Origin: Pseudomonas sp. B21-056
Lineage (GTDB): Bacteria > Pseudomonadota > Gammaproteobacteria > Pseudomonadales > Pseudomonadaceae
DNA: 64,000 nucleotides
Assembly: GCF_026016325.1 (NCBI RefSeq)
Contig: NZ_CP087203.1
Location: forward strand, 5,890,001 to 5,954,000
Direction of reading: 5' to 3'
Below are positions 1 to 64,000 of the stretch, piece by piece (within the stretch, counting starts at the first letter, position 1; every line of letters starts with the position of its first letter). The notes under the pieces are model-generated. The model was not told where the DNA came from. It saw only the letters and a program-made list of their open reading frames with translations, and did no database searches. The position numbers and the translations under genes are program-made.

Positions 1-2
1 TG

Positions 3-854
3 CTGCTGTTGCTCAACACCCTGGTGCTGTTCGGGCCGTTGATGGTGTTCGCGCTGCTCAAGCTGATCCTGCCCGGACGTCTTCGCGACTATGCTTCCTG
101 GGCGGTGATGTGGATCGCCGAAACCTGGGCCGAGATCGACAAACTGATCTTCGCCCTGTGCATCCCCACCCGTTGGGACATTCGCGGCGGCGAAGGCCTG
201 CGTGGCGATACGTCTTACCTGGTCATCAGCAACCATCAATCCTGGGTGGACATTCCCGCCCTCATCCAGACCCTCAACCGGCGCACACCATTCTTCAAGT
301 TTTTCCTCAAGAAAGAGCTGATCTGGGTACCGTTCCTGGGGCTGGCCTGGTGGGCGCTGGATTATCCGTTCATGAAGCGCTACACCAAGGCTTTCCTGGC
401 GAAGAACCCGGAACTGGCCGGCAAGGACCTGGAAATCACCCGGGCGGCCTGCGAGCTGTTCAAGCGCCAGCCGGTCACCGTGGTGAACTACCTCGAAGGG
501 ACGCGCTTTACTGCTGCCAAACGCCAGCAACAGCAATCACCCTTTGCCCATCTGCTCAAGCCCAAGGCCGGTGGCGTGGCGTTCGTGCTCGCAGCGATGG
601 GCGAACAACTGGACGCGATACTGGATGTGACCGTGGTGTATCCACAGGAACGGATTCCGGGGTTCTGGGACTTGATCAGTGGCGCAGTGCCCAGGGTCAT
701 CATCGACATCCAGACCCGCCCGTTGGACCCGGCGTTGTGGCAAGGCGATTACGAAAACGACTCGCTGTTTCGCCAGCATGTCCAGAACTGGGTCAACCAG
801 CTCTGGACCGAAAAGGACCGGCGCATCGTCGCTTTGCTCGACGGGCGCGGCTGA
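3..854 (+). CDS. Acyltransferase, PlsC/YihG type, 5'-truncated by window edge
   Basis: A 1-acylglycerol-phosphate-acyltransferase-like membrane protein, expected to transfer an acyl chain from acyl-CoA or acyl-ACP to a lysophospholipid at the inner membrane. The catalytic NHxxxxD block is visible as NHQSWVD (about residue 75 of the visible part), and a second acyltransferase block is seen as YLEGTR near residue 162. The reading frame is open to the left edge with hydrophobic codons, so the TTG at position 9 is unlikely to be the true start and the gene probably begins upstream. The stop codon abuts the convergent DUF2780 gene with no spacer. The fold call is confident. The substrate cannot be told from this sequence; E. 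coli YihG is the closest family I recognise. Confidence 0.85.
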   Translation: MLLLNTLVLFGPLMVFALLKLILPGRLRDYASWAVMWIAETWAEIDKLIFALCIPTRWDIRGGEGLRGDTSYLVISNHQSWVDIPALIQTLNRRTPFFKFFLKKELIWVPFLGLAWWALDYPFMKRYTKAFLAKNPELAGKDLEITRAACELFKRQPVTVVNYLEGTRFTAAKRQQQQSPFAHLLKPKAGGVAFVLAAMGEQLDAILDVTVVYPQERIPGFWDLISGAVPRVIIDIQTRPLDPALWQGDYENDSLFRQHVQNWVNQLWTEKDRRIVALLDGRG

Positions 855-1433
855 TCAGATACCGGCACCGGTGCCCCAGATACCGCCGAGGTTCTGCAGC
901 AATGAGCTGGCCACGCCTTGCTGGCCGAGGTACTGGAGGATCACCGGGGCAAACTGACCGATCATGCCACTGTCCATGCCCAACGCACTGAAAGCGTTGT
1001 TCAAGTCGTTGGTGTCCTTGACGTTGCCCAACAGGCCGTCGAGCAAGGCATTCTTCTGCGAGCCGCCACCGAGCAGGCCGCCCAGGCCATTGAGCCCGCC
1101 AATGGCGCTATTGCCGGCAATCTGGTCCAGGCCTGGCACGCTTTGGCTCAGTTCGGAAAACTGCGGCTCGCTGAGGCGGTTCTTCGCCAGCCCCAGCATT
1201 GCACCGGCACCGCCGATGGCCTGCTCCGGCGTGATCTTCAACTCCGAGCCCAACGTGTTCAGCAGCCCGGCGGCTTCCGGTGCCGCGGCCACGGCGCCTT
1301 TCCCCTCCTCGCCCTGACCACCCTGCATGGCCGCCACCGCATTGGCCGCATCACTGAGGCTGAACTGCGCGAAGGCCGGACCGGCCGCCAGCGACAGCAG
1401 GCAAGACAGTGCGAAACCGCGTGAAACCTTCAT
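855..1433 (-). CDS. Exported DUF2780-type protein
   Basis: A 192-residue protein with an N-terminal signal peptide (basic MKVSRG, then a hydrophobic stretch ending in AFA before QFSLSD), so probably periplasmic. The mature part is rich in Gly, Ala and Leu, with repeated GL/GG clusters (GLNGLGGLLGGG), typical of proteins annotated as DUF2780/VcgC-VcgE in gammaproteobacteria. Their function is unknown. It lies tail to tail with the acyltransferase, and the two stop codons are directly adjacent. There is no other context to suggest a role. Confidence 0.75.
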   Translation of the reverse strand: MKVSRGFALSCLLSLAAGPAFAQFSLSDAANAVAAMQGGQGEEGKGAVAAAPEAAGLLNTLGSELKITPEQAIGGAGAMLGLAKNRLSEPQFSELSQSVPGLDQIAGNSAIGGLNGLGGLLGGGSQKNALLDGLLGNVKDTNDLNNAFSALGMDSGMIGQFAPVILQYLGQQGVASSLLQNLGGIWGTGAGI

Positions 1434-1607
1434 TGCGAACGTCCTCTTGAGCCACTAAAAAGCCGCCCGATAAGGAGCGGCACAAAATCGTGGATTGGAC
1501 TGGGGCCCATGACGATTGTTCCCCGGGCCCACTTTCTGATCCCGTGACAAGAATTTCACGGTGGGCGCAAATACCGTACAGTGCGTCTCCCCCAGCAGAG
1601 TTTGCCC

Positions 1608-2186
1608 ATGGACGTAAAAATTGGTGGCGCCACCCTCGCGGTCATCCTGGCGGGCATGCTTATCGCACTGGGTGTCAACGAATGCCAGAAGGGGCCCCTG
1701 ACCCCGAAGTTTTCCGATGGTGTCAGTGAAGAGCAGAAGACCTGGCTGACCATCGAGCACCGCATCAAGCGCTACGACCCGTCCCTGACCTCGGTGACCC
1801 GCGACCAGCAAACACTCACCATCACCTATCGTCCGGACGCAGCCACCGAGAACGACGAAGGCTGGGTCCCGCGCATGCTACGCGTCGTCGGCCATGGGCT
1901 CGCGGCGCTCAATAACGCACCAGGGGGCCAGCAGTACACCCAGGTGACGGTCAAGGCCAGGCGCCTTGCCGACGACGACGTTGAACTGGTCTACGACATG
2001 CAGGGGTTCGATGCGATCAAGACCCAAAGGGATGGCTACACCACCTTCGCCAGCATGCCCCGCAGCCTCACCTTCGGCAGGGATGCGCTGGCCCAGGCCC
2101 AGCAGGAATGTCGGGACACGAATGTCTGGGGTTTCTACCCCGACTTCTGCGAGCGGGTCAAAACGGCAACAACGACCCAGCCGTGA
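1608..2186 (+). CDS. Membrane-anchored hypothetical protein
   Basis: I do not recognise this 192-residue protein. The chosen ATG begins MDVKIGGATL and leads straight into one hydrophobic helix (about residues 6-24). That suggests an N-terminal signal anchor with the rest in the periplasm. The Cys after the helix sits in VNEC, which is not a good lipobox, so it is probably not a lipoprotein. An in-frame start 27 bases upstream would add polar residues before the helix and looks less likely. The soluble part has no motif I can name. It is followed by a strong terminator, so it appears to be a single transcription unit. Confidence 0.65.
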   Translation: MDVKIGGATLAVILAGMLIALGVNECQKGPLTPKFSDGVSEEQKTWLTIEHRIKRYDPSLTSVTRDQQTLTITYRPDAATENDEGWVPRMLRVVGHGLAALNNAPGGQQYTQVTVKARRLADDDVELVYDMQGFDAIKTQRDGYTTFASMPRSLTFGRDALAQAQQECRDTNVWGFYPDFCERVKTATTTQP

Positions 2187-2227
2187 GCCAGGAATCCATA
2201 TCTGATGGGTGGTCGAACGATACAAAT

Positions 2228-2256
2228 AAAAAGGGCGACATCACTGTCGCCCTTTT
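2228..2256. terminator. Bidirectional intrinsic terminator between hypothetical gene and fdhA
   Basis: AAAAAGGGCGACA, loop TCAC, then TGTCGCCCTTTTT: a perfect stem with an A-run on the left and a T-run on the right. It can end transcription of the plus-strand hypothetical gene and of the minus-strand fdhA unit. Confidence 0.85.
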
Positions 2257-2274
2257 TCCGTCTTGCTTCCAACC

Positions 2275-3474
2275 TTACGCCGCGCTGAACATCTTGTGCG
2301 GGTCAATCACGAATTTCTTCGGTACGCCGGCATCGAACTCGCCGTAGCCTTTCGGCGCGTCGTCCAGGCTGATGACCTGTACGCCGACGATGTCCGCGAT
2401 GTTGATGCGGTCCCACATGATCGCCTGCATCAGCGCGCGGTTGTACTTCATCACCGGGGTCTGGCCGGTGTGGAAGCTGTGGGACTTGGCCCAGCCGAGG
2501 CCGAAACGGATGCTCAGGGCACCGATCTTCGCGGCGGCATCGACCGCACCCGGATCTTCGGTCACGTACAGGCCAGGAATACCGATCTTGCCGGCAACAC
2601 GGGTCACTTGCATCAAGGAGTTGAGTACGGTGGCCGGGGCTTCGTGCTTGACGCCGTCATGGCCGTGGCCACGTGCTTCGAAGCCGACGCAGTCAACGGC
2701 GCAATCGACTTCAGGCTCGCCCAGCAGCGCGGCGATTTGCTCGTGCAGCGGGGTGTCGGTGGACAGGTCGACAATTTCAAAACCCTGCGCCTTGGCGTGA
2801 GCCAGGCGGATGGAGTTGACGTCACCGACGATCACCACCGCAGCACCGAGCAGACGCGCCGAAGCGGCCGCCGCCAGGCCAACCGGACCTGCACCGGCGA
2901 TGTACACCGTGCTGCCAGGACCAACGCCGGCAGTCACGGCACCGTGGTAACCGGTAGGCAGGATGTCGGACAGGCAGGTCAGGTCACGGATTTTTTCCAT
3001 GGCCTTGTCGCGGTCCGGCAGCTTCAGCAGGTTGAAGTCGGCATACGGCACCAGCACGTATTCGGCCTGGCCACCGGTCCAGTCGCCCATGTCGACGTAA
3101 CCGTAGGCGCCGCCGGCACGAGCAGGGTTGACGGTCAGGCAGACGCCGGTGTGCTGTTCCTTGCAGGAACGGCAGCGACCGCACGCTACGTTGAACGGCA
3201 CCGACACCAGATCACCAATCTTCAGGTTCTCGACGTCGCTGCCCTTCTCGATCACTTCACCGGTGATCTCGTGACCCAGGACCAGGCCGGTCTGGGCGGT
3301 GGTACGGCCGCGCACCATGTGCTGGTCGGAGCCGCAGATGTTGGTCGATACCACGCGCAGGATGACGCCGTGCTCGATCTTCCTCCCACGCGGGTCCTGC
3401 ATTTTTGGATAGTCGATTTTCTGTACTTCGACCTTGCCGTTGCCGAGATACACGACACCACGATTACCAGACAT
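2275..3474 (-). CDS. fdhA: Glutathione-independent formaldehyde dehydrogenase
   Basis: A zinc-dependent medium-chain dehydrogenase of 399 residues that oxidises formaldehyde to formate with bound NAD. The N-terminus has the catalytic zinc Cys in STNICGSDQH (Cys47) and the GHE block (LGHEITGEV). Structural-zinc cysteines are seen in CGRCRSCKEQHTGVC, and the Rossmann motif GAGPVGLAAA follows near residue 175. Length and sequence fit the Pseudomonas glutathione-independent enzyme. It is the last gene of the glyA-soxBDAG-purU unit, about 130 bases after purU. It removes formaldehyde released when methyl groups are oxidised off betaine, dimethylglycine and sarcosine. Confidence 0.93.
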   Translation of the reverse strand: MSGNRGVVYLGNGKVEVQKIDYPKMQDPRGRKIEHGVILRVVSTNICGSDQHMVRGRTTAQTGLVLGHEITGEVIEKGSDVENLKIGDLVSVPFNVACGRCRSCKEQHTGVCLTVNPARAGGAYGYVDMGDWTGGQAEYVLVPYADFNLLKLPDRDKAMEKIRDLTCLSDILPTGYHGAVTAGVGPGSTVYIAGAGPVGLAAAASARLLGAAVVIVGDVNSIRLAHAKAQGFEIVDLSTDTPLHEQIAALLGEPEVDCAVDCVGFEARGHGHDGVKHEAPATVLNSLMQVTRVAGKIGIPGLYVTEDPGAVDAAAKIGALSIRFGLGWAKSHSFHTGQTPVMKYNRALMQAIMWDRINIADIVGVQVISLDDAPKGYGEFDAGVPKKFVIDPHKMFSAA

Positions 3475-3602
3475 GCTTTCACCTCGCTGTTGTTTTTGTG
3501 GAACTGCGTCACCCAGGCAGGCAGCGCGTTTGTGCTCGGATTAGTACTGGAATTATCAGAGAAGAACTGCTCGTCATCGGGCCTCAAAGCGCCGCCAAGC
3601 AT

Positions 3603-4460
3603 CTAAAGAACGACAGTGCGATTGGCGTTCAGGAACACGCGTCTTTCGATGTGATACCCCACGGCCCGGGCCAGGGTGAGCCCTTCGATATCCCGCCCCT
3701 TGGCGATCAGGTCCTCGGGGTAATGGCTGTGGTCCACCACTTCCACGCCCTGGGCGATGATCGGGCCTTCGTCCAGGTCGTTGTTGATGTAGTGCGCCGT
3801 GGCACCGACCAGCTTCACGCCTTTGTTGTAGGCCTGGTGATACGGTTTGGCGCCCTTGAAGCCAGGCAGCAGGGAGTGGTGGATGTTGATCGCCTTGCCG
3901 TCGAGCTTGCGACACAGCTCCGGCGACAGCACCTGCATGTAGCGGGCGAGAATCACCAGTTCGGCGCCGGTGTCCTCGATCACCTGCCACACCTGCCGCT
4001 CCTGGGCCGGCTTGTCGTTCGGGTCCAGGGGGAAATGGTAGTAGGGAATCTGGTGCCAGTCGGCCAGCGGCTTGAGGTCCGGGTGATTGGACACCACCGC
4101 GACCACGTCCATGGACAATTGGCCGATGCGCTGGCGGTAGAGCAAGTCGTTGAGGCAGTGATCGGCCTTGGACACCATGATCACGACTTTCGGCCGGTAG
4201 TTGGGCGGCGTCAGTTCGAAGACCATGCCAAAGGCTTCGGCGCGCTCGGCCAGGCCGGCACGAAAATCCTGCTCGTCGAAGCCATCGGGCTGACGGAACT
4301 CCACGCGAATGAAAAAACGCGCCGAGAGCCGGTCATCGAAGGAGTGGTGCTCGGTGACGTAGCAGCCCTGCTCGAACAGAAAGCGGGTCACCGCGTCCAC
4401 CGTGCCGAGCACGCTGGGGCAATCGGCAGTCAAAATCCATGTGTCTGGGGCGCGGCTCAT
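3603..4460 (-). CDS. purU: Formyltetrahydrofolate deformylase
   Basis: Hydrolyses 10-formyl-tetrahydrofolate to formate and tetrahydrofolate, recycling the folate charged during sarcosine oxidation. The N-terminal ACT domain (ILTADCPSVLGTVDAVTRFL) is followed by a formyltransferase domain with NHPDL, ARYMQVL and the catalytic IHHSLLPGF block. The start MSRAPDTW is chosen because AGAGGAG lies about 8 bases upstream; the longer open frame to 4487 runs into a REPIN and is spurious. At 285 residues it matches the family. It is the penultimate gene of the sarcosine operon, separated from soxG by a complete REPIN. It is probably the sox-linked paralogue (purU2 in P. aeruginosa numbering). Confidence 0.93.
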   Translation of the reverse strand: MSRAPDTWILTADCPSVLGTVDAVTRFLFEQGCYVTEHHSFDDRLSARFFIRVEFRQPDGFDEQDFRAGLAERAEAFGMVFELTPPNYRPKVVIMVSKADHCLNDLLYRQRIGQLSMDVVAVVSNHPDLKPLADWHQIPYYHFPLDPNDKPAQERQVWQVIEDTGAELVILARYMQVLSPELCRKLDGKAINIHHSLLPGFKGAKPYHQAYNKGVKLVGATAHYINNDLDEGPIIAQGVEVVDHSHYPEDLIAKGRDIEGLTLARAVGYHIERRVFLNANRTVVL

Positions 4461-4475
4461 TCGTGATACTCCTCT

Positions 4476-4582
4476 GATCGTTCCCATGCTCTGCGTGGGA
4501 ATGCCGCCATGGACGCTCTGCGTCCGCTTTTGGGACGCGGAGCGTCCCGGGATGTGTTCCCACGCGGAGCATGGGAACGATC
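4476..4582. repeat. Complete REPIN, family A, between soxG and purU
   Basis: An inverted pair of REP units. The outer arms are GATCGTTCCCATGC...GCGTGGGAATGC and the mirror image TTCCCACGC...GGGAACGATC. The inner arms are GGACGCTCTGCGTCC and GGGACGCGGAGCGTCCC. Each arm can itself form a hairpin, such as TTCCCANGC-TCT-GCGTGGGAA. It matches the halves that flank the RAYT gene near 13.5-14.1 kb. Confidence 0.9.
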
Positions 4583-4592
4583 ATCGGTGTAA

Positions 4593-5225
4593 TCAGGCCT
4601 GCACGCTCAAGCCATACTCAGCCGACGCATCCTGCAGCCACAGCCACCAGTAATCGGAGAAGCTGCGACGGATCAGCAGTTCCCAGGTGTCTTCGGCAGT
4701 GTGGCGGATCACCAGTTGCGACTTGGCGAACACCGTGCCCACGGCCTTGCCTACCGGGAAGCTGCTTGGGTGTACATCGTAGCTGGTGGATTTCATCAGC
4801 ACGTCGCGCACGTTCGGGCCGGACAGCTCGAGGATCTGCTGGCCGCCGCTGACGTTGACGATCTGGATGTGCAGGTCGCCCAGGGCTTCACGCAATTTCT
4901 TCTCGGCGGCGAACTCTTCACCGGTCGGCACGACCAGCAGCCATTCATCCGGCCCCATCCATTGCAGGCTGGTCTCGCCTTTGACGATGACGCTCAACGC
5001 GCCTGGCAGTTCGATGCCCAGGGCCTTGTGCACACCCGCGGCAAATGCCGCATCGTGGCCATCGCCACGGATGGTCAGGTGGCCCAGGAGTTTTTTCTCG
5101 CGCACGGTCACGCCGGCGTTCTTGCGACCCTTGCCCACCAGGCTGGCGAGGTCGGCATGGTGCAGCGACGACTCGGCTTTGGCCCCGGTGGTTGGGCGTT
5201 GTTGGTAAACATTGGCTGCTGTCAT
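4593..5225 (-). CDS. soxG: Sarcosine oxidase, gamma subunit
   Basis: A 210-residue subunit of the cytosolic heterotetrameric sarcosine oxidase (SoxBDAG), which converts sarcosine, O2 and tetrahydrofolate to glycine, H2O2 and methylene-tetrahydrofolate. The fold is GcvT-like, with the typical segments WMGPDEWLLV, VNVSGGQQILELSGP and WELLIRRSFSDYWW. The start MTAANVYQQ is chosen because everything upstream in frame is REPIN sequence. The gene sits between two REPINs, which separate it from soxA (about 130 bases) and purU although all are on one strand. This subunit helps assemble the complex and has no catalytic residues of its own. Confidence 0.9.
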   Translation of the reverse strand: MTAANVYQQRPTTGAKAESSLHHADLASLVGKGRKNAGVTVREKKLLGHLTIRGDGHDAAFAAGVHKALGIELPGALSVIVKGETSLQWMGPDEWLLVVPTGEEFAAEKKLREALGDLHIQIVNVSGGQQILELSGPNVRDVLMKSTSYDVHPSSFPVGKAVGTVFAKSQLVIRHTAEDTWELLIRRSFSDYWWLWLQDASAEYGLSVQA

Positions 5226-5246
5226 ATAGCACCTGTCTCTTGAATT

Positions 5247-5352
5247 GATCGTTCCCACGCTCTGCGTGGGAATGCCGCCATGGACGCTCTGCGTCCGCTT
5301 TGGGACGCAAAGCGTCCCGGGATGCATTCCCACGCAGAGCATGGGAACGATC
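5247..5352. repeat. Complete REPIN, family A, between soxA and soxG
   Basis: The same organisation as the copy at 4476-4582: GATCGTTCCCACGC...GCGTGGGAATGC, then GGACGCTCTGCGTCC, its mirror, and a closing GGGAACGATC. It ends five bases from the soxA stop codon, so it lies inside the operon. Confidence 0.9.
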
Positions 5353-5357
5353 AGGTA

Positions 5358-8300
5358 TCAAATATTCTGCCGATCACCCTTCGGATCGAAGAACACCGAA
5401 GAAACGATCTCGGCCTCGATCACGCTGCCATCGGCCTGTGGCGAGAAGACCCGCTCACCGATACGCTTCAAGCCGCCCTTGACCACACCCATGGCGAACG
5501 AATAGCCCAGGGAGTTGTGTGCATAGCTGGAAGTCACGTGACCCACCATGGTCATCGGGATCGCCTGCTTGGGGTTGAAGACCAGTTGCGCACCTTCCGG
5601 CAGCCAGACATTCGGGTCGATCGGCTTGAGGCCCACCAGTTGCTTGCGGTTCTCACGCACGCAATCTTCACGGTTCATGCCACGCCAGCCGATCCACGAG
5701 AACGGTTTGGTACGGCCTACGCACCAGCCCATGTTCAGGTCGTCCGGGGTCATCGAGCCGTCAGTGTCCTGGCCGACGATGATGAAGCCCTTCTCGGCCC
5801 GCAGTACGTGCATGGTTTCCGTGCCGTACGGGGTCAGGTTGTACTTCTTGCCCGCCTCGACGATCTTCTCGAGCACGCCCATGGCGTAGTCGGCCTGCAC
5901 GTTGACTTCGTACGACAGCTCACCGGTGAACGAGATCCGGAACACCCGCGCCGGTACGCCGCCTACCAGACCTTCTTTCCAGGTCATGAACGGGAAGCCG
6001 TCACGATCCAGGTCGATGTCGGTGACTTCGCTCAGCAGCTTGCGGCTGTTGGGCCCCGACAGGGTCATGGTTGCCCAGTGGTCGGTGACCGAGGTGAAGT
6101 ACACCTTCAGGTCCGGCCATTCGGTCTGCTGGTAGATCTCCAGCCATTGCAGCACACGGGCCGCACCGCCGGTGGTGGTGGTCATGATGAAATGGTTGTC
6201 GGCGACGCAGGCGGTCACGCCGTCGTCGAACACCATGCCGTCTTCCTTGCACATCAGGCCGTAGCGGGCCTTGCCCACATCGAGCTTGGTCCAGGCGTTG
6301 GTGTAGATGCGGTTGAGGAACTCACGGGCATCCGGACCCTGGATGTCGATCTTGCCCAGGGTCGAGGCGTCCAGCAAACCGACGCTGTCGCGCACGGCTT
6401 TGCATTCGCGCTTGACCGCGGCATGCAGGTCTTCGCCATTTTTCGGGAAGTACCAAGGGCGCTTCCACTGGCCGACGTCTTCGAACTCGGCTCCGTTCTT
6501 CAAGTGCCAGGCGTGCAGCGCAGTGAAGCGCACCGGCTCGAAGATGTGCCCGCAGTTACGGCCGGCGATCGCACCGAAGGTGACCGGCGTGTAGTTCGGA
6601 CGGAACATGGTGGTGCCCACCTGCGGAATGCTCACGTTCATCGAGCGTGCCGCGATGGCCAGGCCGTTGATGTTGCCCAGCTTGCCCTGGTCGGTACCGA
6701 AGCCCAGTGCGGTGTAGCGCTTGACGTGTTCCACCGACTCGAAGCCTTCGCGGGTGGCGAGTTCGATGGCGGCGGCGGTGACGTCGTTCTGCAGGTCGAC
6801 GAATTGCTTCGGTGCCCGTGCGGTGGCTTTTTCGTGCGGCACCTGGAACAACGCCAGGGTTGGCTCTTCATGACGGCTCAGGGCTTTGGGCAATACGCCT
6901 TCCACCGCTTTGAAACCGGCTTCGCTGGCCGCGCGCACACCGCCCTCGAAACCATCGGCCAGGGTGTCGCCGAGGCTGTAGACACCATTCACGCCGCCGA
7001 CGCATACGCGCTTCTGCGGCGCTTCACCCGGTACGAAACCGAGGATGTCTTCACGCCAGACCGGCCTGCTGCCCAGGTGCGAAGCCAGATGGACCACCGG
7101 ACTGTAGCCGCCGGAACTGGCGACCAGGTCGCAATCGAGCCATTCGCCAGGGCTGGTGACCTTGTGCGCACGGACGTCGATCGCGGCAACGCGGGCAGCG
7201 GTGACGCGCTTGCTGCCACGGGCCTCGATCACGGCGCTGCCGGTGAGGATGCGGATGCCTTTGGCACGCGCCTCTTCCACCAGCGCACCACGCGGGTTGC
7301 TGCGGGCGTCGGCGATGGCGATCACTTGCAGGCCGGCGTCGAACCAGTCCAGGGCCACGCGATAGGCGTAGTCGTTGTTGGTGCTCAGCACCAGTTTCTT
7401 GCCCGGTGCCACGCCGTAGCGACGTACATAGGTAGAGACTGCACCGGCCAGCATGTTGCCCGGCACGTCGTTGTTACCGTAGACCAGCGGACGCTCGCAA
7501 GCACCGGTGGCCAGCACCACGCGCTTGGCGCGGACGCGGTTGATGCGCTGACGCACCTGCCCGATCGGCGCGCGATCACCCAGGTGGTCGGTCAGGCGCT
7601 CGTGGATGGTCAGGAAGTTGTGGTCGTGGTAACCGTTCACCGTGGCGCGAGGCAGCACCACCACTTCAGGCAGCGAGCGCAGTTCAGCCACCGCAGCGGC
7701 AACCCATTCGGTCGCCGGCTTGCCATCCAGGCTTTCACGGGTATCGAGCAGGCTACCGCCGAACTCCTCCTGCTCATCGGCCAGGATCACGCGCGCACCG
7801 CTACGTGCGGCAGCCAATGCGGCAGCCAGGCCGGCAGGGCCCGCACCGACCACCAACACGTCGCAGTGACGGTTGATGGCGTCGTAGGTGTCCGGATCGT
7901 TCTCGGTCGGCGAGCGACCCAGGCCCGCGGCCTTGCGGATGTACTTCTCGTAAGTCATCCAGAACGATTGCGGGTACATGAAGGTTTTGTAGTAGAAGCC
8001 CGGTGGCATCATCTTGCCGCCGACTTTACCCAGAATACCCATCACGTCGTTGTTCACGCTCGGCCAACCGTTGGTGCTGGAGGCGACCAGGCCCTGGTAC
8101 AGCGCCTGTTGCGTGGCACGCACGTTAGGGATCTGCGTGGCTTCGGTGGCTCCGATCTGCAGCACCGCGTTCGGCTCTTCGGCGCCAGCGGCGAAAATGC
8201 CCCGTGGACGAGAGTACTTGAAGCTGCGGCCGATGATGTCGACACCGTTGGCCAACAGTGCAGCGGCCAGGGAATCGCCTTCGAAACCTTTATAGCTCTG

Positions 8301-8375
8301 GCCGTTGAAGGTAAAGCTCAATACTTTGCTGCGGTCGATCCGTCCGCCGTTGGACAGGCGATTGATCTGGCTCAT
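5358..8375 (-). CDS. soxA: Sarcosine oxidase, alpha subunit
   Basis: The 1005-residue large subunit of heterotetrameric sarcosine oxidase. An N-terminal ferredoxin-like domain (FTFNGQSYKGFEGDSLAAAL) is followed by a dinucleotide-binding domain with VGAGPAG at residues 176-182 and a second nucleotide-binding segment. The C-terminal GcvT-like half (from about residue 620) holds the tetrahydrofolate site, where the methyl carbon is captured as methylene-tetrahydrofolate. Length and domain order match the family. It overlaps soxD by four bases (ATGA), which indicates translational coupling. Confidence 0.96.
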   Translation of the reverse strand: MSQINRLSNGGRIDRSKVLSFTFNGQSYKGFEGDSLAAALLANGVDIIGRSFKYSRPRGIFAAGAEEPNAVLQIGATEATQIPNVRATQQALYQGLVASSTNGWPSVNNDVMGILGKVGGKMMPPGFYYKTFMYPQSFWMTYEKYIRKAAGLGRSPTENDPDTYDAINRHCDVLVVGAGPAGLAAALAAARSGARVILADEQEEFGGSLLDTRESLDGKPATEWVAAAVAELRSLPEVVVLPRATVNGYHDHNFLTIHERLTDHLGDRAPIGQVRQRINRVRAKRVVLATGACERPLVYGNNDVPGNMLAGAVSTYVRRYGVAPGKKLVLSTNNDYAYRVALDWFDAGLQVIAIADARSNPRGALVEEARAKGIRILTGSAVIEARGSKRVTAARVAAIDVRAHKVTSPGEWLDCDLVASSGGYSPVVHLASHLGSRPVWREDILGFVPGEAPQKRVCVGGVNGVYSLGDTLADGFEGGVRAASEAGFKAVEGVLPKALSRHEEPTLALFQVPHEKATARAPKQFVDLQNDVTAAAIELATREGFESVEHVKRYTALGFGTDQGKLGNINGLAIAARSMNVSIPQVGTTMFRPNYTPVTFGAIAGRNCGHIFEPVRFTALHAWHLKNGAEFEDVGQWKRPWYFPKNGEDLHAAVKRECKAVRDSVGLLDASTLGKIDIQGPDAREFLNRIYTNAWTKLDVGKARYGLMCKEDGMVFDDGVTACVADNHFIMTTTTGGAARVLQWLEIYQQTEWPDLKVYFTSVTDHWATMTLSGPNSRKLLSEVTDIDLDRDGFPFMTWKEGLVGGVPARVFRISFTGELSYEVNVQADYAMGVLEKIVEAGKKYNLTPYGTETMHVLRAEKGFIIVGQDTDGSMTPDDLNMGWCVGRTKPFSWIGWRGMNREDCVRENRKQLVGLKPIDPNVWLPEGAQLVFNPKQAIPMTMVGHVTSSYAHNSLGYSFAMGVVKGGLKRIGERVFSPQADGSVIEAEIVSSVFFDPKGDRQNI

Positions 8376-8701
8376 ACCTTCTCTCCCAGAGCCTGTGCGG
8401 CCGCTTTCGGACTGTCAGCCTTGTTGGTGAATTGCGGCTTTTGGCCGATCTTGTAGGTTTCCAGGATTTCGTAGCTCACGGTGTCACGGGTCGCGTTGAA
8501 GTACTGACGGCAACCGGCGGCATGGATCCACAGCTCATGGTGCAAGCCGCGCGGGTTGTCGCGGAAGAACATGTAGTCGCCCCACTGTTCGTCGGTGCAG
8601 CCGTTCGGATCCAGTGGGCGCGGGATGTGTGCCTGGCCGCCGGCATGGAATTCCTCTTCGGAGCGCAGTTCGCCGCAATGAGGACAGAAGATGTGCAACA
8701 T
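8372..8701 (-). CDS. soxD: Sarcosine oxidase, delta subunit
   Basis: The 109-residue small subunit of heterotetrameric sarcosine oxidase. The zinc site typical of SoxD begins with CPHCGELRSEEEFH (Cys6, Cys9, His19). The conserved ELWIHAAGCRQYFNATRDT segment follows. Its stop overlaps the soxA start, and soxB ends 15 bases upstream, giving the standard B-D-A order. Confidence 0.95.
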   Translation of the reverse strand: MLHIFCPHCGELRSEEEFHAGGQAHIPRPLDPNGCTDEQWGDYMFFRDNPRGLHHELWIHAAGCRQYFNATRDTVSYEILETYKIGQKPQFTNKADSPKAAAQALGEKV

Positions 8702-8716
8702 AGGATTTTTCTCCTG

Positions 8717-9967
8717 TTAGTGGGCGACGGCAGCAGCGCCGTGTTCGTCGATCAGTGCACCGCTGTGGAAACGGTCCATGGAAAACGGTGCGGCCAGCGG
8801 GTGCATTTCCCCCTTGGCCAGGCTGGCGGCAAACACGTTGCCCGAACCTGGGGTGGCCTTGAAGCCACCGGTACCCCAACCGCAGTTGAAAAACATGTTC
8901 GGCACCGGCGTCTTGGAGATGATCGGGCAGGCGTCCGGCGAGGTGTCGACGATACCGCCCCACTGGCGGTTCATGCGCACCCGCGAGAGCACCGGGAACA
9001 TCTCGACGATGGCCTGGACGGTGTGTTCGATCACCGGGTACGAACCACGCTGGCCGTAGCCGTTGTAGCCGTCGATACCGGCACCGATCACCAGGTCGCC
9101 CTTGTCGGACTGGCTGATGTAGCCGTGCACGGCGTTGGACATGATCACGCTGTCGATGATCGGCTTGATCGGCTCGGACACCAGGGCTTGCAGCGGGTGC
9201 GACTCGAGCGGCAGGCGGAAGCCGGCCAGCTTGGCCATGTGCCCCGAGTTACCGGCGGTCACGACGCCGACGCGCTTGGCGCCGATGAAACCCTTGTTGG
9301 TTTCCACGCCGATGCACACGCCGTTTTCCTTGCGGAAACCGATCACTTCGGTCTGCTGGATCAGGTCCACGCCCAAGGCGTCGGCGGCCCGGGCAAAGCC
9401 CCAGGCCACGGCATCGTGACGGGCCACGCCGCCGCGACGCTGGACAGTCGCACCCAATACCGGATAGCGGGTGTTCTTCGAGCAGTCCAGATATGGAATC
9501 TCGTCGGCCACTTGCTTGGCGTTGAGCAGTTCGCCGTCCACGCCGTTGAGGCGGTTGGCGTTGACCCGACGCTCGGAGTCACGGATGTCCTGCAGGGTGT
9601 GGCACAGGTTGTACACACCGCGCTGGGAGAACATCACGTTGTAGTTCAGGTCCTGGGACAGGCCTTCCCAGAGCTTCATCGCGTGCTCGTACAGGTGGGC
9701 CGATTCGTCCCACAGGTAGTTGGAGCGCACGATGGTGGTGTTACGGGCGGTGTTACCACCGCCCAGGTAACCTTTCTCGACCACGGCCACGTTGGTGATG
9801 CCGTGTTCCTTGGCCAGGTAGTAGGCGGTCGCCAGACCATGCCCGCCACCGCCGACGATGACCACGTCGTAGACCTTTTTCGGCGTCGGCGTACGCCACA
9901 TCCGCTGCCAGTTTTCGTGATGGCTGAGAGAGTGCTTGAAGAGGCCGAAGCCCGAATAGCGTTGCAT
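8717..9967 (-). CDS. soxB: Sarcosine oxidase, beta subunit
   Basis: The 416-residue flavoprotein subunit that carries the amine-oxidising active site at the FAD/FMN centres. The FAD-binding motif VIVGGGGHG is at residues 37-44. The downstream block [15 protein letters not shown] contains the His expected near the covalent FMN. The start MQRYSGFG is preferred to an ATG six bases upstream because GGAG lies 8 bases before it but only 2 before the other. It follows glyA by about 20 bases on the same strand. Confidence 0.95.
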
Positions 9968-9988
9968 AGTCATTACTCCAAAACCGAC

Positions 9989-11242
9989 TCAGCGATAAAC
10001 CGGGAAGTCCGCGCACAGGGCTGCCACTTGCTGGGCAACATTGGCCTCGACATCGGCGTCGCCGAGGTTGTCGAGGATGTCGCAGATCCAACCGGCCAGC
10101 GTGACGCACTGGGAAACCTTGAAACCGCGAGTGGTCACCGCCGGAGTACCGATGCGCAGGCCCGAGGTCACGAATGGCGACTGCGGGTCGTTCGGCACGG
10201 CGTTCTTGTTGACGGTGATGTGGGCGCGGCCCAGGGCGGCATCGGCGTCCTTGCCGGTCAGGCCCTGACGGATCAGGCTGACCAGGAACAGGTGGTTATC
10301 GGTGCCGCCGGACACTACATCGTAGCCGCGCTTGATGAACACGCCAGCCATGGCCTGGGCGTTTTCGATCACTTGCTGCTGATAGGCCTTGAAACCAGGC
10401 TCCAGCGCTTCCTTGAAGCACACCGCCTTGCCAGCGATCACGTGCATCAGCGGGCCGCCCTGGGCGCCCGGGAATACCGCGGCGTTGAGCTTCTTCTCGA
10501 TTTCTTCGTTGGACTTGGCCAGGATCAGGCCGCCACGTGGACCACGCAGGGTCTTGTGGGTGGTGGTGGTGACCACGTCGGCGTAAGGCAGTGGGTTCGG
10601 GTACAGACCGGCAGCCACCAGACCAGCGACGTGGGCCATGTCGACGAACAGCAAGGCACCGACCTTATCGGCGATTGCACGGAAACGCGGGAAATCCAGG
10701 GTCTTGGAGTAGGCCGAGAAACCGGCAACGATCATTTTCGGCTTGTGCTCGACCGCCAGGCGCTCGACTTCGTCGTAGTCGATCAGGCCGGTGGTGGTGT
10801 CGATGCCGTACTGCACGGCGTTGTAGAGCTTGCCCGAGGACGACACTTTGGCACCGTGGGTCAGGTGACCGCCATGGGCCAGGCTCATGCCCAGGATGGT
10901 GTCGCCGGCCTGCAGCAGGGCCAGGTACACGGCGCTGTTGGCCGAAGAACCGGAGTGCGGCTGGACGTTGGCGTAATCGGCACCGAACAGTTGCTTGGCG
11001 CGCTCGATGGCCAGGGCTTCGACCTTGTCGACGTGCTCGCAGCCACCGTAGTAGCGCTTGCCTGGATAGCCTTCGGCGTACTTGTTGGTCAGGCCGCTGC
11101 CCTGGGCCTGCATGACACGCTTGCTGGTGTAGTTTTCTGACGCGATCAGTTCGATGTGATCTTCCTGGCGTTGCTCTTCGGCGTTCATCGCCGCCAGCAG
11201 TGCATCATCGTAACCTTGGATCTGGTCTTGCTTGCTGAACAT
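9989..11242 (-). CDS. glyA: Serine hydroxymethyltransferase
   Basis: A 417-residue PLP enzyme that condenses glycine with methylene-tetrahydrofolate to give serine. It pairs with sarcosine oxidase, which supplies both substrates. The PLP-lysine block [14 protein letters not shown], the substrate block [12 protein letters not shown] and the cofactor region [14 protein letters not shown] are all present. The start [15 protein letters not shown] matches the family; the open frame continues far upstream without a sensible protein. It is the first gene of the glyA-soxBDAG-purU-fdhA unit and is probably the betaine-inducible paralogue (glyA1 in P. aeruginosa). Confidence 0.95.
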
Positions 11243-11441
11243 CGCGTCTCTCCCAGCGGCGTCGATACGCCTTTTTGTCTTGGTGAGGGACTGCCCCTTC
11301 GACAGTGCCCTTTGGATGCGATGGTATGGCTGGCGCAGGCAAGTCAAATGCCTATGGACGCCACGCAAAGGCGCGTTTACGACATGTGTCGCAAAGGAGC
11401 GCCGAAGGGAAACTTTTGCAGGCTTTATGGCCTTTATGGTG
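11243..11441. promoter_or_regulatory. Promoter region of the glyA-sox operon with CGACA-TG-TGTCG inverted repeat
   Basis: A non-coding gap between glyA and the TraX-like gene. It contains a short perfect inverted repeat, CGACA-TG-TGTCG (11380-11391), about 140 bases upstream of the glyA start. Read on the minus strand it gives GCGACACATGTCGT. The GCGACA part recurs upstream of other genes of this pathway, so this is a candidate site for the activator GbdR. That assignment is inference. Confidence 0.4.
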
Positions 11442-12146
11442 TCAGGCAAGTACCTGGCGAACTGCGAGCAACGCCAGGAAGTGCCCGGGATACAGGGCAT
11501 ACGCCCAACGCCGCATCGCCGGCGGATGAAAACCACCCGCCTGGCGCAAAAGCACCAGCCCGAGCCCTGGCGCAAACAGGCAAGCCAGCATGCCAGCCAC
11601 CGCCACCTCATTTCCCAGCCATGCGGCGCCATAAAGCACGCGCCATTGATTGGCCGCCAGGCACACCAGCCCCGGCAGCAAGGCGAAATACCAGGGCCGT
11701 CGAAACACCAGCAACATCGCCAGGGGCAGCAGTACACCAAAGAAACCGAACATCAGCTGTGTAGAGCACAGTGCCGCCAGCAGCAATGCCGCCACCGCCA
11801 GACACCGCGCCTCCCGTCCCGGCGCCTGCCAGCCGCGCGCCACCAGCAGGCCCAGGATCAGCGTCGGCAATACATTCAACGTAGAAGGGTCGGGAATGAA
11901 CAATCGATACGGAATTTCACTGATCGCGCCGAACAGCAACAGCCAGCCCAGATAACGCCACGGCATGACAGCACCCCCATCCCGCGCCAGGTTCGCCGCC
12001 ATCGCCAGGCAGAACCACGGGAATGCCAGGCGCCCCGGCACATACAACCAATCGGCGGAGAAACCGACATATCGCAGATGATCGAGCACCATCGCCAACA
12101 GAGCCAGCCATTTGAGCAGGTCCAACGCTCCGTCGCGCCGGTTCAT
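11442..12146 (-). CDS. TraX-family multipass membrane protein
   Basis: A 234-residue integral membrane protein with seven or eight hydrophobic helices. The N-terminal signature [19 protein letters not shown] is typical of TraX, the family of the F-plasmid pilin N-acetyltransferase. Chromosomal homologues have unknown substrates. The ATG at 12146 (MNRRDGALD) is preferred to a GTG six bases upstream. It is divergent from the threonine aldolase gene. No pilin or conjugation gene is nearby, so only a membrane acyltransferase-like role can be proposed. Confidence 0.75.
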
Positions 12147-12340
12147 GTGCACGGCGGCTCGGCGACTTTGTGATTTCCTGACAGAAACATCCGGTGTGTT
12201 CCCCCGCTAATCTTGGGTAAAGTGCGCACCAACATAGACCACGGCGCTGTGGACTCAAACACGCCGAACCAAAGGGACTCCCCACCCGGGAATTTCCGCC
12301 AGGGATCTTTACCCAGGACCTCTACTCCAGGAGCAAGGCC

Positions 12341-13381
12341 ATGACCGACAAGAGTCAACAGTTTGCCAGCGACAACTATTCCGGCATTTGCCCCGAAGCC
12401 TGGGCGGCCATGGAAGAAGCCAACCAGGGCCATCAACGCGCCTACGGCGATGATGAGTGGACCCACCGGGCGGCCGATGATTTCCGCGCCCTGTTCGAAA
12501 CCGACTGCGAAGTGTTCTTCGCGTTCAACGGCACGGCGGCCAATTCCCTGGCGTTGTCCTCGCTGTGCCAGAGTTACCACAGCGTGATCTGCTCGGAAAC
12601 CGCCCACGTCGAAACCGACGAATGCGGCGCGCCGGAATTCTTCTCCAACGGTTCCAAACTGCTGTTGGCGCGCACTGAAAACGGCAAGCTGACCCCTGAC
12701 TCGATCCGCGAAATTGCCCTCAAGCGCCAGGACATCCACTACCCCAAGCCCCGGGTCGTGACCCTGACCCAGGCCACGGAAGTCGGCAGCGTCTATACCC
12801 CGGACGAAATCCGCGCCATCAGCACCACCTGCAAGGAACTGGGGCTGAACCTGCACATGGACGGCGCGCGGTTTTCCAATGCCTGCGCCTTCCTCGGCTG
12901 CTCGCCGGCAGACCTGACCTGGAAAGTGGGCGTGGACGTGCTGTGCTTCGGCGGCACGAAAAACGGCATGGCGGTGGGTGAAGCCATCCTGTTCTTCAAC
13001 CACGACCTGGCGGTGGACTTCGACTACCGCTGCAAACAGGCCGGGCAACTGGCGTCGAAAATGCGCTTCCTCTCCGCCCCCTGGGTCGGCCTGCTGCAAA
13101 ACGACGCCTGGCTCAAACACGCCCGCCACGCCAACCACTGCGCCCAACTGCTGGCACAACTGGTGAGCGACATCCGCGGCGTGGAACTGATGTTCCCGGT
13201 CCAGGCCAACGGCGTGTTCCTGCAACTCTCGGAACCGGCCATCGTCGCCCTCACCGCCCGCGGCTGGCGCTTCTACACCTTCATCGGCAAGGGCGGCGCC
13301 CGCTTCATGTGCTCGTGGGATACCGAAGAGGCGCGAGTGCGGGAACTGGCGGCGGATATTCGGGAAGTGATGAGCGCCTGA
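12341..13381 (+). CDS. ltaE: Low-specificity L-threonine aldolase
   Basis: A 346-residue fold-type I PLP enzyme that cleaves L-threonine or allo-threonine to glycine and acetaldehyde. Recognisable features are NYSGICPEAW, the substrate block FNGTAANSLAL, HMDGARFSNA, and the PLP lysine in CFGGTKNGMAVG. AGGAG lies about 8 bases upstream of the ATG. It sits beside the sarcosine/glycine operon and touches the same glycine pool. The gene order is the same as I recall for P. aeruginosa, where a threonine aldolase lies between glyA and gbcB. Confidence 0.92.
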   Translation: MTDKSQQFASDNYSGICPEAWAAMEEANQGHQRAYGDDEWTHRAADDFRALFETDCEVFFAFNGTAANSLALSSLCQSYHSVICSETAHVETDECGAPEFFSNGSKLLLARTENGKLTPDSIREIALKRQDIHYPKPRVVTLTQATEVGSVYTPDEIRAISTTCKELGLNLHMDGARFSNACAFLGCSPADLTWKVGVDVLCFGGTKNGMAVGEAILFFNHDLAVDFDYRCKQAGQLASKMRFLSAPWVGLLQNDAWLKHARHANHCAQLLAQLVSDIRGVELMFPVQANGVFLQLSEPAIVALTARGWRFYTFIGKGGARFMCSWDTEEARVRELAADIREVMSA

Positions 13382-13399
13382 AGCAACTTCAGGCACACA

Positions 13400-13452
13400 G
13401 ATCGTTCCCACGCTCTGCGTGGGAATGCCTCCACGGACGCTCCGCGTTCGGC
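13400..13452. repeat. REP unit, family A, upstream flank of the RAYT gene
   Basis: GATCGTTCCCACGC...GCGTGGGAATGC followed by GGACGCTCCGCGTTC. This is the left half of the complete REPINs seen at 4476, 5247 and 20139. Confidence 0.85.
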
Positions 13453-13561
13453 TTCTGAGACGAGTCGACTATTCTCACCGGCCACGTGCCCTTTTCGCCT
13501 ATCACGACATGAATCGGCAACTGCAACATGACCATTCCACGCGCAACAAAGGAATGAACCC

Positions 13562-14092
13562 ATGGGCCGGAGCCGCTACGTCATCACCGAACCTGACAAA
13601 CCGCACTTTCTCACCTGCACGCTCATGGAGTGGCTGCCGCTGTTTGTACGGCCCTACCTCGTCGATCACCTGCTCGATTGCTGGCGTTATCAGCAAGCCC
13701 ACCAGGACCTGCAACTGCTGGGTTATGTCGTTCTGGAGAATCATCTGCATTTCATCGCCCAGGCACCGAACCTGAACAAGTGCTTGCGCCAGTTCAAATC
13801 ATTTACGGCACGCCAGATCATTGATGACCTGCAGAGCAAAGGCGCAGAGCGAGCGTTGCAACGCCTGAGGTTCAGCAAGCGCGCTCACAAGAAGGACCGG
13901 GTGTATCAGCTTTGGCAGGAAGGCTCACATGCGGAGCAGATTCATAGCGAAACGGTCATGCGCCAAAAGTTGGATTACATCCACTTCAACCCGGTGAAGC
14001 GTGGGTATGTGGAACTACCGGAACATTGGCGGTATTCCAGTGCGCGCAATTATGCGGGGATGGAAGGCTTGATCGAGATTCAACGATGGTAG
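13562..14092 (+). CDS. REP-associated tyrosine transposase (RAYT)
   Basis: A 176-residue single-domain member of the IS200/IS605-like Y1 transposase superfamily. It has the metal-binding HUH motif as NHLHFIAQ (His61, His63) and a probable catalytic tyrosine in LDYIHFNPVKRGY (Tyr139). RAYTs are single-copy domesticated transposases thought to nick and spread REP sequences in trans. The gene is bracketed by inverted REP units (13400-13452 and 14114-14164) of the same family as three complete REPINs in the window, the arrangement expected of a RAYT with its cognate repeat. The start at 13562 is the likeliest; an upstream ATG at 13554 lies in another frame. Confidence 0.9.
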   Translation: MGRSRYVITEPDKPHFLTCTLMEWLPLFVRPYLVDHLLDCWRYQQAHQDLQLLGYVVLENHLHFIAQAPNLNKCLRQFKSFTARQIIDDLQSKGAERALQRLRFSKRAHKKDRVYQLWQEGSHAEQIHSETVMRQKLDYIHFNPVKRGYVELPEHWRYSSARNYAGMEGLIEIQRW

Positions 14093-14113
14093 CGTGCAGA
14101 CGGTTGGGGAGCT

Positions 14114-14164
14114 GGGACGCGGAGCGTCCCTGGCGGCATTCCCACGCAGAGCGTGGGAACGATC
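14114..14164. repeat. REP unit, family A, downstream flank of the RAYT gene
   Basis: GGGACGCGGAGCGTCCC, then CATTCCCACGC...GCGTGGGAACGATC. It is inverted relative to the unit at 13400-13452, so the two make the outer arms of a REPIN with the RAYT gene in the middle. Confidence 0.85.
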
Positions 14165-14197
14165 AGCGGAACACCTGCCACGCCCCATGCGATCGAC

Positions 14198-15298
14198 TCA
14201 AAACTCGATCCGCACATCCCCCTTCGGCACGCTGCAGCACGACAGGATGTAGCCTTCGGCCTCGTCGTCCTCGGTGATCCCGCCGTTGTGGTCCATCTCC
14301 ACTTCCCCGCCCAGCTTCAACACCTTACAGGTCCCGCAGATGCCCATGCCGCAGGCCTTGGGGATCATCATGCCGAGCTTGGCGGCGGCGGCGTGGACGG
14401 TTTCTCCCGGCGCCACGCGGATGCTCTTGCCGGAGGAGGTGAACTCCACCAGGTGCAGGTCCGCGGCATCGACCTCGGGTGCATCGGCGGCCTGTTCGGC
14501 CTGCTCCACCGCATCAGCGCGGGCTTCCGGTGGCGTGGCACCGAAGGATTCCTCGTGGTAACGCTTCATGTCGAAGCCGGCGGCTTCCAGCAGACGCTTG
14601 ACCGCGTTCATGTACGGCGTCGGGCCGCAGCAGAACACTTCGCGCTCCATGAAGTCCGGCGCCATCAGCTCCAGCATCTTGTGGTTCAGGTAACCGCGAT
14701 AACCGGCCCAGGGCTCGCCCAGGCCATGTTTCTCGCAGATCAGGTGCAGGCTGAAGTTGTCGATCCGCGACGCCATGTGTTCCAGCTCGCGGTGATAGAT
14801 GATGTCCTTGGGCGAACGGGCGCTGTGGATGAACACCATGTCGACGTTGCCGTTGGTGTCGTAGTACCAGCGCGCCATGGACATCACCGGGGTGATGCCG
14901 ACGCCGCCGCTGAGGTAGAGCACCTTCGGAGCGGAGAAGTCGATGGCGTTGAACAGCCCCACCGGCCCGTGCACCGCCAGCTCCTGGCCTTCGTGCAGGG
15001 TGTCGTGCAGCCAGTTGGAGACCTTACCCCCCGGCACACGCTTGATGGTCACCGAAAAGCTGTAGGGCACCGACGGCGAGCTGGAGATGGTGTAGGAGCG
15101 CATGATCGGCTGGCCTTCGATTTCCAGCTCCAGGGTGACAAACTGCCCCGGCTTGAAAAAGAACATGATCGGCTGGTCGGCCATGAAGCAGAACGTGCGC
15201 ACATCCCAGGTTTCCTGGATGACTTTGACGCAACGTACGATATGTCGGCCATTGGCCCAGGTCTGGGTCGTGACCGGGTTCAGGAAATTATTGGACAT
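14198..15298 (-). CDS. gbcB: Glycine betaine demethylase, reductase subunit
   Basis: A 366-residue electron-transfer partner of the GbcA oxygenase, passing electrons from NAD(P)H to the Rieske centre. An FNR-type FAD domain (RSYT at 67-70) and NAD domain (YLSGGVGITPVMS) are followed by a C-terminal plant-type [2Fe-2S] ferredoxin with Cys316, Cys321, Cys324 and Cys354. The start MSNNFLNP is chosen because GGAG lies 6 bases upstream. The gene is divergent from gbcA across a 283-base shared regulatory gap, as in other pseudomonads. Confidence 0.93.
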   Translation of the reverse strand: MSNNFLNPVTTQTWANGRHIVRCVKVIQETWDVRTFCFMADQPIMFFFKPGQFVTLELEIEGQPIMRSYTISSSPSVPYSFSVTIKRVPGGKVSNWLHDTLHEGQELAVHGPVGLFNAIDFSAPKVLYLSGGVGITPVMSMARWYYDTNGNVDMVFIHSARSPKDIIYHRELEHMASRIDNFSLHLICEKHGLGEPWAGYRGYLNHKMLELMAPDFMEREVFCCGPTPYMNAVKRLLEAAGFDMKRYHEESFGATPPEARADAVEQAEQAADAPEVDAADLHLVEFTSSGKSIRVAPGETVHAAAAKLGMMIPKACGMGICGTCKVLKLGGEVEMDHNGGITEDDEAEGYILSCCSVPKGDVRIEF

Positions 15299-15581
15299 GC
15301 TGGTCTCCACGGCCGACTGTCGGCCTTCATGTTGGCGATTGTGCGCAGGGCTCGGAAGCGTCGTTTACCTATTCGCGACATTGACATACTTATCGCGACC
15401 AGCCCCCAACCACCGGGGCTTGCGCGTCGGGAACAGATTGGGCCATGTCGCCCATGGATAAGGTTCGCCCCCTGCGCGGCCCCACACTCGCCTCAACAGA
15501 CAAACAACGTTTTCTGCCTTGCGTAGCACAACCGATTAGCCATATTTCGCCGGCCACACAGATGGCCATGAGGATACAACG
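15299..15581. promoter_or_regulatory. gbcB/gbcA divergent regulatory region with TCGCGAC direct repeat
   Basis: No gene. It holds a direct repeat TCGCGAC at 15373-15379 and 15393-15399, 20 bases apart (about two helical turns). The first copy extends to TCGCGACATTGACA. This spacing is typical of AraC-family dimers, so it is a candidate GbdR site controlling one or both genes. Confidence 0.5.
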
Positions 15582-16877
15582 ATGGACGTGACCACAACCC
15601 TGAGCCTGGGCGATCCACTGGAACCCGCACGCAAGGCCACCGTGCAGATGTTGCAAGAACGCGAGCGCACCTACTCGCTGCCGCAGCCATTCTATAGCGA
15701 CGAGCGTCTGTTCGACATCGACATGCAGGAGATCTTCCAGAAGGAATGGCTGATCGCCGGCATGACCTGCGAGATCCCGGCCAAGGGCAACTACCTGACC
15801 CTGCAAGTGGGCAAGAACCCGATCATCGTGATCCGCGGTGCCGACGGCGTGGTCCACGCCTTCCACAACGTCTGCCGCCACCGTGGTTCGCGCTTGTGCA
15901 CCAGCGAAAAGGGCAAGGTCGCCAAACTGGTCTGCCATTACCACCAGTGGACCTACGAGCTGGACGGGCGCCTGTTGTTCGCCGGCACCGAAATGGGCGC
16001 CGACTTCGACATGAAGCAGTACGGCCTCAAGCCGGTGAATGTGAAGACCGCCGGTGGCTACATCTTCATCAGCCTGGCGGAGAACCCGCCGGCCATCGAT
16101 GATTTCCTGTCGACACTGAGCCATTACATGGAACCCTACGACATGGAAAACACCAAGGTGGCGGTGCAAACCACCTTGATGGAAAAGGCCAACTGGAAAC
16201 TGGTGCTGGAAAACAACCGCGAGTGCTACCACTGCGGCGGTTCGCACCCCGAATTGCTCAAGACCCTGCTGGAATGGGACGACGTCACCGACCCACGCGC
16301 CGACCAGGCGTTCAAGGACCACGTGGCCGCTTCCGCTGCCGCCTGGGATGCCGAGAAGATTCCTTACGCCCACGCCAGCTTCGGCCTGCGTAACCGCATC
16401 GTGCGCATGCCGCTGCTCAAGGGCACCGTGTCGATGACCATGGACGGCAAACAGGGCTGCGCCAAGCTGATGGGCCGCATCAAGAACCCGGACCTGGGCT
16501 CGATGCGCATCCTGCACCTGCCGCACTCGTGGAACCACTGCATGGGCGACCACATCATCGTGTTCACCGTGTGGCCGATCAGTGCCCAGGAAACCATGGT
16601 CACCACCAAGTGGATCGTGCACAAGGACGCGGTCGAAGGCGTGGACTACGACGTGGCGCGCATGCGCGAAGTCTGGGACGCCACCAACGACCAGGACCGT
16701 CGCCTGGCCGAAGAAAACCAGCGCGGTATCAACTCCACCGCCTACCAGCCAGGTCCGTACTCCAAGACCTATGAGTTCGGCGTGGTGAACTTCGTGGACT
16801 GGTACAGCGGCCGCATGCTCAACAACCTGGGGGCCGAGCCTGCGCCGTACCTCAAGGGCATCAAGGTCCAGGCCTAA
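15582..16877 (+). CDS. gbcA: Glycine betaine demethylase, Rieske oxygenase subunit
   Basis: A 431-residue Rieske non-haem iron oxygenase that removes a methyl group from glycine betaine as formaldehyde, giving dimethylglycine. The Rieske [2Fe-2S] ligands are Cys98, His100, Cys118 and His121 (CRH...CHYH). The mononuclear iron site lies in ENNRECYHCGGSH, with His217 and His222. This is the committed step of betaine breakdown. A family-B REPIN directly follows the stop codon. Confidence 0.95.
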   Translation: MDVTTTLSLGDPLEPARKATVQMLQERERTYSLPQPFYSDERLFDIDMQEIFQKEWLIAGMTCEIPAKGNYLTLQVGKNPIIVIRGADGVVHAFHNVCRHRGSRLCTSEKGKVAKLVCHYHQWTYELDGRLLFAGTEMGADFDMKQYGLKPVNVKTAGGYIFISLAENPPAIDDFLSTLSHYMEPYDMENTKVAVQTTLMEKANWKLVLENNRECYHCGGSHPELLKTLLEWDDVTDPRADQAFKDHVAASAAAWDAEKIPYAHASFGLRNRIVRMPLLKGTVSMTMDGKQGCAKLMGRIKNPDLGSMRILHLPHSWNHCMGDHIIVFTVWPISAQETMVTTKWIVHKDAVEGVDYDVARMREVWDATNDQDRRLAEENQRGINSTAYQPGPYSKTYEFGVVNFVDWYSGRMLNNLGAEPAPYLKGIKVQA

Positions 16878-16888
16878 AAGCAAAAAGC

Positions 16889-16964
16889 ATCGCGAGCCTG
16901 CTCGCTCCCACAGGGGATCTTTGGCGCACCGAAGATCACATGTGGGAGCGAGCCTGCTCGCGAT
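16889..16964. repeat. REPIN, family B, after gbcA
   Basis: Inverted units ATCGCGAGC...GCTCGCTCCCACA and TGTGGGAGCGAGC...GCTCGCGAT separated by a short loop. It lies in the gap between the convergent gbcA and phosphatase genes and could act as a terminator-like hairpin for both. Confidence 0.9.
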
Positions 16965-16985
16965 AGCGGCCTGGCTATCAACCCA

Positions 16986-18230
16986 TTACTTCGAACACCA
17001 CCGCACCGACCCATCCTCCCCGTAGAACGTCTCGATAATCTCCTCCCCGCTCAACTGCACCTTCACATACCCGTTCAACACCCGCTCCGGGTACACCTCA
17101 TCCCCGGCCAGTTTCGTCTCCGACCACAACACCCGCGCATGCCCGTTCAGCTCGCTGGTGGTGCCATAGGGAATCGCCCCATGCCCGGCGCACCGTGCAT
17201 GCAAGCCGCCCTGGGTGGCGTAGCAGATGCCGTTGTGCAGGTGACCCCAGTACCAGTAGTCCGGCTCACGCCCCAGCGCATCGCACACCGGTTGGTACAG
17301 CGCGGTCTTGTTGTGCCCGGAAATATCGAACCCCTGGTGATGACTGAGCACCATCAGCTTCTTGCGCTTGGGCAGGCTTTTCATCCAGTCGATCTGCTGG
17401 GTGTTGAGGGTGCCGTCCATGTACAGGTTCATGGCGTCCGAGGCATAGGCGCTGTCGAGGCCGACCACCAGCCAGTCGTCGTTGTACAAGGCGAAATAAC
17501 TGGTGCCCTGCTGCACCGGAAAACGCGCAGCCAGCTCCTTGAAATAGCCATGGGCGCCGCTGTACATCTCATGGTTGGAGTTGAGGGTGAATGAACCGTG
17601 CTTGCCCTGGGGCCAGCCGACCATGTCGACGTCTTCCTGGGAATGGGTACCGGCGTAATAGACGTCCCCCAGGTGGATGGTGAAATCAGCCTGGGCCAGT
17701 TGCATCTGATTGGCCACCGCGACCGCCGGGGCGTGGCTGTCGAACGGCCCGGTGCCCCAGTCGCCGGCGATGGCCAGCACCACGTCGCTGTCCATTTTCA
17801 CCAACGCCGGGTTGGTGGCGAACGTCGCGTGGTGGCGCAGATTCTCGATCCACTTGAGCAGCGCCTCGCTCCACAACAAGTCCAGCAGTTCCCACTTGCG
17901 GCAACCCAGCAAGGTACCGTCCTTGAGCACCCGGGTCGGCAATTCGTCCTCGCTTTGTGGCAAGGGCTTGGCGTTGCCGATCTTCAGGATCGACAGGCCG
18001 TGGGACAACTCCCATGGCACGGCCGGCTCGTCGTCCGGCAGGTCGCCATGGTCGATCACGTGCTGGGCCTGGTCGTGGCCCCGCTGCAACAGCTTGACGA
18101 TGGCCTGGAACTCCTCGGGCTCCAGGTCGTTGACCAGTTTCTTCCAGGACATTTCCAACCGCGTGACCAACCCGTGCAGGCGGACCTTGACCTTGTCGAA
18201 CTCATGTTCCCAATGGTGCAGTAATGACAT
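16986..18230 (-). CDS. Purple-acid-phosphatase-like metallophosphoesterase
   Basis: A 414-residue calcineurin-fold protein. The five blocks of the purple acid phosphatase group can be read in order: GDWG (first metal motif), GDVYY, NSNHE, VLSHH and GHLH. The first 130 residues lie outside the catalytic domain, are rich in Leu, Glu and Lys, and look helical. No signal peptide is visible, so it is predicted cytoplasmic, which is unusual for this fold. It is the last gene of a three-gene minus-strand unit, 27 bases after the cytochrome gene. Substrate unknown; the context suggests a product of the upstream oxidoreductase/hydrolase, but this is inference. Confidence 0.75.
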   Translation of the reverse strand: MSLLHHWEHEFDKVKVRLHGLVTRLEMSWKKLVNDLEPEEFQAIVKLLQRGHDQAQHVIDHGDLPDDEPAVPWELSHGLSILKIGNAKPLPQSEDELPTRVLKDGTLLGCRKWELLDLLWSEALLKWIENLRHHATFATNPALVKMDSDVVLAIAGDWGTGPFDSHAPAVAVANQMQLAQADFTIHLGDVYYAGTHSQEDVDMVGWPQGKHGSFTLNSNHEMYSGAHGYFKELAARFPVQQGTSYFALYNDDWLVVGLDSAYASDAMNLYMDGTLNTQQIDWMKSLPKRKKLMVLSHHQGFDISGHNKTALYQPVCDALGREPDYWYWGHLHNGICYATQGGLHARCAGHGAIPYGTTSELNGHARVLWSETKLAGDEVYPERVLNGYVKVQLSGEEIIETFYGEDGSVRWCSK

Positions 18231-18257
18231 GTGGACGCTCCTTCGTAGTGCCCTGGG

Positions 18258-20126
18258 CTACAGGGTCTTCATGAATTCGATCAGGGCCCGTTTGTCGGTG
18301 TCCGACAGCTGCGTGCCATACAAGTGACCGCCGTTGTGATTGCCTTCCAGGCGGGTGTCGTATTTGAAATCCGCCGACGCCTTCATCTGCGCGCCGCTGG
18401 TGATGAAGCCAACCTTCTGCGGGTCATAGATGTCGGAGCCGGTGTAGAACACCTGCGGACGCTGTTCCGGCGGTTGCAGCAGATCCCACAGGGTCGGCAC
18501 CGAGCCGTTGTGCAGGTATGGGGCGCGCAGCCAGATGCCGTCGGTGGGGGTGTTGCTGTAGCTCTGGGTCTTGCGATAGGCGTTGAAGTCGAACGGCGGT
18601 TTCTTGAAGCCGTGGAACGCCGTCACCAGCCCGGTGGTGAAGGAATCGAGGCGATAGCGATCAGTGCCCAGCTGATCGATGTTGGTGGTGACCTGGCCCG
18701 TGTCGGTGCGGCCGAAGTCGTGGCAACCGGCGCAGTTTTTCTCCCAGATCGGCTTGCCCTGGGCCACCTTCGCCTGGTCCAGGGCGAACGGCCAGGCCGG
18801 CGCCTTGTGCCCCAGCAACCAGTTGGTCACGCGGTTGAAGCTGGGCGGCAGCACCGATTCCGGCGTCGCGCCCACGGCCATGGCGGCGGCGTAGTTGCGC
18901 TCGTGGATCTTGTTGTTATTGCCGTCCCAGTGCAGGTACATCGACTCGCGGGGTTTCTGGTTCCAGACCTGGGGCAGGTCCACGGTGCCGATGGTGGAGT
19001 CATCCGGGAAGCCGAACACCACCATTTTGGTCGGGTTGAAAGTGTCGGTTCGCCCCGGTCCCTGGGCCGGGCGCAGTTTCTGCCAGGCGTAGGCCTGCTT
19101 CTGCTTGAGCAGTGCGCTCTTGGCCATCGGGATGATCAGGTAGCGGTTGTACAGCTTCTCCCAGAAGCCCAGCTGGAACTTGCCGTTGATCGCGGCCATG
19201 ACCGCATCGGGGGTGAATTTCGGGTCGCTGGCGCAATCGTAGGCGAACCATTGGAAGGCCTGTAGCTGCAAGGTATTGGCCGGCGCGCTCGCGACCGGCA
19301 CCGCGACGTCAGTGGCGTTGGCCCGGTAGGAGCCGGTGTGGCACAGGGCGCAGTTCGGCTCCACGGTGGGGTAACCGAGTTGCCGCTTGGCCATGCCGAT
19401 GGGCAGGTCCTTACCGTTCTCGTAGAGGAAACCGAACACTTCGTAGCCGCCGGGCTTGGGCATTTTTTCCGGGCACATCTGCGGCAGCACGGCGAACAGG
19501 TAGTACGGAATCCGCGCCTCGATGCCGAGGCCGATGGCGGCGTATTTGTAATGGTCTTCGTCGGAAGCGAAGTCCGGTTGCGGCACTTCGCGGATCATCT
19601 GGTACCAGGTCTGGTAGCCGATGAAGCCCAGCACCAGCACCAGTACCAACGCGCCGGTCCTGAAGCGCGGGCTCTGCCAGTGCCGGGCCCAGCCTTCACG
19701 CCACTCCCGGCAACCGGCGCAGATCAAGGCCAGCGGGCGATTGGCAACCGGGCTGCCCAGGTACAGCAGCACGCCCAGGATCAGGAACATGCTCAGGTCG
19801 CCCATCAGCATCGGCACGAACAACGGCCCCTGGTTGTTGGTGTTGATCAGGTAGATCCAGAACACCACCGCCACCAGCCGCGAGAGCACGCACAACCACG
19901 AATTCACCACGAAACGCGGCGCGTTGAACCCCGAAGGCATATAGAACAGGCTGATCCCCACCAGCAACATGCCGGTGTTTTCCAGCCAGGGATCGGACAG
20001 CACGGGTGGCAGGCCGAGCATGGACGTCAGCAACGCCGGCGCGAACAGCGCCGGAATCGCGAAGAACATGTTCATGACAATCCCGACCCAGATGATGCGT
20101 TGGTACCAGCGGATGTAAGTGTTCAT
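18258..20126 (-). CDS. Membrane-anchored dihaem cytochrome c
   Basis: A 622-residue two-part protein. Residues 1-125 hold about four transmembrane helices, and a further helix lies at about 158-176. The rest is a large domain with two haem c sites, CALCH (259-263) and CAGCH (465-469), presumably on the periplasmic side. The segment APYLHNGSVPTLWDLL near residue 535 resembles the dihaem peroxidase/MauG and RoxA-like oxygenase group; I cannot decide between them. The start MNTYIRWYQ is chosen because the upstream frame is REPIN sequence. It lies between the GMC-hydrolase fusion gene and the phosphatase on one strand and probably takes electrons or acts on the same substrate. Confidence 0.75.
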   Translation of the reverse strand: MNTYIRWYQRIIWVGIVMNMFFAIPALFAPALLTSMLGLPPVLSDPWLENTGMLLVGISLFYMPSGFNAPRFVVNSWLCVLSRLVAVVFWIYLINTNNQGPLFVPMLMGDLSMFLILGVLLYLGSPVANRPLALICAGCREWREGWARHWQSPRFRTGALVLVLVLGFIGYQTWYQMIREVPQPDFASDEDHYKYAAIGLGIEARIPYYLFAVLPQMCPEKMPKPGGYEVFGFLYENGKDLPIGMAKRQLGYPTVEPNCALCHTGSYRANATDVAVPVASAPANTLQLQAFQWFAYDCASDPKFTPDAVMAAINGKFQLGFWEKLYNRYLIIPMAKSALLKQKQAYAWQKLRPAQGPGRTDTFNPTKMVVFGFPDDSTIGTVDLPQVWNQKPRESMYLHWDGNNNKIHERNYAAAMAVGATPESVLPPSFNRVTNWLLGHKAPAWPFALDQAKVAQGKPIWEKNCAGCHDFGRTDTGQVTTNIDQLGTDRYRLDSFTTGLVTAFHGFKKPPFDFNAYRKTQSYSNTPTDGIWLRAPYLHNGSVPTLWDLLQPPEQRPQVFYTGSDIYDPQKVGFITSGAQMKASADFKYDTRLEGNHNGGHLYGTQLSDTDKRALIEFMKTL

Positions 20127-20138
20127 AGCATTTCCCCA

Positions 20139-20245
20139 GATCGTGCCCACGCTCTGCGTGGGCATGCATCCCATGACGCTCTGCGTCATAAAAGCGGACG
20201 CGGAGCGTCCGTGGCGGCATTCCCACGCAGAGCGTGGGAACGATC
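20139..20245. repeat. Complete REPIN, family A, between the GMC-hydrolase and cytochrome genes
   Basis: Outer arms GATCGTGCCCACGC...GCGTGGGCATGC and CATTCCCACGC...GCGTGGGAACGATC, with inner GACGCTCTGCGTC and GGACGCGGAGCGTCC. It fills the 123-base gap of an otherwise co-directional gene pair. Confidence 0.88.
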
Positions 20246-20249
20246 CCGG

Positions 20250-23200
20250 CTAGCCGAGCGCAGTCTTCTCCAGGTGCTCAAGGACGATCGGATACACATC
20301 CACCACCGCATCCTTGCCGAAGATGCAGTCGATATGGCCGTAGCCTGGTACCTCATGGCGACTGAACAGTTGCGGACCGTGCATGTCGCACAGGCGCTCA
20401 TAGGTCTTGAGGGTGCTTTGCGGCAGGTAGCACTGGTTGTCGGCGCCGCTGATGAAGCAGATCGGCAACTTCAACCGGTCGAAATGCGGCATGTAGACGT
20501 CGTTGCCCTTGAAGTCCACCAGGTGCCCCTTGCGCACGATCAGCGCCAGGTGCTCGAAGGTGTGCATGTTCGACTCGCCGAACAGTTCATGCAGGTTGTC
20601 GTGCAGGGTTTCGTTGAGGGTGTCGTGGCGGTACAGCGACGCATACATGAAGGTAATGCGATGGCAGACCGGGTTGGTGCAGTAGCCCTGGGCCTCGATC
20701 CGGGCGTAGCCATTCAGCGCTTTGTCATAGAGCTTGTTGAACCAGTTCTCCTTGGTGTCGGCGTAGGCCGTGAGGGACTTGATGCCGATGGCGTCGAGCA
20801 TGCCCGGCAGGTGCAGGCCGGCCTTCAGACCGGTGGCGGTGGCAACCACCGTGTCGGCGGCGATCTGCGAGCAGACCACCGAGCGCACGCCTTGCAGGCC
20901 CGCCAGCATCGACATGAAGAACGTCGTCGCACCGTAGCAATGCACCACGCACTGCACGTCGCGGGCGAGGGTCGCCTGCTGGATCTGCTCGATGGCGGCC
21001 TTGAAGTCGTACTGGGCCACCTGGTCGCCATTCCACTCATGCTTGCTGGCGGGCAACAGGATGCTCACCCGCAAATCCAGCAGCCAGACGTCGTACTCGT
21101 GCTTGCACAGGTACTCCAGCAGGTTGGTGTGAATGGTGTCGGTGGAAAAGATGTTCGAGCCCACGCCCAGGCCGTGAACCAGCATCACCGGGCCTTTGCT
21201 GCCCGCCTGGTAGCGGGTCAGGCGCAGTTGGACGTTGTCTTCGGTCTCGAAGAAATGCACGGTGGGCGCCGGTGCGTCCAGCGGCCGTTTGATGCGCGGC
21301 GGTGCATCCGGGTTGAAGTAGATATCGCCGGCGAACACCCCGCCGTAGCTCTCCCAGAGGATGCCGGCAAAGAACTTGCCGAACCGCGCCAGGGCCTCGA
21401 GGCGTTCGCGTTCGTTACGGGCATTGAGCACCTTCATGGTGGTCATCTGCTTGGCAAAGTCCGCCGGCAGGATGTGCATCACCCCCGAGCCAAGCACCGC
21501 GCCGGTCTTGTCCGGCCCGCGATAGAGCGTGACATAGAGGGTGCTGGTGTCATGCCAGATGTTCAGCACGCCGTTGTCCTCGGGCACGGTCTTGAAGGCG
21601 CTGAAGTAATAGTCGCTGCCGTCCTCGGCGGTCAGCTTCATGTCGTAGTTCATGTGGCGCACGCCCACCTGCTCCTGATATTGCTCGAACAGGTTGAATA
21701 CGCCGTTGCTGGCGACCAGCGGCTGCGGCGAGAGCAACGGTGCATCCAAAGTGCCCACCAGCGTCGCGGCGTGTTCCGGCTCCTTGATCATGCGGTTGAG
21801 ATCATCGGCGGTGATGGTCAGGGTAAATTCGATGGTCGAGTTGTCGGTTTTGCCGCGCTTGGCCGCTGCTTCGTAAAGCGTGAGGTCGGTGCCCTGGGCC
21901 TGGGTGAAGGCAGTGGAGAAGTAGCCCTTCATGGTTTCGGTGAATTGCACGCCAAGGGTTGGCGCCGCCACCTGTTTACGCGGGGCCGAAGGCAGCGTGT
22001 AGTCGATCAGCCAGCCGCGATCGGCCGCCAGTAGCCCCATGTTGCGCTCGCTCACCGCCGAAATGGTCAGCAGCGGGTTGACCGCCAGGGAAGTCGGGAT
22101 CACCGCACCGTCGGCCACGTACAGGCCGGGATAGACATCCGTGCCACTGGCGCCACTGAACACCTGGCCCTTGTGGTTGACCACACCTTGCGTCGCGTCT
22201 TCGCCCATCACGCAACCGCCCAGGGGATGGACCGAGACGATGCTGTGCTTGAGCAACTTGGTCCAGATCGGGTTTTCGACCCAGATACCGCCCAGCGCCT
22301 TGGTGCTCTGGTGCAGGCGCTCGTTGCCGAGGGTGACGTTCTCCTGCTCGCCGACACCGGGCCAGTCGATGCGCAACTGGTCCTTGTTGTCGAGCACCAT
22401 GCGGCCCTTGCCGTTGTCGTGGCTCATGATCAGGTAGGTCTGCATGTTATGCAGCGCGCCGTGATACGGGCCGCGCAAGAAGCTTTCGGCTTCCCGCCCC
22501 TTGTATTTCAGGCTGGCACCGAAGCCGGTGTCGGTCGGCACGCCGATCATTTCGGCGAACGCCGCCATGCTCGGCACCATCGGCCGCCCCAGAGCGCCGG
22601 GAATCGACCCTTCCTCGATGACCATGCGACTGCGCCAGTCACCCTCGGTGCGCATGTCGATGATCGAGGTGATGCACGGCCCCACCGGATCCAGCTCCTT
22701 GGCCGAGTGGGCGCCGAAGCCGATGCCGTTGATGGTCTGGTCGCAGTTGTGGCCGAACCCGAGGATGTCGCCGTTGCCGCTCATGTTCTCGCCCAGTTGA
22801 CTGGACATCGACAGCCCCTTGTCCCGGGAGCGCAGCATGATCTCGGTGGAGCCCAGGGTACCGGCGGACACCACCACGATGTCGGCCCGCACGAACAACG
22901 TAGGCGCCGAGAACAGTTCACGGCCGCTGTCCAGGTACTGGAAGTGCACGATCCAGCCGTTACCGTCGCGCTCCAGGTGCCGCACCTCGGCCTGGCAGAA
23001 AATTTCCGCGCCATGGTTCCAGGCATCCGGCAGGTAGTTCATCAGCGTGGTGTTCTTGGCCTTGTTGTTACAACCGGAGACGCAGTCGCCACAGCCGTTG
23101 CACGGCAATTGCTCGACGCCGACGTGGTTGAGGTTATTGGGCAACTTGTCGAACGTGACGTTGATGGGCGGCTTGTAGAAATGCGCGCCTTGCTTGAGGT

Positions 23201-23702
23201 AATCCGCGGATTTTTTGTGCGCGTCGAGCTTGGGCAGGTTCGGCCCCGAGGCCGGGTAAGGATTGGGCTTGAGCATTTCGCGGGCGCGCTCGTAGCCGTC
23301 CTTGAGCAGCGTGTCACGGTGCTCACGCACTTCCAGCGGCCAGCGCGGGTCTTCGAACACCCCGGGCTCCGGTTCCAGCGCGACGTTGGCGTTGATCAGC
23401 GAAGTGCCGCCCAGGCCGCAGCCCACCACCACGTTCTGCTGGGCATTGACATGCAGGTCGAACATCCCGGTGCGCGAGCCGATGTGGCCGTCCGGGTCAT
23501 GCACCTGCAACTCTTCGGTGGCCGCCAGCATGGTGTTGGGGTACTCGCCGGGTTGCCTCTCCCGGCCGCGTTCCAACAGGCACACCTTGCGCCCGGCCCG
23601 GGACAGCCGTGAAGCGGCAATGCCGCCGCCGTAACCGGAGCCGATGACGATAACGTCGTAATGCTCCTTGATGTCGCTGATGGGGGTCGAGATCCGTGTC
23701 AT
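20250..23702 (-). CDS. GMC oxidoreductase fused to an alpha/beta hydrolase
   Basis: A 1150-residue two-enzyme fusion. The N-terminal half is a GMC (cholesterol-oxidase-like) flavoenzyme with the FAD motif GSGYGGG (21-27), VVGCGLGGTSLINANV and a late VHPLGGC block with the active-site His. It also has four cysteines spaced C-x2-C-x2-C-x3-C (Cys201, 204, 207, 211), the spacing of a [4Fe-4S] site. The C-terminal third is an alpha/beta hydrolase (MLVHGLGVGSN; elbow VHCYG). The expected nucleophile serine is replaced by Cys922. No signal peptide is visible. The ATG at 23702 has AGAGGA upstream and is preferred to a TTG two codons earlier. It is first in a unit with the dihaem cytochrome and phosphatase. 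A lipid or sterol-like alcohol or ester is a reasonable substrate guess, no more. Confidence 0.85.
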   Translation of the reverse strand: MTRISTPISDIKEHYDVIVIGSGYGGGIAASRLSRAGRKVCLLERGRERQPGEYPNTMLAATEELQVHDPDGHIGSRTGMFDLHVNAQQNVVVGCGLGGTSLINANVALEPEPGVFEDPRWPLEVREHRDTLLKDGYERAREMLKPNPYPASGPNLPKLDAHKKSADYLKQGAHFYKPPINVTFDKLPNNLNHVGVEQLPCNGCGDCVSGCNNKAKNTTLMNYLPDAWNHGAEIFCQAEVRHLERDGNGWIVHFQYLDSGRELFSAPTLFVRADIVVVSAGTLGSTEIMLRSRDKGLSMSSQLGENMSGNGDILGFGHNCDQTINGIGFGAHSAKELDPVGPCITSIIDMRTEGDWRSRMVIEEGSIPGALGRPMVPSMAAFAEMIGVPTDTGFGASLKYKGREAESFLRGPYHGALHNMQTYLIMSHDNGKGRMVLDNKDQLRIDWPGVGEQENVTLGNERLHQSTKALGGIWVENPIWTKLLKHSIVSVHPLGGCVMGEDATQGVVNHKGQVFSGASGTDVYPGLYVADGAVIPTSLAVNPLLTISAVSERNMGLLAADRGWLIDYTLPSAPRKQVAAPTLGVQFTETMKGYFSTAFTQAQGTDLTLYEAAAKRGKTDNSTIEFTLTITADDLNRMIKEPEHAATLVGTLDAPLLSPQPLVASNGVFNLFEQYQEQVGVRHMNYDMKLTAEDGSDYYFSAFKTVPEDNGVLNIWHDTSTLYVTLYRGPDKTGAVLGSGVMHILPADFAKQMTTMKVLNARNERERLEALARFGKFFAGILWESYGGVFAGDIYFNPDAPPRIKRPLDAPAPTVHFFETEDNVQLRLTRYQAGSKGPVMLVHGLGVGSNIFSTDTIHTNLLEYLCKHEYDVWLLDLRVSILLPASKHEWNGDQVAQYDFKAAIEQIQQATLARDVQCVVHCYGATTFFMSMLAGLQGVRSVVCSQIAADTVVATATGLKAGLHLPGMLDAIGIKSLTAYADTKENWFNKLYDKALNGYARIEAQGYCTNPVCHRITFMYASLYRHDTLNETLHDNLHELFGESNMHTFEHLALIVRKGHLVDFKGNDVYMPHFDRLKLPICFISGADNQCYLPQSTLKTYERLCDMHGPQLFSRHEVPGYGHIDCIFGKDAVVDVYPIVLEHLEKTALG

Positions 23703-24740
23703 GTCCAAGTCCTCTCAGGCAGATAGGGCAACTCTGCGGTTGCCTGTAAATCGAAGGCGTGCGAGCGCCTGGCCGCGGTCCCGTAGGGGTACGCGCGGCA
23801 GTCAACGGTGTTACGGGGAAACTGGAGCGTGGGTGAACGCTATTGACGCGCACGCTGGTTGGCGGCGCGGCGACGAATGCGTCTGGGCAACAACATGGGC
23901 GGCGTCGGGATGCAATTCACCGAAGGGGGGAGGTACGCGTGAGGCTGTCGGCTATCCATCCTGTGCTCTCCCTGAACCGGATGTGGATAAAAACGCTGAT
24001 GTCCTTGTGGTTTGGAGTGAAGACACGCGACCGTCGCCCGTCAAGGCAGTTCCTTAGAACTGTATGAAATTTGATCTATCGCGTTTCGGACTATACCAAT
24101 CGGGGGCCACAGCCTTTCGCGAACAAGTTATCCACAAGTCCACCCACAGCTAATGGGGACAAGTGCCCTTCTGATTGGCTGTTCCTGAGGCAAATCCTGG
24201 AAAAATCCGCCACTTAGCCTATCGAGGATATCGCCGTCATATCGATCAGTTTTTGATCAGCCGCCTGAAAGGCTTGATCCATAGGGCTTACAGCAGGGAG
24301 CGAACACCTTATCCACAGAAGCGCCAACAGTGTTTGGGGGTAAATTTGACGGTACTGTGGAAAACCGCTGCAACGGCCTGTAAATCAAGACTCCGTGGGG
24401 GATTTTCAGATTAAAAAGGTGAATTGATTATTTAATGACCAATCGCCTGAAGAGCCCGTTCCGTATGGCTTGTAGAGGACAGCAAACATCTTATCCACAA
24501 AGGCGCCAACAGAGATTGGGGGCAACTGCGGTTCATCGTCCGCTTTTATTCACACGAAAAAGCCAATGAAAACCGTGGGTTAGGCTGGCTATTTTCTGAG
24601 CGCAGGCTTGCAGCGCTTGATTGACAAGGGGTATAGCGAGGGGCGAACAGGTTATCCACAGATGGATGCACAGCGATTGTGGGTAAACGCCGCTTTTCGG
24701 GGAAGAGCCCGCTCGCTGGCAGAAGTCTTGTCGGCGGCCT
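23703..24740. other. Gene-poor intergenic region carrying a DnaA-box array
   Basis: I see no convincing gene in these 1.04 kb. Perfect DnaA boxes TTATCCACA occur at 24128-24136, 24309-24317, 24491-24499 and 24652-24660 (plus strand) and at 23982-23990 (minus strand). A near-perfect TTTTCCACA lies at 24356-24364 on the minus strand. The plus-strand boxes are spaced 181, 182 and 161 bases. Each starts a degenerate ~36-base module that ends near TTGGGGGTAA or TTGTGGGTAA. The stretch 24408-24440 is AT-rich against its surroundings. The boxes are directly visible; a role in DnaA binding or titration is inference. Confidence 0.7.
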
Positions 24741-25307
24741 TCAGGCCCGATACATGAGATACGCGTCCCCCGTCACCCGAATCATCGGATGCGGAACCAC
24801 TTGGCAGGTTTTAACAATGCCAAAGCCATGACGTTCATAAAAGCGCCGGGCCCCGGTGTTCGCTGCGTAGTCGATCAGGCTCAGGCCCTTGAGTTTCAGT
24901 TGATCGGCCCGCTGTTGTGCCAGCTCGAGAAAGCGCACGCCCAGCCCTTTGCTACGCCACCCTTCATGGAGGGCCAGGCTGGATATATAGAGGGTATCGG
25001 GAACTTCCATGTCGGCGTAGGGCGCCAGGACCGGATCTGTGACGGGAGTCGCCAGCGGATCATGGCGCATCACGTAACTGTGCATCATCCCGATGACCCG
25101 CCCACCCGCCTCTGCGATGACGCAGTTCTGGTAAGAGAAATCCACATCCTCCCGCGCGTAGCGTGCTGCGCCCACCTCTACAAGCTCCTGGCCGGGCGCC
25201 GCCAACTGGCTCCAGATGTAATCCGAAGCACCTTCGGAAGAAATCTGGAACAAACGGGCAATCTCGAGCGTATCCGTGGGTAAAGCCGGACGAAACAGGA
25301 TGTCCAT
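24741..25307 (-). CDS. GNAT-family N-acetyltransferase
   Basis: A 188-residue GNAT-fold protein beginning MDILFRPALPTDTLEIARLF. The acetyl-CoA pyrophosphate-binding loop is visible as GWRSKGLGVRFL, with the following helix ADQLKLKGLSLIDYAANTGARRFYERHGF typical of GNATs. GGAG lies about 7 bases upstream of the ATG. Its acceptor substrate cannot be predicted. It sits between DnaA-box copies, with the main array on its downstream side and one further copy just upstream of its start, and is not obviously part of the flanking catabolic operons. Confidence 0.85.
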   Translation of the reverse strand: MDILFRPALPTDTLEIARLFQISSEGASDYIWSQLAAPGQELVEVGAARYAREDVDFSYQNCVIAEAGGRVIGMMHSYVMRHDPLATPVTDPVLAPYADMEVPDTLYISSLALHEGWRSKGLGVRFLELAQQRADQLKLKGLSLIDYAANTGARRFYERHGFGIVKTCQVVPHPMIRVTGDAYLMYRA

Positions 25308-25343
25308 GAAGGGGCTCCAATAGCTATCAGACGCCTTTGGGGG

Positions 25344-25376
25344 TTATCCACAGGCGTATACAGGAGTTGTGGGTAA
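25344..25376 (+). promoter_or_regulatory. DnaA-box module upstream of the GNAT gene
   Basis: A perfect TTATCCACA at 25344-25352, followed by the inverted near-box TGTGGGTAA at 25368-25376. It is the same arrangement as at 24652-24686, giving two convergent boxes about 15 bases apart. Confidence 0.55.
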
Positions 25377-25387
25377 ACCCGATCCTC

Positions 25388-25476
25388 TGTGGGAGCGAGC
25401 CTGCTCGCGATAGCGGTGTATCAGCGACAACAATGTCACCTGACACCCAGCCATCGCGAGCAGGCTCGCTCCCACA
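25388..25476. repeat. REPIN, family B, between etfB and the GNAT gene
   Basis: TGTGGGAGCGAGC...GCTCGCGAT, then a ~35-base loop, then ATCGCGAGC...GCTCGCTCCCACA. It lies downstream of the etfB stop and may end the dgc-etf transcript. Confidence 0.9.
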
Positions 25477-25500
25477 TGGGGTTTTGCGGGGATTGCGGGG

Positions 25501-26271
25501 TTAGCGAACCACCCCTTCCTCCACCAGCAACTTGAGTATCGCCTCGGCGCCTGCCTCCGGGCTCAGGCCCTTGAGCACTTGCCCACCGCCACCGCTGGCC
25601 TTGGCCGTGGCGGCTTTCATACGGTCGGCGCCACTCTTGGCCTTGATGACTTTCAGGCGCTTGGGACGTGGCTTGGCCGGCTGCAGGGTTGCCACCGCCA
25701 GCAGAGCGTCGTCGATCACTTCGACTTCTTCAGCGTGCAACGCGCCGCGCCGGGCTGGGCCGTAGGCGCTTTGCCGGGGTTTTGGCGCGGCGTTATCCAC
25801 GGTGGCCAGGAATGGCAGGCGCACTTTCAGGCGCCGCCGCTGCCCACGGGGCAAGGCTTGCAGCACCAGGGCCACGCCATTGTCGAGGGACTCGACCTGG
25901 GCCAGACCCACCACCAGAGGCCAGCCGAGGTTTTCCGCCAGCAGGAACGGCAGCATCCCCGAGCCTTCGCCGGTTTCCGCCTGGCTGCCGGTCAGCACCA
26001 CTTGGGCGCCCACATCACGCAGATAGTCGGTCAGCGCCGGCAGCGCATCGCCGCCCGCAGGGTTTTCCAGCACGTGCAGTTCGTCCAGACCCATGCCCAG
26101 GTAGGCGCGCAGGGCCGGCTCGGCCACGTCACCGGCGTGCAGCACTTGCAGGTCGTTGCCGGCCAGTTGCAGGCCCAACTCCACGGCGCGGGCGTCCTGC
26201 TCGGCGCGCCGGGGCCGACCGGAGGTCGGGTGCGCGCCAATGGACACGAGGCTGATCACTTGAGTACTCAT
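25501..26271 (-). CDS. etfB: Electron transfer flavoprotein, beta subunit (betaine-pathway paralogue)
   Basis: A 256-residue ETF beta subunit that, with EtfA, should accept electrons from dimethylglycine demethylase and feed the quinone pool. The adenine-nucleotide-binding fold is seen as ELGLQLAGNDLQVLHAG with the later GSQAETGEGSGMLPFLLAENLGWP block. The C-terminal ~60 residues are Lys/Ala/Gly-rich (KPRPKRLKVIKAKSGADRMK). It is last in the dgc operon, 15 bases after etfA. It is divergent from ordinary fatty-acid-oxidation ETF, consistent with a dedicated role. The downstream REPIN marks the likely transcript end. Confidence 0.88.
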   Translation of the reverse strand: MSTQVISLVSIGAHPTSGRPRRAEQDARAVELGLQLAGNDLQVLHAGDVAEPALRAYLGMGLDELHVLENPAGGDALPALTDYLRDVGAQVVLTGSQAETGEGSGMLPFLLAENLGWPLVVGLAQVESLDNGVALVLQALPRGQRRRLKVRLPFLATVDNAAPKPRQSAYGPARRGALHAEEVEVIDDALLAVATLQPAKPRPKRLKVIKAKSGADRMKAATAKASGGGGQVLKGLSPEAGAEAILKLLVEEGVVR

Positions 26272-26286
26272 GGTTGAATCCTTAGC

Positions 26287-27507
26287 TTAAGCCGCATCAC
26301 GCTTGGCCTCGTTGCGGTAAGCCTCTACCGCCGTGATCAAGGCTTGGAGAATCGCCGCGCTGTCACCGATCACCGACAGGTCCGCCCGTTTGATCATGTC
26401 GCAGCCCGGGTCGAGGTTGATCGCCACCACCTTGTCGCAGGCACCGATGCCTTGCAGGTGCTGGATCGCCCCGGAAATCCCCACCGCCACGTAAACCCGT
26501 GCGGTAACCCAGGTACCACTGGCGCCGACCTGACGGTCCCGGGCCATGAAACCATCGTCCACCGCCACCCGCGACGCGCCTTCGGTGGCGCCCAGGGCCG
26601 CAGCGGTCTGGTGGAACAGCGCCCAGTCCTTGACCCCGTTGCCGCCCGAGAAAATGAATTCGGCTTCGGCCATCGGGATCGCGCCCGGATCCACCGCCAC
26701 CGCACCCAGATCCTCGATGCGTGACAGACTGCGGGCCACGCTTGTGGATAACTCCACCGGCAAGGCTTCATGACGGGTTTCGCTGACCGGTTCGGCGCAT
26801 TCGGCTGCGGCCAGGATCAACCGTGCCAACGGCCTGGCCAAGTCTTGCAGACCCGCGCCGGCGCGGCCGATGCATTCCTCGCCCTTGACTTGCCAGACGC
26901 GGGTCGCCGGACGCTCGCCCAAGGCCGCGGCAAATCGCCGGCCCAGTTCGCCGCCACCACTGCGGCTGTCGGGCAGCAGCCAGTGGCGTGGGTTGAACTG
27001 GTTATCCACAGCTCGCAGGCCCTGCACCCGTTGTTCCGGTGCATAACCGCTGAATTCCTCGCCGTCCAGCACCAGCAGGCGGTCGACGCCGGCCGTGGCG
27101 AACGCGCTCTCCTTGTGCTCGCCGAAGACCACTGCCAGCACGGCACCTTCCGTACCGGCCAGTTGATGAGCCAGGCCCAGCAGATCGCGGTCGTGACTGC
27201 TGAGACGCCCGCCCACCATGTCCGGCACCACACAGATGTGGAACGCCGGTTGCGGTACCTGATGCAACGGCAGTTGTACCTCAGTCGCGGCGCTGCGCTT
27301 GGCCGTGCCGCCCTGCTGGGCGCCGCTGCGGTCGATACGCTTGATTCCGTTGGGGCCGATGAAACCGACGCCATGGACATTCTTGCGAATGATGCCGTTA
27401 GGCCCCATCCAACTGTGCTGTACCGGTTGCATGGCCGCGTGCAGCGGGTGCAGGCGGTTGCGGGCGATCCACTCGGCGCGAGGGTCGCGGCGGATGATGT
27501 CGCTCAT
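26287..27507 (-). CDS. etfA: Electron transfer flavoprotein, alpha subunit (betaine-pathway paralogue)
   Basis: A 406-residue ETF alpha subunit, longer than the usual ~310 because of an N-terminal extension containing the near-repeats VQHSWMGPNGIIRKNVHG and VGFIGPNGIKRID. The C-terminal FAD domain is clear: SGASGTWVTARVYVAVGISGAIQHLQG, then CDKVVAINLDPGCDMIKRADL. Its ATG shares one base with the dgcB stop (TAATG), so translation is coupled. Two perfect DnaA-box sequences fall inside the gene (26743-26751 and 27002-27010). Partner of EtfB in carrying electrons from DgcAB. Confidence 0.9.
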   Translation of the reverse strand: MSDIIRRDPRAEWIARNRLHPLHAAMQPVQHSWMGPNGIIRKNVHGVGFIGPNGIKRIDRSGAQQGGTAKRSAATEVQLPLHQVPQPAFHICVVPDMVGGRLSSHDRDLLGLAHQLAGTEGAVLAVVFGEHKESAFATAGVDRLLVLDGEEFSGYAPEQRVQGLRAVDNQFNPRHWLLPDSRSGGGELGRRFAAALGERPATRVWQVKGEECIGRAGAGLQDLARPLARLILAAAECAEPVSETRHEALPVELSTSVARSLSRIEDLGAVAVDPGAIPMAEAEFIFSGGNGVKDWALFHQTAAALGATEGASRVAVDDGFMARDRQVGASGTWVTARVYVAVGISGAIQHLQGIGACDKVVAINLDPGCDMIKRADLSVIGDSAAILQALITAVEAYRNEAKRDAA

Positions 27508-29456
27508 TAATGCACCTCCGCAGGTTCACGTTTGGCCGGGGTCGCAGACTTGCTCGGCGCCGCCTCTTCGAGCAGGGCATCGGCCACCAGCTCAGCGATA
27601 TCCTTGATCATCGGCCGGGGCTCGACCACACCTTCAAGCATTGCGGTGCACTGTGGGCAACCTACCGCCACCAGCTCGGCGCCGGTTTCGCGGATGTCTT
27701 CCATGCGCATGTCAGGGATCCGCTGTTTGCCCGGGATGTCGGTGATCGGCGCACCGCCGCCACCGCCGCAGCAACGCGAACGGAAACCGGAACGCTGCAT
27801 TTCCTTGACCTCGATGCCCAGGGCGCACAGCACCTGACGCGGTGCCTCGTATTCGCCGTTGTAGCGGCCCAGGTAGCACGGGTCGTGATAGGTCACGCTG
27901 TCACCCTTGTGCTGGCCGAGGCTGAGGGCACCGGCGTCGATGATTTCCGCCAGGTAGGTGCTGTGATGCTGCACCAGGTAGTTGCCATCGAAGGCGCCGT
28001 ATTCGTTTTTCAGCACGTGGAAACTGTGAGGGTCGCAGGTCACGATGCGGTTGAAACTGTATTTGGCCAGGGTCTGGATATTGCGCTTGGCTAACAGTTG
28101 GAAGGTCGCTTCGTCACCGAGGCGCCGGGCCACGTCGCCGCTGTCGCGTTCTTCGAGACCGAGCACGGCGAAGTCGATGTTCGCGGCCTTCAGCACTTTG
28201 ACGAAGGCACGCAAGGTGCGCTGGTTGCGCATATCGAAGGCACCGTCGCCGACCCAGAACAGCACGTCGGTGGATTTCTTCTCGCTGAGCAGGTTCAGGT
28301 TCAGGTCCGCCGCCCAGTTCATCCGTCCGCCCGGGGCGAAGCCGCCAGGGTTATCGGTGGCGATGAGGTTTTCCAGCACCTCGGCGCCCTTGTTCGGCGT
28401 AGCGCCTTTTTCCAGGGTCAGGTGCCGGCGCATGTCGACGATGGCGTCGACGTGCTCGATCATCATCGGGCATTCCTCGACGCAGGCACGGCAGGTGGTG
28501 CAGGACCACAGCGTCTCGGCGTCCACCAGGCCGTTGACGATCGGCTGGTGCGGATTACCGCCGTGCTCGCCCACCGGTTTGCCTGGGTACGGGCTGCCGG
28601 CGAACTTCGCATCGGTGCCGCCGGCCAGGCCGACGACCATGTCCTGGATGAGCTTTTTCGGGTTCAGCGGTTGGCCGGCGGCGAACGCCGGGCAGGCCGC
28701 TTCACATTTGCCGCATTGCACGCAGGCGTCGAAGCCGAGCAACTGGTTCCAGGTGAAATCCTTGGGTTTCTCTACGCCCAACGGCGCTTGCGGGTCGTTC
28801 AGGTCCAGCGGTTTAAGGCCGGTGGAACGACCGCCGCCAAAGCGCTCGGCGCGGCGGTGCCAGGCCAGGTGCAAGGCACCGGCAAAGGCGTGCTTCATCG
28901 GCCCGCCCCAGGTCATGCCGAACAACAGTTCCGACACGCCCCACAACACGCCGACGCCGAGGATCGCCGCCAGCAGCCAGCCACCGAAGTTTTCCGGAAG
29001 AATACCGGCCACCGGCAGGGTCACCAGGAAGAACGATGCCGAGAACGCCAACAGGCTTTTCGGCAGGCGCATCCACGGGCCTTTCGACAGCCGCGACGGC
29101 GGATTGCGCCGACGCAGGTAGACAAAGATCGCACCGACGAACATCACCGCCGACATCAACAGCAGTGCATAGCCAAGGAAGCGGTTATGCAGGCCGAAGC
29201 CGTGCACCAGGATCGCCAGCACCAGCGATGCCACTGCACCACCGGCCGTGGCAACGTGGGTGTTGGCAATGTATTTGTCCCGCGCCACCACGTGGTGCAA
29301 ATCCACCATGTAGCGCTTGGGCATGGCAAAGAGGCCGCCGATCAGGTTGACCTTGGACGGTCGCCCCCGGCGCCACATGTTCACCCGCCGCAAGGCGCCA
29401 AGGACCGCAAGGCCCAAGGCGGCGAACAGCAGGATGGGAAGAAGGGTGTTCAACAT
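27507..29456 (-). CDS. dgcB: Dimethylglycine catabolism Fe-S oxidoreductase
   Basis: A 649-residue membrane-bound iron-sulfur protein working with DgcA to demethylate dimethylglycine to sarcosine. The N-terminus has about five transmembrane helices (between residues 4 and 182). Two [4Fe-4S] motifs follow, Cys245/248/251/255 and Cys319/322/325/329. Two cysteine-rich CCG-type segments near the C-terminus (DPCYLGRYNGEY...CCGGGGG and VGCPQC) resemble heterodisulfide-reductase/glycolate-oxidase subunits. The start MLNTLLPILL has GGAG 8-9 bases upstream. It is in the operon with dgcA (a REPIN between) and etfA (one-base overlap), and probably passes electrons to EtfAB or quinone. Confidence 0.93.
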   Translation of the reverse strand: MLNTLLPILLFAALGLAVLGALRRVNMWRRGRPSKVNLIGGLFAMPKRYMVDLHHVVARDKYIANTHVATAGGAVASLVLAILVHGFGLHNRFLGYALLLMSAVMFVGAIFVYLRRRNPPSRLSKGPWMRLPKSLLAFSASFFLVTLPVAGILPENFGGWLLAAILGVGVLWGVSELLFGMTWGGPMKHAFAGALHLAWHRRAERFGGGRSTGLKPLDLNDPQAPLGVEKPKDFTWNQLLGFDACVQCGKCEAACPAFAAGQPLNPKKLIQDMVVGLAGGTDAKFAGSPYPGKPVGEHGGNPHQPIVNGLVDAETLWSCTTCRACVEECPMMIEHVDAIVDMRRHLTLEKGATPNKGAEVLENLIATDNPGGFAPGGRMNWAADLNLNLLSEKKSTDVLFWVGDGAFDMRNQRTLRAFVKVLKAANIDFAVLGLEERDSGDVARRLGDEATFQLLAKRNIQTLAKYSFNRIVTCDPHSFHVLKNEYGAFDGNYLVQHHSTYLAEIIDAGALSLGQHKGDSVTYHDPCYLGRYNGEYEAPRQVLCALGIEVKEMQRSGFRSRCCGGGGGAPITDIPGKQRIPDMRMEDIRETGAELVAVGCPQCTAMLEGVVEPRPMIKDIAELVADALLEEAAPSKSATPAKREPAEVH

Positions 29457-29513
29457 AGGTGTTGCTCCCAAAGACCTCAGGGTCTTGCAGGTCGAGATGC
29501 CTTACTCGGTTCC

Positions 29514-29603
29514 TGTGGGAGCGAGCCTGCTCGCGATGACGGACTCAAATTCAACATAGATGTCGACTGATCCACCGCTATCGCGAGCAGGCTCGCTCCC
29601 ACA
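29514..29603. repeat. REPIN, family B, between dgcA and dgcB
   Basis: TGTGGGAGCGAGC...GCTCGCGAT and the inverted ATCGCGAGC...GCTCGCTCCCACA around a ~40-base loop. It lies inside the dgc operon, 18 bases from the dgcA stop. Confidence 0.9.
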
Positions 29604-29620
29604 GGGTCATGTGCAAGCGC

Positions 29621-31681
29621 TTAGAAATCCTTGCACAGCCGCAGGGCGTCGTAGATCGCGGCGTGGGTATTACGCTGCGCCACGCAGTCGCCGATGCGGA
29701 ACAGCAGGTAGCCGTCGCCGCTCTGCTCCAGGCACGGTTGCGGCTTGATCGCGAACAGGGCTTCGACGTCGATCTGGCCCTTGTTGCGCGAACCTTCCTT
29801 GAGGGCGTAGTAGATTTCCTCGTCCGGCCGCACGCCGTTCTCGACCACCACCTGGTCCACCACGCGTTCTTCCTTGGCACCGGTGTATTCGTTCTCCAGC
29901 ACCGCCACCAGCTTGTCGCCTTCGCGGTAGACCTTCTCCAGCATCATGTCCCCGGTCATGATCACTTCTTTGGGGTACATGCTGCGGTAGTAGGTGGGGA
30001 ACGACGTCCCGCCAATGGCCACGCCCGGCTTGATGTCGTCAGTGACGATCTCGACCTGGCTGCCCTTGTCGGCGAGGAAGTCGGCCACCGACATGCCGGT
30101 GAACTCACAGATGGTGTCGTAGACCAGCACGTTCTTGCCCGGTGCGACCTTGCCGTCGAGCACGTCCCAGCTGCTGACCACCAGCCCTTCGGCGGCGCCC
30201 CAGTGCTCGTTCTGCTCCAGGTTCGGATGACCGCCAACCGCCAGCACCACCACATCCGGACGCAGATCCATGATGGTCGCCGCGTCGGCCGCCACGCCCA
30301 GGCGCAGGTCGACTTTCAGCCGCGCCAGTTCCAGTTGGAACCAACGGGTGATACCGGCGATCTGGTCCCGTTGCGGGGCTTTCGAGGCCGTGGTGATCTG
30401 CCCGCCGATGAATTCCTTCTTCTCGAACAGGGTCACGTCATGACCACGTTCAGCCGCCACGCGAGCGGCTTCCATCCCGGCCGGGCCGGCACCGACTACC
30501 ACCACCTTGCGTTTCGGCCCGGTGGATTTCTCGATGATGTGCGGCACGCCCATGTACTCACGGGAGGTCGCGGCGTTCTGGATGCACAGCACGTCCAGGC
30601 CCTGGTACTGACGGTCGATGCAGTAGTTGGCGCCGACGCACTGCTTGATCTGGTCGACCTGGCCCATCTTGATCTTGGTGATCAGGTGCGGGTCGGCGAT
30701 GTGGGCGCGGGTCATGCCGACCATGTCGACGTAACCGCCCTCCAGGATCCGCGTGGCCTGGTTCGGGTCCTTGATGTTCTGCGCGTGCAGCACCGGGACC
30801 TTGACCACTTCCTTGATACCGGCGGCCAGGTGCAGGAACGGCTCCGGTGGATAACTCATGTTCGGGATAACGTTGGCCAGGGTGTTGTGGGTGTCGCAAC
30901 CCGACCCCACGACGCCGATGAAATCCAGCATGCCGGTGTCATCGTAGTACTTGGCGATCTGTTTCATGTCCTCGTGGGACAGGCCGTCCGGGTGGAACTC
31001 GTCACCGCACAGGCGCATGCCCACGCAGAAGTCGTCGCCCACTTCGGCGCGCACGGCCTTGAGCACTTCCAGGCCGAACTTCATGCGGCCTTCGAAGCTG
31101 CCGCCCCACTCGTCGGTACGTTTGTTGACCCGCGGGCTCCAGAACTGGTCGATCATGTGCTGGTGCACGGCGGACAGCTCGACACCGTCCAGGCCACCGG
31201 CCTTGGCCCGGCGTGCCGCCTGGGCATAGTTGCCGATCACCCGCCAGATTTCTTCCGGCTCGATGGTCTTGCAGGTAGCGCGGTGCACCGGTTCACGCAC
31301 ACCGGACGGCGACATCAGGGTCGGCCAGTTGAAGCCGTCCCAGCGCGAGCGACGGCCCATGTGGGTAATCTGGATCATGATCTTGGCGCCATGCTTGTGC
31401 ATGGCGTCGGCCAGGTTCTGGAAGTGCGGGATGATGCGGTCGGTGGACAGGTTCACCGAGCTCCACCATTCCTGCGGGCTGTCGATGGCGACCACCGAGG
31501 AGCCACCGCAAATCGCCAGGCCGATGCCGCCCTTGGCCTTTTCTTCGTAATACTTCACGTACCGGTCGGTGGTCATCCCGCCGTCAGTGGCATAGACCTC
31601 GGCGTGAGCGGTGCTGAGCACGCGGTTGCGGATGGTCAGTTTGCCGATCTGGATCGGCTGGAACATTGCTTCAAAAGCCAT
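29621..31681 (-). CDS. dgcA: Dimethylglycine demethylase, FMN/FAD subunit
   Basis: A 686-residue member of the trimethylamine-dehydrogenase/2,4-dienoyl-CoA-reductase group that oxidatively demethylates dimethylglycine to sarcosine. An N-terminal TIM barrel binds FMN (residues ~5-340), followed by an Fe-S loop and a C-terminal dinucleotide domain (VVVVGAGPAG, 393-402). The Fe-S loop reads CVGANYC...C: Cys348, Ala351, Cys354, Cys366. The second cysteine expected in the family is alanine here. GAGGA lies upstream of the ATG. It follows the DUF5943 gene by 15 bases. Confidence 0.93.
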   Translation of the reverse strand: MAFEAMFQPIQIGKLTIRNRVLSTAHAEVYATDGGMTTDRYVKYYEEKAKGGIGLAICGGSSVVAIDSPQEWWSSVNLSTDRIIPHFQNLADAMHKHGAKIMIQITHMGRRSRWDGFNWPTLMSPSGVREPVHRATCKTIEPEEIWRVIGNYAQAARRAKAGGLDGVELSAVHQHMIDQFWSPRVNKRTDEWGGSFEGRMKFGLEVLKAVRAEVGDDFCVGMRLCGDEFHPDGLSHEDMKQIAKYYDDTGMLDFIGVVGSGCDTHNTLANVIPNMSYPPEPFLHLAAGIKEVVKVPVLHAQNIKDPNQATRILEGGYVDMVGMTRAHIADPHLITKIKMGQVDQIKQCVGANYCIDRQYQGLDVLCIQNAATSREYMGVPHIIEKSTGPKRKVVVVGAGPAGMEAARVAAERGHDVTLFEKKEFIGGQITTASKAPQRDQIAGITRWFQLELARLKVDLRLGVAADAATIMDLRPDVVVLAVGGHPNLEQNEHWGAAEGLVVSSWDVLDGKVAPGKNVLVYDTICEFTGMSVADFLADKGSQVEIVTDDIKPGVAIGGTSFPTYYRSMYPKEVIMTGDMMLEKVYREGDKLVAVLENEYTGAKEERVVDQVVVENGVRPDEEIYYALKEGSRNKGQIDVEALFAIKPQPCLEQSGDGYLLFRIGDCVAQRNTHAAIYDALRLCKDF

Positions 31682-31696
31682 GGCGCAATCCTCGAC

Positions 31697-32227
31697 TTAC
31701 AACGGCTTGGTGATGAACAGGCCGTCGTCGTGGCCTTCTTCGGAACCACCGTAGACCTGCTCGGCCACGGTACGGATCGAACTGCCGCGAGCAGCGAGGA
31801 TCTGGTCCATGGCACCGGCAAACCAGCCGGTGAACATGTAGTCGACCTTGCGTCCGACCTTGCCGTATACATAGACGAATGCCGAGTGTTCGAGCTTGAC
31901 GCTGCAGGTGCCTTTATCGAGGTCGATGTCCTGGATCTTGAACAGGCCCCAGCCGCGCTGCGACAGGCGCTTCATGTAGTGCTCGAATACAGCGACGCCT
32001 TCCAGGCCATGGCATTCGGCTTCTTTTTCACACCAGTGCCAGGCGGATTTGTAGCCGGCCTTGTAGAGGATCTCGGCGTAGGCGTCGGCGCCCAGCACTT
32101 CCTCGATGCCCATGTGGTTGTTGACGAAGAAGTGACGCGGCACGTAGAGCATCGGCAGGGCGTCGGAGGTCCAGACACCGGTTTCGCTGTCGACTTCGAT
32201 AGGCAGTTGAGGGGCGATTTTGGCCAT
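31697..32227 (-). CDS. DUF5943-type protein of the dgc operon
   Basis: A 176-residue protein found with dgcAB in pseudomonads and, as far as I recall, listed as DUF5943. Function unknown. It is soluble with no signal peptide. It has many aromatic residues (KSAWHWCEKEAECHG, HSAFVYVYGKVGRKVDYMF) and a fold possibly related to the small-ligand-binding V4R domain. It is co-oriented between the dipeptidase-like gene and dgcA with short gaps. That placement suggests an accessory or ligand-sensing role in dimethylglycine demethylation; this is inference. Confidence 0.8.
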   Translation of the reverse strand: MAKIAPQLPIEVDSETGVWTSDALPMLYVPRHFFVNNHMGIEEVLGADAYAEILYKAGYKSAWHWCEKEAECHGLEGVAVFEHYMKRLSQRGWGLFKIQDIDLDKGTCSVKLEHSAFVYVYGKVGRKVDYMFTGWFAGAMDQILAARGSSIRTVAEQVYGGSEEGHDDGLFITKPL

Positions 32228-32307
32228 TGAAACTTGACTCCGGAAATTCGTGATGTTGCCTGCGGCGCACAGGGCCGCAGGTAAAGGATTCAGTGCAGCA
32301 GCGGCGT

Positions 32308-33285
<978 letters not shown>

Positions 33286-33519
33286 CAGGCAGTCCCCTTT
33301 TATCGGATTTCATGCGCCGAATCGTCTGCCGGCGCTTTGGGGCCAGCATATGCCTGAGGGCCGTGGCGACCCGGTGCAAAAACGACAGGGGAATTGCCGA
33401 AAGCGTCAATCAGCGACAAAGGGCTGCGACCGGCCCACCCTCCCCGTCTGTTCTTTGCCCGACGCTTGCGCCAGAATCCGCTGCATCACTGGTTTTCACT
33501 GGACTCGAGCGGCAACGCA
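33286..33519. promoter_or_regulatory. Promoter region of the dgc operon
   Basis: A divergent gap between the dipeptidase-like gene and the LprI-like gene. It contains GCGACA (33413-33418) and AACGACAGG (33381-33389), the same GCGACA core seen upstream of gbcA, glyA and cbcX. Candidate GbdR site only. Confidence 0.3.
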
Positions 33520-33921
33520 ATGAAATCAATTTTCCTGGCTTTGGCACTGATCAGCACCGTCGCCCACGCGACCGAAGACACCGAACAGAACCCCTGCGAC
33601 GCCGTCGAAAACGACGTCCAGACCCTGGCCTGCTCGGTCTACAGCAAGACCGCCGCCGAACAGTTGCTGGGCGAAAACCTGCAAGGCCTCTACGAACGCC
33701 TGCAAACCCGCTACGGCAGCGACAAGGCCCAGCTCAACGACATCACCGGCAAGATCAAGGCCGCCCAGCAACTGTGGCAAAAACAACGCGACGCCGACTG
33801 CGCCATCGCCGCCTTCCCGGCCAAACCGGGCAGCGAAGCGTACAAGATCGCCGAAAACGACTGCATGGCCCAGGTGAGCGATGATCGGTCGGAGTTTTTG
33901 GAGTCGATCGGGCAGGAGTGA
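33520..33921 (+). CDS. Small exported protein, lysozyme-inhibitor LprI/DUF1311-like
   Basis: A 133-residue protein with a signal peptide (MKSIFLALALISTVAHA) and a mature part with four cysteines. The features are like DUF1311/LprI proteins: an early CDAVENDVQTLACS pair, a long charged helix with LNDITGKIKAAQQLWQKQRDADC, and a closing ENDCMAQ. The family has members proposed to inhibit lysozyme in the periplasm. The start at 33520 is chosen because the signal peptide begins there. It stands alone, divergent from the dgc operon. Confidence 0.7.
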   Translation: MKSIFLALALISTVAHATEDTEQNPCDAVENDVQTLACSVYSKTAAEQLLGENLQGLYERLQTRYGSDKAQLNDITGKIKAAQQLWQKQRDADCAIAAFPAKPGSEAYKIAENDCMAQVSDDRSEFLESIGQE

Positions 33922-33970
33922 TGACGGGGCAATATCCAGACACCGTTCATGCATTGGCCTCTGAAAAAAT

Positions 33971-34006
33971 ATAAGTCAGGCTTCAAAAGCCTTATAAAAG
34001 ACTTAT
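33971..34006. promoter_or_regulatory. Inverted repeat upstream of the HTH gene, likely auto-operator
   Basis: ATAAGTC-AGGCTT ... AAGCCT ... GACTTAT. The outer 7-base and inner 6-base arms are perfect inverted repeats around a CAA centre, with 7 extra bases in the right arm. It lies just before the antitoxin-like gene, where such proteins usually bind. Confidence 0.5.
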
Positions 34007-34031
34007 GACATTCAAGAGATCAAGAAACGCG

Positions 34032-34355
34032 ATGAACGTACCTACTGATATTCAGATCATCAACGATGCCGAGGGAAATCCGGCATTTGTGGTGATTCCG
34101 TACGGACAGTACGTTGCACAAAAACTGGAGCCGGAGCTGATTCCCCATGAGGTGGTCAGCCGAATCGTAGACGGCGCAACCCCCATCCGTGCCTGGCGCG
34201 AACATCTGAACCTGACTCAGGACGAGGTTGCCAGGCGCCTGGGCATCTCGCAACCGGCCTTCGCCCAGCAGGAGTCCGTTGCAAAACCCCGCCGGGCCAC
34301 TCGCGAGAAAATCGCCGCGGCCTTTGGTATCCACGCCGATCAGCTTGAGTTGTAA
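34032..34355 (+). CDS. Antitoxin-like protein with C-terminal XRE helix-turn-helix
   Basis: A 107-residue protein. The N-terminal ~40 residues (IQIINDAEGNPAFVVIPYGQYV) resemble Phd/RelB-type antitoxin segments. The C-terminal part is a clear XRE helix-turn-helix: WREHLNLTQDEVARRLGISQ followed by PAFAQQE. I start it at MNVPTDIQ; an ATG at 34005 overlaps the operator-like palindrome and is less likely. No RelE/HigB-like toxin is visible on either side, so it appears to be an orphan antitoxin or a stand-alone regulator. Confidence 0.7.
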   Translation: MNVPTDIQIINDAEGNPAFVVIPYGQYVAQKLEPELIPHEVVSRIVDGATPIRAWREHLNLTQDEVARRLGISQPAFAQQESVAKPRRATREKIAAAFGIHADQLEL

Positions 34356-34393
34356 CCCCAGGTCATCTTGCAGGAGGGGCAGCTCACATCCCA

Positions 34394-34417
34394 CCTACTG
34401 TCAACTCTGACAGTAGG
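34394..34417. terminator. Hairpin after the HTH gene
   Basis: CCTACTGTCA-ACTC-TGACAGTAGG, a perfect 10-base stem. No T-run follows, so it is either a rho-independent-like weak terminator or another binding site. Confidence 0.4.
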
Positions 34418-34531
34418 CGGGATACGAAGAGAATCTTAGGATGAGGCCACGATTCGCTTTGCGGTATGCCCTGGCATCGTCCGGGTCCCGCCGTACAGAC
34501 GAGCCGAGCACGACATTCAAGGGATTCTCGT

Positions 34532-35308
34532 ATGCACGCGCTTACCGTCCTGCCTTTCTACGGCGTGGCTATCTTCATCGCGATCGTGCTGGGCATCGAG
34601 GCTGGTCGCCGGATCGGCAATCGTCATCTGGCCCAGGATCCAGAGGGTGCCCGCCAAGGCATTGGCGCGATTGAAGGCGCGGTGTTCGGCCTGCTGGCGC
34701 TGCTGATTGCCTTTACCTTCTCCGGCGCAGCCTCGCGCCTGGACCAGCGGCGCGCGCTGATCGTTGCCGAAACCAACGCCATGGGCACCGCCTGGCTGCG
34801 CCTGGATCTGCTGCCGGCCAGCGAGCAACCGGCGGTGCGCCAGGCGTTCAGGGATTATGTCGACGCCCGGATCGACTACTACCGCGACTTGCGCGAGGAC
34901 CAGATCGACGAAACCGCCCATGACCGGGCCAATGACTTGCAGCAGACCATCTGGAAACGCACCATCGCCGCCCTGCAACAAATGCCCACGCCAACCCTGG
35001 GGGTCAGCGTGCTACAGGCGCTGAACGAAATGATCGACATCACCACCACCCGCGCCGTGGCCCACGAAACCCACCCGCCACTGACTATCTACCTGATGCT
35101 GGTAGCCATGACCCTGGTCAGCGCCGTGCTGATCGGCTACGGCATGGCCGGTACGGCGCAGCGCCATTGGCTGCACAGCCTGGGCTATGCGGCGGTGATG
35201 GTCTGCGTGTTGTATGTGATCCTCGACTTCGAGTACCCCCGCTTCGGCATCATCCGGGTCGACTACTTCGACAAGATCATGCTGGACCTGCGCAAGACCC
35301 TGGACTGA
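34532..35308 (+). CDS. DUF4239/bestrophin-like membrane protein
   Basis: A 258-residue integral membrane protein. It has an N-terminal helix (LPFYGVAIFIAIVLGIEAG), a second helix (IGAIEGAVFGLLALLIAFTF), a long cytosolic helical middle and two C-terminal helices (TIYLMLVAMTLVSAVLIGYG; SLGYAAVMVCVLYVILDF). This layout and the pattern GAVFGLLALLIAFTFSGA match proteins listed as DUF4239/bestrophin-like. Function unknown. The start MHALTVLPF is set by where the first helix begins. No operon partner. Confidence 0.7.
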   Translation: MHALTVLPFYGVAIFIAIVLGIEAGRRIGNRHLAQDPEGARQGIGAIEGAVFGLLALLIAFTFSGAASRLDQRRALIVAETNAMGTAWLRLDLLPASEQPAVRQAFRDYVDARIDYYRDLREDQIDETAHDRANDLQQTIWKRTIAALQQMPTPTLGVSVLQALNEMIDITTTRAVAHETHPPLTIYLMLVAMTLVSAVLIGYGMAGTAQRHWLHSLGYAAVMVCVLYVILDFEYPRFGIIRVDYFDKIMLDLRKTLD

Positions 35309-35386
35309 GGCGACAAAAATCACCACGTCCACCGGCTCCGATGTGGATAGACTTGCTCCTTTCCACCTCAAGCCCCGAAGGTTCGA

Positions 35387-35803
35387 ATGATTATCTGCGG
35401 TATCGAAATCAAAGGCAGCGAAGCGATCATCGCCGTCGCCTCGCTGGATCAACAGGCATTGAGTCACGTCGCACTGAGCACACGGAAAATTGCCCTGGAC
35501 GACGATGACGAAGCCGCCAACGTCAAGGCCTTCGCTACCCGGGTACGGGCATTCGTCGCCGAAAACCGTATCGAACGCATCGCCATCAAAAAGCGCAGCA
35601 AGAAAGGCGAATTTGCCGGCGGCCCGACGACGTTCAAGATCGAAGGGGTCTTCCAGCTGCTGGAAGGTTGCGAGGTGACGCTGCTGTCGCCGCAGACGAT
35701 CAATGCGCAGAGCAAGAAACACGACTTCGCCCTGCCGGCAACGCTGAACAAGTATCAGCATGAGGCATATAAGGCGGCGTGTGCGGCGCTGGTGAAGAAA
35801 TAG
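35387..35803 (+). CDS. DUF3010-type protein
   Basis: A 138-residue soluble protein beginning MIICGIEIKGSEAIIAVAS, with blocks RIERIAIKKRSKKGEFAGG and KIEGVFQLLEGCEVTLLSP. These match the gammaproteobacterial DUF3010 family. The initial GIEIKGSEAI strand-turn-strand resembles RNase-H-like or RuvC-like folds, but I see no full catalytic set. Function unknown. It is a stand-alone gene followed by a family-C REPIN. Confidence 0.7.
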   Translation: MIICGIEIKGSEAIIAVASLDQQALSHVALSTRKIALDDDDEAANVKAFATRVRAFVAENRIERIAIKKRSKKGEFAGGPTTFKIEGVFQLLEGCEVTLLSPQTINAQSKKHDFALPATLNKYQHEAYKAACAALVKK

Positions 35804-35839
35804 ACCTTGCAAACCAATTGCCGATTGGACACAAGTCTC

Positions 35840-35997
35840 TGTGGCGAGGGGATTTATCCCCGCTGGGCTGCAGGAGCTGGCGAAGCCTGCGATCTTTTAA
35901 ATCGTCGCTTGGAACTCAAGTGTCAGGGAAAAGATCGCAGCCTCGCTTCGCTCGACAGCTCCTACGCAGTTCAGCGGGGATAAATCCCCTCGCCACA
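35840..35997. repeat. REPIN, family C
   Basis: Outer arms TGTGGCGAGGGGATTTATCC and GGATAAATCCCCTCGCCACA. The inner arms carry GGAGCTGGCGAAGCCTGCGAT and the opposing ATCGCAGCCTCGCTTCGC. It fills the gap between the DUF3010 gene and the ATPase gene. Confidence 0.85.
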
Positions 35998-36034
35998 GAT
36001 TCTTCGCATGGCAGCTTACCGAGCAGCATCGGTT

Positions 36035-37207
36035 CTACAGCTTGCGATACGCCTTCAACCAATCGGCAAACGCTTTGTCCTCCAATGCGTAACCGCCGCG
36101 ATTGGACTTCCATACCAATTCCTTTTCACGAAGTGCATCGATGCAGGATTGGATGGTCTGGGTGCCAGGCACAACCTCGCTTCCCATACTCGCAAGCACC
36201 TTGCCCACGGCCTCCAGCGTCGCATCCGTGAAGGGCGCAAAGGGTTCGTTGTTTTGCGAGCGCTCGGCCATCACCTGTAGAACGGCGCGTTGTGGCACCG
36301 TCAGGGCGCTCCAGGCGCTTTCAAACTCGGTCCAGACACCGGCACGCAGCATTTCGGCACTGTTGCGCAACAGCTCGCCCAAATGGTTCGCCTCACCCAG
36401 CTCCAACGCAATTTCACCGATGACGGCACGCAACATTTCAGGGCGACGTCCGACCAACTCAAACGCTTGATCGAGCTCGTCGGCATTGAATTGGTTGGTC
36501 TGGGCCAGATGTGCGTTCAAATGGGTGGCGTAGGCCTTGGTGAATTCCTTACCCAACAATGGGAAAGAGGTGATGCCGGAGCCGTAGAAGGGTTGATTGC
36601 GGCTGAGTACCAGATGAGCCAGTTTGTCTCGATTGGAACCCGTAAATACCAGGCGAAGGCCACTGGTATCGTCCTCACGGCCCTGGTTGAGCTGGTCACG
36701 GGCGGCCTTGAGAGCGAACATCGCATTGACCCCGGCTTCGGTGGTCAGCGCGTGCTGGGCTTCGTCGATCACCAACACCACGGTTTTACCAGCGGCACCA
36801 TGCAACAACTCCAGCGCCTGGGTCAGCGTTGCGCCGTCAGGCAGTTGCGGCCGGCTGAAATCCCAGGACAGCGTGCGCAAGAAGCTGAGTTTGTCGATGC
36901 CCATGGATTTGGCAAGCTTGCGGATACCTTTTTCATAAGGCACCAATGCCGCGGCGATAGCCGCAGCGATCAGATCGGCAGGGTCCTTCTCCTTATTGGC
37001 CCATAGGTCGACGTAGACTGCCAACCAGCCGCGGGCTTCGCATTCTGGGATCAAGTCTTCACGCAGGAAGGTACTTTTTCCGGTACGTCTCGGCGCAGCC
37101 AGGAACAAGCCAGAGGTGTAGTCCTGAATCCCGGCACCCACCAGCCCATCGACAATGTTGCGGGCCAGATCGGGGCGCCGGAAGACAAAACCGGTGTGTT
37201 TGGACAT
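36035..37207 (-). CDS. Orc1/Cdc6-like AAA+ ATPase with winged-helix C-terminus
   Basis: A 390-residue ATP-binding protein. Walker A is seen as APRRTGKST (residues 38-46, Ala in place of the first Gly), Walker B as VVLVIDEAQ near 145, and a sensor-1-like FTGSN near 215. The last ~90 residues (from VPQRAVLQVMAER) look like a winged-helix domain ending in LVWKSNRGGYAL. That architecture resembles archaeal-type/Orc-like ATPases and transposon- or defence-linked ATPases. There is no partner gene. An exact 14-base inverted repeat lies just upstream of its start. Function unknown. Confidence 0.7.
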   Translation of the reverse strand: MSKHTGFVFRRPDLARNIVDGLVGAGIQDYTSGLFLAAPRRTGKSTFLREDLIPECEARGWLAVYVDLWANKEKDPADLIAAAIAAALVPYEKGIRKLAKSMGIDKLSFLRTLSWDFSRPQLPDGATLTQALELLHGAAGKTVVLVIDEAQHALTTEAGVNAMFALKAARDQLNQGREDDTSGLRLVFTGSNRDKLAHLVLSRNQPFYGSGITSFPLLGKEFTKAYATHLNAHLAQTNQFNADELDQAFELVGRRPEMLRAVIGEIALELGEANHLGELLRNSAEMLRAGVWTEFESAWSALTVPQRAVLQVMAERSQNNEPFAPFTDATLEAVGKVLASMGSEVVPGTQTIQSCIDALREKELVWKSNRGGYALEDKAFADWLKAYRKL

Positions 37208-37211
37208 GGTT

Positions 37212-37268
37212 TTATACTCAATTATGGCGACAGGTATAATTTATAGTCACGAGTATAATTGAGTATAA
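37212..37268. promoter_or_regulatory. AT-rich promoter with perfect 14-base inverted repeat
   Basis: TTATACTCAATTAT (37212-37225) and its exact reverse complement ATAATTGAGTATAA (37255-37268), separated by 29 bases that also contain GGTATAATTTATAG. It starts 5 bases from the ATPase start codon and reaches almost to the cdhR stop. It is strikingly AT-rich for this genome. It is likely an operator or DNA-processing site for the ATPase locus. Confidence 0.55.
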
Positions 37269-37275
37269 ATGCCTG

Positions 37276-38235
37276 TCAAACCACCTCCCGTCCATCCCCC
37301 TGGCGCCGCCGATCCTCACGAGGACACCGCTCGAACCGCGCCCGATAACTGCGGGTGAAGTACGAAGGTGACTCGAACCCGCAGGCGATGCTCACCTCTA
37401 GCACGCTCATATCGGTCTGGCGCAGCAGCTGCCGGGCTTTTTCCAGGCGCAGCCGCAGGTAGAAATTGCTGGGGGTGTCGTTCAGGTGCAGGCGGAACAA
37501 CCGTTCGAGCTGGCGCCGGGTGACCCCGATGGATTCGGCCAGTTCAAGGGTACTCAGGGGCGGCTCGCTGTGGGTTTCCATCTCACCAATGACGTGCACC
37601 AGCTTCTTGTTACGAATGCCGTAGCGGCTGGCGATTTCCATGCGCTGGTGATCCTTGCGCGGACGGATGCGGCCGAGCACGAATTGTTCGCTCACTTGAA
37701 TGGCCAGGTCCGCGCCGTGGGCCTGGCCGATCAGGTCCAGCATCAGGTCGATGGACGCGGTGCCTCCGGCACAGGTAATGCGGCGGCGGTCGATCTCGAA
37801 AAGCTCCTGGGTCACGCCGAGCTGTGGGTAGGACTCCTTGAACGCCTCGATGGCTTCCCAGTGCAGGGTCACGCGGTGCCCTTCCAACAACCCCGCGTCG
37901 GCCAGGACCACGCTGCCGGTATCGATGCCGCCCAGGGTCACGCCTTCCTTGTCCAGCCGATGCAACCAGCGCTCCAATGCCGGTGTGGCGAATTTAAGCG
38001 GTTCAAACCCCGCCACCACCCACAGGGTCGCGCCCTTCTTCAACGGTTCCAACGCAGCATCGGCGTTGACCGACATGCCGTTGCTGGCCAGGACTGCGCC
38101 GCCATCGGCACTCAACACATGCCAGCGGTACAGTTCGCCGCGAAAGCGGTTGGCGACCCGCAACGGTTCGATGGCCGAAATGAAGCCGATCGCCGAAAAA
38201 CCCGGCATCAGCAGAAAGTAGAAATCCTGGGACAT
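37276..38235 (-). CDS. cdhR: Carnitine catabolism transcriptional activator, AraC family
   Basis: A 319-residue GATase1-like AraC regulator. The N-terminal DJ-1/PfpI-like sensor domain runs from FYFLLMPGFSAIGFISAIEP to about residue 180. The C-terminal HTH_18 domain contains LAESIGVTRRQLERLFRLHL and VSIACGFESPSYFTRSYRARF. It closely resembles P. aeruginosa CdhR, which activates the caiX-cdhCAB operon in response to carnitine. It is divergent from caiX with a 185-base gap. The start MSQDFYFL is chosen over upstream in-frame codons that do not encode conserved sequence. Confidence 0.9.
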   Translation of the reverse strand: MSQDFYFLLMPGFSAIGFISAIEPLRVANRFRGELYRWHVLSADGGAVLASNGMSVNADAALEPLKKGATLWVVAGFEPLKFATPALERWLHRLDKEGVTLGGIDTGSVVLADAGLLEGHRVTLHWEAIEAFKESYPQLGVTQELFEIDRRRITCAGGTASIDLMLDLIGQAHGADLAIQVSEQFVLGRIRPRKDHQRMEIASRYGIRNKKLVHVIGEMETHSEPPLSTLELAESIGVTRRQLERLFRLHLNDTPSNFYLRLRLEKARQLLRQTDMSVLEVSIACGFESPSYFTRSYRARFERCPREDRRRQGDGREVV

Positions 38236-38300
38236 GGCGCACTCGGTCGACGGGTAGCGTGGGGATCTTGATACGCCACTTGCAGGGGCCATTCAAGAGG

Positions 38301-38333
38301 TCGCCGCAGTGCAAGTGCGAGTCGCCGCAGTGC
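38301..38333. promoter_or_regulatory. Candidate CdhR operator: 12-base direct repeat with 21-base period
   Basis: TCGCCGCAGTGC occurs exactly at 38301-38312 and 38322-38333, 21 bases apart, in the cdhR/caiX divergent gap about 90 bases before the caiX start. Two helical turns between half-sites is typical for an AraC-family dimer. Confidence 0.6.
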
Positions 38334-38420
38334 GTTTTGCCAAAGGGCCGGCTGCGTAACTTGGCATCACCGGCGCGCAGACGCCGGAACCCATAACAAT
38401 AAGCTGCCGAGGAACCCGAC

Positions 38421-39371
38421 ATGAAACGACTGATCAGCTACTGCGTTCTTGCACTCAGCGCTACCCCCTTCCTGGGCATAAGCTCCGCCGCCCTGGCAGC
38501 CGAACCGGCCGCGTGCCAGAACGTGCGCCTGGGCGTGGTCAACTGGACCGACGTCATCGCCACCAGCGCCTTGACCCAGGTGATGCTCGACGGCCTCGGC
38601 TACCAGACCAAGCAGACCAGCGCCTCCCAGCAGATCATCTTTGCCGGCATCCGCGATCAGCGCCTGGACATGTTCCTGGGCTACTGGAACCCGCTGATGA
38701 CCCAGACCATCACGCCGTTCGTCGAGGCCAGACAGGTGAAGGTACTGGAGCAACCCAGCCTGAAAGACGCCCGCGCCACCCTGGCGGTGCCGACTTACCT
38801 GGCCGACAAGGGCCTGAAGACCTTCGCCGACATCGCCAGGTTCGAGAAGGAACTGGGCGGCAAGATCTATGGCATCGAGCCCGGCTCCGGCGCCAATACC
38901 CAGATCAAGGCGATGATCGCCAAGAACCAGTTCGGCCTGGGCAAATTCCAACTGGTGGAGTCCAGCGAGGCCGGCATGCTCGCCGCCGTGGACCGTGCCG
39001 TGCGGCGCAAGGAAGCCGTGGTGTTCTTCGGCTGGGCGCCGCACCCGATGAACGTCAACGTACAGATGACCTACCTCACCGGCAGCGACGACGCCCTCGG
39101 CCCGAATGAGGGCATGGCCACCGTATGGACCGTCACGGCGCCGAACTACGCCGAGCAATGCCCGAACGTCAGCCGGTTGCTGAGCAACCTGACCTTCAGC
39201 GCCGAAGACGAGAGCCGGATGATGCAGCCGCTGCTGGATCACAAGGACCCGCTCGAATCAGCCCGGCAATGGCTCAAGGACCATCCACAGGACAAGCAGC
39301 GCTGGCTCGAAGGCGTGACCACCTTCGACGGCAAGCCGGCCGCCGACAATCTGAAACTGACCAGCAACTGA
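38421..39371 (+). CDS. caiX: Carnitine-binding periplasmic protein
   Basis: A 316-residue solute-binding protein of the choline/betaine (OpuAC/ProX) type with a signal peptide ending ALA before AEPAACQN. Aromatic cage-forming segments are present: VVNWTDV, FLGYWNPLM and FFGWAPHPMN. It delivers carnitine to an ABC transporter, probably the shared CbcWV core since no permease lies beside it. It is first in the carnitine operon, with GAGGA about 8 bases upstream of the ATG. Confidence 0.9.
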   Translation: MKRLISYCVLALSATPFLGISSAALAAEPAACQNVRLGVVNWTDVIATSALTQVMLDGLGYQTKQTSASQQIIFAGIRDQRLDMFLGYWNPLMTQTITPFVEARQVKVLEQPSLKDARATLAVPTYLADKGLKTFADIARFEKELGGKIYGIEPGSGANTQIKAMIAKNQFGLGKFQLVESSEAGMLAAVDRAVRRKEAVVFFGWAPHPMNVNVQMTYLTGSDDALGPNEGMATVWTVTAPNYAEQCPNVSRLLSNLTFSAEDESRMMQPLLDHKDPLESARQWLKDHPQDKQRWLEGVTTFDGKPAADNLKLTSN

Positions 39372-39443
39372 TCGAACGTTATCCCTCTGCGCAGCGCCCA
39401 CATGGCTGCGCAGCGACCCACTACGCCTGAAGGAAACCGCACC

Positions 39444-40331
39444 ATGAACCACGACGTCATCATCACCTGCGCACTTACCGGTGCTGGCGACACCACCGCC
39501 AAGAGTCCCCACGTACCGGTCACGCCGAAACAGATCGCCGAGGCCGCTGTCGAAGCCGCCAAGGCCGGGGCCACGGTGGTCCACTGCCACGTTCGCGATC
39601 CGCAGACCGGCAAGTTCAGCCGCGACGTGGCGCTGTACCGTGAAGTGATGGAGCGCATCCGCGAGGCGGACGTGGACATCATCGTCAATCTCACGGCGGG
39701 CATGGGCGGCGACCTGGAAATCGGTGCCGGAGAACGGCCGATGGAATTCGGCCCCAACACCGACCTGGTGGGTCCGTTGACCCGCCTGGCCCACGTCGAG
39801 GAACTGCTGCCGGAAATCTGCACCCTGGATTGCGGCACCCTGAATTTCGGCGACGGCGACACCATCTACGTCTCTACCCCGGCGCAGCTGCGGGCCGGGG
39901 CCAGGCGCATCACCGAGCTGGGGGTGAAAGCCGAGCTGGAAATCTTCGACACCGGCCACCTGTGGTTTGCCAAGCAGATGATCAAAGAAGGTTTGCTGGA
40001 CAACCCCCTGTTCCAACTCTGCCTGGGCATCCCATGGGGCGCACCGGCCGACACCACCACCATGAAAGCCATGGTCGACAACCTGCCGACGGACGCGGTG
40101 TGGGCCGGCTTCGGCATCGGCCGCATGCAAATGCCGATGGCCGCCCAGGCGGTGCTGCTGGGCGGCAACGTGCGGGTCGGGCTGGAAGACAACCTGTGGC
40201 TGGACAAAGGCGTGCTCGCCACCAACGGCCAGTTGGTGGAACGGGCCGGCGAGATCCTCAGCCGCCTCGGTGCCCGCGTGCTCACGCCCGCCGAAGGCCG
40301 TAAGAAAATGGGCCTGACCCAACGCAGTTGA
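39444..40331 (+). CDS. cdhC: 3-dehydrocarnitine cleavage enzyme (BKACE/DUF849)
   Basis: A 295-residue BKACE-family TIM barrel that cleaves 3-dehydrocarnitine with acetyl-CoA to acetoacetate and betainyl-CoA. The N-terminal CALTGAGDT and zinc-binding VVHCHVRDP blocks are present, with [11 protein letters not shown] and [13 protein letters not shown] typical of the family. It follows caiX by 72 bases. It is co-transcribed with cdhA, but a family-B REPIN lies between them. Confidence 0.92.
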
Positions 40332-40349
40332 CCAGACACCCACCTCCCC

Positions 40350-40440
40350 TGTGGGAGCGAGCCTGCTCGCGATAGCAGTGCAACAGCCTCATAGATGTGC
40401 CGACTGACACTCCGCCATCGCGAGCAAGCTCGCTCCCACA
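40350..40440. repeat. REPIN, family B, between cdhC and cdhA
   Basis: TGTGGGAGCGAGC...GCTCGCGAT and the inverted ATCGCGAGC...GCTCGCTCCCACA around a ~45-base loop. It is inside the carnitine operon. Confidence 0.9.
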
Positions 40441-40471
40441 TTTGGTTCATCGAATACTTCAGGAAATTACC

Positions 40472-41437
40472 ATGAGCTTTATCACCGACATCAAGACCTT
40501 CGCCGCCCTCGGCAGTGGCGTCATCGGCAGCGGTTGGGTCAGCCGTGCCCTGGCCCACGGCCTGGACGTCGTGGCCTGGGACCCGGCACCGGGTGCCGAG
40601 GCAGCGCTGCGCAAACGCGTTGCCAGTGCCTGGGGCGCGCTGGAGAAACAAGGCCTGGCACCTGGCGCCTCCCAGGACCGGCTGCGCTTTGTCGCAACCA
40701 TCGAAGAATGCGTGCGCGATGCCGACTTCATCCAGGAGAGCGCCCCAGAACGCCTGGAGCTCAAGCTCGAACTGCACAGCCAGATCAGCGCCGCCGCCAA
40801 GCCGAATGCGCTGATCGGCAGCAGCACCTCGGGGCTGCTGCCGAGCGAGTTCTACGAAGGTTCCACCCATCCGGAACGTTGCGTGGTCGGTCACCCGTTC
40901 AACCCGGTCTACCTGCTGCCACTGGTGGAAGTGGTCGGCGGCAGGAACACCGCGCCCGAAGCCATCCAGGCCGCCATGCAGGTGTACGAATCCCTCGGCA
41001 TGCGGCCCCTGCACGTACGCAAGGAAGTGCCCGGTTTCATCGCCGACCGGTTGCTCGAAGCGCTCTGGCGTGAAGCATTGCACCTGGTCAATGACGGCGT
41101 GGCAACCACCGGCGAAATCGATGACGCCATCCGTTTCGGTGCCGGCCTGCGCTGGTCGTTCATGGGCACGTTCCTGACGTACACGTTGGCCGGCGGCGAT
41201 GCCGGGATGCGTCACTTCATGGCCCAGTTCGGCCCGGCGTTGCAATTGCCATGGACCTACCTGCCGGCGCCCGAGCTGACCGAAAAGCTGATCGACGATG
41301 TGGTAGAGGGCACCAGCGATCAGTTGGGCAGCCACAGCATTTCGGCCCTGGAGCGCTATCGTGACGATTGCCTGCTGGCAGTGCTGGAGGCGGTAAGGAC
41401 CACCAAGGAGAAGCATGGGATGGCGTTTACCGAGTAA
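40472..41437 (+). CDS. cdhA: Carnitine 3-dehydrogenase
   Basis: A 321-residue NAD-dependent enzyme of the 3-hydroxyacyl-CoA dehydrogenase fold that oxidises L-carnitine to 3-dehydrocarnitine. The Rossmann motif GSGVIGSGW is at residues 14-22. The catalytic-His region [18 protein letters not shown] and the helical C-terminal domain ([16 protein letters not shown]) are intact. The start MSFITDIK matches the fold. It acts before CdhC and CdhB. Confidence 0.93.
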
Positions 41438-41469
41438 CCCCCCGAACCAGGGCCAGCCTGACTGGCCCC

Positions 41470-41544
41470 ATCGCGAGCAGGCTCGCTCCCACACAGGTTC
41501 TGTGGCGTGCACAAATCAAATGTAGGAGCGAGCCTGCTCGCGAT
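41470..41544. repeat. REPIN, family B, between cdhA and cdhB
   Basis: ATCGCGAGC...GCTCGCTCCCACA and the inverted TGTAGGAGCGAGC...GCTCGCGAT. It fills most of the 146-base gap between cdhA and cdhB. Confidence 0.88.
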
Positions 41545-41583
41545 GACGGCACCCCAGCCACCCCTAAAGTTGGAACAGACATC

Positions 41584-42060
41584 ATGCCCACCCTCACCAC
41601 CTACCAAACCCACATCCGCCCTGAATGGGTCGATTTCAACGGTCACCTGCGCGACGCCTACTATCTGCTGATTTTCAGCTACGCCACCGACGCGCTGATG
41701 GACAGGCTCGACATGGACAGCCAGAACCGCGACGCCCGCGGCCACTCGCTGTTCACCCTCGAACTGCACCTCAATTACCTGCACGAAGTGAAGGTCGACG
41801 CCGACGTCGAAGTGCATACGCAAATCATCGGTCACGACGCCAAACGCCTGCATCTCTACCACAGCCTGCACCTGGTTGGCGGAGACAAGGCGTTGGCAGG
41901 CAACGAGCAGATGCTGCTGCACGTCGACCTGGCGGGCCCGCGTTCGGCGCCCTTCACGGAACCTACCCTGGGCAAACTCAAGGCCTTGATCAACGAACAA
42001 TCCGACCTGCCAGCGCCGGCCTACCTCGGTCGGGTCATCGCCCTGCCGCCTGCCCGCTGA
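41584..42060 (+). CDS. cdhB: Betainyl-CoA thioesterase
   Basis: A 158-residue hot-dog-fold thioesterase (4HBT type). The motif EWVDFNGHLRDAYYL holds the catalytic-type Asp and the NGH turn, and the length suits the family. It releases glycine betaine from the betainyl-CoA made by CdhC, joining carnitine breakdown to the betaine pathway. The start MPTLTTYQTH is followed by conserved residues at once. Twenty bases separate it from the dioxygenase gene, so the two are likely co-translated. Confidence 0.9.
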   Translation: MPTLTTYQTHIRPEWVDFNGHLRDAYYLLIFSYATDALMDRLDMDSQNRDARGHSLFTLELHLNYLHEVKVDADVEVHTQIIGHDAKRLHLYHSLHLVGGDKALAGNEQMLLHVDLAGPRSAPFTEPTLGKLKALINEQSDLPAPAYLGRVIALPPAR

Positions 42061-42080
42061 ACCCCGAAAAGGAGATCGCC

Positions 42081-43244
42081 ATGAACACCGCCGCCGCTTT
42101 TGCCGACTTCCGTCGCTATCCCCTGGTTTGCGCGCTGACCGCTGCAAATCCCCTCGCCGACCGGATACAGGTCACCTGGGCCGACGGTCGGATCAGCCCT
42201 TTTCATCACCAATGGCTGCGGGATAACTGCCCCTGCCCACACTGCGTCTATGCCGTGACCCGGGAACAGGTGCTGGAAATCGTCGATATGCCCGAAGACC
42301 TGGCGCCTGGCGCAATCCGTCTCGATGCCGAAGGCTGCCTGTGCGTGGATTGGCAGGACGGCCACCTGAGCCGTTTCGACCCGGGCTGGCTGCGCGCCCA
42401 TGCCTACGATGATGCATCCAGGGCCGAGCGCCTGGCGGGCAAGGCCCAGCGCCAACTATGGAAGCACGATCTGCAATTGCCGGTGTTCGATTACCCGGCG
42501 CTGATGGAAGATGCCGGCGCGCTGTTGCAATGGCTGCTGGCGGTACGGGACATCGGCCTGACCCAGGTGCGCGGCGTGCCCACCGAGCCCGGCTCGCTGA
42601 AACAGATTGCCCAGCGGATTTCCTTCATCCGCGAGAGCAACTTCGGCGTGCTGTTCAATGTGCAGTCCAAAGCCGACGCCGACAGCAACGCCTACACCGC
42701 CTTCAACCTGCCGCTGCACAGCGACTTGCCGACCCGGGAGTTGCAACCGGGGTTGCAGTTCCTGCATTGCCTGGTCAACGACGCTGACGGCGGCGAGAGC
42801 ATTTTCGTCGATGGATTCGCCATTGCCGAAGCCCTGCGCCAGGAAGACCCCGAAGCCTTTGCTGCGTTGTGCGAGATCCCGGTGGAGTTTCGCAACAAGG
42901 ATCGCCACAGCGACTATCGCTGCCTGGCGCCCATCATCGCACTGGACGCGCTGGGGCAGGTGTCGGAAATCCGCATGGCGAACTTCCTGCGCGGGCCGTT
43001 CGACACCTCGGTCGAGCAGATGCCCAGGCTCTACCGCGCCTACCGACGCTTCATCGCCCTGACCCGCGAGCCGTCATTTCGCCTGATGCAGCGCCTGGAA
43101 CCCGGCCAGTTGTGGTGCTTCGACAACCGCCGCACCCTCCACGCCCGCAACGCCTTCGACCCGACCACCGGGGCACGGCATTTCCAGGGTTGCTATGTGG
43201 ATAGGGATGAGTTGCTGTCGCGGATCCTGGTGTTGCAGCGCTAG
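42081..43244 (+). CDS. Gamma-butyrobetaine dioxygenase
   Basis: A 387-residue Fe(II)/2-oxoglutarate dioxygenase that hydroxylates gamma-butyrobetaine to L-carnitine. The N-terminal zinc domain has WLRDNCPCPHC (Cys50, 52, 55). Iron ligands are His213, Asp215 (HSD) and His354 (RRTLHAR), with Arg366 in TTGARHFQG as the likely 2-oxoglutarate anchor. GGAG lies upstream of the ATG. Its place as last gene of the carnitine operon extends the pathway one step upstream. I do not recall it in the same position in P. aeruginosa. Confidence 0.9.
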   Translation: MNTAAAFADFRRYPLVCALTAANPLADRIQVTWADGRISPFHHQWLRDNCPCPHCVYAVTREQVLEIVDMPEDLAPGAIRLDAEGCLCVDWQDGHLSRFDPGWLRAHAYDDASRAERLAGKAQRQLWKHDLQLPVFDYPALMEDAGALLQWLLAVRDIGLTQVRGVPTEPGSLKQIAQRISFIRESNFGVLFNVQSKADADSNAYTAFNLPLHSDLPTRELQPGLQFLHCLVNDADGGESIFVDGFAIAEALRQEDPEAFAALCEIPVEFRNKDRHSDYRCLAPIIALDALGQVSEIRMANFLRGPFDTSVEQMPRLYRAYRRFIALTREPSFRLMQRLEPGQLWCFDNRRTLHARNAFDPTTGARHFQGCYVDRDELLSRILVLQR

Positions 43245-43258
43245 ACCGCGTCGTGGCC

Positions 43259-43322
43259 ATCGCGAGCAGGCTCGCCCCCACAGAAGTCCTCACTCCCCTG
43301 TGGGAGCGAACCCGCTCGCGAT
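43259..43322. repeat. REPIN, family B, after the dioxygenase gene
   Basis: ATCGCGAGC...GCTCGCCCCCACA and the inverted TGTGGGAGCGAACC...GCTCGCGAT. It lies 15 bases from the stop codon and probably forms the 3' hairpin of the carnitine transcript. I see no gene in the rest of the gap to 43595. Confidence 0.88.
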
Positions 43323-43595
43323 GGCGTCGGCATGGACAACGCAGGCAAAAAAATCCCCGATCAAGCCGTGACAGGATCGGGGCAGGAGGCGTTACTGGAG
43401 GAGCTGTCAGCGCGAGGGTGACCAAACCATCGTGATTCAGCTTGAGGCCAGTGTGCCCAGTCCCGGACAGCGCCAGTTAGCCGAAAACGACACGCTCATA
43501 GCCATATAGGTCATCGCGACGATTTGCCCTTGCCGTCGCTTCGGGTGGCTACCAGAATCGGATCACGCCCCCATCCATGAACAAGGAAAAGCGTC

Positions 43596-43859
43596 ATGAT
43601 GCACGCCGATTTGATCGACCAGGAAGACCTGCTGGGCCAGCTCAAGGCCCTCGGCCTCCAGATACCCAGCGGCTCTACCGCCGAGCAGGCCTGCGAGTGC
43701 GCCGTGCGCGGTCTGGACCAGGCTCGTGCCAATGAACTGCGGCGGATGGTCAAGGAGATGTACACCAGCAGCGCCACCATCCTGCCGGCCGTGCGCCAGG
43801 CGATTGATCAGCAGCTGTTGCCGGCATTGGCGCAGTACCAGCAAAACCGCAGCGCCTGA
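43596..43859 (+). CDS. Small hypothetical protein upstream of gbdR
   Basis: I do not recognise this 87-residue acidic, helical, cytoplasmic protein (MMHADLIDQEDLLGQLKALG). It has one Cys-x-Cys (ACECAVRG) and no membrane segment. AAGGA lies about 9 bases before the first ATG. Codon use matches the neighbours, which supports a real gene. It sits convergent to gbdR with a family-B REPIN between, so it is not co-transcribed with gbdR. Role unknown. Confidence 0.6.
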   Translation: MMHADLIDQEDLLGQLKALGLQIPSGSTAEQACECAVRGLDQARANELRRMVKEMYTSSATILPAVRQAIDQQLLPALAQYQQNRSA

Positions 43860-43866
43860 AAAACCC

Positions 43867-43940
43867 ATCGCGAGCAGGCTCGCTCCCACATGAGATGTGT
43901 GCCTGACACAGTCCAATGTGGGAGCGAGCCTGCTCGCGAT
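43867..43940. repeat. REPIN, family B, between the small gene and gbdR
   Basis: ATCGCGAGC...GCTCGCTCCCACA and the inverted TGTGGGAGCGAGC...GCTCGCGAT. It lies in the gap between two convergent genes, where it can serve as a shared terminator-like hairpin. Confidence 0.9.
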
Positions 43941-43954
43941 GAGGACGCCTGGGT

Positions 43955-45058
43955 TTACAGCCTCACGCTGGCAAACGTCGACTCATTACGCGCCTGGCTC
44001 AACGCCGACAACGGGCCGGACAACGGCGACAGCACCAGGGCCTGCGGCAACGGCATCATCGCCACCTGTTGCGTGGTGTTGGAACCGACGCGCTCGTCGC
44101 GCGGTGGAATGCCGAAGTATTCGCGGTAGCACTTGGAGAAGTGCGGCGTGGAAACGAAGCCGCACACCGACGCCACTTCGATGATCGACATCGGCGTCTG
44201 CTTGAGCAGTTGCCGGGCACGGATCAGTCGCAGCTTGAGGTAATAGCGCGACGGCGAGCAGTGCAGGTATTTCTGGAACAGCCGCTCCAGCTGACGGCGG
44301 GATACGGCGACATACACCGCCAGTTCGTCCAGGTCGATCGGCTCTTCGAGGTTGGCCTCCATCAGCGCGACGATTTCCTGCAACTTCGGCTGGTTGGTGC
44401 CGAGCATGTGCTTGAGCGGCACGCGCTGGTGATCCTGCTCGTTGCGGATGCGCTCATAGACAAACATTTCCGAGATGGCCGCCGACAGCTCGCGACCGTG
44501 GTCGCGACTGATCAGGTGCAGCATCATGTCCAGCGGCGCGGTGCCGCCGGAGCTGGTGAAACGGTTGCGGTCGAGGGTGAACAGGCGGGTACTCATCGAC
44601 ACCCGCGGGAAGGCTTCCTGCATCGCCGCCAGGCATTCCCAGTGCACGCTGCAATCGAACCCATCGAGCAGGCCGGCGCAGGCCAGGGCCCAACTGCCGG
44701 TGCAGACCGCGCCGAGACGACGGGATTGCCGGGCCTGGCCTTGCAGCCAGGAGACGTGTTCCCGGGTGACGGTGCGCTGGATGCCGATGCCGCCACAGAC
44801 GATGACGGTATCCAGGGCCGGTGCCTTGTGCATGGAGGCGTCCGGGGTGATCTGCAGACCGTCACTGGCCCAGACTTGCCCGCCATCCACGGTGAGGGTG
44901 GTCCAGCGATACAGCTCGCGACCGGATAGCTGGTTGGCCATGCGCAGGGGTTCCACGGCGGACGCCAGGGAAATCAGCGTGAAATTGTCCAACAGCAGAA
45001 AGCCGATGGACTGAGGCGCACGGTTCTGGGGTTGAGCCCCGGAGTGGGTCGACGTCAT
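43955..45058 (-). CDS. gbdR: Glycine betaine/dimethylglycine-responsive activator, AraC family
   Basis: A 367-residue GATase1-like AraC regulator. The sensor domain begins IGFLLLDNFTLISLASAVEP, and the C-terminal HTH contains LAVYVAVSRRQLERLFQKYL and VASVCGFVSTPHFSKCYREYFG. It closely resembles P. aeruginosa GbdR, which responds to betaine and dimethylglycine and activates gbcA, gbcB, dgcAB, glyA-sox, sdaB and cbcXWV. All of these are in this window. GAGGAG lies about 8 bases upstream of the ATG. It is transcribed alone. Confidence 0.93.
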   Translation of the reverse strand: MTSTHSGAQPQNRAPQSIGFLLLDNFTLISLASAVEPLRMANQLSGRELYRWTTLTVDGGQVWASDGLQITPDASMHKAPALDTVIVCGGIGIQRTVTREHVSWLQGQARQSRRLGAVCTGSWALACAGLLDGFDCSVHWECLAAMQEAFPRVSMSTRLFTLDRNRFTSSGGTAPLDMMLHLISRDHGRELSAAISEMFVYERIRNEQDHQRVPLKHMLGTNQPKLQEIVALMEANLEEPIDLDELAVYVAVSRRQLERLFQKYLHCSPSRYYLKLRLIRARQLLKQTPMSIIEVASVCGFVSTPHFSKCYREYFGIPPRDERVGSNTTQQVAMMPLPQALVLSPLSGPLSALSQARNESTFASVRL

Positions 45059-45490
45059 CGCGGTATCTCCTCACACAAAGCGGGTGATGGCCTCAGGCGG
45101 AGGCTCTTTTTATTGGTGATTGCCCTCGGTCTCTACGCAGGAGACGGGCTTTGTATTGGTAGAGCAATTGCCATGCCTAAACTTGGATAGGTATTCAACA
45201 AATCCTGAAAACGACATGCCGAGCCGTCTATATAAGGCGCGTAACGAGTGTGGATTATCGGAGCCATCCAGGGCGGTTAGCGACTGCCACAGCGGGCGGT
45301 GAGCAGTTCGGTATCACTTGTGGGAACTGGGCTGCGCCACTTTCGCCACAGTGTCACCCCAAGCGCGGAGGACGAACGGTCGGCAGCTGCACAACGGCTG
45401 ATCCGACAACAGCGTCTTATCTGATTGCGACGCGCTAAAAGGTGGCGGGTTCAGGGGGTAGTGTTCGTTTATTGAGCAGTTTCTACTACC
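45059..45490. other. Intergenic region upstream of gbdR
   Basis: 432 bases with no gene I can support; the short open frames here have no ribosome-binding site or recognisable sequence. It presumably holds the gbdR promoter. I found no clear operator. Confidence 0.5.
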
Positions 45491-45667
45491 TGTGGCGAGG
45501 GAGCTTGCCCCGCTCAGCTGTGTAGGAGCTGTCGAGCGAAGCGAGGCTGCGATCTTTCCCCTGACAATTGAGTCCAGAGCGAAAGATCAAGATCAAAAGA
45601 TCGTCCGAACGCGGCCCGAGCCTTCGCCAGCTCCTACGCCCCCAGCGGGAGCAAGCCCCCTCGCCAC
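45491..45667. repeat. REPIN, family C, with intact IS110 target sequence
   Basis: Outer arms TGTGGCGAGGGAGCTTGCC and GGGAGCAAGCCCCCTCGCCACA (imperfect). The inner part contains GGAGCTGTCGAGCGAAGCGA and the opposing CCTTCGCCAGCTCC. The left arm contains GAGGGAGCTTGC (45497-45508), the uninterrupted form of the site in which the IS110 element sits at 59.7 kb. Confidence 0.85.
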
Positions 45668-45689
45668 AGAGGCAGTTGCCAGTCTTCTA

Positions 45690-47066
45690 TCAGCACTCCA
45701 CCGCACTGACCGCCAACCCACCGCGCGACGTCTCTTTGTACTTGTCGTGCATGTCGGCGCCGGTATCGCGCATGGTGCGGATCACCCGGTCCAGGGAAAT
45801 GAAATGCTGGCCGTCCCCACGCAGCGCCATCTGCGCCGCATTGATGGCTTTTACCGCGGCAATCGCGTTGCGCTCGATGCAAGGCACCTGGACCAGCCCG
45901 CCCACCGGGTCGCAGGTCAGGCCGAGGTTGTGTTCCAGGCCGATTTCCGCCGCGTTGCACAGTTGCTCCGGCGTGGCCCCCAGGATCCCCGCCAGACCTG
46001 CCGCCGCCATGGCGCAGGCCGAGCCCACTTCGCCCTGGCAACCGACTTCGGCGCCGGAGATCGAGGCGTTCTTCTTGCACAGGATGCCCACCGCCGCCGC
46101 GCCGAGGAAATAATCCACCACGTTGGCGTCGGTGACGGCCTCGCTGAACTTCATGAAATAGTGCAGCACCGCCGGAATGATCCCCGCCGCGCCATTGGTC
46201 GGCGCCGTGACCATGCGCCCGCCGGCGGCGTTTTCCTCGTTGACCGCCAGGGCGAAGAGGTTGACCCACTCCATGGCACTCAGGGTCGAGCCGATGACAT
46301 TCGGTTTGTTCAGTTCTTGCAGGCTGCGGTGCAGCTTGGCCGCACGCCGACGCACGTTCAGACCGCCGGGCAGGATGCCTTCATGCTTGAGACCGTGCTC
46401 GACACAATCCTGCATGGCCCGCCAGAGCTTCATCAGGCCGCTGCGGATTTCCTCTTCCGAGCGCCAGGCCTTTTCGTTGGCCATCATCAGTTCGGCCACA
46501 CGCAGGTTATGGGTGCGACAAAGCTCGAGCAGCTCTTCGGCGCTGGAGAAGTCGTAAGGCAGCTTGGTGGTGTCCAGGTCCGCGACGCCGCTCGAAGCCT
46601 GGGCCTCGTCGACGACAAAACCACCGCCGACCGAATAATAAGTGTCGCGGAACAACTCACCGCTGGCGCCTTCGGCCACCAGCGTCATGGCATTGGGGTG
46701 GAACGGCAGGTTTTCGTCGATCAGGCGCATGTCCCGGGCCCATACGAAAGGCACCGGCAGGCGACCGTCCAGTTGCAGGGTCTCGATTTCGCGCAACAGT
46801 GCAATGCGCGGCGCAATCTGCGACGGATCGATCGCATCCGGCCACTCGCCCATCAGGCCCATGATGACCGCGGTATCGCTACCGTGGCCGATGCCGGTGG
46901 CCGACAGCGAACCATAGAGCTGCACCTCGACCCGTCGCACGTCGTTCAGCAGCGCCTTTGCCCGCAACGCCTCGACAAACAGCGCCGCAGCACGCATCGG
47001 GCCGACCGTGTGGGAACTGGACGGGCCAATACCGATTTTGAACAGATCGAACACACTGATTGCCAT
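45690..47066 (-). CDS. sdaB: L-serine dehydratase (iron-sulfur type)
   Basis: A 458-residue single-chain L-serine deaminase turning serine into pyruvate and ammonia, the exit step of the pathway after GlyA. The N-terminal [22 protein letters not shown] block and the C-terminal cluster region with [24 protein letters not shown] and [17 protein letters not shown] (cysteine ligands of the [4Fe-4S] cluster) are clear. GGAGG lies upstream of the ATG. It is divergent from cbcX with a 426-base gap that holds a tandem 21-base repeat. Confidence 0.93.
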
Positions 47067-47492
47067 TGCCTAGAACCTCCAGAACGGGCACATCCGGGCG
47101 CAGGAGCGCCCGGTGACGGAGCTGCTACGCTCAACGCCGGGATGGCCGCATCATCCGGTTTTTACCTGAGGGGTCGACGTCTGACACCGACGCAATTATG
47201 CCCACCAACGCCGCCTGCTTCACGACGGGGTTCCAGGGCGTTTTTTTGCGTGTCAGAGACCGGCTGGAGGCGAAAAAAATCTGTAAACGACGTCACCAAC
47301 ACTGGATACGACCCTCCCTGTACTGGATACGACTCACCCTGTAGGCGACAGATTTGCGCTGGTACATGATCGGTTACGGCTCGTTTTCCAGGCCGCGTGT
47401 CGAGACTGTGTTCACGCGCCCCAACCGCAACATCCAATAAAAAGCGCGGAGGTCCGACCGGACACCGCCGATAAAACACCAGGAGTCCACTC
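47067..47492. promoter_or_regulatory. sdaB/cbcX divergent regulatory region with tandem 21-base repeat
   Basis: No gene. Two adjacent 21-base units, 47301-47321 and 47322-47342, share ACTGGATACGAC and the ending CCCTGT, differing at only a few positions between. GCGACAG follows immediately at 47345-47351. Exact head-to-tail 21-base units suit an AraC-type activator such as GbdR, which I recall regulating both neighbours. Confidence 0.6.
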
Positions 47493-48440
47493 ATGAAAGG
47501 TTCCAAGTCGTTGTTGTTGGCCGCCATGCTGAGTCTTCCCATGCTGGCCAACGCTGCTGAACCCGCACAGTGCAGCACCGTTAACTTCTCCGACGTCGGC
47601 TGGACCGACATTACCGTGACTACCGCCACCACCAGCGTGATTCTCGACGCCCTGGGCTACAAGACCAAGACCACCATGATTTCCGTGCCAGTGACCTACA
47701 AGTCCCTGGCCGACGGCAAGAACATGGACGTGTTCCTCGGCAACTGGATGCCGACCATGGAAAACGACATCAAGGCCTACCGCGACGCCGGCACCGTGGA
47801 AACCGTGCGCACCAACCTCAAGGGCGCCAAGTACACCCTCGCGGTGCCCAAGGCCCTGTACGACAAAGGCCTGCATGATTTCGCCGACATTGCCAAGTTC
47901 AAGAAGGAACTCGACGGCAAGATCTACGGCATCGAGCCGGGCAACGACGGCAACCGCCTGATCCAGAGCATGATCGACAAAAATGCCTTCGGCCTGAAGG
48001 ACGCCGGCTTCAAGGTCGTCGAGTCGAGCGAAGCGGGCATGCTGTCCCAGGTCGACCGCGCCTCCAAGCGCGGCACCGACGTGGTGTTCCTCGGCTGGGC
48101 ACCGCATCCGATGAACACTCGTTTCAGCATTGAATACCTGACCGGCGGCGATGAGTTTTTCGGTCCGGACTTTGGCGCCGCCACCGTGGCGACCAACACC
48201 CGCAAGGGTTACGCCCAGGAATGCAGCAACGTTGGCCAGCTGTTGAAGAACCTCGAGTTCACGGTCGACATGGAAAGCAAACTGATGGGCAACGTGCTTG
48301 ACGACAAGATGAAGCCTGAAGCTGCCGCCAAGGCTTGGTTGCAGAAAAACCCACAGGTACTCGATACCTGGCTCGCTGGCGTGACCACCATTGACGGTAA
48401 ACCTGGCCTGGAAGCCGTGAAAGCCAAGCTCGCACAGTAA
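47493..48440 (+). CDS. cbcX: Choline/betaine/carnitine ABC transporter, substrate-binding protein
   Basis: A 315-residue periplasmic binding protein with a signal peptide (MKGSKSLLLAAMLSLPMLANAA). Its ligand-cage segments resemble those of CaiX: VGWTDITVT, FLGNWMPTM and FLGWAPHPMN. It is the choline-type binding protein for the CbcWV core encoded next. AGGAG lies upstream of the ATG. A strong hairpin follows the stop codon, which likely lets this gene be expressed above cbcWV. Confidence 0.93.
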   Translation: MKGSKSLLLAAMLSLPMLANAAEPAQCSTVNFSDVGWTDITVTTATTSVILDALGYKTKTTMISVPVTYKSLADGKNMDVFLGNWMPTMENDIKAYRDAGTVETVRTNLKGAKYTLAVPKALYDKGLHDFADIAKFKKELDGKIYGIEPGNDGNRLIQSMIDKNAFGLKDAGFKVVESSEAGMLSQVDRASKRGTDVVFLGWAPHPMNTRFSIEYLTGGDEFFGPDFGAATVATNTRKGYAQECSNVGQLLKNLEFTVDMESKLMGNVLDDKMKPEAAAKAWLQKNPQVLDTWLAGVTTIDGKPGLEAVKAKLAQ

Positions 48441-48449
48441 TAGTTATGC

Positions 48450-48471
48450 CGGGCGGGTTCGCCCGCCCGGG
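48450..48471 (+). terminator. Intra-operon hairpin between cbcX and cbcW
   Basis: CCGGGCGGG-TTCG-CCCGCCCGG, a perfect GC stem with a UUCG tetraloop and no long U-run. It probably stabilises the upstream cbcX mRNA or causes partial termination. Confidence 0.6.
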
Positions 48472-48504
48472 CTGTTTATCCCTTGCATGCGGACGTTCAC
48501 TACC

Positions 48505-49350
48505 ATGCTGATTGATCAGAAAATACCCTTGGGCCAGTACATCGCGGGCTTCGTCGAATGGTTGACGCAACATGGCGCCAGCACCTTTGACGCAATCGCG
48601 CTGTCTCTGGAAACGATGATTCACGGCGTGACATTTGCGCTGACCTGGTTCAACCCGCTGGCCTTGATTGGCCTCATTGCCCTGCTGGCGCATTTCATCC
48701 AGCGCAAATGGGGCCTCACTGTATTCGTCATTGCCTCCTTCCTGCTGATCCTCAACCTGGGTTACTGGCAGGAAACCATGGAAACCCTGGCCCAGGTGAT
48801 GTTCGCCACCCTGGTCTGCGTCGTGATCGGCGTGCCGCTGGGCATTGTTGCCGCGCACAAGCCGATGTTCTACACCATGATGCGGCCGGTACTCGATCTG
48901 ATGCAGACCGTACCGACCTTCGTCTACCTCATTCCTACCCTGACCCTCTTCGGTCTGGGTGTGGTCCCGGGCCTGATCTCCACGGTGGTGTTCGCGATTG
49001 CCGCGCCCATCCGCCTGACCTACCTGGGTATCTGCGACGTTCCGGAAGAACTGATGGACGCCGGCAAGGCCTTCGGCTGCTCCCGTCGCCAGCTCCTGTC
49101 GCGCATCGAACTGCCCCATGCGATGCCAAGCATCGCGGCCGGTGTCACCCAGTGCATCATGCTGTCGTTGTCGATGGTGGTGATCGCCGCACTGGTGGGT
49201 GCCGATGGCCTGGGCAAACCCGTGGTCAACGCACTGAACACCGCCGATATCGCCCTGGGCTTCGAAGCCGGCCTGGCGATCGTATTGCTGGCAATCATGC
49301 TCGACCGTATCTGCAAACAACCCGACGCTAAAGCAGGGGGTGACGCATGA
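48505..49350 (+). CDS. cbcW: Choline/betaine ABC transporter, permease
   Basis: A 281-residue inner-membrane permease with about six helices and the ABC-importer cytoplasmic loop EELMDAGKAFGCSRRQLLSRIELPHAMP (EAA-type). It forms the translocation channel with CbcV. The start MLIDQKIPLG is preferred over an ATG 18 bases upstream with no ribosome-binding site, because it matches the family N-terminus. Its stop overlaps the cbcV start by four bases (ATGA). Confidence 0.93.
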   Translation: MLIDQKIPLGQYIAGFVEWLTQHGASTFDAIALSLETMIHGVTFALTWFNPLALIGLIALLAHFIQRKWGLTVFVIASFLLILNLGYWQETMETLAQVMFATLVCVVIGVPLGIVAAHKPMFYTMMRPVLDLMQTVPTFVYLIPTLTLFGLGVVPGLISTVVFAIAAPIRLTYLGICDVPEELMDAGKAFGCSRRQLLSRIELPHAMPSIAAGVTQCIMLSLSMVVIAALVGADGLGKPVVNALNTADIALGFEAGLAIVLLAIMLDRICKQPDAKAGGDA

Positions 49351-50525
49351 GCATCATTCGTTTCGAAGACGTCGATGTTATTTTCTCCAACCGCCCCAAG
49401 GCCGCGCTGGACCTGCTGGACAAGGGTCTTTCACGCCCCGAGATCCTGCAGCAGACCGGCCTGATCGTTGGCGTGGAAAAAGCCAGCCTGTCCGTCGAGA
49501 AGGGTGAGATCTGCGTCCTGATGGGCCTTTCCGGCTCAGGCAAATCCAGCCTGCTGCGCTGCATCAACGGCTTGAACACCGTCAGTCGTGGCAAGTTGTT
49601 CGTCGAGCACGAGGGACGGCAGATCGACATTGCCTCTTGCTCCCCGGCTGAACTCAAGATGATGCGCACCAAGCGCATCGCCATGGTGTTCCAGAAGTTC
49701 GCCCTGATGCCTTGGCTGACCGTGCGCGAGAACATCAGCTTCGGCCTGGAAATGCAGGGCCGCCCCGAGAAGGAACGGCGCAAGCTGGTGGATGAAAAAC
49801 TCGAGCTGGTGGGCCTGTCCCAGTGGCGCAACAAAAAGCCCGACGAGCTGTCCGGCGGCATGCAACAGCGTGTTGGCCTGGCCCGCGCCCTGGCGATGGA
49901 CGCCGACATCCTGTTGATGGACGAACCGTTCTCGGCCCTCGACCCTTTGATCCGCCAGGGTTTGCAGGACGAACTGCTGGAACTGCAACGCAAATTGCAA
50001 AAGACCATTGTGTTCGTCAGCCATGACCTGGACGAAGCCCTGAAACTGGGCAGCCGGATCGCGATCATGAAGGACGGCAAGATCATCCAGTACAGCAAGC
50101 CGGAAGAAATCGTATTGAACCCGGCGGATGACTATGTGCGCACCTTCGTCGCCCATACCAACCCGCTCAACGTCCTGTGCGGCCGCAGTCTGATGCGCAC
50201 CCTGGACAACTGCAAGCGCATCAACGGTTCGGTGTGCCTGGATCCGGGTGGCGACTCCTGGCTCGACCTGGCCGAAGGCAACACCATCAAGGGCGCACGC
50301 CAGAACGGAGCCGCGCTGGACCTGCAGAACTGGGTCCAGGGCCAACCCGTCGAAGGCCTGGGCCGTCGCCCGACGCTGGTGGATTCCAACATCGGCATGC
50401 GCGACGCATTGCAGATCCGCTACCAGACCGGCAACAAACTGGTGCTCCACGACAACCAGAAAGTCGTCGGGATCCTCGGCGACAGCGAGCTGTACCACGC
50501 GCTGCTCGGCAAAAACCTGGGCTAA
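49347..50525 (+). CDS. cbcV: Choline/betaine ABC transporter, ATPase
   Basis: A 392-residue ATPase of the ProV/OpuAA type. Walker A GLSGSGKS is at residues 60-67, the signature is LSGGMQQRVGLARAL, and Walker B is ILLMDEPFSALDP. The ~110-residue C-terminal extension contains a CBS-like domain (LVLHDNQKVVGILGDSELYHALL), a regulatory module of osmolyte importers. It is translationally coupled to cbcW. A perfect terminator follows. Confidence 0.94.
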   Translation: MSIIRFEDVDVIFSNRPKAALDLLDKGLSRPEILQQTGLIVGVEKASLSVEKGEICVLMGLSGSGKSSLLRCINGLNTVSRGKLFVEHEGRQIDIASCSPAELKMMRTKRIAMVFQKFALMPWLTVRENISFGLEMQGRPEKERRKLVDEKLELVGLSQWRNKKPDELSGGMQQRVGLARALAMDADILLMDEPFSALDPLIRQGLQDELLELQRKLQKTIVFVSHDLDEALKLGSRIAIMKDGKIIQYSKPEEIVLNPADDYVRTFVAHTNPLNVLCGRSLMRTLDNCKRINGSVCLDPGGDSWLDLAEGNTIKGARQNGAALDLQNWVQGQPVEGLGRRPTLVDSNIGMRDALQIRYQTGNKLVLHDNQKVVGILGDSELYHALLGKNLG

Positions 50526-50533
50526 GCCCAACA

Positions 50534-50574
50534 CCAACAAAAACGCCGCGAGATGATCGCGGCGTTTTTGTTGG
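50534..50574. terminator. Bidirectional terminator after cbcV
   Basis: CCAACAAAAACGCCGCG, loop AGATGAT, CGCGGCGTTTTTGTTGG: a perfect 17-base stem whose arms end in A- and T-runs. It separates cbcV from the convergent betT. Confidence 0.92.
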
Positions 50575-50611
50575 TGCCCAGACTGAAGGAGATCCCCTCG
50601 CCACAACTGTG

Positions 50612-52237
50612 TTACAGCTGCCGATCGAGTTGCATCATGCGCTCACTGAAACGCTGCCAATCCCGGGTCGCCAGCGCCGCTTGCTCCTGTTCGATCTGCA
50701 CATCCCGGCGCATGGCCTTGTGCAGGCCGAACATGAAGAACACCAGCACCACCGAGAACGGCAGCCCGGCCAGCACCACCATGGTTTGCATGGCTTCGAA
50801 GTTACCGGCGAACAGCAGGCCGATGGTCACCAGCGTAATCACCGCCGACCAGAAGATCCGCAACCAGTGCGGCGCATCCTCATCGACATTGCCGCCCTTG
50901 CACGAAAGGTTGGCCATCATCACCGCGCCGGAATCCGCCGGGGTCAGGAACAGCACGAAGCCGACGAAGATCGACACGCCGATCACCACTTTTGACGCCG
51001 GATAGTGCTCAAGCAACTGGTAGATCGACATGGACGGCTGCTCCAATGCGGTCTTGCCCAGCTCTACCGCGCCATGATTCATCACCAGGTCCAGGGCCGA
51101 GTTACCAAAAATCGACAGCCAGGCCAGGGTGAAGCCCAGGGGAATCAGCAGTACACCGGCCACCAGCTCGCGCACGGTGCGACCACGGGAAATACGGGCG
51201 ATGAACATGCCGACAAAGGGGGCCCAGGAAATCCACCACGCCCAGTAGAACAGGGTCCACAGACCCAACCAGCGGTCTGACTTGGCGCTGTCGTCTTCAT
51301 ACACATACAGGTCGAAGGTTTTCAGCACGACGCCGTTGAGGTAATCGCCGACGTTCTGCACGAAGCCGTTGAGCAGGTGCAAGGTCGGACCAAACAGCAA
51401 GACGAAGATCAGCAGGCCGCTGAACAGCACGATATTGAGGTTGGACAGCCGGCGGATGCCGTTCTCCACGCCCGACACCGCCGCGATGGTCGCCACAGTG
51501 CTCATCACGATGATCACGATCAGCAGGTTGGTATTGCTGTGTTCCATGCCGAACAGGTTTTCCAGCCCGGACGCGACTTGCAGCGAACCGATCCCCAGGT
51601 TCGTTACCAGCCCCAACAACGTCACGAACATGCCGAAGCCATCCACCGCATGACCGGCCGCGCCCCTGACCCAGCGCTCGCCTACCAGCGGGTACAGCGC
51701 CGAGCGCAACGCCAGCGGCTGGTGATGCCGGTAGGCAAAATACGCCACCGCCAGGCCCACCAATGCGTAGATCGCCCAGCCGTGCAGGCCCCAATGCAGG
51801 AAGGTCAGTTGCACGGCCTGACGCGCGGCCAGGTTGCTGCCGGCCACGCCTTCGGGCGGGTTGAAGTAATGGTCCAGGGGTTCGGAGGCGCCGAAGTACA
51901 ACAACGAAATGCCGATGCCCGAGGAGAACAGCATCCCGGCCCAGGCGCCGTAGCTGAAGTCCGGTGTGTCGTCCTTGCTGCCCAACTTGAGCTTGCCATA
52001 GGAGGAAAACGCCAGGCCGACCACAAACACCAGGTAGGCGGCGATCACCACCATGTAGTACCAGCCGAAGCTGCGGGACAACCACGCCTGGGCCAGGCCG
52101 AGCAATCGGCCGGCCTCCTGCGGGGCGATGATCAGGATGGCCGTCAGCAGCAGGATCAACGCGGTGGAGGTGTAGAACACCCAACCGTTGACCGTCACCT
52201 TTTGCGGCGAGGTCTTTATTAGCGAGGCAGAACTCAT
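50612..52237 (-). CDS. betT: Choline transporter, BCCT family (BetT1-like)
   Basis: A 540-residue 12-helix BCCT secondary transporter. The family signature is read as TLFYWAWWISWAPFVGMFIA followed by RISRGRT, and GLHGWAIYALVGLAVAYFAY is also typical. It lacks the long C-terminal osmosensing tail of E. coli BetT (about 677 residues), so it is the short form linked to nutrient uptake. The start MSSASLIKTS is preferred to an upstream GTG/ATG without conserved sequence. It is divergent from betI and presumably shares BetI control. Confidence 0.9.
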   Translation of the reverse strand: MSSASLIKTSPQKVTVNGWVFYTSTALILLLTAILIIAPQEAGRLLGLAQAWLSRSFGWYYMVVIAAYLVFVVGLAFSSYGKLKLGSKDDTPDFSYGAWAGMLFSSGIGISLLYFGASEPLDHYFNPPEGVAGSNLAARQAVQLTFLHWGLHGWAIYALVGLAVAYFAYRHHQPLALRSALYPLVGERWVRGAAGHAVDGFGMFVTLLGLVTNLGIGSLQVASGLENLFGMEHSNTNLLIVIIVMSTVATIAAVSGVENGIRRLSNLNIVLFSGLLIFVLLFGPTLHLLNGFVQNVGDYLNGVVLKTFDLYVYEDDSAKSDRWLGLWTLFYWAWWISWAPFVGMFIARISRGRTVRELVAGVLLIPLGFTLAWLSIFGNSALDLVMNHGAVELGKTALEQPSMSIYQLLEHYPASKVVIGVSIFVGFVLFLTPADSGAVMMANLSCKGGNVDEDAPHWLRIFWSAVITLVTIGLLFAGNFEAMQTMVVLAGLPFSVVLVFFMFGLHKAMRRDVQIEQEQAALATRDWQRFSERMMQLDRQL

Positions 52238-52425
52238 TTGCACGGATGCTCCAGGCAGTGCGAGAGAAGGACAAGGCAACGCGGTACCCGACCAATCGGT
52301 GAGTTGGCAGCCGACCGGCGGGTGTTATAAAGACATCCTTACGGCCTTCGCCCCCGTCAAACGCGGGTTCTGAGCCTTGGATGCCTGGTTCTTGCGCCAT
52401 TTACGCGTAGGAAATATCGGTAAAT

Positions 52426-52442
52426 CGCGACGATTTGTCGCG
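52426..52442. promoter_or_regulatory. CGCGAC inverted repeat in the betT/betI gap
   Basis: CGCGAC-GATTT-GTCGCG, a perfect six-base inverted repeat 15 bases from the BetI palindrome. CGCGAC also forms the direct repeat at the gbcB/gbcA promoter. It is a possible second-regulator site. Confidence 0.35.
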
Positions 52443-52456
52443 GAGCTTATTCTTTG

Positions 52457-52476
52457 TTGATTGAACGTTCAATCAA
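52457..52476. promoter_or_regulatory. BetI operator
   Basis: TTGATTGAACGTTCAATCAA, a perfect 20-base palindrome in the betT-betI divergent gap, 70 bases before the betI start. Its length and symmetry fit a TetR-family dimer, and BetI is the TetR protein encoded next door. Confidence 0.82.
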
Positions 52477-52546
52477 AACAAAATAGACTGGCCCTCGTCC
52501 CGTCAGGCGAACTTCGTCTGCCGGATGGCCTAAGGAGATGTGCTAG

Positions 52547-53167
52547 ATGCCCAAGGTCGGTATGCAACCCATCCGCCGCCAGCAATTGATCGAAGCCACG
52601 TTGCAGGCGGTCGATCAGGTCGGCATGGGGGACGCCAGCATTGCGCTGATCGCCCGTTTGGCCGGTGTCTCGAACGGCATCATCAGTCACTACTTTCAGG
52701 ACAAGAATGGCCTGATCGCGGCTACGGCCCAGTACCTGATGACGGTCCTGAGCGAGAACGTCACCGCGCGCCGTCAGGCGCTTGAGGATTCGAGCCCACG
52801 GGCGCATCTGAAGGTGATCATCGAAGGCAACTTCGACGCCAGCCAGGTCAATGGCCCGGCAATGAAAACCTGGCTGGCCTTCTGGGCCACCAGCATGCAT
52901 CACCCGTCATTGCACAGGTTGCAGCGGATCAACGATCACCGTCTGTATTCCAACCTGTGTTGCCAGTTCCGCCGCGTGTTGCCTGTCGATGAGGCGCGCA
53001 GCGCGGCACGGGGCCTGGCCGCCCTGATTGACGGTTTGTGGTTGCGCGGCGCGTTGTCGGGAGACGCATTCGACACCGTCCAGGCACACCGGATCGCTTA
53101 CGAATACATGGATTTCCAACTGGCAAAAGCAGGGGCGCCAGAGCACACAGAACCGCTCGGCTCCTGA
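52547..53167 (+). CDS. betI: Choline-responsive repressor BetI, TetR family
   Basis: A 206-residue TetR regulator. The HTH is within [21 protein letters not shown] followed by QDKNGL, and the C-terminal domain ([15 protein letters not shown]) binds choline. It represses the bet genes until choline is present. AAGGAG lies 9 bases upstream of the ATG. It is first in betIBA and auto-regulated through the palindrome at 52457. Confidence 0.95.
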
Positions 53168-53248
53168 ACCGCCATCGACCCGCGTAGTCAGCAATAGAAG
53201 ACACGCCCGATGGCCAAGCCAACCACTTAATGCACTTGCGAGGACTTT

Positions 53249-54721
53249 ATGGCCCGTTTCGAACTGCAAAAACTCTACATCGATGGCGCGTACAGCGATG
53301 CCAGCGGCGACGCGACCTTCGAAGCCATCAACCCTGCCAACGGTGAGGTCCTTGCCCAAGTGCAGCGTGCAACCAAGGAAGACGTCGAGCGCGCCGTAGT
53401 CAGCGCCGAAAAGGGCCAGAAAATCTGGGCCGCCATGACCGCCATGCAGCGCTCGCGGATCCTGCGCCGCGCCGTGGACATCCTGCGCGAGCGCAACGAT
53501 GAGCTGGCCGCCCTGGAAACCCTGGACACCGGCAAGGCCTACTCCGAAACCCGCTACGTCGACATCGTGACCGGCGCCGACGTGCTGGAATACTATGCCG
53601 GCCTGGTGCCCGCCATCGAAGGCGAACAGATCCCGCTGCGCGATACTTCGTTCGTCTACACCCGTCGCGAGCCCCTGGGCATCGTCGCCGGGATCGGTGC
53701 GTGGAACTACCCGATCCAGATCGCCTTGTGGAAGTCCGCACCGGCCCTGGCGGCCGGCAACGCAATGATCTTCAAGCCAAGCGAAGTCACCTCGCTGACC
53801 ACCCTGAAACTGGCCGAGATCTACACCGAAGCCGGCGTTCCACCGGGCGTGTTCAACGTGTTGACCGGCAGTGGCCGTGAAGTCGGCACCTGGCTGACCG
53901 AGCACCCGCGCATCGAGAAGGTCTCGTTCACCGGCGGCACCGACACTGGCAAGAAAGTCATGGCCAGCGCCTCGAGTTCCTCGCTCAAGGACGTGACCAT
54001 GGAACTGGGCGGCAAGTCGCCGCTGATCATCTGCGACGACGCCGACCTGGATCGCGCCGCCGACACCGCGATGATGGCCAACTTCTACAGCTCCGGCCAG
54101 GTCTGCACCAACGGTACCCGCGTGTTCGTGCCAAGCCATCTCAAGGCTGCGTTCGAAGCCAGGATCGCCGAACGTGTGGCACGCATCCGCATCGGTAACC
54201 CGGAAGACGAAAACACCAACTTTGGCCCGCTGGTGAGCTTCGCCCACATGGAGAGCGTGTTGGGCTACATCGAGAAGGGCAAGGCCGAAGGCGCACGCCT
54301 GTTGTGTGGCGGCAAGCGCCTGACCGACGGCGAGTTCGCCAAGGGCGCGTTCGTCGCCCCGACCGTGTTCACCGACTGCACCGACGAGATGACCATCGTG
54401 CGCGAAGAAATCTTCGGCCCGGTGATGGCGATCCTCAGCTACGAAACCGAAGAAGAAGTGATCCGCCGCGCCAACGACACCGAATTCGGCTTGGCCGCCG
54501 GCGTCGTGACCCGCGACCTGAACCGCGCCCACCGCATCATCCATCAACTGGAAGCCGGTATCTGCTGGATCAACGCCTGGGGCGAATCCGACGCCAAGAT
54601 GCCGGTCGGCGGCTACAAACAGTCGGGCGTGGGCCGTGAGAACGGGATCAGCTCGCTGAACAACTTCACGCGCATCAAATCGGTACAGGTCGAGTTGGGC
54701 GATTACGCGTCGGTGTTCTGA
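53249..54721 (+). CDS. betB: Betaine aldehyde dehydrogenase
   Basis: A 490-residue NAD(P)-dependent aldehyde dehydrogenase that oxidises betaine aldehyde to glycine betaine. The cofactor block PWNYP appears as [13 protein letters not shown]. The catalytic Glu is in MELGGKSP and the catalytic Cys in [12 protein letters not shown]. The length matches the family exactly. It is co-directional with betI (about 80 bases) and betA, with a family-B REPIN after it. Confidence 0.97.
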
Positions 54722-54745
54722 GTCGACGTCGCCTATACGGCCGTC

Positions 54746-54809
54746 ATCGCGAGCAGGCTCGCTCCCACATGAGTTCCCATTCCAATGTGGGAGCGAGCCT
54801 GCTCGCGAT
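54746..54809. repeat. REPIN, family B, between betB and betA
   Basis: ATCGCGAGC...GCTCGCTCCCACA and the inverted TGTGGGAGCGAGC...GCTCGCGAT, with only a ~16-base loop. It lies inside the bet operon. Confidence 0.9.
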
Positions 54810-54865
54810 GGAGTGCAAAGCACTCCCGGCCCTGACCTGAACCCAATTAAAAGAGGGTGCATTTC

Positions 54866-56569
54866 ATGTCCCAAGAATTCGATTACATCATCATCGGTGC
54901 CGGCTCCGCCGGTAACACCCTGGCCACCCGCCTGACCGAAGACGAAGGCGTCACCGTCCTGCTGCTCGAAGCCGGTGGCCCGGACTATCGCCTGGATTTT
55001 CGCACGCAGATGCCCGCCGCCCTGGCGTTCCCGCTGCAAGGTCGGCGCTACAACTGGGCCTACGAAACCGACCCTGAGCCGCACATGAACGGCCGGCGCA
55101 TGGAATGCGGGCGGGGCAAGGGCCTGGGCGGTTCTTCTCTGATCAACGGCATGTGCTACATCCGTGGCAACGCCCTGGACTACGACAACTGGGCAAAACT
55201 GCCCGGCCTCGCGGACTGGACGTATCTGGACTGCCTGCCTTACTTCAGAAAAGCTGAAACCCGGGACATCGGGCCGAACGACTATCACGGTGGCGACGGC
55301 CCGGTCAGCGTGACCACGCCCAAAGCTGGCAACAACCCGTTGTTCCACGCCATGGTCGAGGCCGGCGTTCAGGCCGGTTACCCGGCTACCTCCGACCTCA
55401 ACGGCTACCAACAGGAAGGCTTCGGTCCGATGGACCGCACCGTCACCCCGAACGGCCGTCGCGCCAGTACCGCTCGTGGCTACCTGGACACGGCCAAGAA
55501 ACGTTCGACCCTGACCATCGTCACCCACGCCCTGACCGACAAGATCCTCTTCGAAGGCAAGCGTGCCGTGGGCGTGCGTTACCTGGTGGGCGCCGCTGAA
55601 GAGCGCGTCGAAGCACGGGCGCGCAAAGAAGTGCTGCTGTGCTCCGGCGCCATCGCCTCGCCGCAGATCCTGCAGCGCTCCGGCGTCGGCCCGGCCAGAC
55701 TGCTGGAAAGCCTCGACATCCCGGTGGTCCACGACCTGCCGGGCGTCGGTGAAAACCTCCAGGACCACCTGGAGCTTTACCTGCAATACGCCTGCACCCA
55801 ACCGGTTTCGCTGTACCCGTCACTGCTCTGGTACAACCAGCCGGCCATCGGCGCCGAGTGGCTGTTCAACGGCACCGGCATCGGCGCCAGCAACCAGTTC
55901 GAAGCCGGCGGTTTCATCCGCACCCGTCCGGAGTTCGATTGGCCGAACATTCAGTACCACTTCCTGCCGGTGGCGATTAACTACAACGGCAGCAACGGTG
56001 TGAAGGAACACGGCTTCCAGGCGCACATGGGTTCCATGCGTTCGCCAAGCCGTGGCCGGATCCAGGCCAGGTCCAAGGACCCACGCCAGCATCCGAGCAT
56101 CCTGTTCAACTACATGGCCACCGAGCAGGACTGGCAGGAATTTCGCGACGGCATCCGCCTGACCCGCGAGATCATGCAGCAGCCGGCGCTCGATCCGTTC
56201 CGTGGCCGGGAAATCAGCCCGGGCATCGAGGTGCAGACCGACGAGCAACTGGACCAGTTCATCCGCGAACACGCCGAAACCGCCTTCCACCCGTCCTGCT
56301 CGTGCAAGATGGGCACCGACGACATGGCGGTGGTGGACGGCGAAGGCCGCGTGCATGGCATGCAAGGCCTGCGGGTGGTCGATGCCTCGATCATGCCGAT
56401 CATCACCACCGGCAACCTGAACGCGCCGACGATCATGATCGCCGAGAAAATCGCCGACAGGATCCGTGGCCGCAAACCGCTGCCACGCAGCACCGCGCCG
56501 TACTATGTGGCCGGCGATGCGCCGGTCAAGGGCAAGCCGGTGCGCGAAGTGGCGCCAACCGCGCAGTAA
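54866..56569 (+). CDS. betA: Choline dehydrogenase
   Basis: A 567-residue GMC flavoenzyme, membrane-associated, oxidising choline to betaine aldehyde. The FAD motif [13 protein letters not shown] opens the protein. [20 protein letters not shown] and HPSCSCKMG (active-site His region) are typical of BetA, and the last residues ([13 protein letters not shown]) match the family tail. The start MSQEFDYI has GAGGG upstream and is chosen over a GTG nine bases earlier. It is last in betIBA. Confidence 0.96.
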
Positions 56570-56584
56570 GACCGCAGCGCGGCT

Positions 56585-56724
56585 ATCGCGAGCAGGCTCG
56601 CTCCCACAGGGGATCCCCGGTGGACACAACTCTTGTGACCACTAAGGTCCAGTGTGGGAGTCCGTTGTGAGCACAAATATTGTGCCCGGCACAGATCCCC
56701 TGTGGGAGCGAGCCTGCTCGCGAT
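56585..56724. repeat. REPIN, family B, long-loop form after betA
   Basis: ATCGCGAGC...GCTCGCTCCCACA and TGTGGGAGCGAGC...GCTCGCGAT, 140 bases end to end. The loop includes a third, partial unit (TGTGGGAGTCC, about 56653), so it looks like a decayed or nested copy. It fills the gap to the TldD-like gene. Confidence 0.8.
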
Positions 56725-56851
56725 GGCGGTAGCCCTGACACTCAGTATTCCTCTCTACCTTGATCCCTCTCCCGCCCAAGCCTACTCTAGAGCCGCCGCG
56801 TCAATGCGCCGCACCTCGTTGCACCGCCACTCCAGACAAGGAGGTTCCCGA

Positions 56852-58294
56852 ATGTTCGACTTCCACCCCCAGCTCAAGCAGCGTTTTGCTGCCTTGCGCA
56901 CGGGCGCTGAATTCTTTTCCCTGCGTTACGTGCGCGAGTCCGGCCAGCATCTGTCGGTGCGCAAGAATGTCGCCGAGCCGCCGAGCCTGAGCCGAGACGA
57001 AGGGGCGATGCTCACGGCGCGGGTCAACGGTGTCGAGGCCTACGCGGCCACCAACGACCTGTCCCAGGCCGGCCTGCAAGCCGCCCTCGAGCGCGCCGAG
57101 CAACAGGCCCGCCGGCTCAAGCCCCATGCCCTGCTCGACCTGCGCGAGCACGCGGTTGCCAGCGACCGCGCCGATTATTTCTCGCCGCATTTCGACCAGG
57201 CGTTTCCTTCCCTGAGTGACTGTTACCAGTTGCTCGGCGACGAATCGGCGGCGGTGCCCCAGGACGAGCGCCTGGTGAACTGGCAGGCCAGCATCGGCCT
57301 GACCCAGGTCGAGCAGATCTACCTCAACAGTGCCGGTGCCGAATTGCGCCAGGCCCAGCGCTTCATCTACCCGGCCCTGGACGTCACCGCCTTCGACGGC
57401 CAGGACAGCCAGACCCGCACCCTGGGCCGCGAGAACTTCGGCCAGCAAGGTGGCTTCGATGTGATCAGCCGCTGCGGCCTGATCGGGGCCGGTCCGAAAA
57501 TCGCCGATCAGGCCCTGCAATTGCTAATGGCGCCGAACACCCCGCAAGGTCCGCGGGACCTGCTGTTGATGCCCGACCAGATGATGTTGCAGATCCACGA
57601 GTCCATCGGTCACCCGCTGGAACTGGACCGCATCCTCGGAGACGAGCGCAACTACGCCGGCACCAGTTTCGTCAAGACCAGCGACTTCGGCCATTTGCAG
57701 TACGGCTCCAACCTGCTGAACGTGACCTTCGACCCGGACATTCCCGAGGAACTGGCGAGCTACAGCCATGACGACGACGGCAGCGCCGCCAGCAAGCAGT
57801 TCCTGATTCGCGAAGGCTTGTTGCTGCGTCCATTGGGCGGCGCGCTGTCGCAATTTCGCGCGGGCCTTGCCGGTGTCGCCAACAGCCGCGCCTGCGGCTG
57901 GAACCGCCCGCCCATCGACCGCATGGCGAACCTGAACATCGAGCCGGGCGATCAGTCCCTGGAGCAGTTGATCCAGGGCATCGAACGCGGCGTGCTGATG
58001 CGCACCAACCGCTCCTGGTCCATTGACGACGCGCGCAACAAATTCCAGTTCGGCTGCGAGTGGGGTCAGTTGATCGAAAACGGCGAGCTCAAGGGCGTGG
58101 TGAAGAATCCCAACTACCGGGGCATTTCCGCGCAGTTCTGGAAGAGCCTGCGAGCGGTGGGCAATGCCAGTACCTCTCAGGTGCTGGGCACGCCGAACTG
58201 CGGCAAGGGCGAACCGAACCAGGTCATCCGCGTCGGCCATGCCTCGCCGGCCTGTGTGTTCAGCAACGTTGACGTGTTTGGAGGAGACGCCTGA
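56852..58294 (+). CDS. TldD-family metalloprotease-like protein
   Basis: A 480-residue member of the TldD/PmbA family (peptidase U62). The zinc motif HExxxH is present as HESIGH (His249, Glu250, His254), followed by ELDRILGDERNYAGTSFV. TldD/TldE pairs trim modified peptides and degrade some antitoxins. This protein is the catalytic-type partner, but it is clearly shorter and more divergent than housekeeping TldD. AAGGAGG lies 7 bases before the chosen ATG; the open frame upstream is REPIN sequence. It overlaps the PmbA-like gene by one base (TGATG). Confidence 0.85.
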   Translation: MFDFHPQLKQRFAALRTGAEFFSLRYVRESGQHLSVRKNVAEPPSLSRDEGAMLTARVNGVEAYAATNDLSQAGLQAALERAEQQARRLKPHALLDLREHAVASDRADYFSPHFDQAFPSLSDCYQLLGDESAAVPQDERLVNWQASIGLTQVEQIYLNSAGAELRQAQRFIYPALDVTAFDGQDSQTRTLGRENFGQQGGFDVISRCGLIGAGPKIADQALQLLMAPNTPQGPRDLLLMPDQMMLQIHESIGHPLELDRILGDERNYAGTSFVKTSDFGHLQYGSNLLNVTFDPDIPEELASYSHDDDGSAASKQFLIREGLLLRPLGGALSQFRAGLAGVANSRACGWNRPPIDRMANLNIEPGDQSLEQLIQGIERGVLMRTNRSWSIDDARNKFQFGCEWGQLIENGELKGVVKNPNYRGISAQFWKSLRAVGNASTSQVLGTPNCGKGEPNQVIRVGHASPACVFSNVDVFGGDA

Positions 58295-59631
58295 TGGGTA
58301 CCGTGAATAATCAGGCCGAAGCGTTCAAGGCACTGGTCGATTGGCTGCGCGCGGCGCTGCATGAGTCTGAACAGTTCACCCTCGGCTACACCGCCGAATC
58401 CTCGGCTTTCGTGCGCTTCAACCATGCCAAGGTCCGTCAGGCCGGGCAGGTGCAACAGGCCAATGTCAGTTTCAAACTGATCGACGACGGGCGCCACGCC
58501 GACCTGCAGATCACCTTGTCCGGCGAGACCGAAACCGACCTGCAACGCCTCGGCGAGGGCCTGCAACAGCTGCGCGATACCTTGCCGCTGCTGCCCCGCG
58601 ACCCTTATCTGCTGCTCAACCACAACCACTGGCAGAGCAACAACGTGCAAGACCATCCACTGCCGGAAACCGAGCAGGCCGTGGCCGAAATCAGCCGCGC
58701 CGCCGAGGGCCTGGACCTGGTGGGGATCTACGCCGCCGGCCCCATCAGTAGCGGTTTTGCCAGTTCTTCGGGGGCGTTCGGTTGGCATCAGGCCAATAGC
58801 TTCAACTTCGATTTCAGCCTGTTCCATGAAAACGGCCAGGCGGTGAAGGCCAGTTACGCCGGCCATGAGTGGAGCAGCGAAGGGTTCGCCAAGCGGTTTG
58901 CCCAAGCCCGCGAGCAACTGGCGTTTCTCGATCGTCCGCTGCGCACACTGCCACCCGGTGAATACCGCGCCTACCTCGCGCCGGCTGCCCTGGAAGAGAT
59001 CATGGGCATGCTCAGTTGGGGCGGGTTCTCGGCCCGGGCGATTGCCAGCAAGCAGAGTCCGTTGCAGAAGTTCTACGCTGACGAAGCCAGCTTCAGCCCC
59101 GCCGTGGGGTTGCGCGAACAGGTCAGCGGTTCCTTGAGCCCGGCGTTTTCCGATGAAGGTTATCCGCGCGATGACCTGGCACTGATCGCCAGGGGCACCG
59201 CCAACGTCCGGTTGATCAATTCACGCAGCGCCGCCGAGTACGGCCTTACCGCCAACGGTGCGAGCAGCTACGAATACCCCTCGGCGCTGGTCATGCAGGA
59301 AGGCCAGTTGGAACACAAAGACATTCTCGAACGTCTTGGCACCGGTTTGTACATCAGCAACCTCTGGTACCTGAACTACTCGGACCAGCCGGCGGCGCGC
59401 ATGACCGGGATGACCCGCTTCGCCACGTTCTGGGTCGAGAACGGCCAGATCCAGGCGCCGGTCAGCACCATGCGCTTCGACGACAGCGTCTACAGCCTGC
59501 TCGGCGCGCAACTCGAAGGCCTGACCCGGGAGCGGGAACTTCTGCTCTCGGCCAGTACCTACAGCCAGCGGGCCACGGCTTCGATGCTGTTGCCGGGGGC
59601 GTTGGTCAAGCGGCTGACGTTGACCCTTTAA
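58294..59631 (+). CDS. PmbA/TldE-like partner protein
   Basis: A 445-residue second member of the TldD/PmbA family without an HExxxH motif, as expected of the non-catalytic TldE-type partner. Family-like blocks are VGIYAAGPISSGFASSSGAF, WSSEGFAKRFAQAREQL and the C-terminal NLWYLNYSDQPAARMTGMTR. GGAGGAG lies upstream and the ATG shares a base with the preceding stop, so the two should be made in fixed ratio and form a heterodimer. The substrate peptide is unknown; no RiPP precursor is visible nearby. Confidence 0.83.
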   Translation: MGTVNNQAEAFKALVDWLRAALHESEQFTLGYTAESSAFVRFNHAKVRQAGQVQQANVSFKLIDDGRHADLQITLSGETETDLQRLGEGLQQLRDTLPLLPRDPYLLLNHNHWQSNNVQDHPLPETEQAVAEISRAAEGLDLVGIYAAGPISSGFASSSGAFGWHQANSFNFDFSLFHENGQAVKASYAGHEWSSEGFAKRFAQAREQLAFLDRPLRTLPPGEYRAYLAPAALEEIMGMLSWGGFSARAIASKQSPLQKFYADEASFSPAVGLREQVSGSLSPAFSDEGYPRDDLALIARGTANVRLINSRSAAEYGLTANGASSYEYPSALVMQEGQLEHKDILERLGTGLYISNLWYLNYSDQPAARMTGMTRFATFWVENGQIQAPVSTMRFDDSVYSLLGAQLEGLTRERELLLSASTYSQRATASMLLPGALVKRLTLTL

Positions 59632-59655
59632 CACAGAGCTCGACGCTGTACCCCT

Positions 59656-59668
59656 TGTGGCGAGGGAG
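59656..59668. repeat. Left fragment of a family-C REPIN split by the IS110 element
   Basis: TGTGGCGAGGGAG, the first 13 bases of a family-C unit. It continues at 61283 as AGCTTGCTCCCGCTGGGC. Rejoined through the shared AG it gives TGTGGCGAGGGAGCTTGCTC, the normal left arm. Confidence 0.85.
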
Positions 59669-59734
59669 TGGCCGCCGCGTCTTCGACGCTGCGCTGTCGC
59701 GCAGCAAACAAGCGCCCGACCTAAGATTGAGGTG

Positions 59735-59905
59735 CGCGCGGGGATGGAGACCGTAGCCATCACTGGTGTGTCAGCACCCGAGAGGGAGAGTGGTCCGCAC
59801 GGTATCGGCGTGGAGTCGTTGTAGGCACAGCAAGCTGTGACCACGTATGAGAGAGTGAATCCGTTCGCCACCGTGCTCCCCGCGCGCCTTTCAATCCTGC
59901 GAGGA
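59735..59905 (+). ncRNA. Candidate bridge RNA of the IS110 element (ends approximate)
   Basis: The non-coding region before the transposase holds four short guides in the order expected of an IS110 bridge RNA. GAGGGAG (59782-59788) equals the left target plus core. AGCAAGCT (59829-59836) is the reverse complement of core plus right target, AGCTTGCT. ATGAGAG (59847-59853) equals the element's right end plus core. GCCAC (59867-59871) is the reverse complement of GTGGC at the core/left end. Between the first two, TCCGCAC and GCGTGGA can pair imperfectly as a hairpin. The guide matches are seen directly; that the RNA is transcribed is inference. Confidence 0.65.
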
Positions 59906-59911
59906 ATTGTC

Positions 59912-61243
59912 ATGGCGCGCAAGAACCAACAGAAACGCTTTGAAGTGATTCACCCTCATTGTGCGGGTATCGATATTGGCAGTCGTGAGCACTGGGTCGC
60001 TGTTCATCCTGATCAAAGCGATCCGCCGGTTCGCTGCTTTTCGACCTTTACCGAAGATTTGGTGAAACTGGCCGAATGGCTGGAATCACTGAAAATCAAG
60101 GTCGTGGCGATGGAGGCAACCGGTGTTTACTGGATACCCCTATTCGAACTTCTCGATTCGAGAGGCTTTGAGGTGTATCTGGTCAACTCTCGTGCGACCC
60201 GCCAGATCACCGGTCGTAAATCTGACGTTCTGGATTGTCAGTGGATTTGGCAACTCATGACTCATGGTTTGCTCAGAGGCGCTTTTCGGCCTGCTGATGA
60301 TATTTGCTCGATGCGATCCTTGGTTCGTCAGCGTGCCATGAAGGTCCGCGATCAGGCCAAAACCAATCGTATGCAAAAAGCCCTGACCCAGATGAACATC
60401 CAGTTGGCCAATGTCATCAGCAATATCGCCGGCCTGACCGGTATGAAAATCATCAAGGCCATTATCGGCGGCGAGCGCGATCCTCAAGTACTGGCCAACT
60501 TTCGAGACGGTCGTATCAAGGCAGATCACCAGACCATTGCCCGTAGTTTGCATGGGAACTGGCGAGTCGAGCATCTGCATGCCCTGGCTCAGGAAGTGGC
60601 CGCCCATGACTTTCTGGAAGGGCAAATTACCGAATGCGACCAGGCCATCGTCGAGGCTCTAGATCGACTCCCTGTGTTGAACGATGTGCCCACGCAGCCC
60701 ACCAAGCCATTACGCAGCCCGCATCGCTCCGCAGATGAACAGGCCAGCCTGCATCGTGCGCTTGTGAAAATCATGGGGGTTGATCTGACGGCTATTCCTA
60801 CCATTGGAATTGAAAGTGCTTTGGTTCTGGCAAGCGAAATCGGGCCTGACTTGTCGCGCTTTCCCACTCAGCAGCAATTCAGTTCATGGATGGGGCTGGC
60901 GCCCCCCACCCGAATATCAGGGGGAAAGCCATTACCCGGTCAGGTTGCGAAAGTGTTTAACCGAGCGGCACAGGCTCTGAAGCAGGCCGCTTCCAGTGCT
61001 CGTAACGACAAGAGTTTCATCGGTGCCAGTCATCGCGCCCGACTGGCCCGTATGGATACCTCATGCGCGATCAAAGCGACCGCACATCAACTGGCCCGAT
61101 TGATCTACGCCATGCTGACCAAAGGACAGCCGTATGTGGAGCAAGGCATGGAAGAATTTGAAGCCAAAAGTCGTGATCGCCAGCTCAGAGCCTTGCAACG
61201 CAAAGCGACCAAGCTGGGCATGAGGTTGGTTGATGTTGCTTAA
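59912..61243 (+). CDS. IS110-family transposase (DEDD recombinase)
   Basis: A 443-residue recombinase. The N-terminal RuvC-like domain begins AGIDIGSREHWVAVHP (Asp21 first acidic residue), with the second acidic block VVAMEATGVYW and the KSDVLDCQWIWQL block. The C-terminal Tnp domain includes IPTIGIESALVLASEIG and FSSWMGLAPPTRISGGK. These enzymes act with an element-encoded bridge RNA to recombine donor and target. The start MARKNQQKRF has GAGGA about 9 bases upstream. The coding region looks intact, so the element may be active. Confidence 0.93.
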   Translation: MARKNQQKRFEVIHPHCAGIDIGSREHWVAVHPDQSDPPVRCFSTFTEDLVKLAEWLESLKIKVVAMEATGVYWIPLFELLDSRGFEVYLVNSRATRQITGRKSDVLDCQWIWQLMTHGLLRGAFRPADDICSMRSLVRQRAMKVRDQAKTNRMQKALTQMNIQLANVISNIAGLTGMKIIKAIIGGERDPQVLANFRDGRIKADHQTIARSLHGNWRVEHLHALAQEVAAHDFLEGQITECDQAIVEALDRLPVLNDVPTQPTKPLRSPHRSADEQASLHRALVKIMGVDLTAIPTIGIESALVLASEIGPDLSRFPTQQQFSSWMGLAPPTRISGGKPLPGQVAKVFNRAAQALKQAASSARNDKSFIGASHRARLARMDTSCAIKATAHQLARLIYAMLTKGQPYVEQGMEEFEAKSRDRQLRALQRKATKLGMRLVDVA

Positions 61244-61282
61244 AAGGCAATTAAAACAATGGGTTATATTTTGTTTGATGAG

Positions 61283-61437
61283 AGCTTGCTCCCGCTGGGC
61301 TGTGTAGGAGCTGTCGAGCGAAGCGAGGCTGCGATCTTTCCACTGACAATTGAGTCGAGAGTGAAAGATCAAGATCAAAAGATCGCAGGCTTCGCCAGCT
61401 CCTACACAGCCGAGCGGGAGCAAGCTCCCTCGCCACA
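61283..61437. repeat. Right part of the family-C REPIN split by the IS110 element
   Basis: AGCTTGCTCCCGCTGGGC, then GGAGCTGTCGAGCGAAGCGA, the central part, the opposing TTCGCCAGCTCC, and the closing right arm GGGAGCAAGCTCCCTCGCCACA. The right arm is a second, intact copy of the target in inverted orientation. Confidence 0.85.
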
Positions 61438-61480
61438 AAGGCATCACTGCACCCTGTTAATACGCCATACAAGAGGCCCC

Positions 61481-62908
61481 ATGCCCAACCGCGCCCCGCT
61501 CGATGCCGTCACCGCCCGCTGGCTCCCTTGGGTGGTGGCGATTGCCTTCTTCATGCAATCCCTCGACGGGACGATCCTTAATACCGCCCTGCCCGCCATG
61601 GCCAGTGACCTGGCGGAGAACCCGCTGCGCATGCAGGGCGTGATCATCGCCTACATGCTCACCGTGGCGCTGCTGATCCCGGCCTCGGGCTGGATCGCCG
61701 ACCGCTTCGGCACCAAGAAGATCTTCTTCGGCGCGATCCTGTTGTTCAGCTTCGGCTCTCTGCTGTGTGCCTTGTCCAGTTCGCTGACCATGCTGGTCGG
61801 CGCCCGGATAGTCCAAGGCCTGGGCGGTGCGCTGATGCTGCCGGTGGGCAGGCTCGTGGTGCTGCGCGCCTATCCGCGCTCGGAACTGGTACGGATCATG
61901 GGCTTCATCACCATTCCCGGCCTGCTCGGCCCGCTGATCGGCCCGACCATGGGCGGCTGGATGGTGCAGTACCTGACCTGGCACTGGATTTTCATCATCA
62001 ACCTGCCGGTGGGGGTGATCGGCTGCTACGCGGTATGGAAATTCATCCCCGACCTGCGCGGCAGCGAGCGCACCCGCTTCGACGGCGTGGGCTTCCTGCT
62101 GTTCGGCGCGGCGATGGTGCTGATCACCATCGCCATGGAAGGCCTGGGCGAACTGCATTTGCCGCACCTGCGGGTGATGCTGTTGCTGTTCGGCGGCATG
62201 GCCTGCCTGGCGGCTTATTGGCTGCGGGCCGGGCACGTCGAGAACCCGCTGTTCGCGCCGTCGTTGTTCAAGACGCGGACCTTCGCAGTCGGCATCCTTG
62301 GCAACCTGTTCGCCCGCCTGGGCAGCGGCGCCCTGCCGTTCCTGGTGCCGTTGCTGCTGCAAGTGGCGCTGGGTTATTCGCCATCCCAGGCCGGCATGAG
62401 CATGCTGCCCCTGGCGGCGGCGGCCATGGTCGCAAAGTCCGTGGCCCGGCCGTTGATCGAGCGTCTGGGTTATCGCATCGTCCTGACCGGCAACACCCTG
62501 GCCCTGGGCGTGATGCTGGCGAGCATGGGGCTGGTGAGCGAACAGACCCCGTACTGGCTGCTGCTGGCGCAACTGGCAGTGCTGGGGGCGATCAACTCGC
62601 TGCAATTCACCGCGATGAACACCGTGACCCTGATCGACCTGGACGATGCCAGCGCCAGCAGCGGCAACAGCCTGCTGTCGGTGGTGGCACAACTGTCCCT
62701 GAGCCTCGGCGTAGCCTGCGCCGGCGCCCTGCTCGGCGGCTTCACGGCCCAGGTGGGTAACGATGGGGTCGACACGGTGCTGGGCGCGTTCCAGCTGACA
62801 TTCGTGACAGTGGGGGTCATGGCGATGCTGGCGGCGACGATTTTTTCCCAGTTGTCGACGCAGGATGGGCGGCGGGCGAAGCGTCACGATGAGCATATCG
62901 AGCACTAG
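61481..62908 (+). CDS. MFS multidrug exporter, DHA2/MdtD-like
   Basis: A 475-residue drug:H+ antiporter with 14 predicted helices. The first helix AIAFFMQSLDGTILNTALPAM carries the DHA2 motif, followed by motif A as GWIADRFGTKKIF and motif C as ITIPGLLGPLIGPTMGGW. It resembles E. coli MdtD, though no mdtABC or regulator lies beside it. AGAGG precedes the ATG MPNRAPLD; the longer upstream frame runs through REPIN sequence. It is separated from dbpA by another family-C REPIN. Confidence 0.88.
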   Translation: MPNRAPLDAVTARWLPWVVAIAFFMQSLDGTILNTALPAMASDLAENPLRMQGVIIAYMLTVALLIPASGWIADRFGTKKIFFGAILLFSFGSLLCALSSSLTMLVGARIVQGLGGALMLPVGRLVVLRAYPRSELVRIMGFITIPGLLGPLIGPTMGGWMVQYLTWHWIFIINLPVGVIGCYAVWKFIPDLRGSERTRFDGVGFLLFGAAMVLITIAMEGLGELHLPHLRVMLLLFGGMACLAAYWLRAGHVENPLFAPSLFKTRTFAVGILGNLFARLGSGALPFLVPLLLQVALGYSPSQAGMSMLPLAAAAMVAKSVARPLIERLGYRIVLTGNTLALGVMLASMGLVSEQTPYWLLLAQLAVLGAINSLQFTAMNTVTLIDLDDASASSGNSLLSVVAQLSLSLGVACAGALLGGFTAQVGNDGVDTVLGAFQLTFVTVGVMAMLAATIFSQLSTQDGRRAKRHDEHIEH

Positions 62909-62931
62909 CCTGTTTTTTGGTGAAGGGCTTT

Positions 62932-63063
62932 TGTGGCGAGGGGATTTATCCCCGCTGGGTTGCGCAGCAACCCCAAAGCAGTTAATGCGATAAGTCAGTT
63001 AAACCGAGGTGTCGATTTTAGGGGTTGCTTCGCAACCCAGCGGGGATAAATCCCCTCGCCACA
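62932..63063. repeat. REPIN, family C, between the MFS gene and dbpA
   Basis: Outer arms TGTGGCGAGGGGATTTATCC and GGATAAATCCCCTCGCCACA, with inner arms GGGTTGCGCAGCAACCCC and GGGGTTGCTTCGCAACCC. It is a compact, well-preserved copy. Confidence 0.9.
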
Positions 63064-63180
63064 GGTTAACCGCCCAGCCTTCCGAAAGCCCCATGGCCCC
63101 GCACAGCTCGTCCAGAACTTTCGAAGAAAGTGGCACGAGGCTGCTACACTGCGCGACATTTTGTTTTGCAGGCCTGTCCC

Positions 63181-64000
<820 letters not shown>

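Follow-up and report, generated by a model that had tools for sequence, protein, structure and literature searches.

Our analyses of the one IS110-family element in a 64,000-nucleotide stretch of DNA from Pseudomonas sp. B21-056 (the window) indicate, with a probability that we place at about 0.87, that it belongs to the ISPpu9 clade and that it would carry a 5' bridge RNA with a left target guide, a left donor guide and a loosely reading right target guide, with strand exchange at a core AG dinucleotide. An element of this kind is already known; the new parts are a corrected position for the right target guide and a set of transposase-free satellites that bear the same type of RNA. The correction concerns an earlier by-eye reading of four guides in this sequence, hereafter the original prediction.

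In the mechanism that we propose, the bridge RNA encoded by the 5' region would have two loops, one for the target and one for the donor. GAGGGAG, the left target guide, ends in the core AG and would pair with the conserved head of one class of REP, and the left donor guide ATGAGAG would pair with the right end of the element itself. The target-loop strand opposite GAGGGAG would hold the putative right target guide, which would loosely read the right side of the site. The transposase would then exchange strands at AG, enabling the element to enter REPs in either loop orientation. Such a mechanism presumes transcription, binding, catalysis and a circular intermediate, and also that the window copy makes use of its right target guide.

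Boundaries and family of the element

The transposase gene of the element is intact and the core AG is present at both junctions (Table 1). A PmbA/TldD-type gene lies on one side and an MFS transporter gene on the other. The host genome has three copies of the element, identical across 1616 bp. Comparisons of other multi-copy families gave no usable left boundary for genomes G020, G039 and G482, which have internal length differences or longer shared flanks.

Table 1. Features of the element and its insertion site (window coordinates)
Feature	Position	Strand	Details and basis
Left half of interrupted REP (TTGTGGCGAGGGAG)	59655..59668	+	Core AG at 59667-59668; joining of the empty site; copies share the left flank and diverge beyond it
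IS110-family element, ISPpu9 clade	59669..61284	+	1616 bp; same in three host copies; boundaries from these and a seven-copy relative
Parts of the element			Left end 59669-59911 (243 nt), then transposase gene, then right end to 61284 (41 nt)
Predicted bridge RNA	59734..59887	+	Closing stem 59734-59743 to 59879-59887; consensus fold and covariation
Putative right target guide region (TAGCCATC)	59754..59761	+	5' strand of target loop; placed by homology
Left target guide GAGGGAG (5 nt plus core AG)	59782..59788	+	3' strand of target loop; covariation and swap control
Donor-loop hairpin containing AGCAAGCT (59829-59836)	59820..59845	+	Arms 59820-59831 and 59834-59845
Left donor guide ATGAGAG	59847..59853	+	Equals right element end 61278-61284; covariation and swap control
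3' arms of stems containing GCCAC (59867-59871)	59866..59877	+	Helices 5 and 4, with 98.2% and 96.4% of cells paired
IS110 transposase, 443 aa	59912..61243	+	
Right half of interrupted REP (CTTGCTCCCGCTGGGC)	61285..61300	+	Second core AG at 61283-61284; joining of the empty site and inverted-repeat arms

Joining the two flanks restores a REP (TTGTGGCGAGGGAG/CTTGCTCCCGCTGGGC), in agreement with the earlier claim that the element splits a REP at GGCGAGGGAG/CTTGCTCCCG with AG on both sides. The span of 59656..61437 that had been given for the element was too long, as its real end is at 61284 and positions 61282-61427 form an inverted-repeat, REPIN-like structure that contains the other half of the broken REP, with inverted-repeat arms at 61282-61338 and 61371-61427. 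The inverted repeat is nested, such that the broken REP is one arm of the REPIN-like unit, and the unit also holds another palindrome of REP type (GTAGGAGCTG...). At a separate place the host genome has a lone decayed left end of the same element type (G000:C1:2016254-2016288; L124 and L125), accompanied by remnants that are bridge-RNA-like by eye; the model score there is only E 0.73, on the opposite strand.

The transposase has matches to PF01548 (81.8 bits) and PF02371 (42.9 bits), representing a DEDD RuvC-like N-terminal domain and a Transposase_20 C-terminal domain, and to NF033542, "IS110 family RNA-guided transposase", at 282.8 bits (cut-off 140), which confirms its earlier identification as an IS110 enzyme. 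It is also homologous to the IS621 transposase 8wt6 (E 2.9e-8). The layout of the element is that of the IS110 group, with a long non-coding region 5' of tnp (243 nt), a short right end (41 nt) and AG flanking all three host copies on both sides; the predicted RNA lies upstream of tnp, which places the element outside the IS1111 group, whose members have sub-terminal inverted repeats of 7-17 bp and the RNA on the other side of tnp. A close transposase, a common left-end motif and the REP target assign it to the ISPpu9 clade. Isoforms of an insertion sequence are defined by near-identity of the transposase, at about 95% or more. As the window transposase has 71% amino acid identity to P0068, a protein named ISPpu9-family transposase that is 97% identical to the transposase of relative L048, the element is not an isoform of ISPpu9.

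A conserved RNA fold with covarying left guides

An alignment of 14 left ends and satellites of the clade to one common structure produced a consensus fold that is closed by a stem and has a target loop carrying a small stem loop and, on the donor side, a stem and loop that include a longer hairpin. Across the 14 aligned RNAs 95.6% of 712 cells are paired, and shifting the partners by one to three columns lowers pairing to 31-55%. Compensatory changes were found in 12 of 51 pairs, compared with 5.8 in shuffles, and none of 500 shuffles reached 12. The window's own sequence adopts nearly the same fold, 2.5 sd below shuffles. The loops of the RNA covary with target and donor, as in bridge RNA systems. 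No sigma-70 consensus promoter was found in 59600-59960, and a search of Rfam returned no bridge-RNA family, both matches being below the gathering scores. By eye, a subgroup of relatives (L043, L044, L007 and L048) has a hairpin resembling a terminator (AAAGGCGGCTG...CAGCCGCCTTTT) that separates the left end from the bridge RNA and is absent from the window element.

All four strings named in the original prediction occur where it had placed them, GAGGGAG at 59782, AGCAAGCT at 59829, ATGAGAG at 59847 and GCCAC at 59867, and the two left ones are well substantiated as guides. For the guide set, 86 loci were considered, 12 of which had no motif match, 11 elements were added by hand, and 85 remained. 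Entry to the k-mer and covariation sets required a left flank and right end located with no more than one mismatch and enough sequence, which 74 of the 85 satisfied; removal of near-identical RNAs left 45 elements for the k-mer test and 49 for covariation. The left target guide covaries with the left flank at z 7.8-9.7 per position and the left donor guide with the right element end at z 5.5-6.9, figures that are conditional on a located match because of the one-mismatch filter.

As the flanks had been located using the guides themselves, we ran two controls, an unfiltered exchange of guides and guide-independent boundaries in multi-copy families. The former used distinct transposase-bearing elements and exchanged only guides that differed. 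For the left target guide, the final 7 nt were present in the upstream flank of the same element in 30 of 46 cases (missing in 16), whereas swapped guides matched in a mean of 2.0% and a maximum of 11.4%. Correspondingly, the final 7 nt of the donor guide on the left were present in the element's own downstream sequence in 37 of 44 (missing in seven; two elements were dropped for short flanks) compared to a mean of 3.1% and a maximum of 13.5% for swapped guides. These results supersede those of an earlier filtered, and hence conditional, swap control (27/41 for the left target and 36/41 for the left donor guide). In the second control, based on boundaries read independently of the guide, the five copies in genome G724 have five different right flanks and a left side in common only in GTAGGAG.

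The covariation can be followed in individual relatives, where GTGGGAG and GTAGGAG flanks are accompanied by GTGGGAG and GTAGGAG guides, and the right ends GATAAGAG and GATAGGAG by ATAAGAG and ATAGGAG donor guides. In total, 34 distinct left-guide 7-mers were identified among 46 elements, and the same guide frame is present in elements of Proteobacteria, Cyanobacteria and Acidobacteria (hosts by title). The finding named beforehand as counter-evidence, a non-coding region that varies independently of its flanks among related elements, thus spares the two left guides and refutes the two right guides that had been proposed.

Putative reading of the right side of the site

Column-wise comparison of 49 distinct elements revealed that right-flank positions 1-4 pair antiparallel with the elements' own positions 30-27 (z 7.3, reached in 0 of 2000 permutations; p 0.12 for the non-complement control). 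The signal is as clear in 37 distant relatives alone, with transposases no more than 56% identical (z 7.2, control p 0.15), and is absent in the window's own clade alone (p(max) 0.87; 12 elements, eleven from Pseudomonas and one from a Rhodanobacter MAG). Since the signal comes from the distant relatives only, the right target guide of the window is placed at 59754-59761 by homology. We infer that it lies on the 5' strand of the target loop ahead of the left guide, giving the predicted order right guide, stem loop, left guide. Such an order should be useful for the study or reprogramming of long (~440-aa) IS110 recombinases.

Any such reading is loose, as indicated by partial matches, by events without any match and by unrelated right flanks in G724 and at the satellites L144 and L183. 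The window guide matches the right flank at four of six positions where this is CTTGCT and at three of six where it is CAAGCT. Over 57 unique guide/flank events (of 68 anchored, by a pattern that fits some distant members only crudely), 99 of 228 cells match, compared to 61 expected and a maximum of 85 in 2000 shuffles, and six of the 57 events match at none of six positions. Close matches include that of L073 (6/6), and L006 and L048 from the window's own clade match at 5/6.

The alternative that fares best is that the RNA of this clade reads only the left half of the site and leaves the right flank free beyond the core, the preference for REPs being due to REP structure or to selection against insertions in genes. 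It is in keeping with the five different right flanks in G724, with L144 and L183 having only the ATGAGAG on their left in common, with the non-significant signal among the 12 elements of the clade, and with an exact k-mer test of right flank against RNA, which did not exceed permutations. An outright version, in which no part of the right flank is read, had been drawn from that k-mer test; it was overturned by column-wise and diagonal tests, whose reach was then limited by the split of the set. Against the left-half alternative stand the strong antiparallel covariation at one place in the loop in 37 distant relatives and the matches of L073, L006 and L048, and we consider it rather unlikely.

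The four-guide map of the original prediction, with a right target guide at 59829-59836, a right donor guide at 59867-59871 and an IS621-like order, is very improbable. Its appeal is that AGCAAGCT matches the right flank exactly over 8 nt in the window copy, in the second host copy (L002) and in the relative of 92% identity. However, the third host copy (L001), at CAAGCT, does not match, and among rows of the clade, in which the host genome is represented by that failing copy, the full 8-nt match is found in one of 15 (the 92% relative) and a 4-mer match in two of 15. The 8-mer is the apex of helix 8, a hairpin in which 6 of 11 pairs are changed on both sides and 97.4% of cells are paired, and it fails to track the right flank. 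Similarly, GCCAC forms part of helices 5 and 4, and 12 of the 14 aligned RNAs have it though the left ends differ (TGGC, TCCC, ATCC, GTCC, GTCT and TTTT). The window element (TGGC) and the P. zanjanensis element (TCCC) have identical donor loops despite their unlike left ends, and the exact k-mer test of left end against RNA gave 2 of 45 at 5 nt, the permutation mean being 4.4. The "expected order" of guides is mistaken because two of the four guides were wrong; by our placement, the target guide for the right side comes ahead of that for the left. An exact match to a junction can be the tip of a hairpin, and only comparison of relatives tells guides from structure.

A search for a right donor guide in its place found signal from left-end bases at several columns, including those of the left guide, which shared descent could equally produce. 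Two further observations concern these bases. The left ends of L034, L040, L041 and others begin with bases (TCCC, ATCC, GTCC) that complement GGGA in the left target, and left-end bases covary with left-guide columns at z 5.4, for which descent and a real second contact are both possible.

Insertion into REPs

All three host copies are at GGCGAGGGAG, with the right flank CTTGCT in two and CAAGCT in one (L001), so the expectation that every insertion lies at GAGGGAG/CTTGCT does not hold for one of the three. We read the CAAGCT copy as an insertion into a REP of that same class whose loop is turned the other way. Seven copies of the 92% relative in P. zanjanensis are all at GGCGAGGGAG/CTTGCTCCCGCT, and copy comparison revealed that every one of the ten sites is TGTGGCGAGGGAG. 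These ten insertions, together with the covariation, support the earlier proposal that the upstream RNA sets target and donor specificity for a Pseudomonas REP.

GAGGGAG occurs 361 times in the host genome, where the REP pattern GGCGAGGGAGCWWGCTC gave 62 listed rows (one palindromic site double-counted) and about 64 of 358 GAGGGAG sites are of this REP type. By our own arithmetic (0.18 cubed), the chance that all three host insertions would be in such REPs is about 0.006; the 7-nt left guide is therefore supplemented by something else, be it the right guide, the structure of REPs or selection against other sites. That the transposase protein itself recognises the REP, with guide-flank similarity a by-product of descent, would fit the likeness of close relatives in both REP class and guide but is hardly credible given that transposases 67-79% identical use GAGGGAG, GTGGGAG or GTAGGAG with matching guides, and given the 34 left-guide 7-mers in 46 elements.

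Transposase-free satellites

Some relatives in the ISPpu9 clade appear to be accompanied by parasites that have the guide RNA but lack the enzyme. In Pseudomonas sp. CFII64 (L042 2881-3241; NZ_ATLO01000004.1), a 361-bp transposase-free unit consists of a left end, a full bridge RNA and a right end, and is located directly 3' of an autonomous element with a single AG between them. The target guide of the unit, ATAGGAG, is identical to the right end of that neighbour (GATAGGAG), and its donor guide, ATGGGAG, to the unit's own right end. Ten helper-bearing genomes were searched whole, and only in CFII64 did a satellite adjoin a helper.

Model searches identified matches in 13 of 398 genomes of the genus, including G039 (six matches), G368, G081, G103, G193 and G342, and in eight of 398 genomes of the family, including G759 and G668; the two genome draws overlap, and several satellite copies are decayed or cut. 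No transposase adjoins the matches in the six named genomes of the genus (for G039, as checked at five of its six loci). The single match in G479 (L169), which is cut off after the donor guide, likewise has no adjoining transposase, and three viral contigs with the left-end motif had no model match.

A second type of satellite, ISPpu9-like, is represented by L144, L145, L146, L183, L188 and L193. The left end is nearly that of L048, and the target guide, ATGAGAG (ATGAAAG in L146), equals the right end of L048 (GTTTGATGAGAG). All six left flanks are readable, with the full ATGAGAG in L144, L145, L183 and L193, GTAAGAG in L188 and ATGAGGG in L146, whose guide is ATGAAAG. L144 and L183 are 99.1% identical and occupy unrelated places, one of them on a P. 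aeruginosa plasmid, with the common left flank ATGAGAG. None of the six insertions adjoins a helper.

The six matches in G039 (L141, L151, L155, L157, L158 and L159) are a family with only the bridge RNA, set for the GAGGGAG REP. GAGGGAG is present in these satellites, and where the left flank is readable, in three of them, it places the insertion at GGCGAGGGAG or GGTGAGGGAG. No transposase match was found in G039 among four candidates scored, and the inner and outer right ends suggest a composite unit.

Potentially, such satellites plug into the right junction of a helper, whose transposase would move them in trans. The joint reading, in which satellites carry a bridge RNA, two types of them are aimed at the right end of a helper instead of a REP, Ssr9 and Asr9 are linked to them, and the guide order is right then left, is one that we hold to be somewhat more probable than its negation. 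If true, IS110 elements have RNA-only parasites that are aimed at the end of their helper, and the satellites explain a small RNA of a model Pseudomonas that was described before bridge RNAs were known.

Ssr9 and Asr9 of P. putida KT2440

According to the paper on ISPpu9 small RNAs (PMC8450116), ssr9 is absent from two of the seven ISPpu9 copies and follows a B-AG-A junction where present, and A and B boxes occur in three orphan ssr9 copies, which apparently lie outside REPs. The same paper leaves open whether ssr9 moves independently with the help of tnp, and presents Ssr9 as an RNA sponge with a modest effect on Asr9 (~30%), deletion of ssr9 having little effect on transposition. Based on the 97% relative and on that published account, Ssr9 is probably the bridge RNA of a satellite of the kind described above, and our satellite data favour movement of ssr9 on its own with the help of tnp. 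The sponge effect and the deletion result neither require nor exclude a bridge RNA. A simple identity is opposed by the B boxes: KT2440 has the same one in the tnp part as in the ssr9 part, unlike the satellites identified here, which differ from the helper type at the right end.

Asr9, a stable antisense RNA, covers most of the ISPpu9 5' UTR, which is the bridge-RNA region (window 59734-59911, minus strand). Asr9 would then be antisense to a bridge RNA and could act as an anti-bridge RNA. A near-identical match to ISPpu9 of KT2440 was found neither in the viral contigs nor in 194 relatives of G020, and plasmids gave only a satellite. Among the open-access papers listed by our searches, including a meeting report (PMC12859917), we saw none that identifies Ssr9 as a bridge RNA or describes a transposase-free bridge-RNA element.

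Comparison with known systems

Insertion of ISPpu9, ISPpu10 and ISPa11 into REPs was described in 2006 (PMC1525189). Bridge RNAs followed in 2024, in a paper that cites the small RNAs of ISPpu9 as a precedent for IS110 non-coding RNA and includes, in the legend of Extended Data Fig. 10, a four-guide bridge RNA for ISPpu10 predicted by manual inspection (PMC11208160). The window element resembles ISPpu9 in its REP insertion with an AG direct repeat (PMC8450116, PMC1525189), and it has the left-end motif GCGCTGTCGCGCAGCAAAC in common with L048. It differs in its REP class, GGCGAGGGAG compared to GTGGGAG for L048, and in its shorter left end, and an ssr9-like second RNA segment was not found beside any of the three host copies. 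ISPpu10, which we set beside the window element by description, is likewise an occupant of REPs, at the same REP position as ISPpu9 (PMC1525189).

Similarities to IS621 extend to transposase homology, an RNA located in the left end, separate loops for target and donor and a dinucleotide core, which is CT in IS621 and AG in the window element. The arrangement of guides is a further difference: the loops of IS621 run stem, left guide, stem loop, right guide (PMC11208158), whereas in the window element both left guides come after a stem loop and the right target guide would come before one, the latter based on the distant relatives only. In that respect the window clade is comparable to the IS1111 seekRNA, in which the complement of the top strand precedes the match to the bottom strand (PMC11187229), though the RNA of IS1111 elements is downstream of the transposase gene and that of the window element is upstream.
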